Source: Streptomyces sp. CB02959
GTDB lineage: Bacteria; Actinomycetota; Actinomycetes; Streptomycetales; Streptomycetaceae
DNA length: 64,000 nt
Assembly: GCF_002803155.1 (NCBI RefSeq)
Contig: NZ_NNBP01000014.1
Location: 28,429 to 92,428, forward strand
Reading direction: 5' to 3'
The notes under the pieces are model-generated. The model was given only the letters and a program-made list of their open reading frames with translations. It ran no database searches and was not told the DNA's origin. Shown here piece by piece: positions 1 through 64,000 of the stretch. Made by a program: the position numbers and the translations under genes. How positions within the stretch are numbered: the stretch's first letter is position 1; the number at the start of each line of letters is the position of its first letter.

Positions 1-746
1 AGCACCATCGCATAGGCGGCGCGCTCGCCGCCGATCCGGCCGAGCAGGGTGAGGTACGCGCCGAAGCCCACCACCGACCCGAAGACCGCGAGGTAGAGCA
101 GTGAGCCGGTGTACTTCAGGGTGGGTTGGAACAGCGCGCCGTGCCCGGAGAAGGCCGCGAACGGGGCCATCAGCAGCGCCCCGTACGCCATGGCGTAGCC
201 GGTGCCCTGCACCACCGGGATGCCCGCCGCCTGGGTCTTGCCGGAGACCACGTTGCCCAGGCAGAAGACCAGGGTGCCGATCGCGGACAGGACGATGCCC
301 TGGCCCGAGCCGGAGGACAGGCCGAAGTTCTGGAACTCCGGCCAGAACACCGTGACGATCCCCAGCAGTCCGACGGCCCCGCCGACCAGCATCTTCGCGG
401 CGATCGTGCGCCGGAAGAAGACCCGGGCGAAGACCATGTTCACCAGCAGCGACATGGCGAAGACGATCGAGACCAGTCCGGTGGCCAGATACTGCTCGGC
501 GAAGTAGAAGCAGACGAAGTTGGTGGAGAACATCAGCCCGCCCATCAGGACGAACTGTCCGTGCACCCGCAGCGGATAGCGCAACGGCAGTCCGCGCAGC
601 CTGGCCCAGGCCAGCAGGATCACGGCGGCCAGCGCGAAGCGGTACGCGATCGACGCCGTGGGGTGCACATCCCCCAACTGGCCTTTGATCGCCAGCCAGG
701 TGGAGCCCCAGATCAGCACCGTCACCACGTACAGGACGGCGTTCAT
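1..746 (-). CDS. EamA/DMT-family membrane exporter, partial (3' end outside window)
   Basis: Predicted inner-membrane transporter of the drug/metabolite (EamA, 10-TM) family, whose known members include amino-acid and metabolite exporters. The visible 248 residues begin MNAVLYVVTVLIWGSTWLAI, the typical first EamA helix, followed by further hydrophobic helices; the C-terminus lies beyond the left edge. Its ATG overlaps the TGA of the upstream aminotransferase as ATGA, so the two are probably translationally coupled. Position as the last visible gene of the hydroxyphenylglycine-like operon suggests it exports the operon's product; that role is inference. Confidence 0.88.
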   Translation of the reverse strand, partial: MNAVLYVVTVLIWGSTWLAIKGQLGDVHPTASIAYRFALAAVILLAWARLRGLPLRYPLRVHGQFVLMGGLMFSTNFVCFYFAEQYLATGLVSIVFAMSLLVNMVFARVFFRRTIAAKMLVGGAVGLLGIVTVFWPEFQNFGLSSGSGQGIVLSAIGTLVFCLGNVVSGKTQAAGIPVVQGTGYAMAYGALLMAPFAAFSGHGALFQPTLKYTGSLLYLAVFGSVVGFGAYLTLLGRIGGERAAYAMV

Positions 747-2062
747 CCGCAGCTCCCTTCCAGCAGCCCGACCAGCCGGCGGGCGCCCTCGGCCACCTGA
801 TCCGGCGTCAGATAGCTGAGGGAGAGGCGCATCTGGTGACGTCCGCCGTCACCGTCGGGATAGAAGTAGCTCATCGGTGTCCAGATCACTCCGTGTTCGC
901 GGGCGGACTCTTCCAGCAAGGCATTGTCCGCCGGAACCGGCAGGGTCAGGGTCAGGAAGAAGCCGCCCGCCGGCACGTTCCAGCTGATTCCGGCCGCCTC
1001 CCGCCGCTCGCGGGGGAGCAGCCGGTCGAGGCTGTCGAGCAGGGTCCGCAGGTTGGACCGGTAGAAGTCCGCGGCGGGCTTGTTGGCCTCCCGCAGCCGG
1101 AAGTCGTGGCTGAGCAGCATGCCGCCGATGACCGCCTGGCTGAGCGCCGGGGTGTTCACCGTCACCATGCCCTTGATCTTCGACAGTTCGTCGGCCAGCA
1201 ACGTGCGACTGCCGTCCGGGGCCTGCACCTGCTGGTCGGCGATCACGTAGCCGACCCGGGCGCCGGGGAAGCAGGTCTTGGCGAACGAACCGAGGTAGAC
1301 CACCCGCCGCCGCTCGTCCAGGGCCTTGAGCGTGGGCAGGCCGGTGCCGTTCGGGGTGAAGAACCCGTACGGGTTGTCCTCCAGGACGAGCAGGTCCTCG
1401 GCCTCCGCCAGTTCCAGCAGCCGGCGGCGCGCGGCGACCGGCAGGCAGGTGCCGGTCGGGTTGGAGAAGTCCGGCACCACGTAGAACGCCCGCGGCCGCT
1501 TCCCGGCGGCGCGCAGCTCGGCGACCGTCCGCCGCAGGATGGCCGGATCGCATCCCTCCGGGCCCTCGGGGACGTGGACCGTCTCGATGTCCAGCAGCCG
1601 GGCCGCGCCGGTGATGCCGACGTAGCAGGGCGAGGAGACCAGCAGGACGTCGGACGGGTCGGCGAACAGGGCGCGCAGGACGAGGAACATGCCCTCCTGC
1701 GCGCCCACCGTGACCACCAGGGACGCCGGGTCGGCGGTGATGCCCTCGTCGTTGTGCAGGGCGCGGGCGACCAGTTCGTGGATCTGCCCGTTGGTGCGCC
1801 CGTACTGGAACAGCAGGGTGCGGACCTGGTCCGGGGTGCAGCCCCGCTCCTCGGTGAGGTACCGCTGGTAGGCGGTGAGGTAGTCGCCGATCCGCTCGAC
1901 CTCGAAGAGCCCTTCGTAGGGGCGGCCGGGGCCGAAGGAGATCGCCTCCGGGTAGCGGGAGGTGACCTCGTTGAGGAAGTTCATCACCTCCATCAGCGGA
2001 TCGGCGAGCGAGCCGTGCAGGGTCCCGGCCGGCAGCACGGTGGTGGGGGGATCCTGGCTCAC
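743..2062 (-). CDS. hpgT: PLP-dependent aminotransferase, HpgT-like
   Basis: Fold-type I aminotransferase of 439 residues. The PLP lysine is probably Lys262 in the motif SFAKT, followed by PGARVGY; upstream are NPTG and the DNPYG motif typical of class I/II enzymes. There is no GntR domain, so it is not a MocR regulator. In glycopeptide pathways HpgT transaminates 4-hydroxybenzoylformate to L-4-hydroxyphenylglycine, often with tyrosine as donor, which regenerates the HmaS substrate. The assignment rests on its place after hmaS and hmo; sequence alone would allow an aromatic or 2-aminoadipate-type aminotransferase. The GTG start overlaps the preceding TGA as GTGA. Confidence 0.8.
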   Translation of the reverse strand: MSQDPPTTVLPAGTLHGSLADPLMEVMNFLNEVTSRYPEAISFGPGRPYEGLFEVERIGDYLTAYQRYLTEERGCTPDQVRTLLFQYGRTNGQIHELVARALHNDEGITADPASLVVTVGAQEGMFLVLRALFADPSDVLLVSSPCYVGITGAARLLDIETVHVPEGPEGCDPAILRRTVAELRAAGKRPRAFYVVPDFSNPTGTCLPVAARRRLLELAEAEDLLVLEDNPYGFFTPNGTGLPTLKALDERRRVVYLGSFAKTCFPGARVGYVIADQQVQAPDGSRTLLADELSKIKGMVTVNTPALSQAVIGGMLLSHDFRLREANKPAADFYRSNLRTLLDSLDRLLPRERREAAGISWNVPAGGFFLTLTLPVPADNALLEESAREHGVIWTPMSYFYPDGDGGRHQMRLSLSYLTPDQVAEGARRLVGLLEGSCG

Positions 2063-2976
2063 CTGGCGTCCTCCCACAGGACCGGGCAGAAGTCGGGGTC
2101 GGTGTAGTCGGGGTTGCCGGCCGCGTCCCGGCGGACCAGGACGTCGTTGTTGTAGACCACCAGGTCGCCGGTGGACAGCTCGTAGGGGCGCCACTGGTTG
2201 GTGCGGTCCTGGAGGTGGAGGGAGATGGCGCGGCGGGGCCGGTCGCTGACGTTGTGCCCGCTGCCGTGGTAGGTGCGGCAGTGGTGGAAGCTGATGTGCC
2301 CCTTGGGGATGGTGACGGGCACCTTGCGGACCTCCGCGCCGTTGAACGCGGCGTTCTCCGCCAGCATCTCGTCCAGTTCGGACCGGTCGCGGTCGGCGAA
2401 GTGGCGGCTGGTGGAGTCGTCGCCGCCGATCTCCTTCCAGCGGTGGCTGCCGTCCACCATCGTGATGGTGCCCATCTCCTCACCGCAGTCGTGGAAGGGG
2501 ACGAACGCGGTGAGCATCTCGTCGGAGGAGCAGGTCTGCCAGTAGTGCCGGTCGAAGTGCCAGGGCACGATGTTGCGCGTGTCGTCCGCACGCGGGGGCT
2601 TGTGGATCAGGGTGCTGTTCCACAGGCGTATCTGGCTGGTCCGCGAGATCCGGGCGGCGACCGCCGCGATGATCGGCTTGGCCAGGATGGAGCGGATGGT
2701 GTCGTCCTCGTAGAAGATGTAGTCGTTGTGCCGGTGCACATCGCCCTTCTCCGGCTCCCAGTACGCCAGCCGCGGCGGCCGGGTCGGCAGGGTGCGGTCC
2801 CGGTGGCCGGTGTAGAAGCGGTCGGCCGCGGAGTCCAGCAGGTCGACCTCTTCGTCGGTGAGCAGCTTGTTCGACAGGTACCAGCCGTGCTCCTGGAAGA
2901 ACTCCACCTCCTCGTCGGTGGGCAGGAGCTCCCGCTCGGCGGCGGTCAGCGGGAAACGGGTGTCGTCGGTGGTCAT
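2059..2976 (-). CDS. PhyH-type Fe(II)/2-oxoglutarate dioxygenase
   Basis: A 305-residue phytanoyl-CoA-dioxygenase-family protein. The iron facial triad is visible: H140-x-D142 in WHFDRHYW and a distal His near residue 237 in TYHGSGHN; downstream Arg residues (RPRRAISLHLQ) could bind 2-oxoglutarate. Members hydroxylate, desaturate or halogenate small substrates. The Asp of HxD is retained, which argues against a halogenase. It lies between hmo and hpgT with four-base overlaps on both sides, so it is an integral member of the operon. Classical Hpg gene sets do not need such an enzyme, so it may modify the arylglycine or a precursor; the substrate is unknown. Confidence 0.88.
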   Translation of the reverse strand: MTTDDTRFPLTAAERELLPTDEEVEFFQEHGWYLSNKLLTDEEVDLLDSAADRFYTGHRDRTLPTRPPRLAYWEPEKGDVHRHNDYIFYEDDTIRSILAKPIIAAVAARISRTSQIRLWNSTLIHKPPRADDTRNIVPWHFDRHYWQTCSSDEMLTAFVPFHDCGEEMGTITMVDGSHRWKEIGGDDSTSRHFADRDRSELDEMLAENAAFNGAEVRKVPVTIPKGHISFHHCRTYHGSGHNVSDRPRRAISLHLQDRTNQWRPYELSTGDLVVYNNDVLVRRDAAGNPDYTDPDFCPVLWEDAR

Positions 2977-4154
2977 GCCGGGTCCTTCGTCTCGGTGGTG
3001 TGGGGAGGTGCGGTGATGGTCAGGTGGTGCGGCCGGTCCCCGCAGGGGTGCAGCAGATCGCGGGTGACGGCGTCGAGGCGGGGCCGGCCGGTGAGGGCCA
3101 TCGCCTCCTCCAGTTCCGCGCGGAGGGTGGTCAGCACCCGCTCCACGCCGGTCTCGCCGTCGACGGCCAGACCCCACAGGACGGGCCGGCCGACCAGGAC
3201 CGCGCGGGCCCCGAGCGCCAGTGCCTTGAGCACGTCCGTCCCGCGCCGGATCCCGCCGTCGACGAGTACCTCGCACCGGTCGCCGGCGGCCGCGACGACC
3301 TCCGGCAGGGCTTCCAACGCCGGTACAGCACCGTCGAGTTGGCGTCCCCCGTGGGTGGAGACGACCAGCCCGGCCACGCCCAGTCCGGCCGCCCGGTCGG
3401 CGTCCTCCGCGGTGAGCACGCCCTTGAGCACCAGCGGCAGATCGGTCAGCGACCGGAGCCACGCCAGGTCGTCCCAGGTGAACGTGGCGTCGTGGTGCTG
3501 GGCGGCGTGTCCGGCGAGCGTGGAGCTGCCGGAGCGGCCCTGGTGCAGCCCGGCTGTGTGGTCCTGGTCGAGATTGGCCGGGCGGATGTGTGGCGGAAGC
3601 CGGAAGCCGTTGCGGAGGTCGCGTTCCCGGCGGGCCATCCGCGGGGTGTCGACGGTGATCACCAGGGCCTGGTAGCCGGCGGCTTCGGCCCGGCGCACCA
3701 GGGACGCGGTGACCTCCCGGCGGCGCAGCACGTACAGCTGGAGCCACAGTGGTCCGGTGGCGGCCTCGGCGATCTCCTCCAGCGGTGTGCTGGCGAAGGT
3801 GCTGGCGATGGTGAGCGCACCCGCCGTGCCGGCCGCGCGGACGGTGGCGGTCTCGCCGTCGGGGTGGACCAGCCGGTGGTAGGCCATCGGCGCGATGCCC
3901 ACGGGGAAGGCCACCGGCCGGCCGAGCAGGGTGGCGGTCGGGTCGCAGTGGTCCACGTCGACCAGGGCGCGCGGGCGCAGCCGGTAGCGGCCGTAGGCCG
4001 CGCGGTCCTCGCGCAGGGTCACCTCGTCGCCGCTGCCGCCGGCGATGTAGTCCCACACCGGCCGGTCCAGCCGGGCGCGGGCCGCGGTCTCGTAGTCCCG
4101 CGGGTTCAGCAGCAGGTCGGGCCGGGTGCCGGGGGAGGCGGCCGGCGCGGTCAC
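2973..4154 (-). CDS. hmo: FMN-dependent alpha-hydroxy acid oxidase, 4-hydroxymandelate oxidase-like
   Basis: A 393-residue TIM-barrel flavoenzyme of the glycolate/lactate/mandelate oxidase family. Family landmarks are present in order: VWDYIAGGSGDE near the N-terminus, FPVGIAPMAYHRL, the VLKGVLTAEDA lysine, the catalytic STHGGRQLDG histidine, and the LVDGGIRRGTDVLKALALGA phosphate-binding segment. In Hpg biosynthesis Hmo oxidises 4-hydroxymandelate to 4-hydroxybenzoylformate. Specificity is inferred from the adjacent HmaS-like gene. The GTG start overlaps the hmaS stop as GTGA and the gene's TGA overlaps the next ATG. Confidence 0.87.
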   Translation of the reverse strand: MTAPAASPGTRPDLLLNPRDYETAARARLDRPVWDYIAGGSGDEVTLREDRAAYGRYRLRPRALVDVDHCDPTATLLGRPVAFPVGIAPMAYHRLVHPDGETATVRAAGTAGALTIASTFASTPLEEIAEAATGPLWLQLYVLRRREVTASLVRRAEAAGYQALVITVDTPRMARRERDLRNGFRLPPHIRPANLDQDHTAGLHQGRSGSSTLAGHAAQHHDATFTWDDLAWLRSLTDLPLVLKGVLTAEDADRAAGLGVAGLVVSTHGGRQLDGAVPALEALPEVVAAAGDRCEVLVDGGIRRGTDVLKALALGARAVLVGRPVLWGLAVDGETGVERVLTTLRAELEEAMALTGRPRLDAVTRDLLHPCGDRPHHLTITAPPHTTETKDPA

Positions 4155-5248
4155 TCGCCGGTCCTGGCCGCGGCCCCCGCCGGTACGGCGTTCTCGGCGC
4201 GCTCCCGTTCGACGGCCTCGTAGAGGGCCTTGATGTTGCCGCTGCCGAAGGTGCGGGCGTCGAGCCGCTGGATCAGCTCGAAGAACACCGTTCGGCGGGC
4301 GTACGGGGACCGGGTGAAGACCTGCACCAGCTGGCCCCACTCGTCCCGGTCGGCGAGCAGCCCCAGGTCCTGGAGGACCGCCGGGTCGACGCCCACCTCG
4401 ATGCCGCGCTCGGCGAGCGAGGCGTAGTAGCCGGCCGGCGTGCCGAGCAACTCCACGCCGGAGCCGCGGAGTTCGCGTGCGGCGGTGACGATGTCGTCGG
4501 TGGCGTAGGCGAGGTGCTGCACGCCCGGGCCGTCGAAGCCGTCGAGGAAGTCGTTGAGCTGCCCGCGGTCGCTGACCGGGTCGGGTTCCACCATGGTGAA
4601 GGTGATGCCCCGGGTCTCGTCCTGGACGACCTTGGAGGCCATCGCCTGCCCGCCGACGACGATGTACTCGTCGTAGGTGTGCTTCAGGCCCAGCGCCCGG
4701 CCGTAGAAGTCGACCATGGTGTCCAGGGAACCGGGCCGCAGGACGAATGCCAGGTGGTCGACGGACCGCAGCAGCCCGCGGTCGGCCGCGCCGTCGTCGA
4801 CGGGCAGGAACCGCCCCGGCAGGAATGGGACTGACGGATCGTCACGTTGGATGAAGGTGTGCACCAGGTCGTTGGTCGCGGCGATGGTGGCCCGCACGAC
4901 CCGGCCGCCCGCGTCCTCGAACGTCTCGGGCCCGGAGACCGGGTCGGCCCCCGCGGCCACCGCACGGGCGAAGTCGCCGGCCGCGTCGGTGGACCGCAGG
5001 GCCACGTCGCGGACGCCGTCCCCGTGCCGGCGGACGAAGTGCGAGGCGGCGTGGTCGGCGTGCAGGGCCGAGGTCAGCACCAGGCGCACCCCGCCGTGGG
5101 CCAGCACGAGCGAGCGGGCGCCGGCCAGCCCGGTGAGCGGTCCGGCCTCGGCCACCACACGGAATCCGTAGGTGCCGCAGTAGTAGTGGGATGCCTGATT
5201 GACGTCCCCGACGAAGAACTCGACATGGTCGACGGAATGGGCGGTCAC
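4151..5248 (-). CDS. hmaS: 4-hydroxymandelate synthase-like dioxygenase (HPPD family)
   Basis: Two-domain vicinal-oxygen-chelate dioxygenase of 365 residues. Probable iron ligands are His165 (SVDHLAF), His245 (GVQHLAY) and Glu324 (FFELIQ). Their spacing of 80 and 79 residues equals that of Amycolatopsis HmaS (H161, H241, E320 as I recall it), whereas Streptomyces HPPD has a longer first interval. HmaS converts 4-hydroxyphenylpyruvate to 4-hydroxymandelate; HPPD would give homogentisate. The following hmo-like gene supports HmaS. The C-terminal FGSGNIKALYEAVE helix closes the active site in the family. The GTG start is the first one fitting the conserved N-terminal SVDHVEFFV segment. Confidence 0.86.
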   Translation of the reverse strand: MTAHSVDHVEFFVGDVNQASHYYCGTYGFRVVAEAGPLTGLAGARSLVLAHGGVRLVLTSALHADHAASHFVRRHGDGVRDVALRSTDAAGDFARAVAAGADPVSGPETFEDAGGRVVRATIAATNDLVHTFIQRDDPSVPFLPGRFLPVDDGAADRGLLRSVDHLAFVLRPGSLDTMVDFYGRALGLKHTYDEYIVVGGQAMASKVVQDETRGITFTMVEPDPVSDRGQLNDFLDGFDGPGVQHLAYATDDIVTAARELRGSGVELLGTPAGYYASLAERGIEVGVDPAVLQDLGLLADRDEWGQLVQVFTRSPYARRTVFFELIQRLDARTFGSGNIKALYEAVERERAENAVPAGAAARTGE

Positions 5249-5334
5249 ACTGATCCAATCTCTTGTGCGGAAGGGTGGGGAGGCGCACCGGACCGCCCCG
5301 CCGGCGGAACGCCGCGCGGGGGGTGGCCGCGAGG

Positions 5335-6051
5335 TCAGGGCAAGGGGGTCGCCGGTGCCCCCGCCGCCTCGGCGAGGGTGCGGAAGACGTAGCAGGTCGA
5401 GGTGGCGCCCGGATCCTGGTGGCCGATGCTGCGCAGTCCGAGATACGCGGCCCGGCCCTTCCTGGCCTGGAGCGGGACGGTGGCGCGCATACCGTCCTCG
5501 GCCGCCCGGGCCGCGGCGCGGGCAGAAGCGGGGAAGCCGGCGCCGGACTCCGCGGCGGCCCGGAAGGCGCTGACCGCGGGGGAGCAGGCGTCGATCATGG
5601 TCTTGTCGCCGGGCACGGCCGCGCCGAGCCGCTGCACGGTGGCCAACGCGGCGGTGAGGCCGGCCGCGAACTGCCGGGTGTCGACCTCCGGCGCGGTGCC
5701 GAGGGCCTCGCCCAGTGTGCGGAAGGCGCCCCCGTACAGGGGTCCGGAGGCGCCACCCACCACGGACAGGAGGGTCTTGCCCGCGGCGGTCAGCGCGGCG
5801 CCGGGGGAGGCCGGTGGACGGGACGGGGCGTCGAGCGTGACGCGTACGGCGGCGAATCCGCGGGCCATGTTGACCCCGTGGTCCCCGTCCCCGATGGCCG
5901 AGTCGAGTCGGATGAGGTGGTCCTGCTGCTGGTGCATGGCCGTGCTGACGCGCCGCAGCCAGTCGAGGACGACGGCATGGTCGGCCGTGTCCCGGCCGGG
6001 CGTTTCCGCACGGCCCAGTAACGTCTCGGGCTCCCCCGCAGGCTCCCGCAT
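5335..6051 (-). CDS. dhaL: Orphan DhaL-type (dihydroxyacetone kinase ADP-binding) protein
   Basis: A 238-residue DhaL-family protein. The nucleotide/Mg site motif DSAIGDGDHG is near residue 53, followed by GGASGPLYGGAF and a C-terminal DPGATST segment, as in the helical-barrel L subunit. DhaL binds ADP/ATP and normally works with the dihydroxyacetone-binding DhaK and, in PTS types, DhaM. Neither partner is visible here. ATG 6051 was chosen for the GAAGGAG ribosome site eight bases upstream. It heads the hmaS operon (86-bp gap to hmaS) and has IclR-type operator candidates upstream. Its role here is unknown; a link to supply of a phosphorylated precursor would be speculation. Confidence 0.87.
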   Translation of the reverse strand: MREPAGEPETLLGRAETPGRDTADHAVVLDWLRRVSTAMHQQQDHLIRLDSAIGDGDHGVNMARGFAAVRVTLDAPSRPPASPGAALTAAGKTLLSVVGGASGPLYGGAFRTLGEALGTAPEVDTRQFAAGLTAALATVQRLGAAVPGDKTMIDACSPAVSAFRAAAESGAGFPASARAAARAAEDGMRATVPLQARKGRAAYLGLRSIGHQDPGATSTCYVFRTLAEAAGAPATPLP

Positions 6052-6109
6052 GGCAGGCGCTCCTTCGATCCCCCGTGCCGCAGTGCTGAGCGGCCACCGG
6101 ATTACCATC

Positions 6110-6150
6110 GCATTACCGAAAGGCGTTCGGCATTACCGAATGCCGATAGG
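6110..6150. promoter_or_regulatory. Tandem operator-like repeats upstream of dhaL (probable IclR sites)
   Basis: GCATTACCGAA occurs at 6110-6120 and again at 6130-6140, exactly 20 bp apart. The second copy is inside a perfect dyad, TCGGCATT-accg-AATGCCGA (6127-6146). The first copy continues into AAGGCGTTCGG. Position by position, 6110-6130 agrees at 17 of 21 bases with 7140-7160 in front of the iclR gene. The sites lie 60-100 bp upstream of the dhaL start. Binding by the neighbouring IclR protein is inference. Confidence 0.6.
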
Positions 6151-6447
6151 AAGCAAAACGCAGCGACCCTGACCACGTCAAGGTTTTCCCGCACAAGTGA
6201 TCGCGGGCTTGACGGTGGGTGGGGTCAACGGTGGCCTGCGGCGGGCACGTTGATGAACCGGCGGTGACGTGCCGGCGGGGCGGGGTGGCGCGGCGAGGAC
6301 GGGTCCTTCGGACCGTGCGGGGTACGGCCAGGTCGCCAGTCGGCGTCAACCGTGAGCGTGCAGGCCCGCGTTGCGCGGTGCGCCGAGGTCCCGCGACAGG
6401 CTGCGGGCGACCTCGCGCACCGCAATGGCGTGTTCCGGGCGGACGTT
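6151..6447. other. Non-coding gap between dhaL operators and iclR
   Basis: About 300 bp between the operator repeats and the iclR stop codon. A TTGACG (minus strand, 6176-6181) could serve as a -35 element for dhaL, but I saw no convincing -10. No conserved protein was recognised on either strand; open frames here lack ribosome sites and look like GC-rich shadows. Confidence 0.5.
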
Positions 6448-7122
6448 TTAGGCCATCAGGCGTTCCACCGGGCCCACCAGGCCCAGTCCGCCGACCACTT
6501 CGCCGGTGCGGTCGAAGACCGGCGCCGCGATCCCCGCGTCGCCGAGCGTCAATTCGTTCTCGTCCACCGCATATCCGGTCGCCCGCGCCCGTTCCAACTG
6601 GGCCTCCAACCGCGTCTGATCGTCGAGGCTGAAGCCGGTGACCGGCGGCAACCCGCCCGCCAGGAGCGCGTCCCGGCCGTCGGCCGGCAGGAAGGCCGCG
6701 ATCGCCTTCCCCAGCGCGCAGGCGTGCCAGGGCAGACTGGCCCCGGTCTCCAGGACCTGCACCGCCCCGCCCGGCCGGAACGCGTGGTGGACCACCAGGA
6801 CCTGACCGTCCGCCAGAATGCCGGCCCAGACCGCCGCGTCCGCCTGTGCGGCCAGCCGGTCGGCCCAGGTCACCGCGCGGGTCCGCAACTCGTGCGAGTC
6901 CAGGTAGGCGTTGCCCAGCGTCACCAGGCCCGGTCCCAGCTGGTACTTGCCGGTCTCGCGGTCCTGTACGACCAGCCCCTCCGCCTCCAGGGTGCGCAGC
7001 AGCGCGTGGGCGGTCGGCTTGGCCACGCCGACCCGGTCGGCGAGCTCCGTCACGCCCAAGCGCGGTGTCGCCGTGGCGAGTTCCCGCAGTACGTGGATCG
7101 CCCTGTGCACCGCCTGGACCAT
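6448..7122 (-). CDS. IclR-family transcriptional regulator
   Basis: A 224-residue regulator with an N-terminal winged helix (RAIHVLRELATATPRLGVTE, then AKPTAHALLRTLEAEGLV) and a C-terminal GAF-like effector domain (LPWHACALGKAIAA, AAPVFDRTGEVVGGLGL), the standard IclR layout. The ATG at 7122 follows AAGGAG at good spacing. Its stop is TAA. It is transcribed in the same direction as the dhaL-hmaS operon and lies directly upstream. Shared operator-like sequences before both genes suggest it controls the operon and itself. The ligand may be an aromatic acid or pathway intermediate (inference). Confidence 0.92.
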   Translation of the reverse strand: MVQAVHRAIHVLRELATATPRLGVTELADRVGVAKPTAHALLRTLEAEGLVVQDRETGKYQLGPGLVTLGNAYLDSHELRTRAVTWADRLAAQADAAVWAGILADGQVLVVHHAFRPGGAVQVLETGASLPWHACALGKAIAAFLPADGRDALLAGGLPPVTGFSLDDQTRLEAQLERARATGYAVDENELTLGDAGIAAPVFDRTGEVVGGLGLVGPVERLMA

Positions 7123-7510
7123 GAACCACTCCTTGGTCGGTATTGCTGAACGGCGTTCCGAGCCGTAGGGTCCTCGTTCATGACACCGCTGGTGGGCATC
7201 GTACTGGTGCCGCGCCGTGCGGAGTTCGCGCCGAGGGCAGGTCCGTGGGCCGTCGCCCGGGCCGCGGAAGAGGCCCGGGGCATCGGCGAGTTCCGACGGG
7301 GCGGCCCGCCGCCGGGGCCGTGCGGTACCGGCGCCCCCTTCCGCTCACGCCGGCCGCCGCTCGCGCCACCGCAGCCCATGGACGGCGCCCATAGACCGCG
7401 CCAATAGCCGCCATCGGCACTGCGTCATTGCCCCGCGGGCCACCGTCGATCAAGGTGGAGGGCGTCGTCGTCCACCGCCCGTGCCCCGACCAGAATTGCG
7501 GACCGTCACC
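7123..7510. promoter_or_regulatory. Divergent iclR / amidohydrolase intergenic region with operator-like site
   Basis: This 388-bp gap separates iclR from the amidohydrolase. At 7140-7160 lies a site beginning GTATTGCTGAA and ending GGCGTTCCG; its core GAACGGCGTTC has GAAC/GTTC dyad symmetry, and it is the counterpart of the site before dhaL. An open frame from ATG 7180 (MTPLVGIVLVP, 75 codons) resembles the first residues of luciferase-like oxidoreductases, then degenerates into Pro/Arg-rich sequence. I do not call it a gene. Confidence 0.5.
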
Positions 7511-8755
7511 ATGACCTCACCGAGCGCCGAGCAGTACTGCCCTCACACCGTCGTCTTCCGCGACATCCGGCCCTTCGGGGGTCCGCCCGTCGACCTCACC
7601 GTCGTCGACGGCGTGATCGACGAGGTCCGCGCCGTGGCCGACGGCGGCGCCGCCGGGCCGGGTCCCTGGTCGGCGGTGGCGGAGGAGGTCGACTGCGGTG
7701 GCATGCTCGCGCTGCCCTCGCTCGTCGACGCGCACATCCACCCCGACAAGACCTCCTGGGGCGAGCCCTGGTACACCCGCCGCCGCCCCGCCCACGGCAT
7801 CGCCGACCACGTGCAACAGGACGTCGAGCTCTACCGGTCCCTGCCCACCCCGGTCGGCGTGCGGGCGCACCGGCTCATGGCCCACGCCGCGGCATCCGGC
7901 ACCCGTGCCATGCGCGCGCACGCCGACGTGGCCCCCGCCTACGGACTCGAAGCCCTCGCCGGCGTCAACGAGGCGCGCGACGCCCTCGCCGGAGTCCTCG
8001 ACGTCCAGATCGTCGGCTTCCCCCAGCACGGCCTGCGCCAGGCACCGGGGACCGACGCACTCCTGGACGAGGCCGCCCGCGGCGGCCTGCTCGACCTCGT
8101 CGGCGGCATCGACCCCGCGGGCTTCGACGACGATCCCGAGCACCTGGACACCGTCTTCGCCCTCGCCGAACGCCACCGCCTCGGGGTGGACATCCACCTG
8201 CACGACCGCGGCGAGCGGGGCCTCGCCCCGCTGCGCGAGATCATCGCGCGCACCCGCGCCCTGGACATGGGCGGCCACGTCACCGTCAGCCATGTCTTCT
8301 GCATCCCCGGACTGGGCCCGCGCGAGCTCGACGAACTGGCCGGCGAACTGGCCGCGGCGGGCGTGTCGCTGACCACGGTGGCCGCCGACTCCGTGTCGGT
8401 CCTGCCGCACCGGCGACTGCGCGCCCACGGGGTGCGGGTCGGCATCGGCTCCGACGGCGTGCGCGACGCCTGGAGTCCCTTCGGCACCGCGGACATGCTG
8501 CACCGCGCCCACCTCCTCGGGTACTGCACCGGCGCCCGCCTCGACGAGGAACTCGACGCGTGCTACCTGGCCGCCGCCCACGACGGGGCCGCGCTCGTCG
8601 GGCTGCCCACGGTGGACCTCGCGCCCGGTGCGCCCGCCGACTTCCTCCTCGTCGACGGTGAGTGCCTGGCCCAGGCGGTGGTGGACGTGCCGCGTCGGCG
8701 GATGGTCGTCCGGGCCGGCCGGGTGGTCGCCCGCGACGGAGCCCTCTGCCGGTGA
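7511..8755 (+). CDS. Cytosine-deaminase-like amidohydrolase
   Basis: A 414-residue metal-dependent amidohydrolase. Metal-binding motifs of the superfamily are visible: DAHIHPDK (HxH) near residue 80, DIHLHDRGE, TVSHVFC and GSDGVRD. The C-terminal beta-sandwich segment APADFLLVDGECL is typical. The closest family by motif is the CodA/N-isopropylammelide-type deaminase group, so a deamination or ring hydrolysis of a heterocycle is likely; the substrate is not readable. The ATG at 7511 lacks a strong ribosome site but is the last start before the conserved domain. It diverges from iclR and may be under the same regulator. Confidence 0.85.
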   Translation: MTSPSAEQYCPHTVVFRDIRPFGGPPVDLTVVDGVIDEVRAVADGGAAGPGPWSAVAEEVDCGGMLALPSLVDAHIHPDKTSWGEPWYTRRRPAHGIADHVQQDVELYRSLPTPVGVRAHRLMAHAAASGTRAMRAHADVAPAYGLEALAGVNEARDALAGVLDVQIVGFPQHGLRQAPGTDALLDEAARGGLLDLVGGIDPAGFDDDPEHLDTVFALAERHRLGVDIHLHDRGERGLAPLREIIARTRALDMGGHVTVSHVFCIPGLGPRELDELAGELAAAGVSLTTVAADSVSVLPHRRLRAHGVRVGIGSDGVRDAWSPFGTADMLHRAHLLGYCTGARLDEELDACYLAAAHDGAALVGLPTVDLAPGAPADFLLVDGECLAQAVVDVPRRRMVVRAGRVVARDGALCR

Positions 8756-8848
8756 GCGGACGGATCGGCCCGGTGCCGACGGGGCCGGCCGAGTGTGACG
8801 GGTGGCCGGATCGGCTTCCCTAAAGGACTCCACCACCTACCTCATTTT

Positions 8849-8891
8849 CCTTAACCTTCCCTATTTGCGTTGCCGATAGGGAAGGTTAAGG
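8849..8891. promoter_or_regulatory. Perfect 16-bp inverted repeat overlapping the ribosome site of the HTH gene
   Basis: CCTTAACCTTCCCTAT (8849-8864) and ATAGGGAAGGTTAAGG (8876-8891) are exact reverse complements separated by 11 bp. The right arm ends seven bases before the ATG at 8899 and contains the only plausible ribosome site (TAAGG). It could be an autoregulatory operator, an mRNA hairpin that hides the start site, or both. It is markedly AT-richer than its surroundings. Confidence 0.75.
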
Positions 8892-8898
8892 TATTTTC

Positions 8899-9330
8899 AT
8901 GAGTGATCGTCTGTACTCCGTGGAGCAGGTGGCCGAACGGCTGGGCCTGCACGCACGCACCGTCCGCAACTACGTGCGCGACGGGCGGCTCCCCGCGGTC
9001 CGCATCGGCAAGCAGTACCGCATCGCGCACGAGGACCTGGAGACCTTCACCGGGCGACCGGTGGACGCGCCCGAGAGCGGAACGGCGGGGCGGCAGCGCC
9101 ATACCGAGGTGTCGAGCATCGTGGAGATCGAGGACATCGACCCCCGGACGGTCGACCGGCTGACCGTGCTCCTGATGACCGCGACCGCCGGACGCGGACC
9201 GGAGGAGCGACCGCTGCGGATCGAGACGGTCCACGACAAGGACCGGGCCCGGATGAAGGTCATCGTCCTGGGCGGACTGGCCGACACGGCCCGGCTGTTC
9301 GACTACATGGAGGGGGTACTCGAGTCATGA
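8899..9330 (+). CDS. Small MerR/excisionase-type HTH regulator
   Basis: A 143-residue protein whose first ~50 residues form a MerR/BldC-like winged helix: YSVEQVAERLGLHARTVRNY then VRDGRLPAVRIGKQYRIA. The remaining ~90 residues (acidic, with LTVLLMTATAGRG and a DKDRARMKVIVLGG strand) are not recognised and may bind a ligand or mediate oligomerisation. The stop overlaps the ATG of the alpha/beta hydrolase as ATGA, indicating translational coupling. The 16-bp palindrome just upstream is a natural autoregulatory target. Confidence 0.87.
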   Translation: MSDRLYSVEQVAERLGLHARTVRNYVRDGRLPAVRIGKQYRIAHEDLETFTGRPVDAPESGTAGRQRHTEVSSIVEIEDIDPRTVDRLTVLLMTATAGRGPEERPLRIETVHDKDRARMKVIVLGGLADTARLFDYMEGVLES

Positions 9331-10208
9331 ACACGAGCGAGGGAACGGGCACCGCAACGGCCGCCGGGACGGGCGCGCTCTACAAGTCCCAGGCCGGGGC
9401 GGCGGAGGTCCTGCGGCACTACCAGGAGGCACTGGACGCCTGGCCGGTGCCGGCCGAGCGGATGCGGGTGCCGACCCGGCAGGGCGAGACCTTCGTCGTC
9501 GTCTCCGGCCCGCCGGACGCGCCGCCCGTGGTCCTGCTGCACGGCTCGGGTGCCAACGTGACGATGTGGCAGGACGACATCGCGTCCTGGTCGCGGCACT
9601 TCCGCACCTACGCCGTGGACGTCATCGGCGAGCCCGGTCTGAGCGCGCCGGTCCGGCTCCCGTTGGCCTCGGACGCCCACGCGCGGTGGATGGACGACGT
9701 GTGGGAAGGGCTCGGGATCTCCACCGCGGCCGTGGTGGCGACCTCCCTCGGCGGGTGGCTGGCGCTGGACTACGCCGGCCGCCGGCCGGGGCGGGTGACG
9801 CGACTGGCGCTGCTGTGCCCGGGCGGCGTGGGGCGGCAGAAGATGGGCGGCGTGGTCAAGTCGGTGCTGCTGCGTGCCTTCGGCCGCAAGGGGGTCGCCC
9901 GCTCGGCGCGCTCGCTGGCGGGCCTGGAGGATCCCGCGCTCCAGCCCGTTCTCGACACCGTGATCCGCAACTTCACGCACTTCAAGCCGCGTACCGAGCG
10001 GCTGCCCGTCTTCCCCGACGAGGCGCTGCGTGGACTGGGCATGCCGGTACTGGTGATCGCCGGGGACCGGGACGCCATGTTCGACTCCGCGGAGACCGCT
10101 CGGCGGGTGCGCGCCTGCGTACCGCAGGCCACGGTGCACCTCCTGCCCGGGGTCGGCCACGCCGTCTTCGGCCAGACCCGGACGATCGAGGAGTTCCTGC
10201 GCGCCTGA
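9327..10208 (+). CDS. Alpha/beta-fold hydrolase
   Basis: A 293-residue hydrolase. Visible elements: oxyanion segment VVLLHGSGANVTMW (HG near residue 73), nucleophile elbow TSLGGW (GxSxG variant with Thr in first position), probable acid Asp in VIAGDRDAMFD, and catalytic His in LLPGVGHAVFG. The fold is confident; the substrate is not. It is co-transcribed with the HTH gene through a four-base overlap, so the regulator may sense the hydrolase's substrate or product. A long hairpin follows the gene. Confidence 0.9.
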   Translation: MNTSEGTGTATAAGTGALYKSQAGAAEVLRHYQEALDAWPVPAERMRVPTRQGETFVVVSGPPDAPPVVLLHGSGANVTMWQDDIASWSRHFRTYAVDVIGEPGLSAPVRLPLASDAHARWMDDVWEGLGISTAAVVATSLGGWLALDYAGRRPGRVTRLALLCPGGVGRQKMGGVVKSVLLRAFGRKGVARSARSLAGLEDPALQPVLDTVIRNFTHFKPRTERLPVFPDEALRGLGMPVLVIAGDRDAMFDSAETARRVRACVPQATVHLLPGVGHAVFGQTRTIEEFLRA

Positions 10209-10248
10209 CGACCCCGACACCGGAGCGCCGCGGGCGGTGCCCTCGGAT

Positions 10249-10275
10249 CCGTGCCCGCCCAGGAGGCGGGCACGG
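10249..10275 (+). terminator. Hairpin after the alpha/beta hydrolase
   Basis: CCGTGCCCGCC and GGCGGGCACGG form a perfect 11-bp stem with a five-base loop. There is no U-run, as is usual in high-GC actinobacteria. It separates the HTH/hydrolase pair from the P450 gene. Confidence 0.6.
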
Positions 10276-10407
10276 TCCGGTGAGCCGCCCCGGAGCGGGC
10301 ATCCGGTGCCGGACACACCGGCGGTCGGGCATGCGCCCCCTTGCGCCCCCGCGCACCCCGGGGGGCTCTCTGGACGGCCCCCGGGTCGGGCCTTAGCGTC
10401 ACGCGTC

Positions 10408-11631
10408 GTGACGAGCATCCCGCAGGCACCTGACATCCTGTCACCAGAGTTCGCGACCGACCCCTACCCGGCGTACCGCGTACTGCGCGAGCACTACCCG
10501 CTGCTGCACCACGAGGGCACCGGCAGCTATCTGATCTCCCGATACGAGGACGTCGAACGGGCCTTCCGTGAGCCCGTGTTCACCAGCGACAACTACGACT
10601 GGCAACTCGAACCGGTACACGGCGGCCGCACCCTCCCGCAGATGAGCGGCCGCGAACACGCCGTACGCCGGGCCCTGGTGGCCCCCGCCTTCCGCGGCCG
10701 GGAACTGCGCGAGACGTTCCTGCCGATCATCGAACGGAACGCCCGCGAGCTGATCGACGCGTTCCGCGGCGCGGAAGAGGTCGAGCTGGTGGGGCAGTTC
10801 GCCACCCGCTTCCCGATCAACGTGATCGTCGACATGCTCGGACTGGACCGCGCCGACCACGACCGCTTCCACGGCTGGTACACCGCGGTCATCGGCTTCA
10901 TCGCCAACCTCGCCCAGGACCCCGGGGTCGCCGCCGACGGCCGCCGCGCGGGAGAGGAGCTCGCCGCCTACCTGCACCCGGTCATCCGGCAACGCCGTGC
11001 CGCGCCCGGCGACGACCTGCTCTCCCGGCTGTGCACCGCCGAGGTCGAGGGCATCCGGATGACCGACCAGGACATCACCGCGTTCGTGAGCCTGCTGCTG
11101 TCCGCGGGCGGCGAGACCACGGACAAGGCCATCGCCCTGACCGTCCGCAACCTGCTCGCCCACCCCGACCAGCTCGCCGCGGTCCGCGCCGACCGCTCGC
11201 TGATACCCGCCGCCTTCGCCGAGACGCTGCGCCACACCCCGCCGATCCAGATGATCATGCGGCAGCCCGCCGCGGACGTCACCCTCAGCGGCGGCACCGT
11301 GCCCGCCGGCGCCACCGTCACCTGCCTGATCGGCGCCGCCAACCGCGACCCCCGCCGCTACGCCCGGCCCGACACGTTCGACGTCTTCCGCCCCGACCTC
11401 ACCCCGGCCAACGCCTTCAGCGCCGCCGCCCAGCACGTCGCCTTCGGCCTCGGCCGGCACTTCTGCGTGGGCGCCCTGCTGGCCAAGGCCGAGGTCGAGA
11501 CCGGCGTCAACCAACTCCTCGACAGCTTCCCCAACTTGGGGTTCGCGGACGACACCGCACCGGCCGACGCGGGCGTCTTCACCCGCGGACCGCGGCAGCT
11601 CCGGCTACGCCTCGGCAGCGCCCGGGGATGA
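10408..11631 (+). CDS. Cytochrome P450
   Basis: A soluble bacterial P450 of 407 residues. Motifs in order: I-helix AGGETTDKA (about residues 233-241, with the acid/Thr pair replaced by E-T), K-helix EtLR in AETLRHTPP, and heme loop FGLGRHFCVGA with the axial thiolate at Cys353. The start is a GTG at 10408. It needs a ferredoxin and reductase, neither of which is adjacent. The gene stands alone between the hydrolase hairpin and the convergent Lrp-type gene. Family-level substrate cannot be told from sequence. Confidence 0.94.
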   Translation: MTSIPQAPDILSPEFATDPYPAYRVLREHYPLLHHEGTGSYLISRYEDVERAFREPVFTSDNYDWQLEPVHGGRTLPQMSGREHAVRRALVAPAFRGRELRETFLPIIERNARELIDAFRGAEEVELVGQFATRFPINVIVDMLGLDRADHDRFHGWYTAVIGFIANLAQDPGVAADGRRAGEELAAYLHPVIRQRRAAPGDDLLSRLCTAEVEGIRMTDQDITAFVSLLLSAGGETTDKAIALTVRNLLAHPDQLAAVRADRSLIPAAFAETLRHTPPIQMIMRQPAADVTLSGGTVPAGATVTCLIGAANRDPRRYARPDTFDVFRPDLTPANAFSAAAQHVAFGLGRHFCVGALLAKAEVETGVNQLLDSFPNLGFADDTAPADAGVFTRGPRQLRLRLGSARG

Positions 11632-11680
11632 GCGACTCCGGTGGACTCGGGACACCCGCACCGCCCGCCGCCGGGCAGGG

Positions 11681-12721
11681 TCACGCCCCCGCGGAGTGGC
11701 TGCCCGCCCACGGGTCCACCGGGACCACCCCGGTCACCCTGCCCCGCGTGTCCAGCAGCCGCCCCATCAACTTGGTCTGCCGCAGGACGACCGAGCGGTC
11801 GCGCAGGACCAGCTGCGGCAGCCGCTCGCCGAGCTGGGTCTCCAGCCGCTGCACGTCCGCCACGGTGTGCAACCACACCGTGAAGAGGAGGTTCTGCGGA
11901 CCGGTCACCGAGGAGCACAGCCGGACCTCGGGCAGCGTGAGCAGCACCCGGACCGCCTCCGGCAACCGCTCCGCGGGCACGCTCGCCCACAACGTGGCGG
12001 ACACCGGCCACTCGGTCAGTTCGCGCGCCACCTCGCAGCGCAACGCCAGATCGTGGTCGGCGATCAGCCGGCCGACCCGGCGGCGGACGGTGGGCGCACT
12101 CAGCCCGACCGCCCGGCCCAGAGCGACCGCGCTCGCCCGGCCGTCCCGGGACAGCTCGGGCAGCAGCGCCCGGTCGGTGCCGTCGAGGGGCACCGCCGTG
12201 CCGGAGCGCGGCGGCGGCGCGGCGGCGGTCCGCAGCTGCTCGCCCTGGCCGGCGGTCAGCACCCGCAGCCGCCACCGGCTGCCCTCGCCGTAGAGGCGGG
12301 TGGCGATCCCCGCGCGGGTGGCGGTGACGCCGGGCAGCACCGCGATCGTGCCCAGCAGCAGCGCGGAGAGTTCGCCGAGGCCGGGCACGAAGGCGGTGAT
12401 CAGCAGGTCGCGGCCGCCGGCCATGTGCTCGACGGTGGCGACCTGCGGGACGGTGGCCAGCGCCTGGGCGACCGCCTCCACGCTGCCGGACCGGCAGTCG
12501 ATCTCGATGAAGGCGGTGACCACCCGCTCCAGGAGGCGGCGGCCCGGGTAGCCGGTGACCCAGGCCAGCCCGGAGCCCTCCAGACGACTCCAGCGCCGGG
12601 CCGCGGTGACCGGGTCGATGCCGAGGACCGGCGCGACGGTCTGCCAGGACGCCCGTGGGGAGATCTGCAACGCATGGACCAGTCGCGCGTCGAGACCGAC
12701 CAGGACACCGGTTTCCTGCAT
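11681..12721 (-). CDS. Double-module Lrp/AsnC-family regulator
   Basis: About 346 residues made of two consecutive Lrp-like units, each a helix-turn-helix followed by an AsnC/RAM-like alpha/beta domain. Module one contains LVHALQISPRASWQTVAPVL and VAFIEI-type strands; module two contains DRALLPELSRDGRASAVALG and SAPTVRRRVGRL. ATG 12721 has GAGG eight bases upstream; an in-frame ATG at 12751 is the alternative. The single-chain two-module form is common in Streptomyces. It diverges from the remnant of an M20 amidohydrolase, a typical Lrp target, so its original neighbour may have been an amino-acid hydrolase. Confidence 0.87.
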   Translation of the reverse strand: MQETGVLVGLDARLVHALQISPRASWQTVAPVLGIDPVTAARRWSRLEGSGLAWVTGYPGRRLLERVVTAFIEIDCRSGSVEAVAQALATVPQVATVEHMAGGRDLLITAFVPGLGELSALLLGTIAVLPGVTATRAGIATRLYGEGSRWRLRVLTAGQGEQLRTAAAPPPRSGTAVPLDGTDRALLPELSRDGRASAVALGRAVGLSAPTVRRRVGRLIADHDLALRCEVARELTEWPVSATLWASVPAERLPEAVRVLLTLPEVRLCSSVTGPQNLLFTVWLHTVADVQRLETQLGERLPQLVLRDRSVVLRQTKLMGRLLDTRGRVTGVVPVDPWAGSHSAGA

Positions 12722-12871
12722 GAGTGCCGCCTCGCTGTGTCTTTCCTGCATTCCCAAGGTATTCCGTTTGCCCCGCTCACGGCGGTGCGCAGCATGTCCT
12801 CCCAGCCGGGCAGGCAGCCCGGCACGGGCGGCCCAGGGAGGTCCCGGGCCCCGTGGGGAAAGAGGTACGCG

Positions 12872-13240
12872 ATGACTCCAGCGGTCGCCGAAAGCGGTAC
12901 GCAGACCGGAGGGGCGGCCGCGGAGTTCGCTGAGCTGTACCCGGTGACCGTCAACGACCACGCCGAGGCGGAATTCGCCGCGCACACCGTACGGGAGGCC
13001 CTCGGCGAGGAGCGCTTCGCCCCGCTGCCGCAGCCGTTGCACGGTTCGGAGGACTTCTCCCGGGTGCTGGCCGAGGCCCCCGGCGCGATGCTCACCCTGG
13101 GCGCCCCGCCGGCCGGCGCCGACCCCGAGCACAGCCCCAACAACCACTCCCCGCTGGCCGAGTTCGACGACGCGGTGCTGGCGGACGGCGCGGCGGTCTA
13201 CGCGGAACTGGCGGCCCGGCGGCTGACGCACACCGGATGA
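12872..13240 (+). pseudogene. C-terminal remnant of an M20-family amidohydrolase/peptidase
   Basis: 122 codons that match only the end of M20 metallopeptidases such as hippurate hydrolase: YPVTVNDHAEAEF, LHGSEDFSRVLAEAPGAML, then NNHSPLAEFDDAVLADGAA. Intact enzymes are about 400 residues; the N-terminal metal ligands and most of the catalytic domain are missing. An ATG with an AGAGG ribosome site precedes the fragment, so a short product could still be made, but it would lack a complete active site. Most likely the left-over of a deletion next to the divergent Lrp gene. Confidence 0.8.
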
Positions 13241-13247
13241 GGTGCGG

Positions 13248-13295
13248 GCGCCCGGTCCGCGCCGGCGGAGCGTACCGCCGGCGCGGACCGGGCGC
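13248..13295. terminator. Strong bidirectional hairpin between convergent genes
   Basis: A perfect 21-bp stem (13248-13268 with 13275-13295) around a six-base loop lies between the M20 remnant and the convergent secDF end. It fits a shared terminator for both strands. Confidence 0.75.
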
Positions 13296-13345
13296 ACCCG
13301 GTGCCGCAGGTCAGCCGTGCGGTGACCTGCGACGGTGGTCAGCCG

Positions 13346-15661
13346 TCACACACGGGCACCGCTGTCACGGCGTTCCCGGCGGCCGCCGTGCCGGTGCGGC
13401 GCACGGCGGGCCGGCCCTCCGGACGCCGTCCCACCGCGCCGCTCCAGCACGACCGCCAGCGGGGTCGCGGTGCACACCGACGAGTACGTGCCGACCGCGA
13501 TGCCGATCAGCAGGGCCAGCGCGAAGTCGGTCAGCGCCTCGCCGCCCAGCGCGGCGAGCGCGGCGAGGACGAACACCGCTCCCATACCGGTGTTGACGGT
13601 GCGTGGCACGGTTTGCAGCACCGCGGTGTTGGCGAGCTCCGGGAACGGGGTGCCGCCCGCGGCGGCCCGCAGTTCGCGTACCCGGTCGAAGACCACCACC
13701 GAGTCGTTGACGGAGTACCCGACGACGGTCAGCAGGGCTGCCAGGAAGACCCCGTCGACCGGCTTGCCGAGCCAGGCGAACACCCCGACCAGGACGAGGA
13801 CGTCGTGCGCCATGGCCACCACGGCGGACAGCGCGAACGTCCACCGGAAGCGCACCGCGAGGTAGGCCAACTGCGCGGCGAGGGCGAGGCCGAGGGCCAG
13901 CAGCGCACCGCGGCGCAGTTCGTCCCCCAGGCTCGGGCCGATCAGCTCGTCCCGCACCTTGCGCGCCCCGCCGCCGAGCTCGTCGACGACCCGGCCCGCC
14001 GTGGCCAGCTCCCCGGGGGAGAGCCGTTCGGTGCGCACCGTCAGGGTGCGCTCGCCGGAGGTGGTGACCTGCGCCCGGTCGAGCCCCGCGGTGTCGAGCG
14101 CGGCGCGGGCCCGCTCGGCGTCGACCGGCCGGGTGGTGGTGTACTCGACCATCCGGCCGCCGGTGAACTCCACGCCGTATTCCAGCCCGCGGACGGCGAT
14201 GCCGGACGTGGCCAGGAGCAGGGCGACACCGCTCAGCGCCAACCAGCGGCGCCGGTGGCGCATCAGGTCCGGCCGGCGGCGGGAGAGCCAGGACCGGACC
14301 CGGCCGGGACCGGCCAGACCGGTCAGCCGCGGGCGCCGTCGGACCGGCCCGAGCGCGACCGCGCACTCCGCCAGTACCCGGGTGACCAGCAGCGCACTGA
14401 CCATCGACGCGGCCACCCCGATGCACAGGGTGACGCCGAAGCCGCGCACCGGCCCGGACGCGAAGAAGAACAGCAGCACCGCCGCGAGCAGGGTGGTGAC
14501 GTTGGAATCGGCGATGGCGCTGAACGCGTTGCGGAAGCCGGCCGCCAGGGCGCTGCGCAGGGTCCGCGGGCGGGCGTCCGGCCCCGCCGCGTACTCCTCC
14601 CGGGCGCGCTCGAAGGCCAGCACGTTGGCGTCCACGGCCATCCCGATCGCCAGGACGAAACCGGCGAGGCCGGGGAGGGTGAGGGTGGAGCCCAGAGCCA
14701 GCAGCGCCGCGTAGGAGATCAGTGCGTAGCAGGCCAGGGCCAGCGTGGCGAGCCCGCCGAGCAGGCGGTAGACGACCGTGAGGAACACGGCTGTCAACGC
14801 GATCCCGATGAGGGCCGCCTGAGCACTGGAGGTGATGGCCAGAGCGCCCAGGGTCGGGCCGACGGCGCGCTGTTCGACGAGGTCCACCGGCACCGGCAGC
14901 GCCCCGCCATTGATGAGCAGAGCCAACTCCTGCGCCGTGCGCTGGTCGAAGCCGCCGGTGATCCGGGTGGTCCCCCCGGTGATGCCGACCCCGCAGGCCA
15001 CGGACGTTTCGACCCGCGGCGACGAGATGATCTCGCGGTCCAGGACGATCGCCGCGCGGCGGGCCGGATCGTGCGGTGCGGCGCAGGCCGCCGTGCCGGT
15101 CAGCCGGGCCCAGGCCCGCTCGCCGGTACCGTGCAGACTCAGCCCGACGGACCAGCCGCTGCCGTCCTGCGCGTCGAACTCGGCCTCCGCGCGCTGCACT
15201 TCGGCACCGGTCAGGGCCGCGGGGCCCAGTCGCAGCGGGGTGCCCGAGTCGTCGGGCAGGACACTGTCGCGGCCACCGGGACCGGCGGGGGCGGACGGGG
15301 ATCCGGGGGCGGTGCCCAGGACCGGATGGATGGTGAGTTGGGCGGTGCGTCCGAGGACTTCGGCGGCCTCGTCGGGATCGTCGAGGCCGGGCAGTTCCAC
15401 GACGATGCGGTGTTCACCGGCCCGGGCGAGGTGGGGTTCGCTCACCCCGAGGGCGTCCACGCGGCGGCGGAGCACTTCGAGGGTGCGGTCGGTAGCGTCC
15501 CGGTCGGCCTCGGCGGTGGGGGAGTCGCGGGTTTCCAGGACGAGTCGGGTCCCACCGCGCAGGTCGAGACCGAGCCGTACGGGCTGGGTCAGCGCGAGGA
15601 ACGTGGAGAGGGCAAGGATCGCGAGCGCGAGCAGCGCCCGCACCCTTGTGGCGCGGGTCAA
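13346..15661 (-). CDS. secDF: Fused SecDF protein-export membrane protein
   Basis: A 771-residue RND-type secretion accessory protein joining SecD and SecF in one chain. The SecD half has an N-terminal TM segment, the GLDLRGGTRLVLE motif, a periplasmic domain, and VGPTLGALAITSSAQAAL with AIGMAVDANVLAFERARE. The SecF half shows GVEFTGGRMVEY, DELRRGALLALGLALAAQL and GYSVNDSVVVFDRVRE. The protein uses proton motive force to pull exported chains off SecYEG. Streptomyces usually carries separate secD and secF beside yajC, so this fused copy, away from yajC or ruvB, is probably an accessory paralogue. The chosen TTG has GGAGG four bases upstream; a GTG at 15643 is possible. Confidence 0.9.
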   Translation of the reverse strand: MTRATRVRALLALAILALSTFLALTQPVRLGLDLRGGTRLVLETRDSPTAEADRDATDRTLEVLRRRVDALGVSEPHLARAGEHRIVVELPGLDDPDEAAEVLGRTAQLTIHPVLGTAPGSPSAPAGPGGRDSVLPDDSGTPLRLGPAALTGAEVQRAEAEFDAQDGSGWSVGLSLHGTGERAWARLTGTAACAAPHDPARRAAIVLDREIISSPRVETSVACGVGITGGTTRITGGFDQRTAQELALLINGGALPVPVDLVEQRAVGPTLGALAITSSAQAALIGIALTAVFLTVVYRLLGGLATLALACYALISYAALLALGSTLTLPGLAGFVLAIGMAVDANVLAFERAREEYAAGPDARPRTLRSALAAGFRNAFSAIADSNVTTLLAAVLLFFFASGPVRGFGVTLCIGVAASMVSALLVTRVLAECAVALGPVRRRPRLTGLAGPGRVRSWLSRRRPDLMRHRRRWLALSGVALLLATSGIAVRGLEYGVEFTGGRMVEYTTTRPVDAERARAALDTAGLDRAQVTTSGERTLTVRTERLSPGELATAGRVVDELGGGARKVRDELIGPSLGDELRRGALLALGLALAAQLAYLAVRFRWTFALSAVVAMAHDVLVLVGVFAWLGKPVDGVFLAALLTVVGYSVNDSVVVFDRVRELRAAAGGTPFPELANTAVLQTVPRTVNTGMGAVFVLAALAALGGEALTDFALALLIGIAVGTYSSVCTATPLAVVLERRGGTASGGPARRAPHRHGGRRERRDSGARV

Positions 15662-16079
15662 GGTGCCTCCAGCAGGCAGGGGTGGGCCGCGGGTGCGGCC
15701 CCGGCGGGTGGATGTGCTCAGGGGCTGGAGGCACGGGCGGGGCCCGGTCCCGGCACCGGCCGGCGTAGTCGAGGGAGTCGGCGGCGACGGCGCCGGGCGG
15801 CGCGGAGAGGCTCGCATGGCGCGGCGGGCCCCCGCCGTGGGACGGGGGCAGGGTGCCGGGTCCCGGTGCGGGAGCGGGGAGGTGACGGGTCGTCGGACCG
15901 GTCAGGTGGGGGAGGCCGCGGTCCACGGTGTCCTGGGGCGCCGTGTGGTGTACACAGGCCGTCGCGGACGCAGCGGCCGCCGCGGCCGGAGCGCCGGCGA
16001 GCCCCGGCACGAGCAGCGCGACCGCGGCGAGGACGGCGAGCAGGATGGATCGGCGCCGAGGCGCCACGTGAGCACACAC
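15414..16079 (-). CDS. Putative secreted protein overlapping the secDF start
   Basis: An open frame starting at GTG 16079 behind AGGGAGGG. It opens with a clear signal peptide: basic APRRRSI, hydrophobic LLAVLAAVALLVPGLAG, then an Ala-rich cleavage region. About 100 further residues are plausible (Pro/His-rich, few recognisable motifs), but the frame has no stop until well inside secDF, an overlap of roughly 250 bp. Either the protein truly overlaps, or a frameshift or sequence error hides an earlier stop. The signal peptide is convincing; the 3' extent is not. Possibly a secreted partner of secDF. Confidence 0.4.
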   Translation of the reverse strand: MCAHVAPRRRSILLAVLAAVALLVPGLAGAPAAAAAASATACVHHTAPQDTVDRGLPHLTGPTTRHLPAPAPGPGTLPPSHGGGPPRHASLSAPPGAVAADSLDYAGRCRDRAPPVPPAPEHIHPPGPHPRPTPACWRHLDPRHKGAGAARARDPCPLHVPRADPARTARSRPARWDPTRPGNPRLPHRRGRPGRYRPHPRSAPPPRGRPRGERTPPRPGR

Positions 16080-16266
16080 AGTACGCAAACCCTCCCTTAC
16101 CGACACTCTGCCATGTCGGCCGCGCCCGCTGCCCGGCAGGGGCCCCGCTCCCCGGCGGCACGGCGCCGCGGACTTCGGCGCTTCGCGACCGCAGGCGCCA
16201 ACGCACTAAAGTGACAAGGGAGGTTGCGGGGGCCGTAGAGCAACACGAGTGAAGGGTGAGCAGGGC

Positions 16267-17109
16267 ATGGCGGTGCCGGAGGACTGGATGGGGGCTCCGC
16301 CCCGACAGCCGGTCGACCTGGACACGGACCGGCCGCACGCCGCCCGCGTCTACGACGTACTGCTCGGCGGCAAGACCAACTACCCCGCCGACCGAGAGGC
16401 GGCGGAGCAGACGCTCGCGGCGCTACCCAACGCCGGCGCGATCGCGCGCCAGAACCGGGCCTTCATGCAGCGCGCGGCCCGTCATCTGGTGTCCGAGGCC
16501 GGCATCCGGCAGTTCCTGGACATCGGCACGGGCATACCGACCTCCCCCAACCTCCACGAGATCGTCCAGGCGACGGCCCCGCAGGCCCGCGTCGTCTACG
16601 CCGACAACGACCCGATCGTGCTGGCGCATTCACGCGCGCTGCACACCAGCCACCCGCACGGCCGGACCGCCTACATCCAGGCGGACCTCTGCCGTCCCGG
16701 GGAGATCCTCCGGAACCCGGCCCTGCGGCAGACGCTGGACCTCTCCCAGCCGGTGGCCCTCACCCTGATCGCCGTACTGCACTGGCTCCCGACGGACTGC
16801 GATCCCTACGCCGTCGTGCGGGAGTTGATGGGCGAGTTCGCCGCGGGCAGCTTCCTGGCCCTGACCTACGTCACCGCCGACTTCACGCCGCGGGCCCTGC
16901 GGGAGGTCTCGGACAACTTCGAGGCCAAGGGCTCCCACGTGAACGCGCGCAGCAAGGGCGAGGTGCTGCGCTTCTTCCACGGCCTGGACCTGGTCGACCC
17001 CGGCCTCACGGTGGCGCACCGCTGGCGCCCGGACACCGTGGAAGTGGGCGCCGCCGGCTGGTCCGACGCGGACATCCCGCTCTACGCCGGTCTCGGCCGC
17101 AAGAGCTGA
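16267..17109 (+). CDS. DUF574-type SAM-dependent methyltransferase
   Basis: A 280-residue protein of the actinobacterial DUF574 (methyltransf_19) family. Diagnostic segments are RVYDVLLGGKTNYPADREAA near the N-terminus, FLDIGTGIPTSPN as the SAM loop, and RVVYADNDPIVLAHS. These proteins are abundant in Streptomyces; a few are known to act in regulation or metabolism, but most lack an assigned substrate. ATG 16267 is preferred over GTG 16249, which has no ribosome site. It is monocistronic, ending at a hairpin shared with the convergent ATPase gene. Confidence 0.88.
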   Translation: MAVPEDWMGAPPRQPVDLDTDRPHAARVYDVLLGGKTNYPADREAAEQTLAALPNAGAIARQNRAFMQRAARHLVSEAGIRQFLDIGTGIPTSPNLHEIVQATAPQARVVYADNDPIVLAHSRALHTSHPHGRTAYIQADLCRPGEILRNPALRQTLDLSQPVALTLIAVLHWLPTDCDPYAVVRELMGEFAAGSFLALTYVTADFTPRALREVSDNFEAKGSHVNARSKGEVLRFFHGLDLVDPGLTVAHRWRPDTVEVGAAGWSDADIPLYAGLGRKS

Positions 17110-17114
17110 CCCGC

Positions 17115-17144
17115 GTCCCCGCCCCGCCGCGACGGCGCGGGGAC
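17115..17144. terminator. Hairpin between convergent methyltransferase and ATPase genes
   Basis: GTCCCCG (17115-17121) pairs with CGGGGAC (17138-17144), with an inner GCCG/CGGC stem and a small bulge. It lies in the 41-bp space between the two convergent stop codons. Confidence 0.5.
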
Positions 17145-17150
17145 CGGGCG

Positions 17151-17675
17151 TCAATCCGTGGCGGGCAGCGCCGCCCAGACGGCCTTGCCGGCCGCGGTCG
17201 GCGTGGTCCAGCCCCATGACGAGCTGAGGCAGTCGATGATGTGCAGCCCGCGCCCGCTCTGGGCCAGGTAGTCGGGCTCCCGCAGCACCGGTACATCCGT
17301 GCTGTGGTCGCAGACCGTGCACAGCACGAGGTCCCGGCAGCGCAGCAGTCCCATCCAGAGCTGGTGCGGCGCCGCCCCGCGCGGCTGTCCGGCGGGCTTG
17401 GCGAGCCCGTACCGCAGGGCGTTGGAGAGCAACTCCGTGACGACCAGTACGGCGTTGTCGACGAGGGGCTTGAGCTGCCAGTCGCTCAGTGTGGCCCCGG
17501 TGAACCGGCGTGCCTCCGAGGCCGCCTTGCCGTCCGCCGAGAGGGCGCGGGTGGCGAGTCCGGCGGGCTGGACGGCATGGGCGTCGAGCCGGATGTCGCG
17601 CGGTGCCTGCACGAGCCAGCGGCTGAGGGGCTGGGCGGGGAAGAGCGCGGCCGGTCCTGCCGGGTGGGTTGTCAT
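17151..17675 (-). CDS. HATPase-domain regulatory protein (anti-sigma/RsbW-like) of a whiJ-type module
   Basis: 174 residues with a GHKL ATPase fold of the anti-sigma-factor kind: N-box VVTELLSNALRYG, then SGRGLHIIDCLSSSWGW as the G-box. There is no histidine-phosphorylation domain. Such stand-alone ATPases accompany DUF397 and XRE/DUF5753 genes in the whiJ/abaA-like developmental loci of Streptomyces. The ATG at 17675 diverges from the DUF397 gene across a large dyad, suggesting common control. Confidence 0.85.
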   Translation of the reverse strand: MTTHPAGPAALFPAQPLSRWLVQAPRDIRLDAHAVQPAGLATRALSADGKAASEARRFTGATLSDWQLKPLVDNAVLVVTELLSNALRYGLAKPAGQPRGAAPHQLWMGLLRCRDLVLCTVCDHSTDVPVLREPDYLAQSGRGLHIIDCLSSSWGWTTPTAAGKAVWAALPATD

Positions 17676-17752
17676 CACGAACTCCGTGGCGCCTCTCGTG
17701 CCTTCGTCACGAACGGGGGATCCGCAACCACTATCCCCGGCGGCCGCTGGCG

Positions 17753-17809
17753 CTGCAAGTGCATCTGCAATTACATTCGAGTCGAACGTAATTGCATCAG
17801 TAAGTGCAG
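17753..17809. promoter_or_regulatory. 57-bp interrupted dyad between ATPase and DUF397 genes
   Basis: A dyad centred on base 17781. The inner 31 bp (17766-17796) are palindromic except for one mismatched pair (17775/17787): TGCAATTAC, a TTCGA-g-TCGAA core, then GTAATTGCA. Outer arms CTGCA (17753-17757) and TGCAG (17805-17809) keep the same centre. It is AT-rich against its surroundings and lies between divergent genes, so it is probably the operator of the neighbouring XRE regulator or of a paralogue. Confidence 0.7.
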
Positions 17810-17871
17810 CCGCCCGTGCGGAAGCACGTGATGCCTGGTCAGACGGTGTGTGCGGAGCAAGGAGTGACGGG

Positions 17872-18108
17872 ATGCAGCAGTTCGACAACGGCGTGGCCGC
17901 GGATCTGATCGAGGGTGCGGTCTGGAGGAAGAGCCGGCGCAGCGCGCCCGGGGGCGACTGCATCGAGGTCGCCGCACTGGCCGACGGCGGTTTCGCGGTC
18001 CGCAACTCCCGCGACCCGCACGGGCCGGCGCTGATCTACACCCATGCGGAAATGGCCGCGTTCGTCGGCGGCGCCAAGGACGGCGACTTCGACGCGATGC
18101 TGAGCTGA
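17872..18108 (+). CDS. DUF397-domain small protein
   Basis: 78 residues containing the full DUF397 signature: WRKSRRSAPGGDCIEVA, then FAVRNSRDPHGPALIYTHAE and a WxxF-like end replaced by MAAFVGGAKDGDF. DUF397 proteins occur by the dozen in Streptomyces beside XRE/DUF5753 regulators, and several affect development or antibiotic production; the accepted idea is that they act as partners of the cognate XRE protein. ATG 17872 follows AAGGAG by seven bases. The XRE gene lies about 125 bp downstream on the same strand. Confidence 0.9.
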   Translation: MQQFDNGVAADLIEGAVWRKSRRSAPGGDCIEVAALADGGFAVRNSRDPHGPALIYTHAEMAAFVGGAKDGDFDAMLS

Positions 18109-18192
18109 ACGGACGCGGTGCGGGCCCGTCGCGCGGCGGGACCGCCCCTGTCGCCGTCGATGGCGCATTTCTGTACCTGACGGCCGGTAAGT

Positions 18193-18220
18193 GCGACACT
18201 GGGGGTATCAACACTGTCGC
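18193..18220. promoter_or_regulatory. Inverted repeat before the XRE gene
   Basis: GCGACA (18193-18198) and TGTCGC (18215-18220) form a 6-bp dyad with a 16-bp spacer, 15 bp before the ATG at 18235. It is a weak operator candidate. Confidence 0.3.
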
Positions 18221-18234
18221 TCACGGGAGTTGGG

Positions 18235-19146
18235 ATGACCGCGACCAGCCGGCCGGAAGGCGAGCTGTCGATAGCGCGCTACCTGCAGGAACCGCAGGTG
18301 GGGCCCACCGCCGCGCGCATCGTGCTGGGAGCCCAGCTCCGGAAGCTGCGTACCGGCGCCGGCATCTCACGCGAGGCCGCGGGCGAGGCCATCCGTGGCT
18401 CCCACGCCAAGATCACCCGTCTCGAACGGGGCCAGGTCGGCTTCAAGAGACCCGACCTGGCCGACCTTTTGACCCTCTATCAGGTCATTGACCCGGAACG
18501 CCGGGACGACTACTTCGAGCTGGCGGATCAGGCCAACTCCGCCGGCTGGTGGCACGAGTACAGCGACGTCCTTGAAGACTGGTTCGAACTCCACCTCGGC
18601 CTGGAGGAAGCCGCCGCGCTGATCCGGACCTACCAGGTGCAGTTCCTGCCCGGCCTGCTCCAGACCGAGGAGTACGCCCACGCCGTCACCCGCATCGGCT
18701 ACCCCAGCGCGCCGCAGACCAAGGTGGACCGCCTGGTCGCCCTGCGGATGGAACGCCAGCGGCTGCTGACCCGGCCGGACGCCCCGCGGCTGTGGGCGGT
18801 GGTCGACGAGGCGGTGCTGCGCCGGCCGTTCGGCGGCACCGAGGTGATGGTCGCCCAGCTGCGCCACCTCCTGGAGGCGGTGCAGATGCCGAACGTGACC
18901 CTGCAGATCGCACCCTTCAGCGTGGGGGCCAACGCGGCCGCCGGCGCGCCGTTCAGTATCCTGCGGTTCGCCGAACCCGAGCTGCCCGACAAGGTCTACC
19001 TGGAGCAGCTGACCAGCGCCCTGTACCTGGACAAGCAGGAGTCGGTCGACCAGTACACCGCGGTCATGGACCGCCTGTGCACCGAGGCCGACACCCCCAA
19101 GGACACCGCCGACTTCCTCGCCTCGCTGATCGACCAGCTCGCCTGA
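18235..19146 (+). CDS. XRE-family regulator with DUF5753 (WhiJ-like)
   Basis: 303 residues. An N-terminal XRE helix-turn-helix (LGAQLRKLRTGAGISREAAG, then SHAKITRLERGQVGFKRPDL) is followed by the C-terminal DUF5753 domain (YQVQFLPGLLQTEEYAHAV, LRHLLEAVQMPNVTLQIAPF). This is the architecture of WhiJ and its paralogues. Together with the DUF397 and ATPase genes it forms a complete whiJ-like module, which in S. coelicolor modulates differentiation. Ribosome site GGGAG lies upstream of the ATG. Confidence 0.92.
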   Translation: MTATSRPEGELSIARYLQEPQVGPTAARIVLGAQLRKLRTGAGISREAAGEAIRGSHAKITRLERGQVGFKRPDLADLLTLYQVIDPERRDDYFELADQANSAGWWHEYSDVLEDWFELHLGLEEAAALIRTYQVQFLPGLLQTEEYAHAVTRIGYPSAPQTKVDRLVALRMERQRLLTRPDAPRLWAVVDEAVLRRPFGGTEVMVAQLRHLLEAVQMPNVTLQIAPFSVGANAAAGAPFSILRFAEPELPDKVYLEQLTSALYLDKQESVDQYTAVMDRLCTEADTPKDTADFLASLIDQLA

Positions 19147-19230
19147 CCCGGCCACCGCGGCCCACCCGCGCGCCGAACGCCCGGACGCCGTCGGTGCTTC
19201 GGCGGGTCGCGTGGCGTGGGTGCCGGGGCC

Positions 19231-20274
19231 TCAGCGGGCCCACCAGATCAACGCGGCGCCCAGGACGAGCAGCAGGCACACGCCGAGATTGACCACCTTG
19301 TGCGCCAGGAACACCGCGGCGAACTCCCGGATCGTCGCGCTCGGCCAGAAGTACGCGGCGGTGGGGGAGCCCACCACGTGGCCCTGCACGCCGGTCTTCC
19401 GGGCCATCAACGCGGCCCGGAAGGCGTGGTAGTTGTTGGTGACCACCACGCACCGGTAGTCCGGATCCGCCTGCTCCATGAGCGCCCGGCTGAACTCCAG
19501 ATTCTCCTCCGTGGTCCGCGAACGGTCCTCACGCACGATCCGGTCCGCGGGGAACCCGCGCTCGATGAGGTAGTCCGCCATCGCATGGGACTCCGGAAGC
19601 TTCTCGTCCGGCCCCTGGCCCCCGGAGGTCAGCAGCAGCGGCGCGGAACCGCGGGCGACCAGCCGCTCGTACACCGAGCGTCCCCGCTCCAGCCGACTGG
19701 CCAGCAGCGGCGGCACCTTGGTCCCGCCGATCAGCCCGGACCCGAGCACCACCACATAGTCGGCATTCCGCCGGACCGGCAACCGCCCGTAGAGGAAGGC
19801 GTATCCGACGAAGCAGAGGAAGAGGAACGACACGTAGCCGAGCAGGCCGACGGCGGTCGCCGCGATCACCAGCAGGCCGGCCGAGCGCAGCGCCACCGCG
19901 GCGATGAGCAACGCGATCACGCCGACGATGCCGAGACCGGCGAGCAGGGACAGCAGGTTGGCCGGGCGGCGGCCCTCCTTGCGCACCATCGTCACACCGT
20001 TGGCGATCAGGAAGCCGGCGAGGACCACCGTCCCCAGCGTGGGCAGTACCAACAGCGCCACGCCGGCGACCAGTCCCAGCAGGGCGTGCGACCGCCCGAG
20101 GGTGCCGATCACCGCCAAGAGCGTGAAGACCACGGCCAGTCCCAGATGGACGGCGTTGCCGAACCTGCGGCGGTCACGCAGCACGCCGAAACAGAAGAGC
20201 AGGAAGAAAAGGACTGCGGGGACGTAGGCCAACATGCCCGCATGGTAGACAACTTGCGCGGGACCTTGATCCAT
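19231..20274 (-). CDS. YdcF/SanA-family (DUF218) membrane protein
   Basis: 347 residues. The N-terminal ~165 residues contain several TM helices (for example YVPAVLFFLLFCFGVL and VALLVLPTLGTVVLAGFLIA); the C-terminal half is a DUF218 domain with YVVVLGSGLIGGTKVPPLLASR, LLLTSGGQGPDE, RSRTTEENLEFS and VVVTNNYHAFRA. Related ElyC/SanA/YdcF proteins have envelope-linked functions. ATG 20274 gives the full first helix; an internal ATG at 20235 is possible. It stands alone, upstream of and divergent from htpG. Confidence 0.87.
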   Translation of the reverse strand: MDQGPAQVVYHAGMLAYVPAVLFFLLFCFGVLRDRRRFGNAVHLGLAVVFTLLAVIGTLGRSHALLGLVAGVALLVLPTLGTVVLAGFLIANGVTMVRKEGRRPANLLSLLAGLGIVGVIALLIAAVALRSAGLLVIAATAVGLLGYVSFLFLCFVGYAFLYGRLPVRRNADYVVVLGSGLIGGTKVPPLLASRLERGRSVYERLVARGSAPLLLTSGGQGPDEKLPESHAMADYLIERGFPADRIVREDRSRTTEENLEFSRALMEQADPDYRCVVVTNNYHAFRAALMARKTGVQGHVVGSPTAAYFWPSATIREFAAVFLAHKVVNLGVCLLLVLGAALIWWAR

Positions 20275-20415
20275 TCTTTACCCGAAGCGGACCGGTTGCC
20301 GCCGACTCGTGACACGGTTGCGCACCGGTCCGATGACCTACCGGCGGACGCTCTTCATTACAGTGAAGGCGTCAGATACCGGTGATCCACGGACCAAGTG
20401 AGGTAAACGCCAACC

Positions 20416-22317
20416 ATGCCGACCGAAACGTTTGAGTTCCAGGTAGAGGCCCGTCAGCTGCTCCAGTTGATGATCCACTCGATCTACTCGAACAAGGACG
20501 TCTTCCTCCGTGAGCTCGTCTCCAACGCCTCCGACGCGCTGGACAAGCTGCGCCTGGCCGCGCTGCGCGACGACTCACTCGACGCTGACGTCTCCGACCT
20601 GCACATCGAGCTGGAGATCGACGAGGACGCCCGTACGCTCACGGTGCGGGACAACGGCATCGGGATGTCGTACGACGAGGTCGGGCAGCTCATCGGCACG
20701 ATCGCCAACTCGGGGACGGCCGAGTTCCTTCGGGAGCTGCGGGAGGCGAAGGACGCGGCCGGCGCGGAGGGCCTGATCGGCCAGTTCGGCGTCGGCTTCT
20801 ACTCCGGCTTCATGGTGGCGGACGAGGTCACCCTGCTGACGCGGCGCGCGGGCGAGAACAAGGGCACCCGCTGGACGTCTCGCGGCGAAGGCACGTACAC
20901 CCTGGAGGAGACCGGCGACGTACCGCAGGGCACCTCGATCACGCTGCACCTCAAGCCGGCCGACCCCAACAACCAGCTGCACGACTACACCTCGGTGTGG
21001 AAGATCAAGGAGATCGTCAAGCGCTACTCGGACTTCATCACCTGGCCCGTCAGGCTGGTCGGGCAGCCGGCGGGCGAGGACGACGCGCCGGCCGAGCCCG
21101 AGACGCTCAACTCGATGAAGGCGCTGTGGGCGCGTTCCCGCGACGAGGTGTCCGAGGACGAGTACCACGAGCTGTACAAGCACATCAGCCATGACTGGCG
21201 CGACCCGCTGGAGACCATCCAGCTGCAGGCCGAGGGGACCTTCGAATACCAGGCCCTGCTGTTCGTCCCGTCGCACGCCCCGCACGACCTGTTCACGCAG
21301 GACTACAAGCGCGGGGTGCAGCTGTACGTGAAGCGCGTCTTCATCATGGACGACTGCGAGGCGCTGCTGCCGCCGTACCTCCGCTTCGTCAAGGGCGTGG
21401 TCGACGCGCAGGACCTCTCGCTTAACGTGTCCCGCGAGATCCTCCAGCAGGACCGGCACATCCGGATGATGCAGCGACGGCTGACGAAGAAGGTGCTGTC
21501 GTCGATCAAGAGCATGCTGGCCGACGACGCCGAGGGCTACGCCACGTTCTGGCGGGAGTTCGGCGCGGTGCTGAAGGAGGGGCTGGTCACCGACTCCGAC
21601 AACCGCGACGCGGTGCTCGCGGTGTCGTCGTTCGCGACCACGCGCGGCGAGGACGAGACGGTCACGCTGGCGCAGTACGTGGAGCGGATGCGGGACGGGC
21701 AGGAGGACATCTACTACATCACCGGCCAGTCCCGGCAGAGCATCGACAACTCCCCGCACGTGGAGGCCCTCCGGGAGCGGGGCATCGAGGTGCTCCTGCT
21801 CACGGACCCCGTCGACGAGGTGTGGGTCGACGCGGTGGGCGAGTTCGAGGGCAAGCGGCTGCAGTCGATCGTCAAGGGAGAGATCGACCTCGGTGCGCAG
21901 GGGGACGAGAAGTCCGAGGGCGAGCGGGAGAAGCAGGCCGAGGAGTACGCGGGCCTGCTCGACTGGATGAAGGAGCAGCTGGACGAGGACGTCAAGCAGG
22001 TGCGCCTGTCGTCGCGCCTGACAGTGTCCCCGGCCTGCATCGTCGCGGACGCGGACGATATGACACCGGCGTTGGAGAACATGTACCGGGCCATGGGCCA
22101 GGAGGTGCCGCGCACCAAGCGCATCCTCGAACTCAACGCCGACCACCAGCTGGTGAAGGGCCTGAACCAGGCGTACCGGGAACGCGAGGACCGCTCCGAC
22201 CTCACCGAGACCGCCGAACTGCTGTACTCCTTGGCCGTCTTGGCGGAGGGCGGCCGGCCGGCCGACCCCGCACGCTTCGTGAAGGCGGTGGCGGACCGCC
22301 TGGAACGCACCCTGTGA
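20416..22317 (+). CDS. htpG: Chaperone protein HtpG (Hsp90)
   Basis: A full-length 633-residue Hsp90. The N-terminal GHKL ATPase shows [41 protein letters not shown] and [12 protein letters not shown]; the middle domain has [12 protein letters not shown] and [19 protein letters not shown]; the C-terminal dimerisation domain begins near residue 500 and there is no eukaryotic MEEVD tail. The start follows GTGAGG. It is a single-gene unit. The preceding 140 bp contain a short CTTCA/TGAAG dyad but no recognisable CIRCE or HAIR element. Confidence 0.98.
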
Positions 22318-22352
22318 TCATCCCCCGCTCCACGACAGGGGAATGAGGGCGT

Positions 22353-22459
22353 CCGCCAGTAGGTGGCAGTAGTGGTACGGGGTCGACTCCCCGCTCACGG
22401 AGCTCCGCACGCGCTTCGTGACCACTCGGGGTGACCCCGCCCCGATGACCTACTGGCGG
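22353..22459. repeat. 12-bp perfect inverted repeat enclosing 83 bp, downstream of htpG
   Basis: CCGCCAGTAGGT (22353-22364) and ACCTACTGGCGG (22448-22459) are exact reverse complements. The enclosed segment includes a smaller hairpin, CGGGG-tcgact-CCCCG (22378-22393), and several CACTCGGGGTGACCCC-like GC stems. It is followed by GC-rich CCGCCCGA repeats (about 22510-22560). It may be a structured RNA, an elaborate terminator, or a remnant small mobile element; there is no coding potential. Confidence 0.55.
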
Positions 22460-22590
22460 CCCCTCGATCGCGGGCCGGCCGACCCGCGGGTGACGGCGCC
22501 ACAGGGCCCGTCGTCGACCGCCCGCCCGACCGCCCGACCGCCCGCCCGACCGCCCGCCTGGCGGACGGCGGGAGCGTGACGGGACACCAC

Positions 22591-23151
22591 CTAGCCCATG
22601 CTCTTGGCGCCGTCCAGGGACTCACGGATGATGTCGGCGTGGCCGGCGTGCTGAGCGGTCTCGGCGATGATGTGCATCAGCACCCGGCGGGCCGACCACT
22701 GCGCGTCGCCCTCGAACCAAGGGGCCTTCGGCAGCGGCCACGTACGGCCAAGGTCGGGCAGGGTGGCGACCACGTCGTCGGTCCGGCGGGCCACTTCCTC
22801 GTAGTCGGCCAGAACGCCGGCGAGGGTCTCACCTTCCAGCAGCCGGAACTGGTCCGCCCGACTGGCCCAGTCGGACTCGGACATCGCCGTGAAGTCCGGC
22901 ATCACCGACGGGCCGTGCAGGATGAAGTCCACCCAGGCCCGCTCGGCCGCGGTCACATGCTTGATCAGGCCGCCCAGACACAACTCGCCTGCGGTGGTGC
23001 GCTGCCCGGCCTGCTCGTCGGTGAGGTCACGGGTGGTGAAGCGCAGGAAGTGCCGGTGCTTGGCCAGACCCTCAAGCCAGTCGGCGCGCTCGCCGGTGAC
23101 GGCCGTTTCCGCGCCCAGGTCGCGGGTGGTGGTCGACTCGTTTTCGGTCAT
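22591..23151 (-). CDS. DinB-family protein
   Basis: 186 residues with the four-helix DinB/YfiT metal-binding fold: an early KHRHFLRFTTRDL helix, GGLIKHVTAAERAWVDF (His ligand) and HIIAETAQHAGHADIIRE (two His of the metal triad). Actinobacterial members include mycothiol-dependent enzymes and many uncharacterised proteins. The start follows GGCGGAG. It diverges from the SDR gene across about 280 bp with no other recognised feature. Confidence 0.88.
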   Translation of the reverse strand: MTENESTTTRDLGAETAVTGERADWLEGLAKHRHFLRFTTRDLTDEQAGQRTTAGELCLGGLIKHVTAAERAWVDFILHGPSVMPDFTAMSESDWASRADQFRLLEGETLAGVLADYEEVARRTDDVVATLPDLGRTWPLPKAPWFEGDAQWSARRVLMHIIAETAQHAGHADIIRESLDGAKSMG

Positions 23152-23429
23152 GGTCTCCGCCTTTCGGTGTTGCCGTTCCGTCGGTGAAGACCACGCTAAG
23201 GGCTATCGAGGTCAGGTTGTGTCCTACATCCCCTGCTTCCCCGAGTTCGTGGAAGAAGCGGAGCCGGTCGCCGCGACGGCCAACTCCCGCCGCCCGCACG
23301 ACCGTCGGCCGCCGCCCGGCCCCGCGCGGCCGTGCGGCGGCTTGACTCTGACATCCGTGTGAGGCTTTAGCGTCCCGATCACCAGCGAGCGCAGCAGCGC
23401 CCGCACCACAGGAGAGGGAGCCACCAGCC

Positions 23430-24221
23430 ATGACCCACCACCCCCGCCCACTCGACGAGAAGATCGCCCTGGTCACCGGCGGGAGCCGGGGGATCGGGCG
23501 GGCCATCGCCGAACGACTCGGCCGCGACGGGGCCGTGGTCGCCCTGACCTACGCCCGCGACGCCGCCGCGGCGGACGAGGTGGTCGCGACGATCCGCAAG
23601 GGCGGCGCCCGGGCGGTCGCACTGCACGCGCCGCTGGGCCACCGGGGCGACGCCGCCGCCCTCTGGTCGGCCTTCGACGAACGGATCACGGAATGCGCCC
23701 CCGGGACGGGGACGGGGCCAGTGGTCGACATCATCGTCAACAACGTGGGAATCGCGATGTCGGCCGCCCTTCCCGCACTGACCGAGGACGACTTCGACAA
23801 GGTCTTCGCGGTCAACGTCCGCGCCCCGTTCTTCGTCGTACGGGAGGGGCTCAAGCGTCTGCGCGACGGCGGCCGGATCGTCAACATCTCCAGCGGCGCC
23901 GGCCGACTGGCCATGCCCGAGGCCATCGCCTACGGCGCCACCAAGGGCGCGCTGGACAACCTCACCCTCAATCTGGCCAAGGAGCTGGGCCCCCGGGGCA
24001 TCACCGCCAACGCGGTGGCGCCGGGAATCATCGACACCGACGTGAACGCCGCGTGGCTGCGCGGCAACCCGGCCGCGGAGGCGGACGCCGCCGCACGGGC
24101 CGCGCTGGGCCGGGTCGGCCGGCCGGACGACGTGGCCGACGTCGTCGCGTTCCTCGCCTCGCACGACGCCCGATGGGTCACCGGCAAGGTGATCGACGCC
24201 ACCGGCGGCGTCAGGCTGTGA
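23430..24221 (+). CDS. Short-chain dehydrogenase/reductase
   Basis: 263 residues, classical SDR. Cofactor loop TGGSRGIGRAI, NNVGIAMSAAL (NNxG), catalytic Ser in VNISSGAGRL and YGATKGAL (YxxxK); C-terminal GKVIDATGGVRL is the fabG-like end. An unusually long loop before NNVG (TECAPGTGTGPVVDI) resembles the subgroup near antibiotic and regulator genes. Ribosome site GGAGAGGGAG. Substrate unknown; it is followed by an F420-type oxidoreductase on the same strand, 160 bp away. Confidence 0.93.
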   Translation: MTHHPRPLDEKIALVTGGSRGIGRAIAERLGRDGAVVALTYARDAAAADEVVATIRKGGARAVALHAPLGHRGDAAALWSAFDERITECAPGTGTGPVVDIIVNNVGIAMSAALPALTEDDFDKVFAVNVRAPFFVVREGLKRLRDGGRIVNISSGAGRLAMPEAIAYGATKGALDNLTLNLAKELGPRGITANAVAPGIIDTDVNAAWLRGNPAAEADAAARAALGRVGRPDDVADVVAFLASHDARWVTGKVIDATGGVRL

Positions 24222-24381
24222 GAGCAGTCGAAGGGCCAGGAGCGGGCTGACGACCCACCGCGTCGTGGGCGCGGGCGGCCGGGCCCGCCCCTGACCGCCC
24301 GGCCCCAACGACACACGCCCGCCATCAAGCCGTCACCCAAGACCGGGAATCGGAAGGCAATCCGGCCTGTTTTCAAGGGAC

Positions 24382-25305
24382 ATGACTGTTGGAGTTGCCC
24401 TCAACCCGATCGACCCCACCAACCAGATCGAGGCGAGCGTGGAGCTCGCCAAGGAGGCCGCGGACGCCGGACTGCGCTCCGCGTGGTTCGGCCAGACGTT
24501 CGGCGCGGACTCGCCCCAGCTCGCCGCGATCGTCGGCCGCGAAGTACCGGAACTACAGGTGGGCACGTCCGCCATCCCCGTCTTCGGACGGCACCCGCTG
24601 CTGGTCTCCAGCCAGGCCCAGACCGCGCAGGCGGCCACGCACGGCCGCTACCACCTCGGACTCGCGCTCGGCACCAAACTCCTGACCGAGGCGGGCTTCG
24701 GTATCCCCTTCGAGCGGCCCATCGCCCGACTGCGTGAATTCCTCACCGCCATCCGGCAGTTGAACGAAACCGGCAGCGCGGACTTCCACGGCGAACTGCT
24801 CACCGCCACCACGCCGATTCCGGCCCGGGTGCCCGGCGCGGAACCCGGCGTCCCGCTGCTCGTCGCCGCCATGGGGCCACAGGCACTGCGGGCCAGCGGC
24901 GAGCTGGCCGACGGGATCCTGCCCTACCTCGCCGGGCCCCGCGCCCTCGCCGAACACATCGTCCCGGCCGTCACCGCGGCCGCCGAGGCCGCCGGGCGCC
25001 CCGCACCCCGGATCGTGGCACTCGTCCACGGCGTGGTCACCGACGACGTCGACGCCGTCCGGGCCACGGTCACCGAGAATCTGGCCTTCTACGAGCAGGT
25101 GCCCTCCTACGCGCGGGCCATCGGACTGTCCGGCGGCCGACGGGCCGTCGACGTCGCAGTGATCGGTGACGAGAAGAAGGTCGCCGCCGAGGTGCGGCGC
25201 TACCGCGACGCCGGGGCGACCGAGGTGGTGTTCGCCGGGACGGAGGTCGCCGGCGCCGCCGACCGGCGCCGCACCTGGGCACTCCTGGGCGAGCTGGCGG
25301 GCTGA
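24382..25305 (+). CDS. LLM-class (F420-type) oxidoreductase
   Basis: 307 residues with the luciferase-like TIM barrel: N-terminal VGVALNPIDPTNQIEASVEL, TSAIPVFGRHPLL, RYHLGLALGTKLL and PLLVAAMGPQALR. The segments match the TIGR03564 group of mycobacterial and Streptomyces F420-dependent enzymes. The cofactor (F420 rather than FMN) is inferred from the family. An AAGGGA box sits just before the ATG. Reaction unknown. Confidence 0.9.
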   Translation: MTVGVALNPIDPTNQIEASVELAKEAADAGLRSAWFGQTFGADSPQLAAIVGREVPELQVGTSAIPVFGRHPLLVSSQAQTAQAATHGRYHLGLALGTKLLTEAGFGIPFERPIARLREFLTAIRQLNETGSADFHGELLTATTPIPARVPGAEPGVPLLVAAMGPQALRASGELADGILPYLAGPRALAEHIVPAVTAAAEAAGRPAPRIVALVHGVVTDDVDAVRATVTENLAFYEQVPSYARAIGLSGGRRAVDVAVIGDEKKVAAEVRRYRDAGATEVVFAGTEVAGAADRRRTWALLGELAG

Positions 25306-25368
25306 CCGGACACCCCGCCCGGAGAAAACCGGATGCGCCGGCCGGCGGCCGCCCGTTACGGTGAGCGC

Positions 25369-25392
25369 ATGTCTACGCCCCGAATTTCCTAG
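25369..25392 (+). CDS. Seven-residue leader peptide upstream of ABC-F
   Basis: ATG-TCT-ACG-CCC-CGA-ATT-TCC-TAG encodes MSTPRIS, preceded by GGTGAG at suitable distance. The stop codon lies two bases before the left arm of a terminator-like hairpin, so a ribosome stalled on this ORF would cover that arm. This arrangement matches ribosome-mediated attenuation described for antibiotic-inducible ABC-F genes such as lmrC. Translation has not been shown here. Confidence 0.6.
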   Translation: MSTPRIS

Positions 25393-25393
25393 C

Positions 25394-25436
25394 CGAGGAC
25401 CCGCTTCCACGCCAGAAGTGTGTCCTCGTGCTTTTT
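25394..25436 (+). terminator. Terminator/attenuator hairpin in the ABC-F leader
   Basis: CGAGGAC (25394-25400) pairs with GTCCTCG (25422-25428), extended by CTTC/GAAG inside, and is followed by GCTTTTT (T-run 25432-25436). A true U-run is unusual in this genome and marks it as an intrinsic terminator. It lies between the leader peptide and the ABC-F start, so read-through would control the ABC-F gene. Confidence 0.7.
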
Positions 25437-25450
25437 CGGAGCGTTAAACC

Positions 25451-27055
25451 ATGATCACCGTTCGTGATGTCGAGCTGCGCGCCGGCGCCCGCCTGCTGCT
25501 GTCCGACGTGTCCTTCACCGTCTCCCCCGGCGACCGCATCGGCCTGGTCGGCCGCAACGGGGCGGGCAAGACCACCCTGATGACCACCCTCGCCGGACGG
25601 GCCAGACCCGCCGCCGGGAGCATCACCCACACCGGCCCGGTCGTCCACCTCGCCCAGGACTCCCGTGCGGCCGACCCGGCCGGGACCGTCATCGACCGGA
25701 TCCTCTCCGCCCGCCACCTGGACACCGCCCTGCGCCGGCTCCGCGCGGCCGAGTCCGCCATGGCGGACGCCGACGGCCCCCGCGGGCTGGAACGGGCGAT
25801 GGCCGCCTACGCCCGCGCGGAGGCTGCCTTCCAGGCCGGCGGCGGCTACGCGGCGGAGGCCGCGGCCGCCCGGGTGGCCGCGGGCCTCGGCCTGCCGGAA
25901 CGGGCACTGGCGGGGCCGGTCGGAGCGCTCTCCGGCGGCCAGCGGCGCCGGGTCGAACTGGCCCGCATCCTGTTCGCCGGGCACGACGGAACCCTGCTGC
26001 TGGACGAGCCCACCAACCACCTCGACGCCGACTCCCTCGGCTGGCTCCGCACCTTCCTCCGGACCCACCAGGGCGGCCTGGTCGTGATCAGCCACGACAC
26101 CGGCCTGCTCGCGGACGTCGTCAACCGCGTCTTCCACCTCGACGCAACCCGCGCGAGGATCGACCACCACAACACCGGCTGGACCACGTACCTCGCCCAG
26201 CGCGAGACGGACGCCCGACGCCGCACCCGCGAACGGGCCAACGCCGAACGCAAGGCCGCGGCGCTGCACGCCCAGGCGGACAAGATGAAGGCCCGCTCGG
26301 CCACCGCCGTGATGGCCAAGAGCATGGCCCGCCGCGCCGACCGCATGCTCGCCGACCTGGAACCGGCCCGCCGGACCGAGAAGGTCGCCAGGATCCGGCT
26401 TCCCGAGCCGCAACCCTGCGGCCGGATGCCGCTCGGCGCGATCAACCTCGCTAAGTCCTACGGCGACCACGCGGTCCTCACCGGCGTGGACCTCGCCGTG
26501 GACCGGGGCACCCGCTTGGTCGTCCTCGGCTTCAACGGCGCCGGGAAGACCACCCTGCTGCGCCTCCTGGCCGGCGCGGAAACCCCGGACGCCGGCCGGG
26601 TGGTGCACGGCCAGGGGCTGCGACTCGGCTACTTCGCCCAGGAACACGACACCCTCGACGGTGCCCGCACGGTCCGGGAGAACCTGGCGGCGGCCGCCCC
26701 GCACCTGACGGACCAGGACGCCCGGCGCGTACTGGGCGCGTTCCTGTTCACCGGGGACGACGCCGACAAGTCCGCCGGAGTCCTCTCCGGCGGCGAGAAG
26801 ACCCGCCTGGCCCTGGCCGGGCTGGTCCACTCCGGAGCCAACGTGCTGCTCCTGGACGAGCCGACCAACAACCTCGACCCCGCCTCCCGCGGCGAGGTCC
26901 TGGCCGCGGTCGACTCCTATCCCGGCGCGATCGTGATGGTCACCCACGACGAGGGCGCCCTCGACGCGCTGCGCCCCGACCGCGTGCTGCTCCTGCCGGA
27001 CGCGGACGAGGACCTGTGGAGCGAGGAATACCGGGACCTGGTCGCCCTCGCCTGA
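25451..27055 (+). CDS. ABC-F family ATPase (ribosome-protection type)
   Basis: 534 residues with two ABC cassettes and no TM segments. Cassette one: GRNGAGKTTL, LSGGQRRRVELARI, LLLDEPTNHLD; cassette two: GFNGAGKTTL, LSGGEKTRLALAGL, LLLDEPTNNLD. The charged inter-cassette linker (NAERKAAALHAQADKMKARS) is the P-site tRNA interaction motif that reaches the peptidyl-transferase centre in antibiotic-resistance ABC-F proteins. The antibiotic class cannot be read from sequence. GGAG lies nine bases before the ATG. The attenuator upstream implies induction by a ribosome-targeting drug. Confidence 0.93.
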   Translation: MITVRDVELRAGARLLLSDVSFTVSPGDRIGLVGRNGAGKTTLMTTLAGRARPAAGSITHTGPVVHLAQDSRAADPAGTVIDRILSARHLDTALRRLRAAESAMADADGPRGLERAMAAYARAEAAFQAGGGYAAEAAAARVAAGLGLPERALAGPVGALSGGQRRRVELARILFAGHDGTLLLDEPTNHLDADSLGWLRTFLRTHQGGLVVISHDTGLLADVVNRVFHLDATRARIDHHNTGWTTYLAQRETDARRRTRERANAERKAAALHAQADKMKARSATAVMAKSMARRADRMLADLEPARRTEKVARIRLPEPQPCGRMPLGAINLAKSYGDHAVLTGVDLAVDRGTRLVVLGFNGAGKTTLLRLLAGAETPDAGRVVHGQGLRLGYFAQEHDTLDGARTVRENLAAAAPHLTDQDARRVLGAFLFTGDDADKSAGVLSGGEKTRLALAGLVHSGANVLLLDEPTNNLDPASRGEVLAAVDSYPGAIVMVTHDEGALDALRPDRVLLLPDADEDLWSEEYRDLVALA

Positions 27056-27060
27056 CCGAG

Positions 27061-27170
27061 TCGGATTCATCCGGACTCATCCGGACTCACTCGGATTGAA
27101 CCGGATTAGCTTGGATCAGCCCGAATCAACTCGGAGAGACCCGGATTCATCCGCACTGATCGGGGGTGAT
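27061..27170. repeat. Eleven degenerate 10-bp direct repeats (exact 10-bp phase)
   Basis: Starting six bases after the ABC-F stop, eleven consecutive decamers follow the consensus YCGGAYTCAY with no indels (for example TCGGATTCAT, CCGGACTCAT, CCGGACTCAC, CCGGATTCAT). The last two units are the most degenerate. A 10-bp phase places every unit on about the same helix face. Function unknown. Confidence 0.75.
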
Positions 27171-27180
27171 CACCAAGGCG

Positions 27181-27234
27181 GATCAGGATCGGGGCCAGGA
27201 TCGGGACCAGGGCCAGGATCAGGATCGAATCGGG
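27181..27234. repeat. Hexanucleotide array (GATCRG/GGCCAG type)
   Basis: Nine successive 6-bp units in exact register: GATCAG, GATCGG, GGCCAG, GATCGG, GACCAG, GGCCAG, GATCAG, GATCGA, ATCGGG. It lies between the decamer array and the convergent thioredoxin-fold gene. No gene is recognised here. Confidence 0.7.
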
Positions 27235-27283
27235 CCCCGGGCCGCGTCGGCGGTCCGGGGCCCGGGATTCCGTTTCCCTCAGC

Positions 27284-28084
27284 TCACGGCGTGGGCGTGG
27301 GCGTGGTGGTGGGCGCGGCGCCGGGCTTGGCCGTGGCCGCCACCTGACGCGCCTCCTTGGCCACCAGAGTGGCCAGCTTGCCCGGCGTGAGCTGCGTCGT
27401 CGGGTCGGCGAGGGTGCGTCCGTTGATCTGGACGACGGGGACCGGCCCCAGGCCCGCGGCGGCGTAGTCGTCCTGCGACTTCTTCACCCATCCCTGGCGC
27501 TGGTTGCGGTCCAGGCACAGGTCGAACGTGTCGTGCTGGATCTTCCCGGCCTTCTTCGCGATCTCCTTGAGGAGCTTGCGGTCCTTGAGGCCGTCGGTCT
27601 GCGGCGCCGGCTGGCGCTGCCAGAGCTGGTCCATGAACTCGGGGAAGCGCCCCTGGTCCTGGGCGCAGGCGGCCGCGGCGGCGGCTTCCTTCGCGCCGGT
27701 CCCCCCGTATTCCTTGTCGCTCTGGGTCACCAGGCGGTACTCGATCTGGGCCTGGCCGGACGCGAGGAGCTGCGCGAACGTCGTGGCGTACTGCTGGGCG
27801 AAATCGCGGGAACGGGGGCTCCGCGGGTCCTCGTACACCGTCAGCGTGACCGGCACGGTCGGCTTGACCGGCAGGGCCAGCTTCGTGGCTTCCGACGTGC
27901 CCACGGCGCCGGAGGGTGCCTCGAACGCGGTCGCCTCACTGGCCCGGGAGAACTGGCCGACCACGACGGCCGCCCCGCAGACCACGGCGAGGCCGACGGC
28001 GGTCACCGTGTAGGTGCGCCACTTGCCGCCGGAGCTCTTTCTCGTTGCGTCGCCGTTGTTCGTGTTCCCTGCGGAGGCCACCAT
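27284..28084 (-). CDS. Membrane-anchored DsbA/thioredoxin-4-like protein lacking CXXC
   Basis: 266 residues: a short cytosolic start, one TM helix (about residues 24-43, TVTAVGLAVVCGAAVVVG), then an extracytoplasmic thioredoxin-fold domain. The strand that normally precedes the CPHC active site reads VYEDPRSPRSRDFAQQY, so both cysteines are absent. The insertion domain (ACAQDQGRFPEFMDQLWQRQ) and the cis-Pro region PVPVVQINGR are retained. The tail is Thr/Pro-rich. It may act as a chaperone or binding protein rather than an oxidoreductase. ATG 28084 follows AAAGG; a longer ORF upstream has no ribosome site. Confidence 0.85.
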   Translation of the reverse strand: MVASAGNTNNGDATRKSSGGKWRTYTVTAVGLAVVCGAAVVVGQFSRASEATAFEAPSGAVGTSEATKLALPVKPTVPVTLTVYEDPRSPRSRDFAQQYATTFAQLLASGQAQIEYRLVTQSDKEYGGTGAKEAAAAAACAQDQGRFPEFMDQLWQRQPAPQTDGLKDRKLLKEIAKKAGKIQHDTFDLCLDRNQRQGWVKKSQDDYAAAGLGPVPVVQINGRTLADPTTQLTPGKLATLVAKEARQVAATAKPGAAPTTTPTPTP

Positions 28085-28275
28085 GCGCACCCTTTCACCA
28101 GGCAGTTCGATGTGCTTGCCGACGGCGCCGGTCACCTGACCGCGCCGTCCTCAGCCGCCACCGCGGGGAGCGGGCACAGCTGCGGCACGCACAGTGTGGC
28201 AGCATCCGCGGACCTCCCCGGGCTCGGGGCCCGCGCGCCGCTCCGGCCGGGACGGCCGGAGGCGCCGCACCCCGG

Positions 28276-28560
28276 TCAGGGGGCGGGGACGGTGAGCGGA
28301 CCGGTGTGCGTGAGCCTGTACAGGGCGAGCACGCCGCCGATGCCGGGGAGACACGCGAGGATAACCGACCGGACTGTGTGGAGCGGATCGCGGGCGACGG
28401 CTCCGATGGTGAAGAGGTACGCGCAGCCGTGCAGGGGCCCGGCGAGCGAGGCGACGGCCGGCAGGTGGACCGTCGCGAGGTTGGTCAGCAGCACGATCAG
28501 TGAGACCAGCTCGACGGTGGCGGCGGTGCGCAGGGCGTGGCGGGGGTGCGGATCGGGCAC
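28276..28560 (-). CDS. DUF3817-like small membrane protein
   Basis: 94 residues with about three hydrophobic helices; VELVSLIVLLTNLATVHL and GPLHGCAYLFTIGAVAR match DUF3817 integral membrane proteins of actinobacteria. The GTG start follows AGGAG by six bases and lies just after the stop of the decayed DUF2269 gene, so the two belonged to one operon. Function unknown. Confidence 0.82.
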   Translation of the reverse strand: MPDPHPRHALRTAATVELVSLIVLLTNLATVHLPAVASLAGPLHGCAYLFTIGAVARDPLHTVRSVILACLPGIGGVLALYRLTHTGPLTVPAP

Positions 28561-28561
28561 G

Positions 28562-28869
28562 TCAGACTCCTGTGGACGAGCCGGGCCGGACGATCATGAG
28601 GATGGTCACGGCCGCCCAGAGAAGGTTGAACAGGCCGGTGAGCATGGCCAGTTGAGAGGTTGCGGCACGGCCGGGCCGACCCCGGCGTACACCCGGCAGA
28701 TGCGGTGCAGCAGCCGTACGGTGCCCAGCGCCTCCGGTCGGCCGGCGGCCCCGATGCCCCGCGCCCCGGCGCGGCGGACGGCGGGCGGGAACATGCCGGC
28801 GGCCACGGTGACCGGGCCGACCGCGATGATCGCGGCCAGTACGTGCAGCGAGAGCAGGATCTTCGCCAT
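28562..28869 (-). pseudogene. DUF2269-like membrane protein gene, internally deleted and frameshifted
   Basis: The N-terminus MAKILLSLHVLAAIIAVGPV and the region RLLHRICRVYAGVG are typical of ~150-residue DUF2269 proteins. The frame then passes into unrelated sequence, while the expected C-terminus (MLTGLFNLLWAAVTILMIVR, then PGSSTGV and stop) appears in another frame only a few bases later. The 308-bp span is not a multiple of three and lacks roughly 50-60 codons of TM sequence. This looks like an internal deletion rather than a single-base sequencing error. Confidence 0.75.
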
Positions 28870-28882
28870 CGGGTGGCCACCG

Positions 28883-29128
28883 TCACAGGGCGGGGGCGGG
28901 GATGGCATCGGTCGCCGGCCAGACGGTCCCGCGGTGCTCGTACGCGGGGATCCGCTCGACGGCGCACGCCACCCGGGGGCCGGTCTCCCGCTCGACGAGG
29001 CGCGGCGCGAGGCCCAGGCCCGAGGCGACCCCGCCGCCGGTGAGTTCACCGGCGCGGTGCCCAGCCTCGTAGGGCGCGACGACGTCCGAGGGATCGAGCC
29101 CGTCGAGCAGGACGAACTGGGCGAGCAT
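28883..29128 (-). CDS. Hypothetical protein (81 residues)
   Basis: A short soluble protein beginning MLAQFVLLDGLDPSDVVAPY with an excellent GGAGAAGAGG ribosome site, ending 13 bp before the DUF2269 remnant. Codon third positions are G/C-rich throughout. I do not recognise the family. Its place at the head of the small membrane-protein operon and its conserved-looking composition support a real gene. Confidence 0.65.
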   Translation of the reverse strand: MLAQFVLLDGLDPSDVVAPYEAGHRAGELTGGGVASGLGLAPRLVERETGPRVACAVERIPAYEHRGTVWPATDAIPAPAL

Positions 29129-29318
29129 GCGGTGCCTCTTCTCCGGTCGTGATCACCAGTGCCCGACCCACGCAAGGAAGATCGACCGAGCCCGCACAGC
29201 GGCTGGAATGACCACAATCAACGGCTTCCTGCCAGTGCTTCCACACCGCCCGCCGGCAGCATGGCCGCCGTTGACCTCGGACTACGGCGGCTGGCGGGAA
29301 CCCGTCTATCGTGTGGCC

Positions 29319-30299
29319 ATGCACACGGTGGCCATCCTCGCCCTCGACCATGTGGTGCCGTTCGACCTGGCGGCCCCCCTGGAGATCTTCGGCCGCGCCC
29401 GGCTGCCCGACGGGCGCCGCCCCTACCGGACGCGGATCTGCGCCCCCACCCCACAGGTGCGGACCGACGGCTTCGCCCTGCACGTCGAGCGGGGACTGGA
29501 AGCGCTGGCGGAGGCCGACACCGTCATCGTGCCCGGCTGCGCGGAGCAGGCCCCCGCCCCGCCCCCGGAGGCACTGCGCGCGCTCCGTGCCGCGGCGGCC
29601 GCCGGCACCCGGATCGCCTCGGTCTGCGCCGGCGCCTTCGTCCTGGCCGAAGCGGGGTTGCTGAACGGCCTGCGCGCCACCACCCACTGGGTGGCGGCGG
29701 CCGAACTCGCCCGCCGCTACCCGCGCGTCGACGTCCAGCCCGATGTGCTCTACGTCGACAACGGCCAGATCCTCACCTCGGCCGGCGCCGCGGCGAGCAT
29801 GGACCTGTGCCTGCACATGATCCGCCGCGACCTCGGCTCGGCGGTCGCCGCGGACGCGGCACGGATGTCCGTCATGCCACTGGAACGGGAGGGCGGCCAG
29901 GCCCAGTTCATCGTCCACGAGCATCCGCCGGTGCCGCAGGGCTCCACGCTCCAGCCCGTACTGGACTGGATCGAGGACAACCTCGCCCACGAGATCACCC
30001 TCAGGGCCATGGCGCACCGCGCCGGTATGAGCGAGCGGACCTTCAGCCGGCGGTTCCGCGAACAGACCGGCACCACCCCGGTGCAATGGGCGCTCCGGGC
30101 CCGGGTCCGCCGCGCCCAGTACCTCCTGGAGAACACCGACCACCCGGTCGAACGCATTGCGCACCAGGCCGGATTCGGCTCGCCGACCGCCTTCCGCGAA
30201 CGGTTCCGCCGAGTGGTCGGCACCACCCCGCACTCCTACCGCACGGCCTTCCAGGGCCGGTCCGCGGCGGGTCAGGACCGGGGCGGCGACCAGACGTAG
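29319..30299 (+). CDS. GlxA-type AraC regulator with DJ-1/PfpI domain
   Basis: 326 residues. The N-terminal DJ-1/PfpI-like domain (VAILALDHVVPFDLAAPLEI, VIVPGCAE, SVCAGAFVLAEAGLLNG) has the nucleophile-elbow Cys in VCAGAF. The C-terminal AraC domain has two HTHs: MAHRAGMSERTFSRRFREQ and PVERIAHQAGFGSPTAFRER. Such regulators often control catabolic or stress genes. ATG 29319 is the first start fitting the domain; it has no ribosome site and lies about 10 bp after a TATCGT hexamer, so it could be leaderless. Its end overlaps the convergent GNAT gene by 28 bp. Confidence 0.92.
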   Translation: MHTVAILALDHVVPFDLAAPLEIFGRARLPDGRRPYRTRICAPTPQVRTDGFALHVERGLEALAEADTVIVPGCAEQAPAPPPEALRALRAAAAAGTRIASVCAGAFVLAEAGLLNGLRATTHWVAAAELARRYPRVDVQPDVLYVDNGQILTSAGAAASMDLCLHMIRRDLGSAVAADAARMSVMPLEREGGQAQFIVHEHPPVPQGSTLQPVLDWIEDNLAHEITLRAMAHRAGMSERTFSRRFREQTGTTPVQWALRARVRRAQYLLENTDHPVERIAHQAGFGSPTAFRERFRRVVGTTPHSYRTAFQGRSAAGQDRGGDQT

Positions 30300-31063
30300 G
30301 GCGTGGTGGTGGTGACGGCGCGGAAGCCCAGTCGATGCAGGATGGGGGAGCTGTCCGCGGAGGCGTCGACCTGGAGGTACCGGACGCCGCGGGCCACGGC
30401 GAGTTCGGCGCGGGCGGCGACCAGCGCTCGGTAGATGCCCCGGCTGCGCCAGGCGGGAACCGTCGAGCCACCCCACAGACTGGCGAACTCGGTGCCCTCA
30501 CGGAACGCCAACCACGCCGCGCAGACCACCTCGCCGCCCGCCTCGGCCACCAAGACGGCGATCTCGTCCGGGTCCGCCGCGATCCGGCCGATCAGGTCCT
30601 CGCCGAGCCAGCTCCAGTCCTGTCCCCAGACCGCCGACTCCATGGCGGCGATGCGGTGCATGTCGGCGTCCGCGGTCACCCGCCGCAGGACGACACCGTC
30701 CGGCAGGACCGGAGCCGCGGCCAACTCCTCCGCCCGGCCGATGAGCACCGTCTCCGGCTCCTCGGGGACGAAGCCCGCGGCACGCAGCCGGTCGGTGAGG
30801 TCCGCCGGCCGGTCGTGCCCGCGGGTCTTCCACTCGACCGCCTCGCCGCGGGCGGCGAAGTAGTCACGCTGGCGGGCGATCAGCCGGTCCAGTTCGGCAC
30901 CGCGCACGCCGACGTCCGGCGGGGTGCTCACGAAGCCGCGGAACTGGCCGACGATCCGCAGCACCGGACCGTCCTGTTCGTAGGAGACACCCTGGGGAGG
31001 GGTCGGCGGTACGCCCCGCATCTGCTCGTCGTAGGCCGCGAGCAAGCCGTCGATGTCCGTCAC
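30272..31063 (-). CDS. GNAT-family N-acetyltransferase
   Basis: 263 residues with a C-terminal GNAT domain: VLVAEAGGEVVCAAWLAF, GGSTVPAWRSRGIYRALVAA (the R/Q-x-x-G-I/V-x acetyl-CoA loop) and VRYLQVDASADSSPILHRLGF. The N-terminal ~130 residues are variable, as in two-domain actinobacterial GNATs. The GTG at 31063 fits best; another GTG is six bases upstream. Substrate unknown. Confidence 0.88.
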   Translation of the reverse strand: MTDIDGLLAAYDEQMRGVPPTPPQGVSYEQDGPVLRIVGQFRGFVSTPPDVGVRGAELDRLIARQRDYFAARGEAVEWKTRGHDRPADLTDRLRAAGFVPEEPETVLIGRAEELAAAPVLPDGVVLRRVTADADMHRIAAMESAVWGQDWSWLGEDLIGRIAADPDEIAVLVAEAGGEVVCAAWLAFREGTEFASLWGGSTVPAWRSRGIYRALVAARAELAVARGVRYLQVDASADSSPILHRLGFRAVTTTTPYVWSPPRS

Positions 31064-31187
31064 ACACACGACAGTACGGGTGCCGGCAAGCGGTTTTCCG
31101 GGCCCGGCCCATGCGACGGGCCCGGCCGTTGCGGCGGCTATCGTCGTCCGCACCCCCTCGTCGGACCGCACTCGGAGAGGCACCACC

Positions 31188-31984
31188 ATGACGCCGACCA
31201 TGACCATGGAGACCGTGACGGTGCGGGGTCGGCGACTGGCCTACGCGGATGCCGGCGGGCCGGGGGCGCCGGTGCTGGCCCTGCACGGGCACTTCGGCCG
31301 GGCCAGGGCGTTCGCCGGACTGGCCGCCGCGCTGGCACCGGAGTTCCGGGTGATCGCACTGGAGCAGCGCGGCCACGGGCTCAGCGCGCACGCCGACGAC
31401 ATGTCCCCGGACGCCTATGTGGCCGACGCCGCCGCGTTCGTGCGGGCGACCGGGCTGGGTCCGCTGGCGCTGCTCGGCCACTCGATGGGCGGCGTCGTGG
31501 CCTTCCAGCTGGCCGCGCGCCATCCGGAACTGGTCCGAGCGCTGATCATCGAGGAGGCCGGCGCACTCAACCGCCGGCCCGAGGTGGCCCATCCGGTCCT
31601 GGACGTCCGGGACTGGCCGCGCCGCGCACCGACGCTCGGCGCCGCCAGGTGGAGGACCGCGGGATCCCGGACGCCGGCTACTTCCTGGAGAGCGCCGTCG
31701 AACGCCCCGACGGCTGGGGGTTCCTCTTCGACCACGAGGCCATGGTGCGGTCGCAGGAAGCACTGATCGGTGACTGGTGGCCCGACTGGCTGGCCACCGG
31801 CTGTCCGGCGCTGTTGCTGCACGGCCTGGACAGCTTCGTCCTCCCGACGTCGATGGCACGGGAGATGGCGGAGCGGCGACCGGCCACCACCCTCCGGGAG
31901 TTCCCCGGGCGCGGGCACTGGCTGCACGACGACGATCCGGCCGGATTCGCCGCGGCCGTAAGGGAGTTCCTCACCGCGCTGTGA
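31188..31984 (+). pseudogene. Alpha/beta hydrolase gene with a frameshift
   Basis: The first ~150 codons encode a normal hydrolase half: VLALHGHFGRARAFAGLAA, EQRGHGLSAH and GHSMGGVVAFQLA (nucleophile Ser). Around 31640-31660 the frame is lost; the rest continues in the -1 frame with VEDRGIPDAGYFLESAVER, LLLHGLDSFVLP (Asp) and GRGHWLHDDDP (catalytic His). Both halves match the same family and together give about 265 residues. Either a recent frameshift mutation or an assembly error. Confidence 0.8.
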
Positions 31985-32087
31985 GGGACCGCCGTGGCCG
32001 GCCCGGACCTGTCCCGGACCTGTCGAGCCCCGTACGCGGTCGGCCCCGGCGGCGCGGTGCGTCGGCCGAGCGCCGACAGGCACGGGT

Positions 32088-32531
32088 TTACGGGCCTAGC
32101 AGGCCGTCCAGGATGCGGCCGTACAACCACCGCGCCGACCGGGCCACCACCGGGCGGAGGGCGCCGGGAACCCCGTGCGGGCGCACCTCGCCGCGCCAGA
32201 CGACGCGACAGCCCCCGTCCCCGGGACCCACCTCGATCTCGGCCCACCCGGCCACCGCCCGCCCGCACTTCACCAGCCGGCACCGGCCCGCCGCCACCGG
32301 GGCGGCGGATTCCGGCGGTTCCCACCGCACGACCCGCATCACATCGTCGAACGCGAGCGGGCCGAGGGCGGTACGGGCGACGAACGTGGTTCCCACCCGG
32401 GTGGGCGGCGGTGTCGTCACGGTGAGCGTGGTCAGCGGAACGTGCGCGGCGTGGGTTTCCCAGTCCGTCAGCCGTCGCCACACGACGTCGGGGGAGAGGA
32501 GCGTTGTACGTTCGATCCGGAACACGGCCAC
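32088..32531 (-). CDS. SRPBCC (START/Bet v 1-like) protein
   Basis: 147 residues with the polyketide-cyclase/SRPBCC pattern: RIERTTLLSPDVVWRRLTDW at the start, VGTTFVARTALGPLAFDDVM in the middle and a long C-terminal helix RPVVARSARWLYGRILDGLL. These proteins bind hydrophobic ligands; most are uncharacterised. The start is GTG 32531. It is monocistronic and diverges from the crotonase unit. Confidence 0.85.
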   Translation of the reverse strand: MAVFRIERTTLLSPDVVWRRLTDWETHAAHVPLTTLTVTTPPPTRVGTTFVARTALGPLAFDDVMRVVRWEPPESAAPVAAGRCRLVKCGRAVAGWAEIEVGPGDGGCRVVWRGEVRPHGVPGALRPVVARSARWLYGRILDGLLGP

Positions 32532-32639
32532 CGGCCCATGCTAGACAGCCGGCGCAGCGCCGGACCTCGCAACGCCCAGGGCACGGAGAAGAGCGTCCGA
32601 ACGACCCGCGCCCCGCTCCCGGAAGGAACCGACACCACC

Positions 32640-32693
32640 ATGCGCACCACCACTACCGCCACCGCCGCAGCCACCACGGAGGTGTCCCGGTGA
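32640..32693 (+). CDS. 17-residue Thr-rich upstream ORF, overlapping the crotonase start
   Basis: Encodes MRTTTTATAAATTEVSR: seven of 17 residues are Thr. A GGAAGGAA box lies upstream. Its TGA overlaps the crotonase GTG as GTGA, so its translation probably delivers ribosomes to that start. The Thr run is reminiscent of amino-acid attenuator leaders, but no alternative terminator hairpin or T-run was seen, so simple coupling is more likely. Confidence 0.45.
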   Translation: MRTTTTATAAATTEVSR

Positions 32694-33769
32694 CCGCCGA
32701 CGACCCCGTACTGCTGCGCACCGAGGGCCGGGCCGGCTACCTCACCCTCAACCGCCCCCGGGCGCTCAACGCCCTCAACCACGCCATGGTGCGCCGGATA
32801 GACCAGGCGCTCACCGCCTGGCAGTCCGACCCGGCCGTCGAGACCGTCGTGCTCACCGGCGCGGGGGAGCGCGGCCTGTGCGCGGGCGGCGACATCCGTG
32901 CCATCCACGACGACGTCCGAACCGGCGGCGGGTCGGCCTCGGCCGCCTTCTGGCGCGACGAGTACCGGCTCAACGCGCGCATCGCGCACTACCCCAAGCC
33001 GTACGTCGCCGTGATGGACGGCATCGTCATGGGCGGCGGGGTCGGCCTGTCCGGACACGGCAGCGTCCGCATCGTCACCGAACGGTCCCGGGTCGCGATG
33101 CCCGAGACCGCCATCGGCTTCGTGCCCGACGTCGGCGGGACCCACCTCCTCGCCCGGGCACCCGGCGAACTCGGCACCCACCTGGCACTGACGGGCACTC
33201 AGATCGGCGCCGGGGACGCCCTGTTGTGCGGTCTGGCCGACCGCTTCGTGCCCTCCTCCTCCCTGCCCCGGCTGCTCGCGGACCTCGCCCACGTGCCCGC
33301 GCACGAGGCCGTCGGCCGGTACGTCGAGCAGGCACCGCTGGGCGAACTCGCCGCGCGGCGCTCGTGGATCGACGCGTGCTACGCCGCCGACACCGTCGAG
33401 GAGATCCTCGAACGGCTGCCGGTCGACGACGACCAGGCGGCCAAGGAGGCCGCGGAAGTCCTGTTCAGCAGGTCGCCGACCTCGCTCAAGGTCACCCTGG
33501 CCGCGCTGCGCCGGGCCCGCGAACTGGGCTCCCTGGAACGCGTCCTGGACCAGGAGTACCGCGTCTCCTGCGCGGCCCTGGCCGCTCCCGACCTGGTCGA
33601 GGGCATCCGGGCCCAGGTGATCGACAAGGACCGCTCCCCGCGGTGGTCCCCGGCGACCCTTGCCGAGGTGACCGACGGCGACGTCGCCCGCTTCTTCGCG
33701 CCGCTCGGCGACCGCGAACTCGGGCTCGCCGCCGGCCCCGAGGTCGGGCCGGTGACCGACGGGGGCTGA
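32690..33769 (+). CDS. Crotonase: enoyl-CoA hydratase / 3-hydroxyisobutyryl-CoA hydrolase-like
   Basis: 359 residues; the length and C-terminal region fit 3-hydroxyisobutyryl-CoA hydrolase (valine catabolism) better than a ~260-residue enoyl-CoA hydratase. Oxyanion-hole segments are ERGLCAGGDIRAI and MDGIVMGGGVGLSGHG; acid residues occur in MPETAIGFVPDVGGTHLLAR. The C-terminal LFSRSPTSLKVTLAALRRAR and YRVSCAAL blocks are typical of HIBCH. The GTG follows GGAGG by seven bases. It is transcribed convergently with the downstream repressor gene. Confidence 0.88.
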   Translation: MTADDPVLLRTEGRAGYLTLNRPRALNALNHAMVRRIDQALTAWQSDPAVETVVLTGAGERGLCAGGDIRAIHDDVRTGGGSASAAFWRDEYRLNARIAHYPKPYVAVMDGIVMGGGVGLSGHGSVRIVTERSRVAMPETAIGFVPDVGGTHLLARAPGELGTHLALTGTQIGAGDALLCGLADRFVPSSSLPRLLADLAHVPAHEAVGRYVEQAPLGELAARRSWIDACYAADTVEEILERLPVDDDQAAKEAAEVLFSRSPTSLKVTLAALRRARELGSLERVLDQEYRVSCAALAAPDLVEGIRAQVIDKDRSPRWSPATLAEVTDGDVARFFAPLGDRELGLAAGPEVGPVTDGG

Positions 33770-33789
33770 CCGGACGGGGCCGCGGCGGC

Positions 33790-34335
33790 TCACTCCGCCT
33801 CGGCGGGCGGCTCCGCGACCGGGAACAGGATGGGGCTGAGGAGGTACTGCGACCGGCCGGGCGCCGGGCCGTTCGCCAGCAGTGGCGCGATGGCCCGGCG
33901 CAACTCGCCGACCATCGTGAGGAGTTCGTCCTCGCTCAGCCATACGGCGTGCTGCCGGTAGCCCACCGGATCCTTCGCGGGGGCCGCGTGCTCCTGGTCG
34001 AGATAGGCGTTGAACTCGGCGAGCAGTGCGGTCATGGCGACCGCGAAACCGCGGCGGTGGTCGTCGGACGTCAGCGCGGCGGCGGTCTCCGCGCTGATCG
34101 TCGCCCGCTCCTGGTGCAGTCGGTACCGGCGCTCCACGGCACCGCGCACCCGGCGTTCGTCGGCCACCTCCAGGACGTCGCCCGCGGTGAGCAGTTCGAG
34201 GTGCCGGTAGACGGTGGCCTTGGAGACGTCGCGGATCCGTGCGCACAGCTGAGCGGTGGTCAGTAGATGCCCGCCGCGCAAGGCGTGCGCGATGCGCAGG
34301 CGAACCGGGTGTCCGAGAAGCTCCAGTGGATCCAT
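33790..34335 (-). CDS. ArsR-like winged-helix repressor
   Basis: 181 residues. N-terminal winged helix: LELLGHPVRLRIAHALRGGH, then LCARIRDVSKATVYRHLELL. The C-terminal ~100 residues (ALTSDDHRRGFAVAMTALLA, WLSEDELLTMVGELRRAI) look like a helical effector/dimerisation region, as in the PadR/YfiR-like HTH_20 group. It diverges from the DUF3887 hydrolase gene, and a 9-bp inverted repeat lies between them, the usual layout of a repressor with its target. Confidence 0.87.
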   Translation of the reverse strand: MDPLELLGHPVRLRIAHALRGGHLLTTAQLCARIRDVSKATVYRHLELLTAGDVLEVADERRVRGAVERRYRLHQERATISAETAAALTSDDHRRGFAVAMTALLAEFNAYLDQEHAAPAKDPVGYRQHAVWLSEDELLTMVGELRRAIAPLLANGPAPGRSQYLLSPILFPVAEPPAEAE

Positions 34336-34357
34336 ACCGCTACGTTCGCACGCCGTG

Positions 34358-34386
34358 CTACCTTTCGCAAAACTTGAGAAAGGTAG
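34358..34386. promoter_or_regulatory. 9-bp inverted repeat (operator) between repressor and hydrolase
   Basis: CTACCTTTC (34358-34366) and GAAAGGTAG (34378-34386) are exact reverse complements with an 11-bp spacer. The right arm merges into the AGGTAGGGGGAG ribosome site of the hydrolase (ATG 34395). A repressor bound here would block both divergent genes. Confidence 0.7.
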
Positions 34387-34394
34387 GGGGAGTC

Positions 34395-35690
34395 ATGAGC
34401 GGGGAATCCGAAGCCACACCGGAGACGATCGCCAAGTACGTTGCGGAGAAGGCGAGTCGGGGGGAGTTCGCGGCGATCGAGGAGCTCTTCGCACCGCCCC
34501 TGCGGGCCCAGGTGTCCGCCGAGGTCGTGCGGACCGCCTGGGACGCACACCTCGCCGGCACCGGCCCGGTCACCGCCATCCGGCAGCCCGTCGCCGAACC
34601 GGCGGCGACCGGCCCCGTCAGGGTCAGCGTGCCCCTGACCTGCGCCCACGGCGGCCTCACCCTCATCATGTCGATCGACGACGCAGGTTGGCTCAACGGG
34701 CTGCGCCTGGCACCGGCGGACTCCGCGTCCTGGACGCCGCCGCCCTACGCCGACCCGGACGCGTTCACCGAGCACGAACTCGCCGTCGGTGCAGGCCCGC
34801 TCGCCGTCCCCGGCACCCTCAGCCTCCCCGGCGCCCGCGGCCCCCGCCCGGCCGTGGTGCTGCTCGGCGGCGGCGGACCCTTCGACCGCGACGGGACGGT
34901 CGGGCCCAACAAGCCGCTCAAGGACCTGGCCTGGGGACTGGCCGGCCGCGGCGTGGCGGTCCTGCGGTTCGACAAGGTGACCCACACACACGCCGCCGCG
35001 GTGGCCGCCAGGCCCGACTTCACCATGACGGACGAGTACGTCCCGCACGCCGTCGCCGCCGTCCGCGCCCTCCGCGCCCACCCGGCCGTGGACCCCGCAC
35101 GCGTCTTCGTCCTCGGCCACAGCATGGGCGGCAAGGTCGCCCCGCGCGTCGCCGCAGCCGAACCTTCCGTCGCCGGCCTGGTGATCCTCGCCGGCGACAC
35201 CCAGCCGATGCACCGGGCCGCGGTCCGCGTCGCCCGCCACCTCGCCGCCCTCGCCCCCGACTCCGGCGCCGGGACCCTCGTCGACACCCTCACCCGCCAG
35301 GCCGCCCTCGTCGACAGCCCCCGGCTGTCCCCCGACACGCCGGCCGCCGAACTCCCCTTCGGCCACTCCGGCGCCTACTGGCTGGACCTGCGCGCCTACG
35401 ACCCCGTCGCCACCGCCGCCGCGCTGGACATCCCCATGCTCATCCTCCAGGGCGGACGCGACTACCAGGTCACCGTCGAACACGACCTGGTGCGCTGGCG
35501 GACCGGCCTGGCGCACCGCCCGGACGTCACCCTCCGCGTCCACGACGCCGCCGACCACCTCTTCTTCCCCGGCACCGGACCCGTCACCCCCGCCGCGTAC
35601 GAACGGGCCCAGCACGTCGACCCGGCCGTCGTCACCGACATCGCCGACTGGCTCACCGCGGCGCCCGCCGCGCGTCAGGCCGGTGCGTAA
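34395..35690 (+). CDS. Alpha/beta hydrolase with N-terminal DUF3887-like domain
   Basis: 431 residues. Residues 1-110 resemble DUF3887 (KYVAEKASRGEFAAIEELF, LTLIMSIDDAGWLNGLRL), a small NTF2-like domain. The rest is an acyl-peptidase-type hydrolase: GPLAVPGTLSLPG, VVLLGGGGPFDRDGTVG, GHSMGGKVAPRVAAAE (nucleophile Ser), LILQGGRDYQV (Asp) and DAADHLFFPGTG (His). The gene is probably controlled by the divergent repressor. Substrate unknown. Confidence 0.9.
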   Translation: MSGESEATPETIAKYVAEKASRGEFAAIEELFAPPLRAQVSAEVVRTAWDAHLAGTGPVTAIRQPVAEPAATGPVRVSVPLTCAHGGLTLIMSIDDAGWLNGLRLAPADSASWTPPPYADPDAFTEHELAVGAGPLAVPGTLSLPGARGPRPAVVLLGGGGPFDRDGTVGPNKPLKDLAWGLAGRGVAVLRFDKVTHTHAAAVAARPDFTMTDEYVPHAVAAVRALRAHPAVDPARVFVLGHSMGGKVAPRVAAAEPSVAGLVILAGDTQPMHRAAVRVARHLAALAPDSGAGTLVDTLTRQAALVDSPRLSPDTPAAELPFGHSGAYWLDLRAYDPVATAAALDIPMLILQGGRDYQVTVEHDLVRWRTGLAHRPDVTLRVHDAADHLFFPGTGPVTPAAYERAQHVDPAVVTDIADWLTAAPAARQAGA

Positions 35691-36580
35691 CCGCGACTGC
35701 GCACGAGTTCCCGGGCGAGGCGGGTGAAGGCGCGCACCGCGGCGCTCCGGTAGGCGTCGGTGCGGCGCAGCAGGGTGACGGTCCGGGTGGGCAGGGCGGG
35801 GGCGAGGGGGAGGGGGGTCAGGTGGGGGTGGTCGTGCGTGATGGCGTCGGGGAGCACCGTCGCGAGTGACGTACGCCGGACGATCTCGGTGAGCGCCTGG
35901 ATGGAGTTGGCCTCCACCGCGATGCGCGGGCTGACGTGCTGCCGGGCGAAGTAGGCGTCGATATGCGTGCGCGTGGCGAAGTCGCCGCTGAGCAGGGCGA
36001 GTTGACGGTCCGCGAGGGCGGTCACCGGCAGTGACTCCGGCTGTCCGGCATCGGGCCCGGGGGCGGCGGTCACCAGGCTCAGGGTCTCGGTGAACAAGGC
36101 GGCCGCCTCGATCCCGGCCAGGTGGGGGCCCGCGAAGGCGATGCCGAGATCCAGCTCGTCGTCCAGCAGGGCCGTCTCGACGCGGTCCTGCGGCATCTCC
36201 CGGACCGCCAGGGTGACACCGGGGTGCCGCGCGTGGAGTTCGGCGGTGAGCGGACCGACGAGGTAGGCGGTGAACGTCGGGGTGAGCCCCAGGCGCAGAT
36301 GGCCGCGGGAGAGGTCCTGCACGTCGTGGACGGCCCGCTCGGCGGCGGCCAGGTCGCGCAGGGCGTGCCGGGCGTGCCGGGTGTACGCCTCGCCGGCGTC
36401 GGTCAGGCGCACCGTGCGGCCGGTGCGGTCCAGCAGCTGCACTCCCACGGTCCGCTCCAGCTGCTTGATCTGCTGGGAGAGGGTCGGCTGGGAGATGTGC
36501 AGGTCCTCGGCGGCACGGGTGAAGCTGCCGTGCTCCGCCACGGCGAGCAGGTAGCGCAGATGACGTAGTTCCAGGGCCAT
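35675..36580 (-). CDS. cynR: LysR-family regulator, CynR-like
   Basis: 301 residues. HTH: LRHLRYLLAVAEHGSFTRAA with LHISQPTLSQQIKQLE; effector domain from about residue 90 (LRLGLTPTFTAYLVGPL, LAVREMPQDRVETALLDDEL, LAIATVLPDAI-like end). The protein is CynR-like in context: it diverges from genes for carbonic anhydrase and cyanase, the same neighbourhood as in E. coli cyn. It would activate the cyn genes in response to cyanate. Three CTATAG repeats lie in the shared promoter region. Its 3' end overlaps the convergent hydrolase by 16 bp. Confidence 0.9.
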   Translation of the reverse strand: MALELRHLRYLLAVAEHGSFTRAAEDLHISQPTLSQQIKQLERTVGVQLLDRTGRTVRLTDAGEAYTRHARHALRDLAAAERAVHDVQDLSRGHLRLGLTPTFTAYLVGPLTAELHARHPGVTLAVREMPQDRVETALLDDELDLGIAFAGPHLAGIEAAALFTETLSLVTAAPGPDAGQPESLPVTALADRQLALLSGDFATRTHIDAYFARQHVSPRIAVEANSIQALTEIVRRTSLATVLPDAITHDHPHLTPLPLAPALPTRTVTLLRRTDAYRSAAVRAFTRLARELVRSRGYAPA

Positions 36581-36587
36581 GCCACCA

Positions 36588-36650
36588 CTATAGAACCACC
36601 CATAGATGTGATCTATAGGAGACATGGCCAGCGGCTCTTGGACTCTATAG
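36588..36650. promoter_or_regulatory. CynR/LTTR binding region
   Basis: CTATAG occurs at 36588-36593, 36613-36618 and 36645-36650. ATAGAT-gtg-ATCTAT (36602-36616) is a perfect dyad with a T-N11-A-like core. The region lies between the divergent cynR and carbonic anhydrase starts and is AT-rich. Typical LysR-type regulators bind such sites. Confidence 0.65.
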
Positions 36651-36720
36651 CTCCAGGTCGTGCATGGTGGATCTCGCCGGCCGATCCGGACCGGCTCAGC
36701 ATCGACCGAAGGGAACGACC

Positions 36721-37329
36721 ATGCCTGACCTCGCCGAGCGCGTCGCACGTTTCCAACGCGACGTCCACCCGGCCAAGGCCGAGCTGTTCGGCCACCTGGC
36801 CGGCCACCACCAGCCGCACACCCTCTTCATCAGCTGCTCCGACGCCCGCGTCGTCCCGGAACTGATCACGTCGTGCGAACCGGGCGAACTGTTCGTCGTC
36901 CGCACCGCCGGCAACCTCGTCCCGGCCTACGACCGCCGGTCCGGCGACGGGGTCACGGCCAGCATCGAGTACGCCGTCGCCGTACTCGGGGTCACGGACA
37001 TCGTGGTGTGCGGACACTCGGCGTGCGGCGCGATGACCGCCCTCGCCGAAGGCCACGACCTCTCCGGCACTCCCGCGATAGTCCACTGGCTGCACCACGC
37101 GGACGCCTCCCGGGCCCGCGCCACGGCCGACGGCGACGTGGCCGACCTGGTACGGCAGAACGTCCGCGCGCAGCTGGCCAACCTGGTCACCCACCCTTCG
37201 GTCGCCCGCGCCCGCAGCGAGAACGCGGTCCGCCTGCACGGCTGGGTCTACGACATCGGCACCGGCGCCGTGGAGCAGACCGAAGCGCCACGCGAGGCGA
37301 CCCCGGGCGACGCATCCCGCGCCGCCTGA
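36721..37329 (+). CDS. cynT: Beta-class carbonic anhydrase, CynT-like
   Basis: 202 residues with the beta-CA zinc ligands and dyad: [11 protein letters not shown] (Cys and Asp-Arg pair) and [11 protein letters not shown] (His and Cys). It interconverts CO2 and bicarbonate; in cyanate loci it supplies bicarbonate to cyanase and retains CO2. The start follows GAAGGGA. Cyanase begins 52 bp downstream. Confidence 0.94.
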
Positions 37330-37381
37330 CCTCCACACCCCACCTTCCCCCTCTCCTCTCCTCCGAAAGGAAACCCCTCCC

Positions 37382-37864
37382 ATGACGGACACCACGCCCC
37401 ACGCGCAGTTCCACCCCGCCGCCCGCCAGGCCCTCGCCAACGCCGCGGTCGAGGCCAAGACGCGCAAGGACCTCACCTGGCAGCAGATCGCCGACGCCGC
37501 CGAACTGTCGGTCGCCTTCGTCACCGCCGCCGTCCTCGGCCAGCACGCCCTGCCGGCCCGCTCCGCCCAGGCCGTCGCCGAACTGCTGGGCCTCGACGAC
37601 GACGCGGTGATGCTGCTGCAGACCATCCCCACCCGCGGTTCGATCCCCGGCGGCATCCCCACCGACCCGACCATCTACCGCTTCTACGAGATGCTCCAGG
37701 TCTACGGCACCACCCTCAAGGCCCTGGTCCACGAGCAGTTCGGCGACGGCATCATCAGCGCCATCAACTTCAAGCTGGACGTGAAGAAGGTCGCCGACCC
37801 CGAGGGCGGCGAGCGCGCCGTCATCACCCTGGACGGCAAGTACCTGCCGACCAAGCCCTTCTGA
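37382..37864 (+). CDS. cynS: Cyanate hydratase (cyanase)
   Basis: 160 residues. Catalytic Arg100, Glu103 (YRFYEMLQ) and Ser126 (GIISAINF) correspond to Arg96, Glu99 and Ser122 of E. coli CynS. The N-terminal helical domain ([20 protein letters not shown]) is the HTH-like half; C-terminal [13 protein letters not shown] is the conserved tail. It converts cyanate plus bicarbonate to carbamate (then ammonia and CO2) and CO2 as a decamer. An AAAGG ribosome site precedes the ATG. Confidence 0.97.
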
Positions 37865-37910
37865 CCCCGGCCGGCGCCCCACCCACCCCCACCCTGAGGA
37901 GGCCCCTCCC

Positions 37911-38408
37911 ATGGACTTCGCCCAACGCACCATCGACCTGGCCCGTCAGAACGTCGTCGACGGCGGCCGCCCCTTCGCCACCGTCATCGTCAAGGACGGG
38001 AGGATCCTGGCCGAAAGCCCCAACAAGGTCGCCCAGACCAACGACCCCACCGCGCACGCCGAAGTCCTCGCCATTCGCGAGGCGTGCACGAAGCTGGGCA
38101 CCGAGCACCTGACCGGCACCACCATCTACGTCCTCGCCCACCCCTGCCCGATGTGCCTGGGCGCGCTGTACTACTGCTCCCCGGACGAGGTCGTCTTCCT
38201 CACCACCCGCGACGCCTACGAGCCGCACTACGTGGACGACCGCAAGTACTTCGAACTCAGCACCTTCTACGACGAGTTCGCCAAGGACTGGGAGCAGCGC
38301 CGCCTGCCGATGCGCTACGTGCCGAGCGACGCGGCAGTGGACGTCTACCGCTTCTGGCAGGACAACAACGGCGGCGAGCGCCGGGCAACCGCGGTGCCCG
38401 GCCAGTAG
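37911..38408 (+). CDS. Nucleoside/guanine deaminase-like cytidine deaminase superfamily protein
   Basis: 165 residues with the zinc site of the CDA superfamily: AHAEVLAIREA (HAE) and HPCPMCLGALYYC (PCxxC). Overall similarity is to GuaD/TadA-type nucleoside deaminases. It starts 46 bp after cynS behind GAGG, so it is part of the cyanate operon. How a deaminase helps cyanate use is not obvious; it may act on a nitrogen heterocycle whose breakdown yields cyanate. That is inference. Confidence 0.9.
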   Translation: MDFAQRTIDLARQNVVDGGRPFATVIVKDGRILAESPNKVAQTNDPTAHAEVLAIREACTKLGTEHLTGTTIYVLAHPCPMCLGALYYCSPDEVVFLTTRDAYEPHYVDDRKYFELSTFYDEFAKDWEQRRLPMRYVPSDAAVDVYRFWQDNNGGERRATAVPGQ

Positions 38409-38442
38409 GACCGATCCGCCCGCCCGGCTCCACCCGCCCGAT

Positions 38443-38486
38443 GCCCGGCAGCAGGCGCGCTCCCCGGCGCGCCCGAGCTGCCGGGC
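38443..38486. terminator. Hairpin between cyn operon and convergent SDR
   Basis: GCCCGGCAGC (38443-38452) pairs with GCTGCCGGGC (38477-38486), with an inner GGCGCG/CGCGCC stem. It fits a bidirectional terminator. Confidence 0.65.
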
Positions 38487-38537
38487 GTCGGCCCGTGCGC
38501 CGCGGCACTCCCCGCACGGACCGGCCGCAGCGCACCG

Positions 38538-39368
38538 CTACGCGTCGAAGTCCGTGGAGCGGATCAGCTTCTCCCACGACGCGAACTCCGCCCGGGAGGC
38601 ATCGAGATGTCCGGAGATCGCGTCGGCGGCGTCGTTGCCCAGCGGCAGCCGCAGCGGGGGGTGCTCGGCGTCGAGGGCGGTGAGGAGGGCGGCGGCCTTG
38701 GCCGGATCGCCGGGCTGCTTGCCGTCGCTCTCCGAGAGCGACGCCCGGACCGGGCCGACCGTCTCCTCGTAGGCAGGGAGGGCCGCGGACCGATGGAGGG
38801 CGCCGGCACCCGCGAACCCGGTGCGGAACGCGCCCGGTTCGACGATCAGCACCTTGATCCCCAGCGGTGCCACCTCGGCCGCGAGGGCTTCCGACAGCCC
38901 TTCCAGGGCGAACTTCGACGCGCAGTAGGCGGAGACACCGGCGAACGCGAACCGGCCGCCCATGCTCGTCATCTGCACGATCGCCCCCGACCGGCGGCGG
39001 CGCATGTGCGGGAGCACCGCCCGGGTCAGCGCGGCCGGCCCGAACAGGTGCAGGTCCATCACCTCGCGCAGCTCCTGGTCGGTGGTCTCCTCGACCGCCC
39101 CGACGATGCCCCGGCCGGCGTTGTTGACCAGCACGTCGATCCGGCCGTGCCGCTCGACGACCTCCTGCACCGCGGCCTCGACGGCGGCGGCGTCGGTGAC
39201 GTCCAGGGTCTGCGCCGACACCTGCCCCGGGTACGCCGCGACGAGATCGTCCAGCGCCGCGGTGCGCCGGGCCGCGGCCACCACGACGTCACCGGCGGCG
39301 ACCGCGGCCTCCACGATCGCCCGCCCGAAGCCGCTGCTCGCCCCGGTCACCAGCCATACCCTGCTCAT
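38538..39368 (-). CDS. Short-chain dehydrogenase/reductase
   Basis: 276 residues: VTGASSGFGRAIVEAA, NNAGRGIVGAV, catalytic Ser in VQMTSMGGRFA and YCASKFALEG. The long C-terminal extension (VEPGAFRTGFAGAGALHRSA) marks the subgroup often annotated as oxidoreductase with retinol-dehydrogenase-like fold. ATG 39368 was chosen for the start MSRVWLVTGASSGFG. Substrate unknown; monocistronic. Confidence 0.93.
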   Translation of the reverse strand: MSRVWLVTGASSGFGRAIVEAAVAAGDVVVAAARRTAALDDLVAAYPGQVSAQTLDVTDAAAVEAAVQEVVERHGRIDVLVNNAGRGIVGAVEETTDQELREVMDLHLFGPAALTRAVLPHMRRRRSGAIVQMTSMGGRFAFAGVSAYCASKFALEGLSEALAAEVAPLGIKVLIVEPGAFRTGFAGAGALHRSAALPAYEETVGPVRASLSESDGKQPGDPAKAAALLTALDAEHPPLRLPLGNDAADAISGHLDASRAEFASWEKLIRSTDFDA

Positions 39369-39483
39369 CCCTGTGCTCCCTCGTTCGCCTGGGCTCTTGT
39401 GGAACAAGCCTGCCGCCCCGGCCGGTTGCCCGTCCAAGAGTTGCGGTGATAGCCGATGGTTATCACTGCGCGTCGGCGAGGGT

Positions 39484-40650
39484 TCAGTGGGCCGCGTGCA
39501 GGGCGTGGGCCGGCGCGGTGTGCCGGATCAGTTCGTCGACGACGTCCCGGGCGTCGCCCCGGCGCGCGAATGCGGCCCGCTGCCGTTGCGCTCCACCCCC
39601 GCCACCCGCACGCTCCCCATCACCGTCGCCGCCCTCCCCACCGGCGAGCCGGGTCACGGCCTCGGTGACCGCCGCCAGTTCCCCGGCCTCCTCAAGGGCC
39701 GGGCGGACGTACGCGAAGAGGTCCCGCAGCAGGTGGCCGGCCGGGACGGGGCGGCCGTTGTGCACATCGAGGGCGTGGTCGGTGCAGCCGTCGCGCGCCG
39801 CGCGCCAGTACGCCGCACGCAGCAGAGCCGGGCACACGTCCGGGCCCGGTTCCCCGCGCCGGACCTGCTCCAGGGCCTGCACGACCAGGGCGCGGACCAG
39901 GACGGCGAGCACCGCCGCCTGCTCGACGCCCACGGGCACGTCCATGGCGCGGATCTCCACGGTGGGCAGGTGCGCGGACGGCCGCACGTCCCACAGCAGC
40001 GTGTGGCCGCCGACCACGGCACCGGCGTCCTCCAGGGTCGCGCACAGCTGCTTGTAGTGGTCGGCGGAGCGGAAGTACGGCGGCGGTCCGGCAACCGGCC
40101 ACTGGCCCCCGGCGGCGGTCCGCCAGCTCGCGTACCCGGTGTCGCGGCCGTCCCGGAACGGGGAGTTCGCCGACAGCGCGACCAGGACCGGCAGCCACGG
40201 CCGCAGGTGGTTGCAGACGAGGACGGCGTGGTCGAGGTCGGGCACCTCGACATGGGTGTGCAGGGCGCAGTGCGTGTGGTTCTCGTTGAGGCCCCGGTAC
40301 GCGGCGAGCCCGGGGCCGTAGGCGGGGTCGTCGCGCAGGGGCGCCGGGCCGCCCGCGCTCAGCACGGGCGTCCCGGTGGCCGCCATCCGCAGCCCCTCCG
40401 CGGCGGCCGCCTCGGCCACCGCGGTCCGCATCCGGTCCAGGTGGCCGCGCAGTTCGCCCAGGCCGGCGCAGGGCGGCGTCTTGGCCTCGATCTGGTACTC
40501 GGTCAGCTCGCCGGACACCTGGTCGGCCAGGGTTGTCTCCGCGCGCCGCAGGACCCGGGACCCGGCCGGCACCACCTCGCGGGTCTCGGGGTCGACGAGG
40601 AAGTACTCCTCCTCCACGCCCACGGTCGGGATCCGTTCGTCACTGCTCAT
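39484..40650 (-). CDS. YbdK-family carboxylate-amine ligase (glutamate-cysteine ligase-like)
   Basis: 388 residues of the GCS2 superfamily: N-terminal TVGVEEEYFLVDP, LNENHTHCALHTHVEVPD (active-site His cluster), LSANSPFRDGRDTGYASWR and VEIRAMDVPVG. Members form gamma-glutamyl or similar amide bonds using ATP. Streptomyces makes mycothiol rather than glutathione, so the physiological substrate is uncertain. It diverges from the carbamoyltransferase gene. Confidence 0.92.
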   Translation of the reverse strand: MSSDERIPTVGVEEEYFLVDPETREVVPAGSRVLRRAETTLADQVSGELTEYQIEAKTPPCAGLGELRGHLDRMRTAVAEAAAAEGLRMAATGTPVLSAGGPAPLRDDPAYGPGLAAYRGLNENHTHCALHTHVEVPDLDHAVLVCNHLRPWLPVLVALSANSPFRDGRDTGYASWRTAAGGQWPVAGPPPYFRSADHYKQLCATLEDAGAVVGGHTLLWDVRPSAHLPTVEIRAMDVPVGVEQAAVLAVLVRALVVQALEQVRRGEPGPDVCPALLRAAYWRAARDGCTDHALDVHNGRPVPAGHLLRDLFAYVRPALEEAGELAAVTEAVTRLAGGEGGDGDGERAGGGGGAQRQRAAFARRGDARDVVDELIRHTAPAHALHAAH

Positions 40651-40931
40651 TCCGGTGTCCTTCGTCGCCCGGTCCGGCCCTGCCGCCACGGCCCGTGGGG
40701 CACGTCCGGCCGGGCCGGCCCAGGTCTGCCGGGAGGACCGGGGCGTCCGCGGGGCGGGACCGCCCCTGCCGCCGGAACCTCGTCGATCTCCTGGGCCCCA
40801 TCGTCGGGCCGCGGCGGAGGCCGTGCCACAGCGGTTCACCCGCTCGGGAGGCGCCGGGGTGCCCCGTCAGCCGCCGCCGTTCACACTGGTGGCGCAGTGT
40901 CCCGACCGTTCGAACGAACCCGGAGACCCCG

Positions 40932-41924
40932 ATGCCCCACCCGATATCCGCGTCCGACGCAGGCCGTCCGGCGGTGACCGGCAAGGTCCCCGACGATCTG
41001 CTCCGGGTCAGTGACCTGGACCCCGAGACCCTGGCCGAACTGCTGGACCTGGCGGCGGCGATGAAGCAGGAACCGCTGGGCTGGGAGCGTGACCTGCGCG
41101 GCGGCGCCATCGGCTGCCTCTTCGAGAAGCCGTCCACCCGGACCCGTGTGTCGCTGGCTACCGCCGCGCACCGCCTGGGGATGACGGCCATCGTCCTGAA
41201 CCGGGACGAGATGCAGCTCGGCCACGGCGAGACCGTCGCCGACACCGCCCGCGTCCTGTCCTCGTACCTCGACGCCGTCACGGTGCGCACCTACGACCAC
41301 GCCACGGTCGAGCAGATGGCCGAAGCCGCGGCGATCCCGGTCGTCAACGCCCTGTCCGACACCCACCACCCGTGCCAGTCCCTGGCCGACCTCCTCGCGC
41401 TGCGGGAGCACTTCGGCAGCCTGGCGGGCCTGACCGCGGCCTTCCTCGGGGACGGCGCGAGCAACACCTGCAACTCGTTCCTCGCGGCCTGTGCGGCGGC
41501 CGGTATGCACCTGACCATCGCCAGTCCGCAGGGCTACCCGACCGATCCGGACATCCTCGGCGAGGCCCGTGAGGTGATGGCCCAGACCGGTGGTTCGGTG
41601 GCCCTCACCACCGAGCCCGTCGACGCCGTGCGCACCGCGCAGGCCGTCTACGCCGAGGTGTGGGTGCCCATGGACAAGCCCCTCGAACGCGACGAACGCG
41701 CCGTGCGCCTGGCTCCCTACCGGGTGGACGACGCCCTGCTGGCCCACGCCCCGCGCGAGGCGGTGGCCCTGCACTGCCTCCCCGCCGTCCGCGGCGAGGA
41801 GATCACCTCGGAGGTGCTCGACGGCCCCCGGTCCCTGGTGTGGAACCAGGCGGCCAACCGTCTCCCCACGGCCCAGGCGGTACTCCACACCCTCGTCACC
41901 ACCAACCGCCGGCGGATCGCCTGA
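40932..41924 (+). CDS. Ornithine carbamoyltransferase-like enzyme with altered SMG loop
   Basis: 330 residues. Carbamoyl-phosphate motifs are intact: FEKPSTRTRVS (STRTR), THHPCQSLADLL (HPCQ) and HCLPAVRGEE (HCLP). The ornithine-binding DxxxSMG segment of true OTCases is replaced by EVWVPMDKPLE, and the GDGRNN segment reads GDGASNTCNS. Overall length is right for ArgF, but the changed amino-acid side allows another acceptor (for example acetylornithine, putrescine or a pathway-specific amine). Not in an arg operon. GGAG lies six bases before the ATG. Confidence 0.85.
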   Translation: MPHPISASDAGRPAVTGKVPDDLLRVSDLDPETLAELLDLAAAMKQEPLGWERDLRGGAIGCLFEKPSTRTRVSLATAAHRLGMTAIVLNRDEMQLGHGETVADTARVLSSYLDAVTVRTYDHATVEQMAEAAAIPVVNALSDTHHPCQSLADLLALREHFGSLAGLTAAFLGDGASNTCNSFLAACAAAGMHLTIASPQGYPTDPDILGEAREVMAQTGGSVALTTEPVDAVRTAQAVYAEVWVPMDKPLERDERAVRLAPYRVDDALLAHAPREAVALHCLPAVRGEEITSEVLDGPRSLVWNQAANRLPTAQAVLHTLVTTNRRRIA

Positions 41925-41970
41925 CCGTCGGGCCGCGGCGGGGGAGCGCGCCACGACGCGGGTCGATCCC

Positions 41971-42396
41971 TCAGCGCGCCACGTCGGACGCGTCGGAACC
42001 GGACGTGCCGGAGAGCGCGGCGTACTGCGCCACCCCGTTGCCGAGCGACCAGTCGATCGAGTCGTTCTCGGTCAGCAGGACGAACACGTTCCGCGGCTCG
42101 GTGCCCGCGTACTCCTGGGCCAGTTCGGCGATCCGCCGGTAGAGCGCCTGCTTCTGCTCGGGGATGCGTCCGGCGCGCAGGGTGATCGCGATGTACACGA
42201 TGCCGTCGTCGCGCCGCACGCCGAGGTAATTGCCGTGCCGCAGCGTGCTGTTGACGCCGTCGTGGCCGACGAGGACCTGGAACCGGTCCTCCGGCGGGAT
42301 GCCGATCGTCTCGATCAGGGCGTCGTGCACGGCTCGGCCGAGCGCGTCGAGCCGCTCGCCGTCGGCCCGCAGTGCGTCGATGCGAACGAAGGGCAT
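41971..42396 (-). CDS. Tautomerase-family protein
   Basis: 141 residues beginning MPFVRIDAL; Pro2 becomes the N-terminal catalytic base after Met removal, as in 4-oxalocrotonate tautomerase/MSAD families. The double-length chain (GIPPEDRFQVLVGHDG, GIVYIAITLRAGR) fits a MIF/malonate-semialdehyde-decarboxylase-like protein. Upstream lies a TetR-type palindrome. Function unknown. Confidence 0.88.
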   Translation of the reverse strand: MPFVRIDALRADGERLDALGRAVHDALIETIGIPPEDRFQVLVGHDGVNSTLRHGNYLGVRRDDGIVYIAITLRAGRIPEQKQALYRRIAELAQEYAGTEPRNVFVLLTENDSIDWSLGNGVAQYAALSGTSGSDASDVAR

Positions 42397-42488
42397 GCCG
42401 GGTCTCCTCGTGGGGTCGGGGTACGGCGCCGGGTCGGGGCCGGGTCGGCATCGGCGTCGGATGACCGGCGGATGCCTGGACCGCGATC

Positions 42489-42506
42489 GTACATACTAGT
42501 AGGTAC
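42489..42506. promoter_or_regulatory. 18-bp TetR-type palindrome upstream of the tautomerase
   Basis: GTACATACTAGTAGGTAC is palindromic except for one base pair, with a TACTAGTA centre. It is 93 bp upstream of the tautomerase ATG and just after the carboxylesterase stop. No TetR gene is adjacent, so the regulator would be encoded elsewhere. Confidence 0.5.
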
Positions 42507-42527
42507 AGAAGTGGAGTAGCGGTGGCC

Positions 42528-44027
42528 TCAGTGCTCCGGCGTGAGCGTGAAGGGGGTGGGGAAGCGGCCCTCCCAGATGAGGCGGGAGGACCGCTCCGGG
42601 TAGCGCACGGTCGCCGATGTGGCGTCCAGGACGCGGGTGAGCCGCTGGTCGGGGCGGTGGGCGGCCCAACCGGGGTCGCCGGTGATGGCGAACCGGACCC
42701 ACGCCCGCTGGAGTTCCCGCGACACCGCGACGGCCTCCGGGGCGGGCGGATCCCCGAGGAGCTGACTGCCCGTGGGGCTGTCCAGGGTGCCGAACGCCAA
42801 CGGGACGTCGAGGCTGTGGCAGGCCCCCAGGGTCCCGCCGAACCCCGGGGAGGTCAGTGCCAGCTCGAACAGGAACGAGGTGCCGCCGGCCGCGGTGTTC
42901 GCCTCGGCCAGGTGCAGTGACGGCATCCGGAACAGGGCGTCGGAGTACACCGTTTCCAGCAGTTCCCCGGAGGTGGCCAGCGGGTGGGCGGCGCGGTAGG
43001 CCGCCGCGCCGCCCGGCGCCGGAGCGAACAGGTCCAGGGCGGTGCGCGCGTCCTGCTCGGTGAACCGGCCCAGCCGCCCGCTCAGGACGCTGAACAGCCG
43101 GAATTCCTGACGGGTGTGGCCGACGAGCAGTTCGATCCCGTCGGCGCGGCCGTCGGCCAGTGCGGGCCAGGGGGTTGCGGGGAGGATCTGGCCGTCCACG
43201 ACCGGGCACACGGCGACACCCGTCTGGGCGAGCCGCCCCCACCGCTCGCGGCGGCCGGGGAGCCCGGCGCCGAGGGCGGTGACCGCCTCGGCCAGACGGG
43301 CGGGCGGGACGTCGGCGAGGGCCGCGGTGGTGGGCGTCGTGCCGAGCCGGTCCGCGAGCGCGCGGGTGACCTCCTCCGCCAGGGCGCGGGTGCAGTAGTT
43401 GCCCGGTACCGAGTGGGCGATGGCGCGCCGGAACAGGCCGCGCACCGGCTTCATCGTCAGCAGCGCGGCGATCGAGCCGGCCCCGGCGGACTGCCCGGCG
43501 ACGGTGACCTGGTCGGGGTCGCCGCCGAACGCGGCGATGTTCCGCCGCACCCAGTGCAGCGCCGCGATCTGGTCCAGGAGCCCGCGGTTGGGCGGGGCGC
43601 CGTCGATGAGCGCGAAACCCTCCGCGCCCACCCGGTAGTTGATGCTCACCACGACGAGGCCCGCCTCGGCGAGCGCCGCCGGGTCGTACATCGGGTCGCT
43701 GGCGGCCCCCGCGATGTAGGCGCCCCCGTGGATCCACACCAGTACCGGGAGGCCCGCCGCGCCCGGATCCGGCGTGCAGACGTTGAGGGTCAGCCAGTTG
43801 GTGTCCGTCGTCGTGCCGGTTCGGGCCGGTCCGGACTGCGGGGCGGAGGGGCCGAACGTCGTCGCCTGGCGGGCCCCGGTCCAGCGTGCGGGGCGGGCGG
43901 GCGCGGCGAAGCGGAGCGTTCCGACGGGCGGTGGTGCGTAGGGCAGGCCGCGGAACTCCGCGTTCCGCTGTCGCCAACGTCCCAGCACGACGCCCTCCGT
44001 GGTGCGGACCCTTGGTTGTTCAGGCAT
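42528..44027 (-). CDS. Type-B carboxylesterase/lipase
   Basis: 499 residues. Oxyanion segment PVLVWIHGGAYIAGA, nucleophile motif VAGQSAGAGS, and the catalytic His in GACHSLDVPLAFG, with the N-terminal RGLPYAPPPVG block of the family. No signal peptide, so probably cytoplasmic. It hydrolyses carboxylic esters; the natural substrate is unknown. A possible promoter lies upstream (TTGACA and TAACGC on the minus strand, 16-bp spacing). Confidence 0.93.
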   Translation of the reverse strand: MPEQPRVRTTEGVVLGRWRQRNAEFRGLPYAPPPVGTLRFAAPARPARWTGARQATTFGPSAPQSGPARTGTTTDTNWLTLNVCTPDPGAAGLPVLVWIHGGAYIAGAASDPMYDPAALAEAGLVVVSINYRVGAEGFALIDGAPPNRGLLDQIAALHWVRRNIAAFGGDPDQVTVAGQSAGAGSIAALLTMKPVRGLFRRAIAHSVPGNYCTRALAEEVTRALADRLGTTPTTAALADVPPARLAEAVTALGAGLPGRRERWGRLAQTGVAVCPVVDGQILPATPWPALADGRADGIELLVGHTRQEFRLFSVLSGRLGRFTEQDARTALDLFAPAPGGAAAYRAAHPLATSGELLETVYSDALFRMPSLHLAEANTAAGGTSFLFELALTSPGFGGTLGACHSLDVPLAFGTLDSPTGSQLLGDPPAPEAVAVSRELQRAWVRFAITGDPGWAAHRPDQRLTRVLDATSATVRYPERSSRLIWEGRFPTPFTLTPEH

Positions 44028-44054
44028 GCCATGTCCTTCCTGTGCGGGCCTCCA

Positions 44055-44090
44055 GCGTTATCGGTCAGCTGTATTATGTCAACTGTATGA
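44055..44090 (-). promoter_or_regulatory. Candidate promoter of the carboxylesterase
   Basis: On the minus strand TTGACA (44082-44077) precedes TAACGC (44060-44055) by 16 bp. ATACAGTTGAC and ATACAGCTGAC form an overlapping imperfect direct repeat, 14 bp apart, which may be a regulator site. Confidence 0.35.
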
Positions 44091-44189
44091 AAAAGGGAGC
44101 GGGTTGCCGGTCGGGTGGGCGGTCGAGGGGACGGGCGCGGCGAGGAGAGACGGACGCACGGTCTTTCCTGGCGCATAGGGTGAGGCCCT

Positions 44190-45317
44190 GTGAACCACGC
44201 ACAGGACCTCTCCGACGATGAACTCGCGAGCGTCGTCTGGGACATGACGGCGCGGCCCGCGTCGCCGGACGACGCCGGACACCTGCGGGAGCTGGGGTCG
44301 CTGCTGACCGATCGGCACGCCGCCGCGATGGAGCGCGTCCGGGCGTACGAGCGCAGCCTGGCCCACGTCGTCCGCACCCTCGCGCTCAGCCCCGGCCGGG
44401 ACAACGTGGCGCAGCTGCTCCACCTCCTCGACGCACAGCGCACCTCCACCGCGCACACCGGCCTCCGGATACCCGCCGTCGCCTCGCTCCTGGCCGAGGG
44501 CCAGCGGGTCGCCGACCTCGCCGCCGAGGTCTTCGACCGGCGCGGACACGACCGGTTGGAGGAACTGCGCTCCTGCCTGTTCCACGAACTGGTGCTCCGC
44601 GGCGTGGACATCGACGACTTCCCGCCCCTGCGGTACTGGCCCCTCGTGCGACCCGGCTGGCACGCGCTGAGCTGGCTGCCGCCGGACCGCCGTGCCTTCG
44701 AGTCCGATGCCGACTTCCCGAGCCGCTCCCTGCGCGGCGGCGCCAAAGGGACGGACACCGGGCTGCCCACCGAGGGACGCGCGGACCCGCCGGTGCCCCG
44801 TACGGCCGTGCGCTCCACGCTCCGCGACATCGCCACCCAGGAGGTGCACCAGGACATCGTCTCCGCCGTGACGGCCGGCGGTTGGGGCGATACCGGCGCA
44901 TGGGTCTTCACCCTGGACGAGCCCACCGCACCCGAGGACGTGCCGGCCCTGCTCCCGACCCTCCCCATGGCCTGCCTCGACGGGCTCGGCCCCACCGACC
45001 GCTTCGAGATCGCGCGCCGCCCCCTCGACGCCGTCTGGTGCCTGCTCTTCGCCACCGCGTCGATGGGCGGCATGTACAGCGACGGTGCGCACGGCGCCCA
45101 CGGCCGGCTCGCGGCATGGCGGTCACTGGCCGGTCTGACGGGGGCGCCGCGGGGCAGTAGCGCGGCGGAAGTCGAACGCCGTGCCCTGCACAGCACGTGG
45201 TTCCAGTTCCTGGCCGACGCCGACTGGTTCCACAACGAGATCTACGACTACGGCATCGCCTGCCTCTCCCCGGACCGACGCCGACTCGCGGTGCTCACCG
45301 CGACCGACACCGACTGA
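44190..45317 (+). CDS. DUF6183-like hypothetical protein
   Basis: 375 residues, soluble and acidic, without signal peptide. Conserved-looking blocks include RDIATQEVHQDIVSAVTAGG, GAWVFTLDEPTAPE, VWCLLFATASMGGMYSDGAH and ADWFHNEIYDYGIA. I believe this is the DUF6183 family of actinobacteria, with no known activity. The GTG start has a weak GAGG. It is transcribed convergently with the response-regulator gene. Confidence 0.75.
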   Translation: MNHAQDLSDDELASVVWDMTARPASPDDAGHLRELGSLLTDRHAAAMERVRAYERSLAHVVRTLALSPGRDNVAQLLHLLDAQRTSTAHTGLRIPAVASLLAEGQRVADLAAEVFDRRGHDRLEELRSCLFHELVLRGVDIDDFPPLRYWPLVRPGWHALSWLPPDRRAFESDADFPSRSLRGGAKGTDTGLPTEGRADPPVPRTAVRSTLRDIATQEVHQDIVSAVTAGGWGDTGAWVFTLDEPTAPEDVPALLPTLPMACLDGLGPTDRFEIARRPLDAVWCLLFATASMGGMYSDGAHGAHGRLAAWRSLAGLTGAPRGSSAAEVERRALHSTWFQFLADADWFHNEIYDYGIACLSPDRRRLAVLTATDTD

Positions 45318-45340
45318 CGCCCGCGGCCGGCCGTGCCGGT

Positions 45341-46012
45341 TCAGGGAATCAGCCGTTGCTCCTTCGCCGCCGCGACCGCGCCCGCGCGGGTCTCCACACC
45401 GAGCTTGGCGTAGATGCGGACCAGGTGTGTCTTGACGGTGGCCTCGCTGATGAACAGGGCGCGGGCGATCTCGCGGTTGCCGAGGCCGCGGGCGAGCTGG
45501 CCGAGGATGTCCAACTGGCGCTCGGTGAGCGCGGCATGGGGTTTCCGTACGCGCTCCATCACGCGGTTGGCCGCCAGCGCGGAGAGCACGGCCCGACCCT
45601 CCGCGGCGGCGGCGATCGCGGCGAACAACTCCTCGGGCCGCTCGGCCTTGAGGAGGTAGCCGGTCGCGCCGACCTGCACGGCACGGGTGACGTCGGCGTC
45701 GGTGTCGTAGGTGGTGAGGACCAGCACGCGGGTGCCGGGTACCTCGGCGACGATGCGGCGGGTGGCCTCGACCCCGTCGATGCCGGCGCCGAGGCTCAGG
45801 TCCATGAGCACCACATCGGGACGCTGCCGGGCGGCGACGGCCAGCGCCTCCTCGCCGGTGGCCGCCTCGCCGACGACCTCGATGCCCGGATCGGCGGACA
45901 GCAGGGCGCGCAGACCGGCCCGCACCACGGCGTGGTCGTCGCACAGCAGCAGCCGCACCCGCCGGCCGGGCACGGCGCCGGGCACATCGGGGGAGTGGGG
46001 TGTACGGGACAT
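45341..46012 (-). CDS. senR: NarL-type response regulator, SenR-like
   Basis: 223 residues. Receiver domain: LLLCDDHAVVRAGLRALL, phospho-acceptor Asp in VVLMDLSLG, TTYDTDADV and LLKAERPEEL (Lys). Output LuxR-type HTH: LTERQLDILGQLARGLGNRE then FISEATVKTHLVRIYAKLGV. ATG 46012 has GAGGAG eight bases upstream; a GTG overlapping the kinase stop is less well placed. With the kinase and the divergent GlcG/HbpS gene it matches the SenS-SenR system, which answers redox/heme stress. Confidence 0.92.
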   Translation of the reverse strand: MSRTPHSPDVPGAVPGRRVRLLLCDDHAVVRAGLRALLSADPGIEVVGEAATGEEALAVAARQRPDVVLMDLSLGAGIDGVEATRRIVAEVPGTRVLVLTTYDTDADVTRAVQVGATGYLLKAERPEELFAAIAAAAEGRAVLSALAANRVMERVRKPHAALTERQLDILGQLARGLGNREIARALFISEATVKTHLVRIYAKLGVETRAGAVAAAKEQRLIP

Positions 46013-46017
46013 GCGGG

Positions 46018-47385
46018 TCACTCCTCGTCCGGGTCGGTCGCCGGGCCGCTCGCCCGGAGCGGAACGGCCGCGGAGACGACCGTCCCGTCCCCGGGACGGG
46101 ACTCGATGGTCAGTGTGCCGTCCAGCTGCCGCAGCCGGACCTCCATGGCGCGCAGCCCGTGGCCGCGATGCGCCGCCGCCCCCGGTGCGTCCTCCCGGCC
46201 CGGGGTGAAGCCGCAGCCGTTGTCGGCGATGTCGAGGACCACGTCCTCGTCGAGGTAGCTGAGGGTCAGGACGGTATCGCTGGCGTGCGCGTGCTCGCGG
46301 ACGTTGGCGACGGCGCCCTGGGCCACCCGGAGCAGGCCCGCCTCGACGGCCGGCGGCAGGGGGACGGGATCGCCGTCGATCCGGAAGCGCACGGCCGGGC
46401 CCGCGGCCGGCGATGCCGCGCCGGCTCCCGCGGTGGCCGTACCGGCGGCGGTCTCCCGCCGGGCCAGCGCGCGCAGGGCTTCGGGCAGCCCGCCCCCGCC
46501 GGAGAGGTCGGCCGGCGCCAGGTCGTGGACGAACCGGCGCGCCTCGACGAGGTTGCGTTCCGCGATGGCCGAGGCGGTGGCCATGTGCCGGTGGGCCGCT
46601 TCCGGGTCCGCTTCCCACAGCCGCTCGGCGGCCTGGAGCAGCATCCGCTGGCTCGACAGTGCCTGGGCGAGGGTGTCGTGGATCTCCATCGACAGCCGCT
46701 CGCGCTCGGCCAGCACGCCCGCCTGCCGCTGGCTGGAGGCCAGGACGCGGCGGGTCCGCACCAGGTCCTCGATCAGGGAGCGTTGCCGCGCCGACTGCCG
46801 CTGCATGTGCGTGAACACCGTCGCGGCCAGGCCCGCGACCACCGGCGGCACCACGATCAGCAGGGGGTCGGGACCGTTGATCCGCACCTGCGCGACCACC
46901 ACCAGCACCGTCAGCACGGTGATCAGGGCCAGCGCGGCCCGCGCCGGGAGCAGTTGCAACGCCGTGTAGACGATCGCCACCGCGCTCCACGCGAAGCTCG
47001 GCGCCTGGAGCACCAGGGCCACCCAGCCCAGGACGAAGACCCCGAGCCAGGCCCGCCGCCACCGCGGCGCGATCGCGCCGTCCACGGCCGGCCGCGCCAC
47101 GTACGCCACCGCCAGGAGCGTGGTGAGCGCGATCACCCACCACGTGCCGGGGGCACCGGGATGATGGGTCAGATACCGGGCCATCGCGGCGATCAGCAGC
47201 AGGACGAACGAGGCAGAGATCACCGCCTCCATCCCGCGCCCGGCCGGACCGACGGCGGGGTCCGTCCGCGGTACGCCGTCCGCCGCCCGGGTCCGGCCAC
47301 CGCTCACGTGCTTCACGTCCATCCTTGATTCGTAGCCTGGTTTCCGGGCCACGTCCGTCATCCGATCGGTTGACACCGACGTCAT
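46018..47385 (-). CDS. senS: HisKA_3 sensor histidine kinase, SenS-like
   Basis: 455 residues. The N-terminal ~200 residues contain five or six TM helices (for example AVISASFVLLLIAAMARYL and LLIVVPPVVAGLAATVF). The phospho-acceptor is in ERERLSMEIHDTLAQALSS, and the HATPase has DIADNGCGFTPG and GHGLRAMEVRLRQLDG. This is the NarL-class layout of SenS, whose extracytoplasmic loops interact with secreted HbpS in S. reticuli. ATG 47385 has GGAG eight bases upstream. Confidence 0.9.
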   Translation of the reverse strand: MTSVSTDRMTDVARKPGYESRMDVKHVSGGRTRAADGVPRTDPAVGPAGRGMEAVISASFVLLLIAAMARYLTHHPGAPGTWWVIALTTLLAVAYVARPAVDGAIAPRWRRAWLGVFVLGWVALVLQAPSFAWSAVAIVYTALQLLPARAALALITVLTVLVVVAQVRINGPDPLLIVVPPVVAGLAATVFTHMQRQSARQRSLIEDLVRTRRVLASSQRQAGVLAERERLSMEIHDTLAQALSSQRMLLQAAERLWEADPEAAHRHMATASAIAERNLVEARRFVHDLAPADLSGGGGLPEALRALARRETAAGTATAGAGAASPAAGPAVRFRIDGDPVPLPPAVEAGLLRVAQGAVANVREHAHASDTVLTLSYLDEDVVLDIADNGCGFTPGREDAPGAAAHRGHGLRAMEVRLRQLDGTLTIESRPGDGTVVSAAVPLRASGPATDPDEE

Positions 47386-47513
47386 CCATCATGCTCCGCG
47401 ACGCCATCCGCTCCGTCGACCGCGGCCCGCCCGGGGCCGCCAAGGATGGAAACACCGCAACCACTGCGGGACCACGGGGCCCCGGCCCCGGTCGACGAAG
47501 AGGAGCACCTCCC

Positions 47514-48071
47514 ATGAAGATGCCGTCCACCCGTACCCGGATCATCGCCGGCGCGGCCGTGCTGGCCGCCGTCGGGGTGACCGCCGTCGGCGCGGTCGCC
47601 GTCGCGGCCCCGGACGACGCCAGCCGCAGTGGTGCGGCCACGGCAGCCCAGGCGCAGACCCAGAACGTCGTCACCACCGACCACCTGACCGTCGCCGCGG
47701 CGGCCAAGGCGGCCCAGGCCGCGCTGTCCGCAGCGGAGAAGGCCGACCAGCACGTGTCGGTGTCCGTCGTCGACCGCAACGGCAACACCATCGTCACGCT
47801 GCGCGGCGACGGTGCCGGCCCGCAGTCGTACAAGGCGGCGGAGGAGAAGGCGTTCACCTCGGTGTCCTGGAACGCGCCCACCTCGGCCCTGGTCAAGCGC
47901 CTGGAGCAGGCACCCACCCTGAAGGACATCCCGGGCACGCTGTTCCTCGCCGGCGGCGCCCCCGTCCAGGCCAAGGGCGCCCCGATCGCGGGCGTCGGTG
48001 TCGCGGGCGCGCCCAGCGGTGACCTGGACGAGCAGTTCGCCCAGGCCGGCGTGGCCGCGCTCAACGGCTGA
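47514..48071 (+). CDS. hbpS: Secreted GlcG/HbpS-family heme-binding protein
   Basis: 185 residues: signal peptide (RTRIIAGAAVLAAVGVTAVG) and a GlcG/DUF336 domain (DHLTVAAAAKAAQAALSAAE, HVSVSVVDRNGNTIVTLRGD, SYKAAEEKAFTSVSWNAPTS, GGAPVQAKGAPIAGVGVAGA). HbpS of S. reticuli binds heme and iron and controls SenS activity. The gene diverges from senS, as expected. AGGAG precedes the ATG. Confidence 0.88.
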   Translation: MKMPSTRTRIIAGAAVLAAVGVTAVGAVAVAAPDDASRSGAATAAQAQTQNVVTTDHLTVAAAAKAAQAALSAAEKADQHVSVSVVDRNGNTIVTLRGDGAGPQSYKAAEEKAFTSVSWNAPTSALVKRLEQAPTLKDIPGTLFLAGGAPVQAKGAPIAGVGVAGAPSGDLDEQFAQAGVAALNG

Positions 48072-48195
48072 CCCGGACCCGCCGACCGGCGGGCCGATGG
48101 TGTCGACGCAGCCTCCACGGCACCCCCGATATCCTGGGCTTTTCTCCTCAGTGCCCCCGACGTCGGGTGCATCCCACCCAGAAGGGAAGCCGCCC

Positions 48196-51042
48196 GTGGA
48201 GTTCCGGCTGCTCGGCACCGTCTCCGTCGACGCGCTCTCCGGACCGCTGCCGCTCGGCCCCGCCAAACGCCGCAGTCTGCTCGCCGCACTGCTGCTCTCC
48301 GCCAACACTCCCGTCTCCGTGGCCCGGCTGACGGACTGCCTGTGGGAGGACGCACCACCGCTGCACGCCCGCAACGTCGTCCAGGGGCACGTCTCCCGGC
48401 TCCGCGCCCTCCTCGTCGGCGCGGACGCGGCGGCCTACGGCGTGGAACTGCTCACCCTCGGCGACGCCTACGTGCTGCGGGTACCGGAAACCCTCCTGGA
48501 CTCCCGGCGGTTCGAGGAACTGCTGACGCTGGCGCGGGAGCAGCGCGACCCCGCCGATGCCGTGCGGATGCTCAACGAGGCGCTGTCGCTGTGGCAGGGC
48601 CCGGCGCTCACCGGCGCCTTCGCCGGCCCCCCGCTCCAGGCGGCCGCGCACGCGCTGGAGGAGTCGCGGCTGGCCGCGGTCGAGCATCTGGCCCGCGCGT
48701 ACACGGCGTCGGGGGAGCACCACCGGGCCGCGGCCGTACTGCGGACGGAAGCCGTCGCGCATCCGCTGCGCGAGTCGCTGGCCGCGGCACTGATGACGGC
48801 GCTGTACCGGGCGGGGCGGCAGTCGGAGGCCCTGGACTGGTTCCACCGCACCAGACGGCTGCTCACCGACGAGCTGGGAATCGACCCGGGACGCGAACTC
48901 GCCGCCGCCCACGCGCTGATCCTGCGCGGCGACCCCGTGCCGGAGGGGGAAGGAGACCGGGCGGCGGACGGGGAGCGTGCCGGGACGAGAACCGGACGCC
49001 GGGCCGCGGCCGACCGGCCCGGAGCGGCGACGCCCGCAGCCGCCCAGCCCGGATTCCGTGCCGACGGCGGCCCCGGCCCCGGATCGCCCCATCCCCTCCC
49101 GCTGCCGCCCCTCGCTCACGAACCGCACCCCACCGATCTGCTGCCCCGCGCTCCCCGCGGCTTCCACGGGCGACTCACCGAACTCGCCGCGCTCACCCGG
49201 GCCGCCGCGGGCGAGGCACCCGTCTGCCTGGTCACCGGACCGGCCGGCGTGGGGAAGACCGCGCTTGCCCTCCACTGGGCGCACCGCGACGCCGCCGCCT
49301 TCCCGGACGGCCGGCTCTTCGCCGATCTGCGCGGATTCAGCGAGACCGGTGAGCCCCCGCTCATCGAGGTCCTGCGGGAGTTCCTGCTCGCGCTCGGTGT
49401 CGCACCGCAGCGCGTCCCGGCCTCCGCCCCCGCCGCGGCCGCGCTCTTCCGGTCCCTGACCGACCACCGCCGGCTCCTGGTGGTCCTCGACAACGCCCGC
49501 GACTCCGCCACGGTCCGGGCGCTGCTGCCCGGCGGCACCGACTGCGTCACCCTGGTCACCAGCCGGCACCGGCTGGAGGGACTCATCGCCTCCGACGCGG
49601 CCCGCCCGGTCCCGCTCGACACCCTCGAACCGCAGGACGGCACCGCCCTGCTGGCCGGAGTGCTCGGCGAGGAACGGGTCCGGGCCGAACCGGCCGCCGC
49701 CCGCCGGCTCGCCGAACTCTGCGGCGGCCTGCCGCTCGCCCTGCGCGTCACCGCGGCTCGGCTGGCCGGCCGCCCACAATGGACGCTCGCCGCCCTGGCC
49801 GACGAACTGGCCGACGAGCGCAACCGGCTGGCCTACCTCGCGGTGGACGACACCGGCGTCCCGGCCGCACTGGGACTGACCGTGCAGCACCTCCCGCCGG
49901 ACGCGGTCCACCAGCTGTCCCGGCTCGGCCACCACCCCGGCGCCCACTTCGACGCGTACACGGCTGCTGCACTCGCCGGCACCGACCCGGTCGCCGCGGC
50001 GGCGGCGCTGGAACGGCTCACCGCCGCCCACCTCGTCACCGAGACGGCCCCCGGACGCCGGCAGCTGCACGATCTGGTCCGGCTCTACGCCCGCGGTCTC
50101 GACCCCGCATCCGGACCGGACGCCCTCCTCGGCGTACTGGACCACTACATCGCCACCGCGCTCGCCGCCGCCGAAACCGCCGAGCCGGGCGGTGAGCCCT
50201 GCTTCGCCCTGCCCGACGACTTCCGCCACCCCGCCGCCGTCCGGGACTTCACCGACCGGGCGGCGGCGATGTGCTGGCTCGCCACCGAACGCGACGACCT
50301 GGCGCTGGCCGCCGCCGCGGCCCGGACCGCCGGGCTCGACGACCGGGCCTGGCGGATCATCCTGCTCCAGTGGCCGCAGGTGGTGTGGCGGGTGCGGGAC
50401 AGCTGGGTGCCACCGCTCCAACTGGCACTGGACTCGGCCCGCGCCCGCAACGACCCCTACGCCGAGTCCAGGGTGATCAACCTGCTCGGCTGGGTGCTGA
50501 GCGAGGAGGGCCGGGTCGCCGAGGCCGCCGCCCTGCTGGAACGTTCACCCGGGCTCGCCCGGCAGGCCGGTGACCGGCTCGGCGAGGCGACCGCACTGAT
50601 CAACCTGGCCATCGTCCAGGCCGAACAGGGCGCACTCGACGCCGCGTTGGAAGGCTGCACCCGGGCGGTCGCGCTGGCCCGCGAGGAACCCGACGCGCAC
50701 ACCGAGATGCTCGCCCTGCAGCACCTCGCCCGGATACAGCTCACCGCGAACCGGCCGCAGGAAGCGCTCACCGCCGCCCGCGCCGCGCTCGACCTGGGAC
50801 CCGAGCACGAGGAGGCCGCCCGCCGGACGCTGCTGCTGACCGTCAGCGGCGAGGCCCGGTTGGCGCTCGGCGAGGAGAGCGAGGGCATCCGGCTGCTGGA
50901 CCGCGCGGCCGGCGAGGCGGAGCGCGCCGGATACGACGAGGGCGCGGTACGGGCCCTGGAGGCGCTGCTGCGGGTGACCACGCGGCCGGAGTACCGCGCG
51001 CGGTTCGAACAGGCGGTGCGGCGGCTCGCCGACGACGGGTGA
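48196..51042 (+). CDS. SARP/AfsR-like regulator with NB-ARC and TPR domains
   Basis: 948 residues in four parts: OmpR-type winged helix (EFRLLGTVSVDA, NVVQGHVSRLRALL), bacterial transcriptional activator domain (to ~245), NB-ARC ATPase from ~320 (VTGPAGVGKTALALHWAH as P-loop, RRLLVVLDNARD as Walker B) and a C-terminal TPR region from ~740. This is the large SARP form, typified by AfsR, which activates antibiotic gene clusters. GTG 48196 begins the conserved EFRLLG block and follows AAGGGA. Its target cluster is not visible. A hairpin follows. Confidence 0.93.
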   Translation: MEFRLLGTVSVDALSGPLPLGPAKRRSLLAALLLSANTPVSVARLTDCLWEDAPPLHARNVVQGHVSRLRALLVGADAAAYGVELLTLGDAYVLRVPETLLDSRRFEELLTLAREQRDPADAVRMLNEALSLWQGPALTGAFAGPPLQAAAHALEESRLAAVEHLARAYTASGEHHRAAAVLRTEAVAHPLRESLAAALMTALYRAGRQSEALDWFHRTRRLLTDELGIDPGRELAAAHALILRGDPVPEGEGDRAADGERAGTRTGRRAAADRPGAATPAAAQPGFRADGGPGPGSPHPLPLPPLAHEPHPTDLLPRAPRGFHGRLTELAALTRAAAGEAPVCLVTGPAGVGKTALALHWAHRDAAAFPDGRLFADLRGFSETGEPPLIEVLREFLLALGVAPQRVPASAPAAAALFRSLTDHRRLLVVLDNARDSATVRALLPGGTDCVTLVTSRHRLEGLIASDAARPVPLDTLEPQDGTALLAGVLGEERVRAEPAAARRLAELCGGLPLALRVTAARLAGRPQWTLAALADELADERNRLAYLAVDDTGVPAALGLTVQHLPPDAVHQLSRLGHHPGAHFDAYTAAALAGTDPVAAAAALERLTAAHLVTETAPGRRQLHDLVRLYARGLDPASGPDALLGVLDHYIATALAAAETAEPGGEPCFALPDDFRHPAAVRDFTDRAAAMCWLATERDDLALAAAAARTAGLDDRAWRIILLQWPQVVWRVRDSWVPPLQLALDSARARNDPYAESRVINLLGWVLSEEGRVAEAAALLERSPGLARQAGDRLGEATALINLAIVQAEQGALDAALEGCTRAVALAREEPDAHTEMLALQHLARIQLTANRPQEALTAARAALDLGPEHEEAARRTLLLTVSGEARLALGEESEGIRLLDRAAGEAERAGYDEGAVRALEALLRVTTRPEYRARFEQAVRRLADDG

Positions 51043-51043
51043 G

Positions 51044-51073
51044 CCGGTGCCCGCGGGACCCCGCGGGCACCGG
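51044..51073 (+). terminator. Terminator after the SARP gene
   Basis: CCGGTGCCCGCGG and CCGCGGGCACCGG form a perfect 13-bp stem with loop GACC, directly after the stop codon. Confidence 0.75.
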
Positions 51074-51216
51074 TACCGGACATCAGCGGAGCATCAGCGG
51101 GACACCAGCAGGACGTGAGCGGCGGCCCCCAGAATCCTGCATGTCAGCAGGTCAGTGACGTTTCACCAACTGATCCGACGTCCACTTCACCGCATCTCAG
51201 CCCTCAGGGAAACGCC

Positions 51217-51912
51217 ATGAGAACCTTCCGTCACCGCACCGCCGCCCTCACCGCCGCGAGCACCGCCGTGCTCGCGCTGGCCCTCACCGCCTGTGGCGGG
51301 GACGGAGCCGCCACGAAGTCCGCCGGCCCGGCGCCGAGCGACTCCGCAGCCGCCGGAGACTCCGGGCGGCCCGCCGAGCAGGCCGACACCTCGCAGGGCA
51401 ACGACGCCGCGAAGGACGGCGCCACCGCGCACACCACCGGGAAGACCGGCGCGGCGAAGGGCTCCGGCACCGGTGGAAACGGATCCGGGGCAGCCCCCGC
51501 CTGCAACACCAAGGACGTCGCCATCAGCGCCGCCTACCAGGACGGCCCGCCCTACACCCACATCGTCCTGACCGCGAAGAACACCTCCGGCCACCGCTGC
51601 ACGCTCAAGGGCTACCCGGAGATCCAGTTCCTCGAAAGCCACCGGGAGAACGTGCCGCCGGTCGCCAAGAGCAAGCCCCAGCTGCCCGTCGTGCTGAACC
51701 CCGGCGACCCCGCCTACGCCCTGGTGAAGCTGTCGGACGGCGGCGTCGACGAGAACAACGAGCCGGTCACCGACTTCTCCGTCACCCTCCAGGGCGGCAG
51801 CGGCCAGGCCGCCGTGAAGGCGCCCGGCCGCGAGGGCATCGCCGTCGACCCGGCGAAGTGGGCGACCGGCTACTGGACGTACGAACTCCGCAACGGCGCG
51901 GACGACTTCTGA
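51217..51912 (+). CDS. DUF4232-domain lipoprotein
   Basis: 231 residues. Signal sequence with lipobox (VLALALTACGG; Cys near residue 26), then an Ala/Gly/Ser/Thr-rich linker to about residue 90, and a DUF4232 domain with CNTKDVAISAAYQDGPPYTH, NTSGHRCTLKGYPEIQF and VVLNPGDPAYALVKL. DUF4232 proteins are common extracytoplasmic proteins in Streptomyces, with unknown function. The gene sits between two hairpins and is monocistronic. Confidence 0.9.
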   Translation: MRTFRHRTAALTAASTAVLALALTACGGDGAATKSAGPAPSDSAAAGDSGRPAEQADTSQGNDAAKDGATAHTTGKTGAAKGSGTGGNGSGAAPACNTKDVAISAAYQDGPPYTHIVLTAKNTSGHRCTLKGYPEIQFLESHRENVPPVAKSKPQLPVVLNPGDPAYALVKLSDGGVDENNEPVTDFSVTLQGGSGQAAVKAPGREGIAVDPAKWATGYWTYELRNGADDF

Positions 51913-51956
51913 TCCGTCGGCGCACCCCGGCCGGCCGTCGCCGGCCCGCTCGACCA

Positions 51957-52010
51957 CCGGGGCGGCCTCCTCTCGCGGACCCGCGGATCCGCGAGCGGGA
52001 GCCGCCCCGG
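51957..52010 (+). terminator. Terminator after the DUF4232 gene
   Basis: CCGGGGCGGC (51957-51966) pairs with GCCGCCCCGG (52001-52010), enclosing an inner CTCGCGG/CCGCGAG stem (51972-51995). Confidence 0.65.
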
Positions 52011-52093
52011 TCTTCCGTGCCCCGGAACGGCGTGCAAGGGTGTCGAGCAAGATCGTCGCGGCCTTCGCGCCGCCCACCGCTGGAGGACGCCCG

Positions 52094-52837
52094 ATGAAGC
52101 GGAACCGGACCGTACTGGTGACCGGAGCGGCGCGCGGCATCGGCCGCGCGATCGCCACCGCCTTCGCCGCCGACGGCGACCGGGTCGCCCTGCACTACGC
52201 CTCCCGCCGGGAGGCCGCCGAGGACGCCCTGCACGCCCTGGAGGGCAGCGGCCACGTCCTGGTGCAGGGAGACATCAGTACCCCGGACGGCGCGGCCGCG
52301 GTGGTCGCCTCGGCCGTCGACGCGCTCGGCCCGCTCGACGTGCTGGTCAACAACGCGGCGGCGAACGTCGCGCACCCGCTCGACCGCACCTCCTTCGAGG
52401 ACTGGCAGGACGCCTGGCGGCGCGTCGTCGACGTGAACCTGCTGGGCACGGCCCACGTCACCTACTGCGCCGCCCGCAACATGATCGACCACGGCATCGA
52501 GGGCCGGATCGTCAACATCGGCTCCCGCGGCGCCTTCAAGGGCGAGCCGGACCACCCCGCCTACGGGGCGACGAAGGCCGCCGTGCACGCACTGGGCCAG
52601 TCGCTCGCCGTCTCCCTCGCCCCCCACGGCATCACGGTCGCGTCCGTCGCCCCCGGCTTCGTCGCCACCGAACGGGTCACCGACCGGATCACCGAGACCG
52701 TCGAGCGGCAGAGCCCGTTCGGTCGGGTCGCCGCGCCCGAGGAGATCGCCGCCGCCGTGAAGTACCTCGCCTCGCCGGAGGCCGGCTGGTCCTCGGGGGC
52801 CGTGCTCGACGTCAACGGGGCGTCGTACCTGCGGTGA
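52094..52837 (+). CDS. Short-chain dehydrogenase/reductase (FabG-like)
   Basis: 247 residues: VLVTGAARGIGRAIA, NNAAANVAHPL (NNAx), Ser in VNIGSRGAFKG and YGATKAAVHAL; the tail GAVLDVNGASYLR is the usual FabG-like end. GGAGG precedes ATG 52094. Ends at a perfect hairpin before the convergent kinase. Substrate unknown. Confidence 0.93.
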   Translation: MKRNRTVLVTGAARGIGRAIATAFAADGDRVALHYASRREAAEDALHALEGSGHVLVQGDISTPDGAAAVVASAVDALGPLDVLVNNAAANVAHPLDRTSFEDWQDAWRRVVDVNLLGTAHVTYCAARNMIDHGIEGRIVNIGSRGAFKGEPDHPAYGATKAAVHALGQSLAVSLAPHGITVASVAPGFVATERVTDRITETVERQSPFGRVAAPEEIAAAVKYLASPEAGWSSGAVLDVNGASYLR

Positions 52838-52862
52838 AGCCGTCGAACTTCCGCCGCTGACC

Positions 52863-52891
52863 GGGGCCGGGCGTCACCGACGCCCGGCCCC
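52863..52891. terminator. Hairpin between SDR and convergent kinase
   Basis: GGGGCCGGGCGT and ACGCCCGGCCCC form a perfect 12-bp stem with a five-base loop between two convergent stop codons. Confidence 0.75.
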
Positions 52892-52899
52892 GCGTCGCC

Positions 52900-54894
52900 C
52901 TAACGGCCCCCGTTGACGACCGCGCGCTCCACCGCGCCGCCCTCGACGGACCACCGCTTGAGGATCGTCGCGTACTCGCCGCTCTTGATGAGGTGGTCGA
53001 GGGCTTGCCGTACGGCGTCGCGCAGGGCCGTGTTGGTCTTGGCGACCGCGATGCCCAAGGGGTACGGATCGATCTGCGCGCCGATGACCTGGAGGGCGCC
53101 GCCCGAGCCGGTCGCCACGGTGTAGGCCGCGACCGGGAAGTCGTCGAGGCAGGCCACGGACCGGCCCTGGGCGACGTTGGCGTAGACCTCGGCCGGTGAG
53201 TCGAACATCTGGACCTTCACCTGCGCGGGGACCTTCCGGCTCAGCTCGTCCAGGTAGCTCTGGGCCGCCGAGCCGCGCTGGACGGCGACCGGCTTGCCGG
53301 ACAGGTCCTCGGGCTTCTGGATCCCCTCCGGGCTGCCCCGGCGGACGACGAGCGTCAGCCCGGACCTGAGGTAGTCGACCAGGTCGACGCCGCCGCCGGT
53401 CGTCCCGGCGCCGTGCCCGTCCTGCCGGTCCTTGGTGTCGGTCAGCGCCGACATGACGAGGTCGAAGCGGCCCGCGGCCAGCCCGGTGAGGAGGCCGGAG
53501 AAGGCGGAGTTGCGGAACTCGCAGCGGACGCCCAGCGCGCGGCCGAGGGCGTCGGCGAGGTCGACGTCGAGACCGGCGGGCGCGCCCGCCTTGAGGAAGT
53601 CCATCGGCGAGTAGGTGAGGTCCGAGCCGATGGTGACGATGCCCTTGTCGCGTATCGCCTGCGGCAACTGGGCGGACGGCTTCGTACCGCCGCCGGACCC
53701 GCCGCCGGCGACCGTGCCGCCGGCCGGGTCCTTGCCGCCGTCCGGCCACAGCGTCCAGGCGAGCGCCCCGCCGCCGGCCACGACCCCGACGCCGGACAGC
53801 GCCGCGAGCAACCGGCGTCGACTCGGGCCCGGCGACGCCGGCTGCCCGGACGGGGGCGGTGGCGCGGTGGGGAGGTCGGAGCGGTGCGGTTCCCGGGGCG
53901 GGGCGTCGGGCAGCGGGGGCGCCGGGCTGCTCGCCATCGTGCGGGTCGGCAGTCCCTCGAAGGCGACTTCGGCGGGGCCCGCGGCCGGGGTGTGCGGGGC
54001 GGTCTCCCGGGACCTGGGGTCGCCGAGTTGCGTGGACAGCCGGCGCAGCTGCACGGCGAGGGGCTCCGGCAGCCAGTCCTCGTACGGGCCGGGGGCGCCC
54101 ATCCGCGCCACGAGGGCGGGCAGCGTGGGCCGCCGCTCCGGATCCTTCGCCAGGCACGACCCGGCCAACTCGGCCAGTCCGTCCGGGAGTTCGCCGAACT
54201 GCGGCTCCTCGTGCACGGTGCGGTACATCAGGATCTGCGGCTCGGCGTTCCCGTACGGGCCGTCGCCGGTCGTCGCGAAGACGATCACCCCGCCGAGCGC
54301 GAAGACGTCCGCCGCGCCCGTGATCCGGGCGCCCGTCATGGCGAGTTGTTCGGGGGCCATGAACCCCGGGGTGCCGAGGGCGGTGCCGGTCATCGTCAGG
54401 GCGGTGTCCGCGGCGGAGTGCGCGATGCCGAAGTCGATGACGCGCGGACCGGTGGCGGTGAGCAGGATGTTGGACGGCTTGAGGTCGCGGTGCACCAGGC
54501 CGTGCGCATGCACCGCGGTCAGCGCGTGCAGCAGTCCGGTCGTCAGCAGCCGCACCGTCGGCGCGGGCAGCGGCCCGTGGTCGTGCACGGCGGCGCTCAG
54601 CGGGACGCCCGGCACGTACTCGGTCGCCATCCACGGCACGTCGTCGTGCGGCGCGGCCTCGACCACCGGCGCCACGAACGGGCCTCCGACCCGCTGGGCC
54701 GCGGCCACCTCACGGGCGAAGCGGGTCCGGAAGCCGCGGTCGTCGGCGAGTTCGGAGCGGGCGGTCTTCACCGCCACCGTCCGCCCGTCGGTCGCGCGGC
54801 CGAGGTAGACCCGCCCCATGCCGCCGCCCCCGAGCAGCCCGATCACCCGGAACGGTCCGATCTGTTGTGGATCGTTCTTCGCCAGCGGTTGCAC
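52900..54894 (-). CDS. Ser/Thr protein kinase fused to an extracellular amino-acid-binding-type domain
   Basis: 664 residues. Residues 1-280 are a PknB-like kinase: LLGGGGMGRVYLG, VAVK, GLVHRDLKPSNILL, DFGIA and FMAPEQL. A Pro-rich linker leads to one TM helix (RRRLLAALSGVGVVAGGGAL, ~370). The external ~270 residues are a complete SBP_bac_3 domain (IVTIGSDLTYSPMDFLKAGA, GLDVDLADALGRALGV, RFDLVMSALTDT, KPVAVQRGSAAQSYLDEL). The logical function is a receptor kinase sensing a small polar ligand. GTG 54894 gives the family's usual QPLxxxDPxxIG start; the open frame upstream is the Gln-Thr hexamer repeat. Confidence 0.9.
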   Translation of the reverse strand: MQPLAKNDPQQIGPFRVIGLLGGGGMGRVYLGRATDGRTVAVKTARSELADDRGFRTRFAREVAAAQRVGGPFVAPVVEAAPHDDVPWMATEYVPGVPLSAAVHDHGPLPAPTVRLLTTGLLHALTAVHAHGLVHRDLKPSNILLTATGPRVIDFGIAHSAADTALTMTGTALGTPGFMAPEQLAMTGARITGAADVFALGGVIVFATTGDGPYGNAEPQILMYRTVHEEPQFGELPDGLAELAGSCLAKDPERRPTLPALVARMGAPGPYEDWLPEPLAVQLRRLSTQLGDPRSRETAPHTPAAGPAEVAFEGLPTRTMASSPAPPLPDAPPREPHRSDLPTAPPPPSGQPASPGPSRRRLLAALSGVGVVAGGGALAWTLWPDGGKDPAGGTVAGGGSGGGTKPSAQLPQAIRDKGIVTIGSDLTYSPMDFLKAGAPAGLDVDLADALGRALGVRCEFRNSAFSGLLTGLAAGRFDLVMSALTDTKDRQDGHGAGTTGGGVDLVDYLRSGLTLVVRRGSPEGIQKPEDLSGKPVAVQRGSAAQSYLDELSRKVPAQVKVQMFDSPAEVYANVAQGRSVACLDDFPVAAYTVATGSGGALQVIGAQIDPYPLGIAVAKTNTALRDAVRQALDHLIKSGEYATILKRWSVEGGAVERAVVNGGR

Positions 54895-55023
54895 CCGTAC
54901 CCCCACCCGTGCCTGCAGTTGTGTACGGCAGTATCCCGTACGCCCACCGGCGCGCCGGCGCAGGCCACGTGCGGGGCGCGCAACGGCCCCGACCGCTACG
55001 TGTGACGGCGTCTGCTGAGTATG

Positions 55024-55071
55024 TGTCTGTGTCTGCGTAGGTGTCTGTGCTGGTGTCTGCGTCTGTGCGGG
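55024..55071. repeat. Hexanucleotide repeat (TGTCTG type)
   Basis: Eight 6-bp units in exact phase (TGTCTG, TGTCTG, CGTAGG, TGTCTG, TGCTGG, TGTCTG, CGTCTG, TGCGGG) between the kinase start and the symporter stop. On the minus strand it would encode Gln-Thr repeats in the open frame ahead of the kinase. Confidence 0.65.
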
Positions 55072-55072
55072 G

Positions 55073-56158
55073 TCACGGCTGTCTCGTCGGGTCCGGGAGG
55101 TCGCGCTCATGCTGCCCGACAGGGGCGGGGGGTGGGGAGGGGAGCCCGGTGGGCGGTGCGGCCGAGGGGGCGGGCCAGCGACGGGCGAGGTAGGCGCAGA
55201 CCACGAGTTGGAGGGTGTGGTAGAGCATCAGGGGCAGGACCGTGATGCCGACCAGGTTTGGTGGGAACAGCACGGTGGCCATCGGCAACCCGCTGGCCAG
55301 GCTCTTGTTGGAACCGCAGAAGACGGCCGTGATCCGGTCGGCGCGCGGGAGTCCGATCAGCCGGGCGGTGCCGTGGGCGGCGGACAGTGCGAGGGCCAGC
55401 AGCAGTGCGCAGACCACGGCCAGGAGCAGCAGCCGGAGGGGCGGGATCCGGTGCCAGATCCCGGCGGTCATCCCGTGGCTGAACGCCGAGTAGACCACGA
55501 GCAGGATCGAACCGCGGTCGCAGAGGGTGGTCAGGGCCCGGTGCCGGCCCAGCCAGTCGGCGATCCAACGCCGCACTGCCTGTCCGGCCAGGAAGGGCAG
55601 CAGGAGTTGGACCGCGATGTCGGTGAGCTGGGACGGGGTGACGGGGACGTCGCCGGGCCCGGCACCGCTCTGCCGCAGCAAGGCGACCGCCAGCAGCGGG
55701 GTGAGCACCACGCCGAGGACGGTGGAGAACGACGCCGCGCAGATGGCCGCGGCGACGTTGCCGCGGGCCAGGGAGGTGAAGGCGATGGCGGACTGGACGG
55801 TGGAGGGCAGCACGGTCAGGAAGAGGACACCGGCGGCCAGTTCGGGGCTGAGCACACTGGGCGGCAACAGCCCGGCCGCCAGGCCCGCCGCCGGGAAGGC
55901 GAGGAACGTCAGGGCGAGGACGGGCAGGTGCAGCCGCCAGTGCCGTACGCCGTCGAGGGCGGCCTGCGGGGAGAGCCGGGCGCCGTAGAGGAAGAAGAGC
56001 AGTCCGACCGCCAGGCGGGCGGTGAACGAGACGCTCTCGGCGGCGGCCCCGTCGGCCGGGGCGAGTGCGGCCAGGCCGATGACACAGAACAGCGCGACGA
56101 TGTACCAGTCGACGCGGCGCAGCACCCGGCGCGCGGTGCCGGGGGAGTGGTGCGGCAC
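55073..56158 (-). CDS. Bile acid:sodium symporter-family transporter (YfeH/PIN-like)
   Basis: 361 residues with nine to ten TM helices and the family blocks LAVGLLFFLYGARLSPQAAL, LPSTVQSAIAFTSLARGNVA and AVFCGSNKSLASGLPMA. These YfeH-type SBF proteins are distinct from mammalian bile-acid carriers and their bacterial substrates are mostly unknown. The GTG start has GGAGG five bases upstream. The next gene upstream encodes a PEP-mutase-like enzyme 117 bp away on the same strand. Confidence 0.9.
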   Translation of the reverse strand: MPHHSPGTARRVLRRVDWYIVALFCVIGLAALAPADGAAAESVSFTARLAVGLLFFLYGARLSPQAALDGVRHWRLHLPVLALTFLAFPAAGLAAGLLPPSVLSPELAAGVLFLTVLPSTVQSAIAFTSLARGNVAAAICAASFSTVLGVVLTPLLAVALLRQSGAGPGDVPVTPSQLTDIAVQLLLPFLAGQAVRRWIADWLGRHRALTTLCDRGSILLVVYSAFSHGMTAGIWHRIPPLRLLLLAVVCALLLALALSAAHGTARLIGLPRADRITAVFCGSNKSLASGLPMATVLFPPNLVGITVLPLMLYHTLQLVVCAYLARRWPAPSAAPPTGLPSPPPAPVGQHERDLPDPTRQP

Positions 56159-56275
56159 GGATTCCTCCGGAGGGAGGGGGCGGGGGAGCGGTGCGGGGAG
56201 GGCAGGGGCCGCGCCGCGCGGCCGCCGCCGGCGGGGATGGCGGCGCGGCCCCAACACAGGTGCGCGGACCGGGCG

Positions 56276-57139
56276 TCAGCGCACGGCGTCGATCGGGACG
56301 GGGTCGTGGTGGCGGCTGATGTTCCGCTCCAGCAGGGCCAGGCACTCGTTGACGCCCACGGCGTCCGGGGTGTGCTCAGGCAGGCGGCCGTCGGCCTGCT
56401 TCAGGTCGCCCAGCGCCCGGTCGATGGCGGTCTGGGCGGCGAAGAGGCAGGGCGTGCTGTAGATGGCGACGTCGACGCCGAGTTGCTGCAGTTCGGTCAG
56501 TGACAGCCGGGGTGACTTGCCGCCCGCGATCTGGTTGAAGAGCAGTGGCTTGCCGTCGATGACGCGGCGCACCTTGTGGATCCAGTCGACGCTGCGCACA
56601 CCGTCCACCAGGATCACATCGGCGTCGGTCGCGGCCAGCGCCTTGGCGCGGCGCAGGATCTCCTCCTCCTCGGTGGCGTCGGTGCGGGCGACGACGACCA
56701 GGTCCCGGCGCGACCGGAGGACCAGGTCGAGTTTGGCGAGGTACTCCTCCAGTGGCAGGACCTGCTTGCCGTCGACGTGGCCGCAGCGCCGGGGGCGTTG
56801 CTGGTCCTCCAGGATGACGCCGGAGGCGCCGATGGACTCCAACTGCTGCACGACGTGGCACGCGGTCTCCGGGTCGACGTAGCCGTCGTCGATGTCGACC
56901 AGCAGGTGCTGCCGGGGGAAGGCCGTGCGGAGCCGCTGCACGAAGGCGACGATGTCGGGCCAGGCGATGAACCCGATGTCCGGGAGGCCGTAGTGGGACG
57001 CCGCGAAGCCGAAGCCGGAGACGAACATCCCGTCGTAGTGGCGCGCCGCCAGGGACGCGGAGAACATGTCGAAGACGCCGATCAGCGGGGTGGTGCCGGC
57101 CGCCTCTATCGCGGCTCTTAATCGGTCGGGGTGGTTCAC
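56276..57139 (-). CDS. Isocitrate lyase / PEP mutase superfamily enzyme
   Basis: 287 residues: TTPLIGVFDMFSASLAARHY, FVSGFGFAASHYG, DIDDGYVDPE (Mg site), EDQQRPRRCGHVDGKQVLP (catalytic KRCGH-type loop; the canonical Lys is Arg here), VVVARTDATE. The family includes PEP mutase, 2-methylisocitrate lyase and oxaloacetate-type hydrolases; the group cannot be resolved from motifs. GTG 57139 follows GGAGGG. Possibly co-transcribed with the symporter. Confidence 0.88.
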   Translation of the reverse strand: MNHPDRLRAAIEAAGTTPLIGVFDMFSASLAARHYDGMFVSGFGFAASHYGLPDIGFIAWPDIVAFVQRLRTAFPRQHLLVDIDDGYVDPETACHVVQQLESIGASGVILEDQQRPRRCGHVDGKQVLPLEEYLAKLDLVLRSRRDLVVVARTDATEEEEILRRAKALAATDADVILVDGVRSVDWIHKVRRVIDGKPLLFNQIAGGKSPRLSLTELQQLGVDVAIYSTPCLFAAQTAIDRALGDLKQADGRLPEHTPDAVGVNECLALLERNISRHHDPVPIDAVR

Positions 57140-57234
57140 GGTACCCTCCGATGCGTGGTCGCGTGGATCGCGCGTCGGGGCCGACCGGTTGCCCGCCAGA
57201 GCTGATGGTCGGCGCGACGCGTCACGGGCCAAGC

Positions 57235-57271
57235 AAACCGGGGGCACGCTTCAGTGGCGTGCCCCCGGTTT
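57235..57271. terminator. Bidirectional intrinsic terminator
   Basis: AAACCGGGGGCACGC (57235-57249) pairs with GCGTGCCCCCGGTTT (57257-57271) around a 7-base loop. The stem has A-run and T-run flanks, so it could work on both strands. Confidence 0.8.
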
Positions 57272-57565
57272 TGTCATGCGTGTGCTGACCCGTGCGGAGT
57301 GCGTTTGTCGCCCTCCGCAACAGCAGGTTAGGAAAAGGATTGGTCATGTGACAACCATGGGTTGGCAATGACAGCTGGTAGGCGTCGCTTTTGAGCCGTT
57401 CGCGGGCGATGGGTGCGGGCCTGTGAGGTGTGCGCGGCGAGTGCGTCGACGACCGCGCAACCAGTCCGGACACGCCCCGCCAACGCCTCGTCCAGGCACG
57501 GCCGGTGGACGACGAAGGTCACCGACCGCGCGTGAACTGGCTTGATGGGAAGGTGGCCCCACCCC
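57272..57565. other. Gap without a recognised gene
   Basis: About 290 bp between the terminator and the PIG-L stop. Short open frames (for example a 64-codon minus-strand frame, 57328-57522) have no ribosome site and no family signature. A CAACC-atg-GGTTG dyad lies near 57353-57365. Nothing else was found. Confidence 0.5.
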
Positions 57566-58330
57566 TCAGCAGACCGACTCCGGATGCGGAAGGGCCGACG
57601 CGGGTCCGAGGTCGTGGCGGATGTACCACTCCGTCGACAGCAGCCGCTCGCGATCGGCCGGTGCCATGCGGGCGATCCGGCCCGGCAGGGCTCCCCGCTC
57701 CACCTCGCTGCGATGGGCCAGCACGGCGCGGATCTTCTGCGCGAGCCAGGGGCGGACGTCGACGGTTGCGCCGACCCACGAGTCCGGCACGCTGTACATG
57801 GGCCTGCCGTTCCGTACCAGGAGTGCGCCCAGCTCCCCGGCGGCGGAGTCGGGGTGGGTGGCCAGGTACAGGGCGCGCGGCCGCCAGGGGGCGCCGGCGT
57901 CCGGGTAGAGGTGCGCCAACCCGGCTGCCTGGACCGCGAGTGCGGTCACCCGGTGGGTGTGGAGGTGGTCCGGATGGCCGGTCAGCCCACCGTAGGCGTC
58001 ATGGGTGACGACGACCTCCGGGCGAACCTCCCGGATGTGCCGGACCAGCCTCCGCACCGACTCGTCCAGCGGCGCGTCGCAGAGCCGGACGCCGCCGGGA
58101 GCCGACTGCGGGACCCGGGCATCGGCGTAGCCCAGCATCCGCGGCTCGCCGGCGCCGAGGATCCGCAGCGCCTCCGCCAACTCCGCGACCCGGTGCGTGC
58201 CCTCGGCCCAGGTCGCCGTGACGACCGCGGTCCGGGCTCCCGCGGCCGCGTGGCGGGCCAGTACGCCGCCCGCCGACAGGGACTCGTCGTCCGGGTGCGC
58301 GAAGACCGCCAGGAGGCTCGGAAGGGGCAT
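57566..58330 (-). CDS. PIG-L-family deacetylase
   Basis: 254 residues with the LmbE/PIG-L metal-binding motifs: AVFAHPDDESLSAGG (HPDD) and VTHDAYGGLTGHPDHLHTHR. Members include MshB and Mca of mycothiol metabolism and GlcNAc-PI-type deacetylases; the exact member is not readable. The start is ATG 58330. It follows the agmatine deiminase hairpin on the same strand. Confidence 0.92.
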   Translation of the reverse strand: MPLPSLLAVFAHPDDESLSAGGVLARHAAAGARTAVVTATWAEGTHRVAELAEALRILGAGEPRMLGYADARVPQSAPGGVRLCDAPLDESVRRLVRHIREVRPEVVVTHDAYGGLTGHPDHLHTHRVTALAVQAAGLAHLYPDAGAPWRPRALYLATHPDSAAGELGALLVRNGRPMYSVPDSWVGATVDVRPWLAQKIRAVLAHRSEVERGALPGRIARMAPADRERLLSTEWYIRHDLGPASALPHPESVC

Positions 58331-58392
58331 CGCCGGGTCACACTCCAGTGCAGCACGGTCGGATCGTGGACCCCCGCAGGCTACTCGCCACC

Positions 58393-58424
58393 GCGGGCGC
58401 GGGCGGTCCCGTACCCGCGCCCGC
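58393..58424 (-). terminator. Hairpin after agmatine deiminase
   Basis: GCGGGCGCGGG and CCCGCGCCCGC form a perfect 11-bp stem with a ten-base loop, 48 bp past the agmatine deiminase stop on its strand. Confidence 0.6.
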
Positions 58425-58471
58425 GCCCGGTGGTGCCGGGCAGCACCGGCACCGTGCCCGCCCGCTCCAGG

Positions 58472-59632
58472 TCAGGGACGGGGCTGCTGCTGGGTGACGC
58501 AGTGGATGCCGCCGCCGCCCGCGCCGAGGCTGTCGATGTCGAGCTGTTCGACGACCCGGTCCGGGAACAGCTGCTGGAGGGTCGCCTTGGCCGCGGCGTC
58601 GGCGCGGGCGTCGCCGAACTGGGCGGAGATCACTGCGCCGTTGCATACGTAGTAGTTGGCGTACGCCGCGACGAAGCGGGGATCGGTGGAGCGGATGAGC
58701 CCGTAGTCGGGGCCCTGGAGGCGGGTGACCGCGAAGGGGTTGCCCCGGGAGTCGGTTGCCGTGGAGAGGATCTGGTACTGCCGGCGCGCGTCCTGCGCCC
58801 AGGCGTCGGTGTCCGTGGCGAGCGGCATCTGGACGAGACCGGCGGTGGCGGCGGTGAACCTGGAGGTGGCGTCGACGTGGTCGTCGGTGATGTCGCGGCC
58901 GGTCAGGCCGTCGAACCAGATCACCTGGGAGGCTCCGTAGACATCGCACATGGCGGTGCCGATCTGTGCCTGGGTCAGATCGGGGTTGCGGTTGGTGTTG
59001 ACGAGGCTGCTCTTGGTGGCCATGAGCGTCCCGTTGCCGTCGGTCTCCACCGCACCGCCCTCGCCGACGAACCCGCCGGCGGTGAAGGGCACGCCGAGGT
59101 GGGCCGCGATCCGTTCGGCGACCAACGCGTCCCGGGCGTGCGGCTGTTTGTTGCCCCAGCCGTTGAAGTTCGTGCCGATGGTGTCGAGACCGCCGGCGCC
59201 GTCGGTGCGGAAGACGGGGCCGGTGTCCCGCATCCAGCAGTCGTCGACCGGGATCGAGTCGAGGACGGTCACGGAAGGGCCGCAGGCGCTCCGGGCCGCC
59301 GCGGCGCCGGCGGGGTTGGCGCACATCGTGACGGGTTCGTACGCCGCGATCGTGCGGGCTATGAGCGCGATGTTCGCCTGGACGCCCCGCAGTTTCGGGC
59401 CCCAGATGGCGGTGCTGTCGGGCCAGGCCATCCAGGTCCGGGTGTGGGCGACGGTGTCGATCGGTACGGCGAATCCCGATGCCGGCACAGGTGCCGCGTG
59501 GGCGGCCGACGCCTTGCCGAAGCCGGTCGCCGTCCAGGCGGCACCGGCCGCGGCGAGGCCCGTCGCGGCCAGGAAGCGCCTTCTGTCGAGGGGGTGGCGG
59601 GCGGGGACGTGGGGTGCGGTGTGGTCATTCAT
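58472..59632 (-). CDS. Agmatine deiminase (PAD_porph family), Tat-exported
   Basis: 386 residues. The N-terminus has a twin-arginine signal (DRRRFLAATGLAAAGAAW), so the enzyme is predicted to be folded and exported. The catalytic domain has MAWPDSTAIWG, VDDCWMRDTGPVF, GFVGEGGAVETDGNGTL, HVDA and the active-site Cys in GGGGIHCVTQQQ. It should convert agmatine to N-carbamoylputrescine and ammonia. It lies 110 bp after the dpp/opp operon on the same strand, so it may be co-expressed. No downstream amidase is visible. Confidence 0.92.
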   Translation of the reverse strand: MNDHTAPHVPARHPLDRRRFLAATGLAAAGAAWTATGFGKASAAHAAPVPASGFAVPIDTVAHTRTWMAWPDSTAIWGPKLRGVQANIALIARTIAAYEPVTMCANPAGAAAARSACGPSVTVLDSIPVDDCWMRDTGPVFRTDGAGGLDTIGTNFNGWGNKQPHARDALVAERIAAHLGVPFTAGGFVGEGGAVETDGNGTLMATKSSLVNTNRNPDLTQAQIGTAMCDVYGASQVIWFDGLTGRDITDDHVDATSRFTAATAGLVQMPLATDTDAWAQDARRQYQILSTATDSRGNPFAVTRLQGPDYGLIRSTDPRFVAAYANYYVCNGAVISAQFGDARADAAAKATLQQLFPDRVVEQLDIDSLGAGGGGIHCVTQQQPRP

Positions 59633-59742
59633 CTCTGATCTCCGAGCAGTCGTGTGTGCAGCGGACGTGTGCGGATCAGGGGCGGTCGGATCGGTGGCCC
59701 ACGGGTCGGTGGAGCACGGCTCTCTCGCACGGGGCGGCGGAA

Positions 59743-60540
59743 CTACCGGGAGCGCCGGGCCGTGGCGATGGCCTGCGGATCCCATCCCGGGCGGGGGACG
59801 GAGTCCAGCAGCAGCCGGGTGTAGGGGTGCCGGGGCGCGGTGAGGACCTCGGCGGTGCCGCCCGACTCGACGATCCGCCCCTGGCGCATGACGACGACGT
59901 CGTCCGTGACGCAGCGCACCACACCGAGGTCATGGGTGATGAACAGGTAGCCGATGCCGGTCTGCGCGCGGATGTCGGCGAGCAGGTTGAGGATCTGCGC
60001 CTGCACCGAGACGTCGAGTGCCGCGACGGCCTCGTCCAGGACGAGGACGGCAGGCTCCACCGCCAGGGCCCGGGCGATGGCGACCCGCTGGCGCTGGCCT
60101 CCCGAGAGCTGCCGGGGCAGTGCGCCCGCGGCACGGGTACCGAGACCGACCTGATCGAGGAGCTCGGCCAGCCGCCGGGACGGGTCGGCCCGCGGGAAGT
60201 GGAGCCGCAGGGTCTCCCGCAGCGCCGCGTCGACGCTGACTCTCGGGTCGAGCGAGACGTAGGGGTCCTGGAAGACCATCTGCACCTCGCGGGCGCGCGC
60301 CAGCCGGGCGGCCCGCCCCCGGGCCCGGCCGCCGCGCTCCCGGCCGCGCACCACGACCCGGCCGGCGTCCGCGTGTTCCAGTCCCACGACGATCCGGGCG
60401 GTGGTCGTCTTGCCCGAGCCGGACGCCCCGACAATGCCGAGCGATCCGCCGGTGGGAAGGGTGAACGACACGTCGTCCGCCGCGTGGACGGTGCCGTACG
60501 AGCGGCACAGGCCGGTGACCTCCAGCACGGGCTCAGCCAT
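59743..60540 (-). CDS. Dpp/Opp-type ABC transporter ATPase (DppF-like)
   Basis: 265 residues: Walker A GASGSGKTT, VQMVFQDPYVSLDPRVSV, signature LSGGQRQRVAIARAL, Walker B VLVLDEAVAALD, His-loop FITHDLGVV. In Walker B the usual DEPT reads DEAV, as in some peptide transporters. The start overlaps the DppD-like stop by eight bases. It is the last transporter gene of the operon. Confidence 0.93.
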   Translation of the reverse strand: MAEPVLEVTGLCRSYGTVHAADDVSFTLPTGGSLGIVGASGSGKTTTARIVVGLEHADAGRVVVRGRERGGRARGRAARLARAREVQMVFQDPYVSLDPRVSVDAALRETLRLHFPRADPSRRLAELLDQVGLGTRAAGALPRQLSGGQRQRVAIARALAVEPAVLVLDEAVAALDVSVQAQILNLLADIRAQTGIGYLFITHDLGVVRCVTDDVVVMRQGRIVESGGTAEVLTAPRHPYTRLLLDSVPRPGWDPQAIATARRSR

Positions 60541-61564
60541 GGTCGGTGCTCCCTTCGAGCCGGTCGCTGTGGTGGCAGGCGGCGGAGTGGGCGGTTTCGC
60601 CCGGCACCGGGCGCTCGCCGGGTGCCTGCTCGGCGCAGATGCCGGTGGCAAACGCGCAGCGCGCCGCGAACGGACAGCCCGTCAATTCCATTTGCAGGTC
60701 CGGTGGTTGGCCTTCGATGGCGGCCAGTCGTCCGTTCGGTGCGTCGAGCCGAGGGGTGGCGGCGAGGAGCGCGCTCGTGTACGGGTGCCGCGGCCGGGCG
60801 AACAGGGCGTCGGCAGGCCCGGACTCGACGATCCGGCCGGCGTACATCACGCACACCCGGTCGCTGATGGCCGCCGCCAGGCCCAGGTCGTGGGTGACGA
60901 AGAGCAGCCCGGTGCCGAAGCGTGCGCGCAGCTCCGCCAGCAGGGCGACGACCTCGGCCTGGCTGATGACGTCGAGGGCGGTGGTGGCCTCGTCGGCCAG
61001 GAGCAGGGCGGGTTCGCCCATCAAAGCCGCCGCGATCATGACGCGTTGGAGCATGCCGCCGGAGACCTGGTTCGGGTAGCGGCGCAGCAGCGCGGGAGCG
61101 AGGCCGACGGCGTCGAGCATCTCGGCGGCGCGCCGGTCCGCCTCGGCTGCCGGCATTCCGGTGTTCAGGCGCAGGCTTTCGGTGAGGAAGTCGCCGATGC
61201 GGCGCAGGGGGTTGATGGCCGCCCGGGGGTCCTGGAAGATCATCGCCGCGGTGTAGGTGCGCAGCGCGCGAAGCTGCCGGGACGTCATGGTGAGGACGTC
61301 CGCGCCGGCGACCTCGACGCGGCCTTCGGCGGTGGCGCCGGTCGGCAGCAGCCGCAGGACGCTGCGCGAGGTGAGGGTCTTGCCGGAGCCGGACTCGCCG
61401 ACCAGGGCCACGGTCTCGCCGGCCGCGACCGTGAGGTCCACACCGTCCAGCACCGGTCGGACGGTACGGGGCAGCCGCAGTCGCAGACCCCGGATGTCGA
61501 GGACGGGAGCGACGTCGGGGACGCCGGAGTCGTCGAGTACGGGAGCGACGTCGGGGGTGCTCAT
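60533..61564 (-). CDS. Dpp/Opp-type ABC transporter ATPase (DppD-like)
   Basis: 343 residues: GESGSGKTLTSRSVLRLLP, IFQDPRAAINPLRRI, signature VSGGMLQRVMIAAAL, LLADEATTALD, FVTHDLGLAA, and the C-terminal oligopeptide-type domain with Cys-rich GCPFAARCAFATGICAE. This Cys-rich end is typical of Opp/Dpp ATPases and may bind a metal cluster. It overlaps the DppC-like stop by one base (TGATG). Confidence 0.94.
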   Translation of the reverse strand: MSTPDVAPVLDDSGVPDVAPVLDIRGLRLRLPRTVRPVLDGVDLTVAAGETVALVGESGSGKTLTSRSVLRLLPTGATAEGRVEVAGADVLTMTSRQLRALRTYTAAMIFQDPRAAINPLRRIGDFLTESLRLNTGMPAAEADRRAAEMLDAVGLAPALLRRYPNQVSGGMLQRVMIAAALMGEPALLLADEATTALDVISQAEVVALLAELRARFGTGLLFVTHDLGLAAAISDRVCVMYAGRIVESGPADALFARPRHPYTSALLAATPRLDAPNGRLAAIEGQPPDLQMELTGCPFAARCAFATGICAEQAPGERPVPGETAHSAACHHSDRLEGSTDHG

Positions 61565-62421
61565 CAGCGGTCCCTCCTGGAAACCCGGTCGGCCCAGCGC
61601 TCACCGACGACGTTGAAGGCGACGACGGTCAGCACGATCGCGGCGCACGGCAGGATCGCCGACAGGGGGTAGCCCTGTTGGACGGCGGTCTGGCCGTCGA
61701 AGACCATCCGGCCCCAGTCGGGGGTGAGCGCCGGGACGCCCAGACCGAGGAAGGAGAGGCCGGCCAGGTCGATGAGGGCGTAGCCGAAGTTGATGGTGGA
61801 CTGGGCGAGGACGACGGGCGCGATGTTCGGCAGGACGTGCCGCAGGCAGACCTGGATGCCCGAGTGCCCCTGCACCAAGTAGGCGTTGACGTACGGGCGT
61901 TCGCGTTCGGCGAGGACCAGGGACCGGGTGAGCCTGCTGACGTACGGGAGGTAGGCGACGGCGAGGGCGACGACCGGTGCCATGAGCCCTTCGCCGTACA
62001 CGGAGACGATCAGGATCGCGAGCAGCATCCCGGGGAAGGCGAAGACCAGTTCCGTACTGCGGGAGAGGACCGAGTCCAGCCAGCCGCCCCGCCAGGCCGC
62101 GGTCGCGCCGCCGACGACTCCCGTCAGGGTCGAGAAGGCGACCACCCCGAGCGGGCCCAGCAGTGAGGTGCGGGCGCCGATCAGCAGGCGGGAGAGGGTG
62201 TCGCGGCCGGAGGCGTCGATGCCGAACGGGTGGGCGGCCGACGGTCCGGCGAGCGCGTTCCCGAGGTCGACCGCGTTGGGGTCGGCCGGGACGAGCCAGG
62301 GGGCGAGCAGCGCCGCCAGTACCAGCAGGGCGACGCATCCGAGGCAGAGCAGGTACAGCGGGGCGCCCGCGGTGCGGATCCGGGCGAAGCCGGGCCTGCG
62401 CAGGGGGAGTACGGCGGTCAT
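61564..62421 (-). CDS. Dpp/Opp-type ABC permease (DppC-like)
   Basis: 285 residues, six TM helices. N-terminal LLAPWLVPADPNAVDLGNAL and HPFGIDASGRDTLSRLLIGAR match DppC; the EAA-like ATPase-contact loop is VQGHSGIQVCLRHVLPNIAP. It starts at ATG 62421, overlapping the DppB-like stop by four bases. Confidence 0.94.
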   Translation of the reverse strand: MTAVLPLRRPGFARIRTAGAPLYLLCLGCVALLVLAALLAPWLVPADPNAVDLGNALAGPSAAHPFGIDASGRDTLSRLLIGARTSLLGPLGVVAFSTLTGVVGGATAAWRGGWLDSVLSRSTELVFAFPGMLLAILIVSVYGEGLMAPVVALAVAYLPYVSRLTRSLVLAERERPYVNAYLVQGHSGIQVCLRHVLPNIAPVVLAQSTINFGYALIDLAGLSFLGLGVPALTPDWGRMVFDGQTAVQQGYPLSAILPCAAIVLTVVAFNVVGERWADRVSRRDR

Positions 62422-63377
62422 CCGGCCGACCTCCCGGGGCCGAGGGCGACGCGGGGGTCGACCAGCGGATGGAGCAGGTCGACCACGAGGTTCACCGCCA
62501 TGAACAGCCCGACCATGATCAGGGAGATGGCCTGCACCGTGGGGAAGTCCTTCGTGGTGATGGACAGTTCGAGGAGCTGCCCGATGCCGCCGACACCGAA
62601 CGCCGACTCGACCAGGACGGTGCACACCAGCAGGGTGGAGACGATCAGGCCGCCGGTGGTGAGCACCGTGCCCAGCGCGTTGCGGAACACATGGCGGCCG
62701 ATCACCTTGCGGTGCGGCACGCCGCGGCTGAGCGCCACCGTGACGTGTTCCTGGCCGAGGACGTCGAGCATGGCGCTGCGGCTGACGCGGGCCAGCATGC
62801 CGATCAGGTACAGCGCGAGGGCGACCGCGGGCAGCGTCAGGTGCCAGAGCATCTGCCCGAGGCCCTCTCCGGTGCCGCCGGCCGGGAACCAGTGCAGCCG
62901 CAGCGCGAACAGGCCCTGGAGCAGGACCGCCGCGACGAAGGACGGGGTGCCCACCGCGAGCGTGGTGGTGACCAGGATCGTGGAGTCCACGGCGCCGCCG
63001 CGGACCGCGCCGATCCGGCCCAGTGCGAGGCCCAGGACCAGCACCAGGAGCAGCGCCATGGTGACCAGGAGCAGGGTGGCGGGCAGACGGTCCGCGAGCA
63101 GCCGGGACACGTCGGTGCGGTAGGTGATCGAACGGCCGAAGTCGCCGTGCAGCAACTGGCCGAGCCAGCGGACGTACCGGACGGCGAAGGGCGCGTCGAG
63201 GTGGTACTGCGCGTTGATGGCCTGGAGGGCCGCCGGGGAGGCGGACCGTCCCGACAGGAGGAAGCTCGCCGGGTTGCCGGGCGCCAGATACATCGCGCCG
63301 AAGATCACGAACGAGGCGCCGAGCAGGGTGACGGCCATCTCCACCAGCCGCCGCAGGGCGAATCTCAGAAGGCTCAT
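62418..63377 (-). CDS. Dpp/Opp-type ABC permease (DppB-like)
   Basis: 319 residues: LRFALRRLVEMAVTLLGAS, MYLAPGNPASFLLSG, GQLLHGDFGRSITYRTDVS, and ALSRGVPHRKVIGRHVFRNAL as ATPase-contact loop. It starts at ATG 63377, overlapping the stop of the binding-protein gene as ATGA. Confidence 0.94.
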   Translation of the reverse strand: MSLLRFALRRLVEMAVTLLGASFVIFGAMYLAPGNPASFLLSGRSASPAALQAINAQYHLDAPFAVRYVRWLGQLLHGDFGRSITYRTDVSRLLADRLPATLLLVTMALLLVLVLGLALGRIGAVRGGAVDSTILVTTTLAVGTPSFVAAVLLQGLFALRLHWFPAGGTGEGLGQMLWHLTLPAVALALYLIGMLARVSRSAMLDVLGQEHVTVALSRGVPHRKVIGRHVFRNALGTVLTTGGLIVSTLLVCTVLVESAFGVGGIGQLLELSITTKDFPTVQAISLIMVGLFMAVNLVVDLLHPLVDPRVALGPGRSAG

Positions 63378-64000
63378 CGCGCGGCCCCGACGTCGGCGGC
63401 CCAGGGGTAGTACAGGTAGGAGATGGTGGTGGGCGCCCCGGTGATCCGCTTGTTGAGGAACACGGCGGTGGGCCACTCGGCGACGGGGATCCACAGGACC
63501 TGCGCGGCCGCCTTCTGCTGGAGCTTGGCCTCGATGCCCAGCCGCCGGGCCGCGTCGTCGGTGGCGCGGGCCTGGTCGACCAGGGTGTCGTAGGCGCGGT
63601 CGTGGTAGCCGGCGTAGTTCTGGTAGGCGCCGGTCCGGAAGTTGCTCAGCAGGTCCAGCGGATCGGTGATGGAGTCGTAGTACGTCTCGGGGAACATGTC
63701 GATCCCCTCGCGCGCCGTGGGGTCGGTGAACAGCGCGCTGAAGGCGTTGGGCGCGATGGTCTTCAGCCGGACGTGCAGTCCGATCTGGGTGCCGGCCGCC
63801 TGTACGGCGGTGGCCAGCAGCGATACGTCCTGGCCGATGGAGCTGGTGGCGATGGTGACCGTCTTGCCGGATGCCCCCGCCTCGTCGATGAGCTTCCTGG
63901 CCTCGTCCAGGTTCCGTGCGGTGGGCGGCAGTCCGGTGAAGGCGGCGCGGCGGACCGCTTCGGGGGCGGCGGACCAGGCGGCCTTGGTGGTGAGCGATCC
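63374..64000 (-). CDS. Extracellular solute-binding protein family 5, partial (5' end outside window)
   Basis: The last ~208 codons of an SBP_bac_5 protein; the N-terminus with its expected lipoprotein signal lies beyond the right edge. Recognisable family features are VRRAAFTGLPP, ARKLIDEAGASGKTVTIATS, MFPETYYDSITDPLDLLSNF (the common substrate-pocket motif) and VLWIPVAEWPTAVFLNKRIT. It delivers peptides, nickel or other solutes to the permease encoded downstream. Confidence 0.9.
   Translation of the reverse strand, partial: GSLTTKAAWSAAPEAVRRAAFTGLPPTARNLDEARKLIDEAGASGKTVTIATSSIGQDVSLLATAVQAAGTQIGLHVRLKTIAPNAFSALFTDPTAREGIDMFPETYYDSITDPLDLLSNFRTGAYQNYAGYHDRAYDTLVDQARATDDAARRLGIEAKLQQKAAAQVLWIPVAEWPTAVFLNKRITGAPTTISYLYYPWAADVGAAR

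Follow-up and report, generated by a model that had tools for sequence, protein, structure and literature searches.

An HmaS-Hmo-PhyH-aminotransferase operon with an EamA transporter in Streptomyces sp. CB02959 and its possible role in synthesis and export of an arylglycine

Hydroxyphenylglycine (Hpg) genes are normally taken as a sign of a non-ribosomal peptide synthetase (NRPS) product. The Hpg operon of glycopeptide clusters (balhimycin/chloroeremomycin type) consists of pdh, hmaS, hmo and hpgT, and the HmaS-Hmo-HpgT route of the CDA and nocardicin clusters likewise feeds NRPS modules. We know of no PhyH partner in the CDA or nocardicin Hpg sets. Here, we describe an operon of Streptomyces sp. 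CB02959 at the left end of the window, that is, of the whole 64,000-nucleotide stretch analysed (Table 1). It shares four enzyme families with the glycopeptide Hpg operon, including the extra prephenate dehydrogenase, but differs from it in that a PhyH oxygenase gene lies inside the operon, an EamA gene overlaps it and an NRPS match is absent from the contig. The route is the same as that of CDA and nocardicin, and 3zgj, which we take to be HmaS of S. coelicolor, is among the nearest solved relatives of the HmaS studied here. Thus, the HmaS-Hmo-HpgT route itself is known, while the new point is that PhyH belongs to a recurrent HmaS-PhyH cassette, mostly without a condensation match.

Table 1. 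Genes of the operon and its neighbours (window positions unless stated otherwise).
Feature	Position	Strand	Remarks
HmaS	4151-5248	minus	GTG start; PF00903 over cut-off
Hmo	2973-4154	minus	GTG start; PF01070 458 bits, over cut-off
PhyH oxygenase	2059-2976	minus	ATG start; PF05721 79.9 bits vs cut-off 22
HpgT-type aminotransferase (AT)	743-2062	minus	GTG start; PF00155 over cut-off
EamA/DMT transporter	3-746	minus	N-terminal 248 aa in window, open at edge; PF00892 over cut-off
dhaL	5335-6108	minus	TIGR02365 211.7 bits, over cut-off
Prephenate dehydrogenase (TyrA)	contig 26869-28044, left of window		PF02153 over cut-off
CHMI-like tautomerase	left of window, 60 bases beyond prephenate dehydrogenase		PF02962 over cut-off

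The first-pass annotation, made from the window alone, had named this gene set on the minus strand and described four-base overlaps from hmaS through the exporter gene. Gene calls and Pfam matches recovered all the named genes, and all four junctions were verified: HmaS/Hmo (GTGA), Hmo/PhyH (ATGA), PhyH/AT (GTGA) and AT/EamA (ATGA). The neighbourhood search that it had proposed recovered the hmaS-hmo-PhyH-AT-EamA set in 12 further loci, where the overlaps are largely kept (with the window included, HmaS/Hmo 13/13, Hmo/PhyH 11/13, PhyH/AT 13/13 and AT/EamA 13/13); because of this conservation, the overlaps are not due to chance. Gene calling to the left placed the EamA stop at contig position 28206, followed by 161 bases and then the prephenate dehydrogenase gene, and the operon extends leftwards past the window to this gene and the tautomerase. 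On the other side, dhaL was dropped as a pathway gene. It is probably a bystander outside the unit, because it is separated from hmaS by 86 bases, occurs in 7 of these 12 further loci of the EamA type and lies at varying distances from HmaS there.

HmaS is predicted to be a 4-hydroxymandelate synthase that converts 4-hydroxyphenylpyruvate to (S)-4-hydroxymandelate. It scored 254-257 bits against the solved relatives 7yvv, 3zgj and 2r5v (PCZA361.1), versus 224 against the 4-hydroxyphenylpyruvate dioxygenase (HPPD) 1t47, and its iron ligands H165, H245 and E324 are all intact. A quick-method tree split 66 HmaS sequences from 13 HPPDs with support of 100, and T218, V220 and I339 of HmaS stand at sites where all 13 HPPDs carry P, N and F; these results bear out the earlier assignment to the hydroxymandelate synthases. 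In the same tree, the 13 EamA-type HmaS sequences formed their own branch (support 99), while PhyH-linked HmaS sequences were not a single clade (six label changes across the tree). HmaS also exceeded the TIGR01263 HPPD cut-off (304.8 vs 277 bits), and at least one of 63 sequences collected as HmaS (G002:C17) is an HPPD.

Hmo is predicted, less firmly than HmaS, to be an FMN-dependent 4-hydroxymandelate oxidase. The catalytic residues Y141, D169, K244, H268 and R271 are intact, and no other such gene was found in the genome at E<=1e-40. R175 is shared by 17/17 Hmo of loci without PhyH and by 5/16 of carrier-protein-type loci, versus 0/17 of other FMN oxidases. Among 28 such other FMN oxidases, 17 fell outside the Hmo group and 11 inside; of the latter, all 8 that were traced share a contig with an HmaS gene. 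For the earlier reading of this gene as hmo-like the signals are mixed, though they do not refute it: the protein clusters with oxidases of HmaS loci, but the root of this quick-method tree is weak and the scores favour solved glycolate oxidases (336 bits) over the solved Amycolatopsis Hmo (5zzp, 309 bits).

PhyH is a member of the Fe(II)/2-oxoglutarate dioxygenase family, as judged by PF05721, residues and fold. H140-x-D142...H237 and R248/R249, from family knowledge presumably the metal triad and the 2-oxoglutarate arginine, are invariant in 14 aligned sequences. A model built on these 14 sequences (mean pLDDT 75) fits SnoK/SnoN (Z about 22), MysH, GriE and EctD, its fold matches being scattered over many 2-oxoglutarate enzymes; no solved structure is close in sequence (best E 1.8e-11). 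These enzymes resemble PhyH in fold and in the metal/2-oxoglutarate residue pattern, but their identity to it is just 15-24% (VIA-align), and they act on nogalamycin, leucine, mycosporine and ectoine substrates, which differ from aryl acids.

The aminotransferase retains Lys262 (PLP), Asn201 and Arg412, Lys262 being found in 35/35 compared sequences. It is 52-57% identical to an aminotransferase present in 15 of 20 HmaS loci without PhyH, where both AT and Hmo are 50-57% identical to those of the window, and is predicted to be an HpgT-type enzyme that turns 4-hydroxybenzoylformate into an arylglycine. EamA shows two PF00892 stretches in its window part (13 residues just left of the window are unread) and 68-91% identity across 12 loci, with weak kinship to TIGR00950 (69 bits vs cut-off 230); it may export rather than import the product. 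The prephenate dehydrogenase beside the operon is a second, dedicated copy, as in glycopeptide clusters, and is 47% identical to the other one (contig C35).

To see HmaS beside PhyH is not peculiar to this operon. Among the best 80 of 216 loci ranked by PhyH similarity, HmaS adjacency being no selection criterion, all 80 had HmaS upstream of PhyH on the same strand within 1.3 kb. Thus, HmaS and PhyH are a recurrent pair in several kinds of actinomycete gene clusters: with EamA, with MFS/PhzF, with ATP-grasp ligases, and with ketosynthase and diazotase-like genes. A sister layout of six loci combines HmaS, Hmo, PhyH, AT and TyrA with an MFS transporter and shows no condensation match in the flanks probed; PhzF occurs in 6/6 of these MFS-type loci, and the CHMI-like tautomerase in 7/12 EamA-type loci. 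Viewed from PhyH, HmaS was listed within 5 kb for 29 of 37 sequences. Among the eight others, G007 and G227:C12 have HmaS below the cut, HmaS was not found in the stretches of L190, L191 and L194, and G023:C222, G227:C34 and G017:C1:2518811 were left out of the check.

We consider that the operon probably serves the dedicated synthesis and export of an arylglycine, which may be oxidised. The second prephenate dehydrogenase would supply 4-hydroxyphenylpyruvate, HmaS would convert it to (S)-4-hydroxymandelate and Hmo would oxidise this to 4-hydroxybenzoylformate, which the HpgT-type enzyme would transaminate to the arylglycine. PhyH would oxidise either one of these intermediates or the arylglycine they lead to. 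EamA would pump the product out of the cell. The sequence itself shows the gene identities, the intact catalytic residues, the coupling of the genes, the lack of an NRPS nearby and the recurrence of the set. We infer the core reactions from family membership; the reaction and order of PhyH, the product structure and the direction of export are proposals. A secreted, perhaps oxidised arylglycine or aryl-keto acid had been suggested before; the suggestion is supported by the finding of no NRPS directly to the left and of HmaS apart from HPPD, while its PhyH step and free product are still proposals.

An alternative is that the operon feeds plain or oxidised L-4-hydroxyphenylglycine in trans to a distant NRPS, the transporter being incidental. 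We regard this as unlikely, even though the genome's other contigs hold 31 Condensation matches. The 229,770-base contig of the window holds 0 of these 31, and gene calling found prephenate dehydrogenase, not an NRPS, as the next gene on the left, so that an NRPS just left of the window is excluded and the NRPS-free reading of the first-pass annotation stands. With one probe (E<=1e-8, at most about 10 kb on each side), a condensation match was found near 12 of 20 HmaS loci without PhyH (20 of 34 such sequences; 4 of the 12 matches are merely 28-30% identical to the probe), in favour of this alternative, versus 1 of 80 PhyH-type loci; remoter NRPS genes would be missed because of the range of the probe. 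The 12 sibling EamA-type loci gave no condensation match within the same flanks, and EamA overlaps AT in all 13 loci, both of which argue against a distant NRPS. L192, a PhyH-HmaS-Hmo-AT locus outside the 80, has a weak condensation match (28%). A rough script found no Hpg-like code among 16 adenylation motif hits in 13 stretches of the same genome, a result that excludes little, since 10 codes are gapped, at least one is spurious and a validated Hpg control is lacking.

It also seems rather improbable that the operon yields unmodified L-4-hydroxyphenylglycine, or 4-hydroxybenzoylformate, with PhyH duplicating the Hmo step or clearing a side product. A 2-oxoglutarate oxygenase could in principle oxidise the benzylic carbon of 4-hydroxymandelate, and Hmo was seen in the examined flanks of 34 of the 80 PhyH-type loci and not in those of 46. 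On the other hand, Hmo accompanies PhyH in the window and in 18/18 EamA/PhzF-type loci, and where the contig was traced beyond the flanks for two of the loci that lack Hmo close by (L030 and L081), both had Hmo and AT at a distance of 13-16 kb. Moreover, PhyH is conserved above HmaS (66-71% vs 42-49% identity over the 62 loci L027-L088), unlike a redundant accessory, though the PhyH values are biased upwards because the loci were ranked by PhyH similarity. Tyrosine catabolism, with the HmaS-like protein as HPPD and the oxidase as lactate/glycolate oxidase, is highly improbable. The passed TIGR01263 cut-off, a related plasmid gene annotated hppD and the Hmo scores would speak for it, but a separate true HPPD is present in 13/13 sampled genomes (429-461 bits), including this one (445.6 bits). 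This, the tree split and the P, N, F to T, V, I replacements led us to reject it, and we recognised nothing else in the operon that belongs to tyrosine degradation.

Beyond the proposed arylglycine pathway of this operon, HmaS-Hmo-PhyH-AT-TyrA may be an undescribed module whose product would be a new arylglycine, oxidised and perhaps dearomatised. The module would then serve in four settings or more: free secretion via EamA, or via MFS with PhzF; ATP-grasp ligation; and carrier-protein lines with a diazotase-like ligase. We put this forward tentatively, at somewhat less than even chance, and it is a matter of speculation that the recurrent isomerases (CHMI-like, PhzF) would fit a ring dearomatised by PhyH. 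If the reading of the operon holds, an oxidised arylglycine is what a whole set of actinomycete clusters produces, via a route with one extra iron oxygenase. Some of them resemble the ava and cma clusters, which PMC10777205 presents as diazotisation clusters for avenalumic and p-coumaric acid: 57 of the 80 HmaS-PhyH loci carry an AMP ligase homologue (at least 56% identical to the L032 protein), 7 also a nitrosuccinate lyase homologue, and one scanned AMP ligase member matches the AvaA6 model with a score of 508 versus the cut-off of 975. In contrast to ava and cma, the window operon is without AMP ligase and nitrosuccinate lyase homologues.

Among the literature matches listed, no paper links HmaS and PhyH in one pathway; PMC12816917, the one listed with both words, concerns AspH variants. 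Similarly, the matches listed on diazo chemistry and on forphenicine, for which a single paper mentioning it together with biosynthesis was listed, hold nothing on this operon. In a related plasmid operon, the one annotated relative examined, the HmaS gene is annotated hppD. Such operons are easily overlooked because of this annotation and because Hpg genes are read as an NRPS sign.

The operon most likely belongs to the glycopeptide-type family of 4-hydroxyphenylglycine (Hpg) pathways. It resembles the glycopeptide Hpg supply operon in its way of working but differs from it in having no NRPS and in carrying an additional oxygenase (PhyH). In the open-licence literature, HmaS and a PhyH enzyme in one pathway were not found among the matches listed, which is weak evidence of absence as subscription papers are mostly outside this scope. 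The gene set of the first-pass annotation (dhaL, hmaS, hmo, PhyH, an hpgT-like aminotransferase and EamA on the minus strand) is present in the first 6 kb of the window (contig C6, 28429-92428; genome 10.36 Mb), and the four-base overlaps that it described are found at all four junctions from hmaS to EamA (GTGA, ATGA, GTGA, ATGA). Across the window and 12 related EamA loci, they occur in 13/13, 11/13, 13/13 and 13/13 in this order. Gene names match the Pfam and NCBIfam assignments, except that HmaS is HPPD (the homogentisate-forming relative) in NCBIfam. A run of N within the EamA gene at the window's left edge (C6, just below 28430) masks 13 residues.

Features of the operon, the adjacent dhaL and the left flank (window positions unless C6 is given)
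Feature	Position	Strand	Basis
dhaL	5335-6108	minus	gene call
hmaS	4151-5248	minus	gene call
hmo	2973-4154	minus	gene call
phyH	2059-2976	minus	gene call
class I/II aminotransferase	743-2062	minus	gene call
EamA transporter, 5' part	746 to 3, open at window edge	minus	gene call; gene end at contig position 28206
prephenate dehydrogenase (TyrA)	C6 26869-28044, left of window	same strand as EamA	gene call + family match
CHMI-like tautomerase	C6 26431-26808	same strand as EamA	gene call + family match
acylphosphatase	C6, beyond CHMI-like tautomerase	same strand as EamA	gene call + family match

The claimed lack of an NRPS holds on the left side, where EamA is followed by prephenate dehydrogenase, tautomerase and acylphosphatase, and none of the genome's 31 Condensation-domain matches lies on C6, all being on other contigs. 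No Hpg-like adenylation code was seen among 16 motif hits of a rough script, which excludes little (10 gapped, at least one spurious). Since contig C35 carries another prephenate dehydrogenase (47% identical), the operon's own is an extra copy; glycopeptide Hpg operons likewise carry an extra one.

The alternative that HmaS is an HPPD draws on the HPPD model TIGR01263, whose threshold it exceeds at 304.8 bits, though true HPPDs in 13/13 genomes reach 429-461. HmaS scored 254-257 bits against the solved proteins 7yvv, 3zgj and 2r5v versus 224 against the HPPD 1t47, and a 79-row tree splits 66 HmaS from 13 HPPD with support 100. All three iron ligands are retained. Conserved residues are reported to distinguish HmaS from HPPD (PMC3720870); by our own reading of the alignment, the window's HmaS carries Thr, Val and Ile where 13/13 HPPDs carry Pro, Asn and Phe. 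With regard to Hmo, grouping with lactate oxidases had been named as the contrary outcome. The tree instead places it with HmaS-linked oxidases, but the root is weak and scores favour glycolate oxidases (solved glycolate oxidases 336 bits, solved Hmo 309); the top-scoring solved row is a doubled lactate oxidase chain (350 bits across two stretches). In this weakly rooted tree, 17/28 other FMN oxidases are separate from the HmaS-linked set and 11 fall within it, eight of which were traced to contigs with an HmaS gene. The window's Hmo has an arginine, R175, that is shared by 17/17 Hmo from PhyH-less HmaS loci and 0/17 other FMN oxidases, but by only 5/16 loci of the carrier-protein type. Flavin-oxidase catalytic residues are intact in Hmo, whose gene is the only one of its kind in the genome at E<=1e-40. 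The aminotransferase shares 52-57% identity with one present in 15/20 HmaS loci without PhyH. Of these 20 loci, 12 matched a condensation probe within about 10 kb (four at just 28-30% identity), which ties the aminotransferase to HpgT by position.

The Hpg route runs from prephenate via 4-hydroxyphenylpyruvate, (S)-4-hydroxymandelate and 4-hydroxybenzoylformate to the arylglycine. Because enzyme identities fit and catalytic residues are intact, TyrA, HmaS, Hmo and the HpgT-type aminotransferase would catalyze these four reactions successively. PhyH may add one oxidation somewhere along the route, and EamA most likely exports the product as the last step. A free secreted product, as proposed earlier, is supported by the MFS-bearing sister layout, which shows no recognised assembly enzyme. 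Isomerases adjoin the cassette (CHMI-like in 7/12 EamA-type loci, PhzF in 6/6 MFS-type loci), and this recurrence hints at a product, perhaps non-aromatic, that needs tautomerisation, though this is a guess.

The HxD...H and arginine pattern of PhyH is invariant across 14 aligned sequences. The best catalytic-enzyme fits of its model (mean pLDDT 75) include SnoK, SnoN, MysH and GriE (Z 19-22), and the trypanosomal RESC14 chain 8fni_14 (Z 22.0) equals SnoK. In a PhyH-only scan of public genomes, HmaS lies upstream of PhyH on the same strand within 1.3 kb in 80/80 loci (best 80 of 216), with Hmo between them in EamA-type loci. The condensation probe matched one of these 80 (L034), and weakly (28%) a PhyH-HmaS locus outside them (L192). 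A second set of 293 genomes, all from the order, had PhyH in 30 and genes like HmaS in 51 (63 rows, of which at least one is an HPPD); PhyH is within 5 kb of 27/27 best-scoring HmaS rows versus 2/36 remaining rows. PhyH-linked HmaS rows do not form a single clade (six label changes in the tree), which implies repeated gain or loss of the link. Identity to the window in 62 loci (L027-L088) is 66-71% for PhyH, a figure inflated by ranking on PhyH, versus 42-49% for HmaS, so that the PhyH step looks more tightly constrained from these sequences; paired loci outside the window type in the order sample gave 61-70% versus 44-48%.

Of the 80 loci, all but two short ones fit one of four neighbour sets. 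EamA marks 12 of them, and six combine a PhzF isomerase with alcohol dehydrogenase, MFS and RidA. Three have a luciferase-like enzyme together with an ATP-grasp amino-acid ligase. The largest set, of 57 loci (56 when counted by clustering), has an AMP ligase of diazotase type that resembles AvaA6, in most cases alongside ketosynthase and carrier proteins. The names AvaA6 (508 bits, cut-off 975) and nitrosuccinate lyase (691 bits, cut-off 650) each come from one scanned protein. Hmo is within the flanks in 34/80 loci, and tracing the contig outward in two Micromonospora loci with no nearby Hmo located Hmo and an aminotransferase 13-16 kb away.

In L028:11960-15279 (homologues L029, L031, L034, L037, L040 and L069), HmaS-PhyH-TyrA accompanies nitrosuccinate lyase (a curated-model match), an FAD partner and a diazotase-like AMP ligase; lyase homologues (at least 67% to the scanned protein) adjoin the FAD partner in 7/57 AvaA6-type loci. 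These clusters may carry out N-N chemistry with nitrous acid on a unit derived from an arylglycine. In L027:4639-7922 (also L033 and L036), HmaS-PhyH-TyrA-aminotransferase-Hmo adjoins two ATP-grasp proteins and a luciferase-like oxidoreductase, possibly for a dipeptide-type product. In L249:2547-8869 on a Planktothrix agardhii plasmid, a 42% identical PhyH adjoins asparagine synthase, L-aspartate oxidase and aminotransferase genes, with no HmaS annotation in the stretch shown. L032:10930-15013 and similar Micromonospora/Kribbella loci have HmaS-PhyH, then DUF3050 (haem-oxygenase-like), dehydrogenase subunits of the E1 alpha/beta type and a protein of 449 aa whose ATP-grasp match is only weak, a gene group common among such loci. 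Finally, an EamA-type operon is found on a 616-kb Streptomyces angustmyceticus plasmid (L250:4726-5835; NZ_CP104318.1), where HmaS is annotated as hppD, probably a mislabel.
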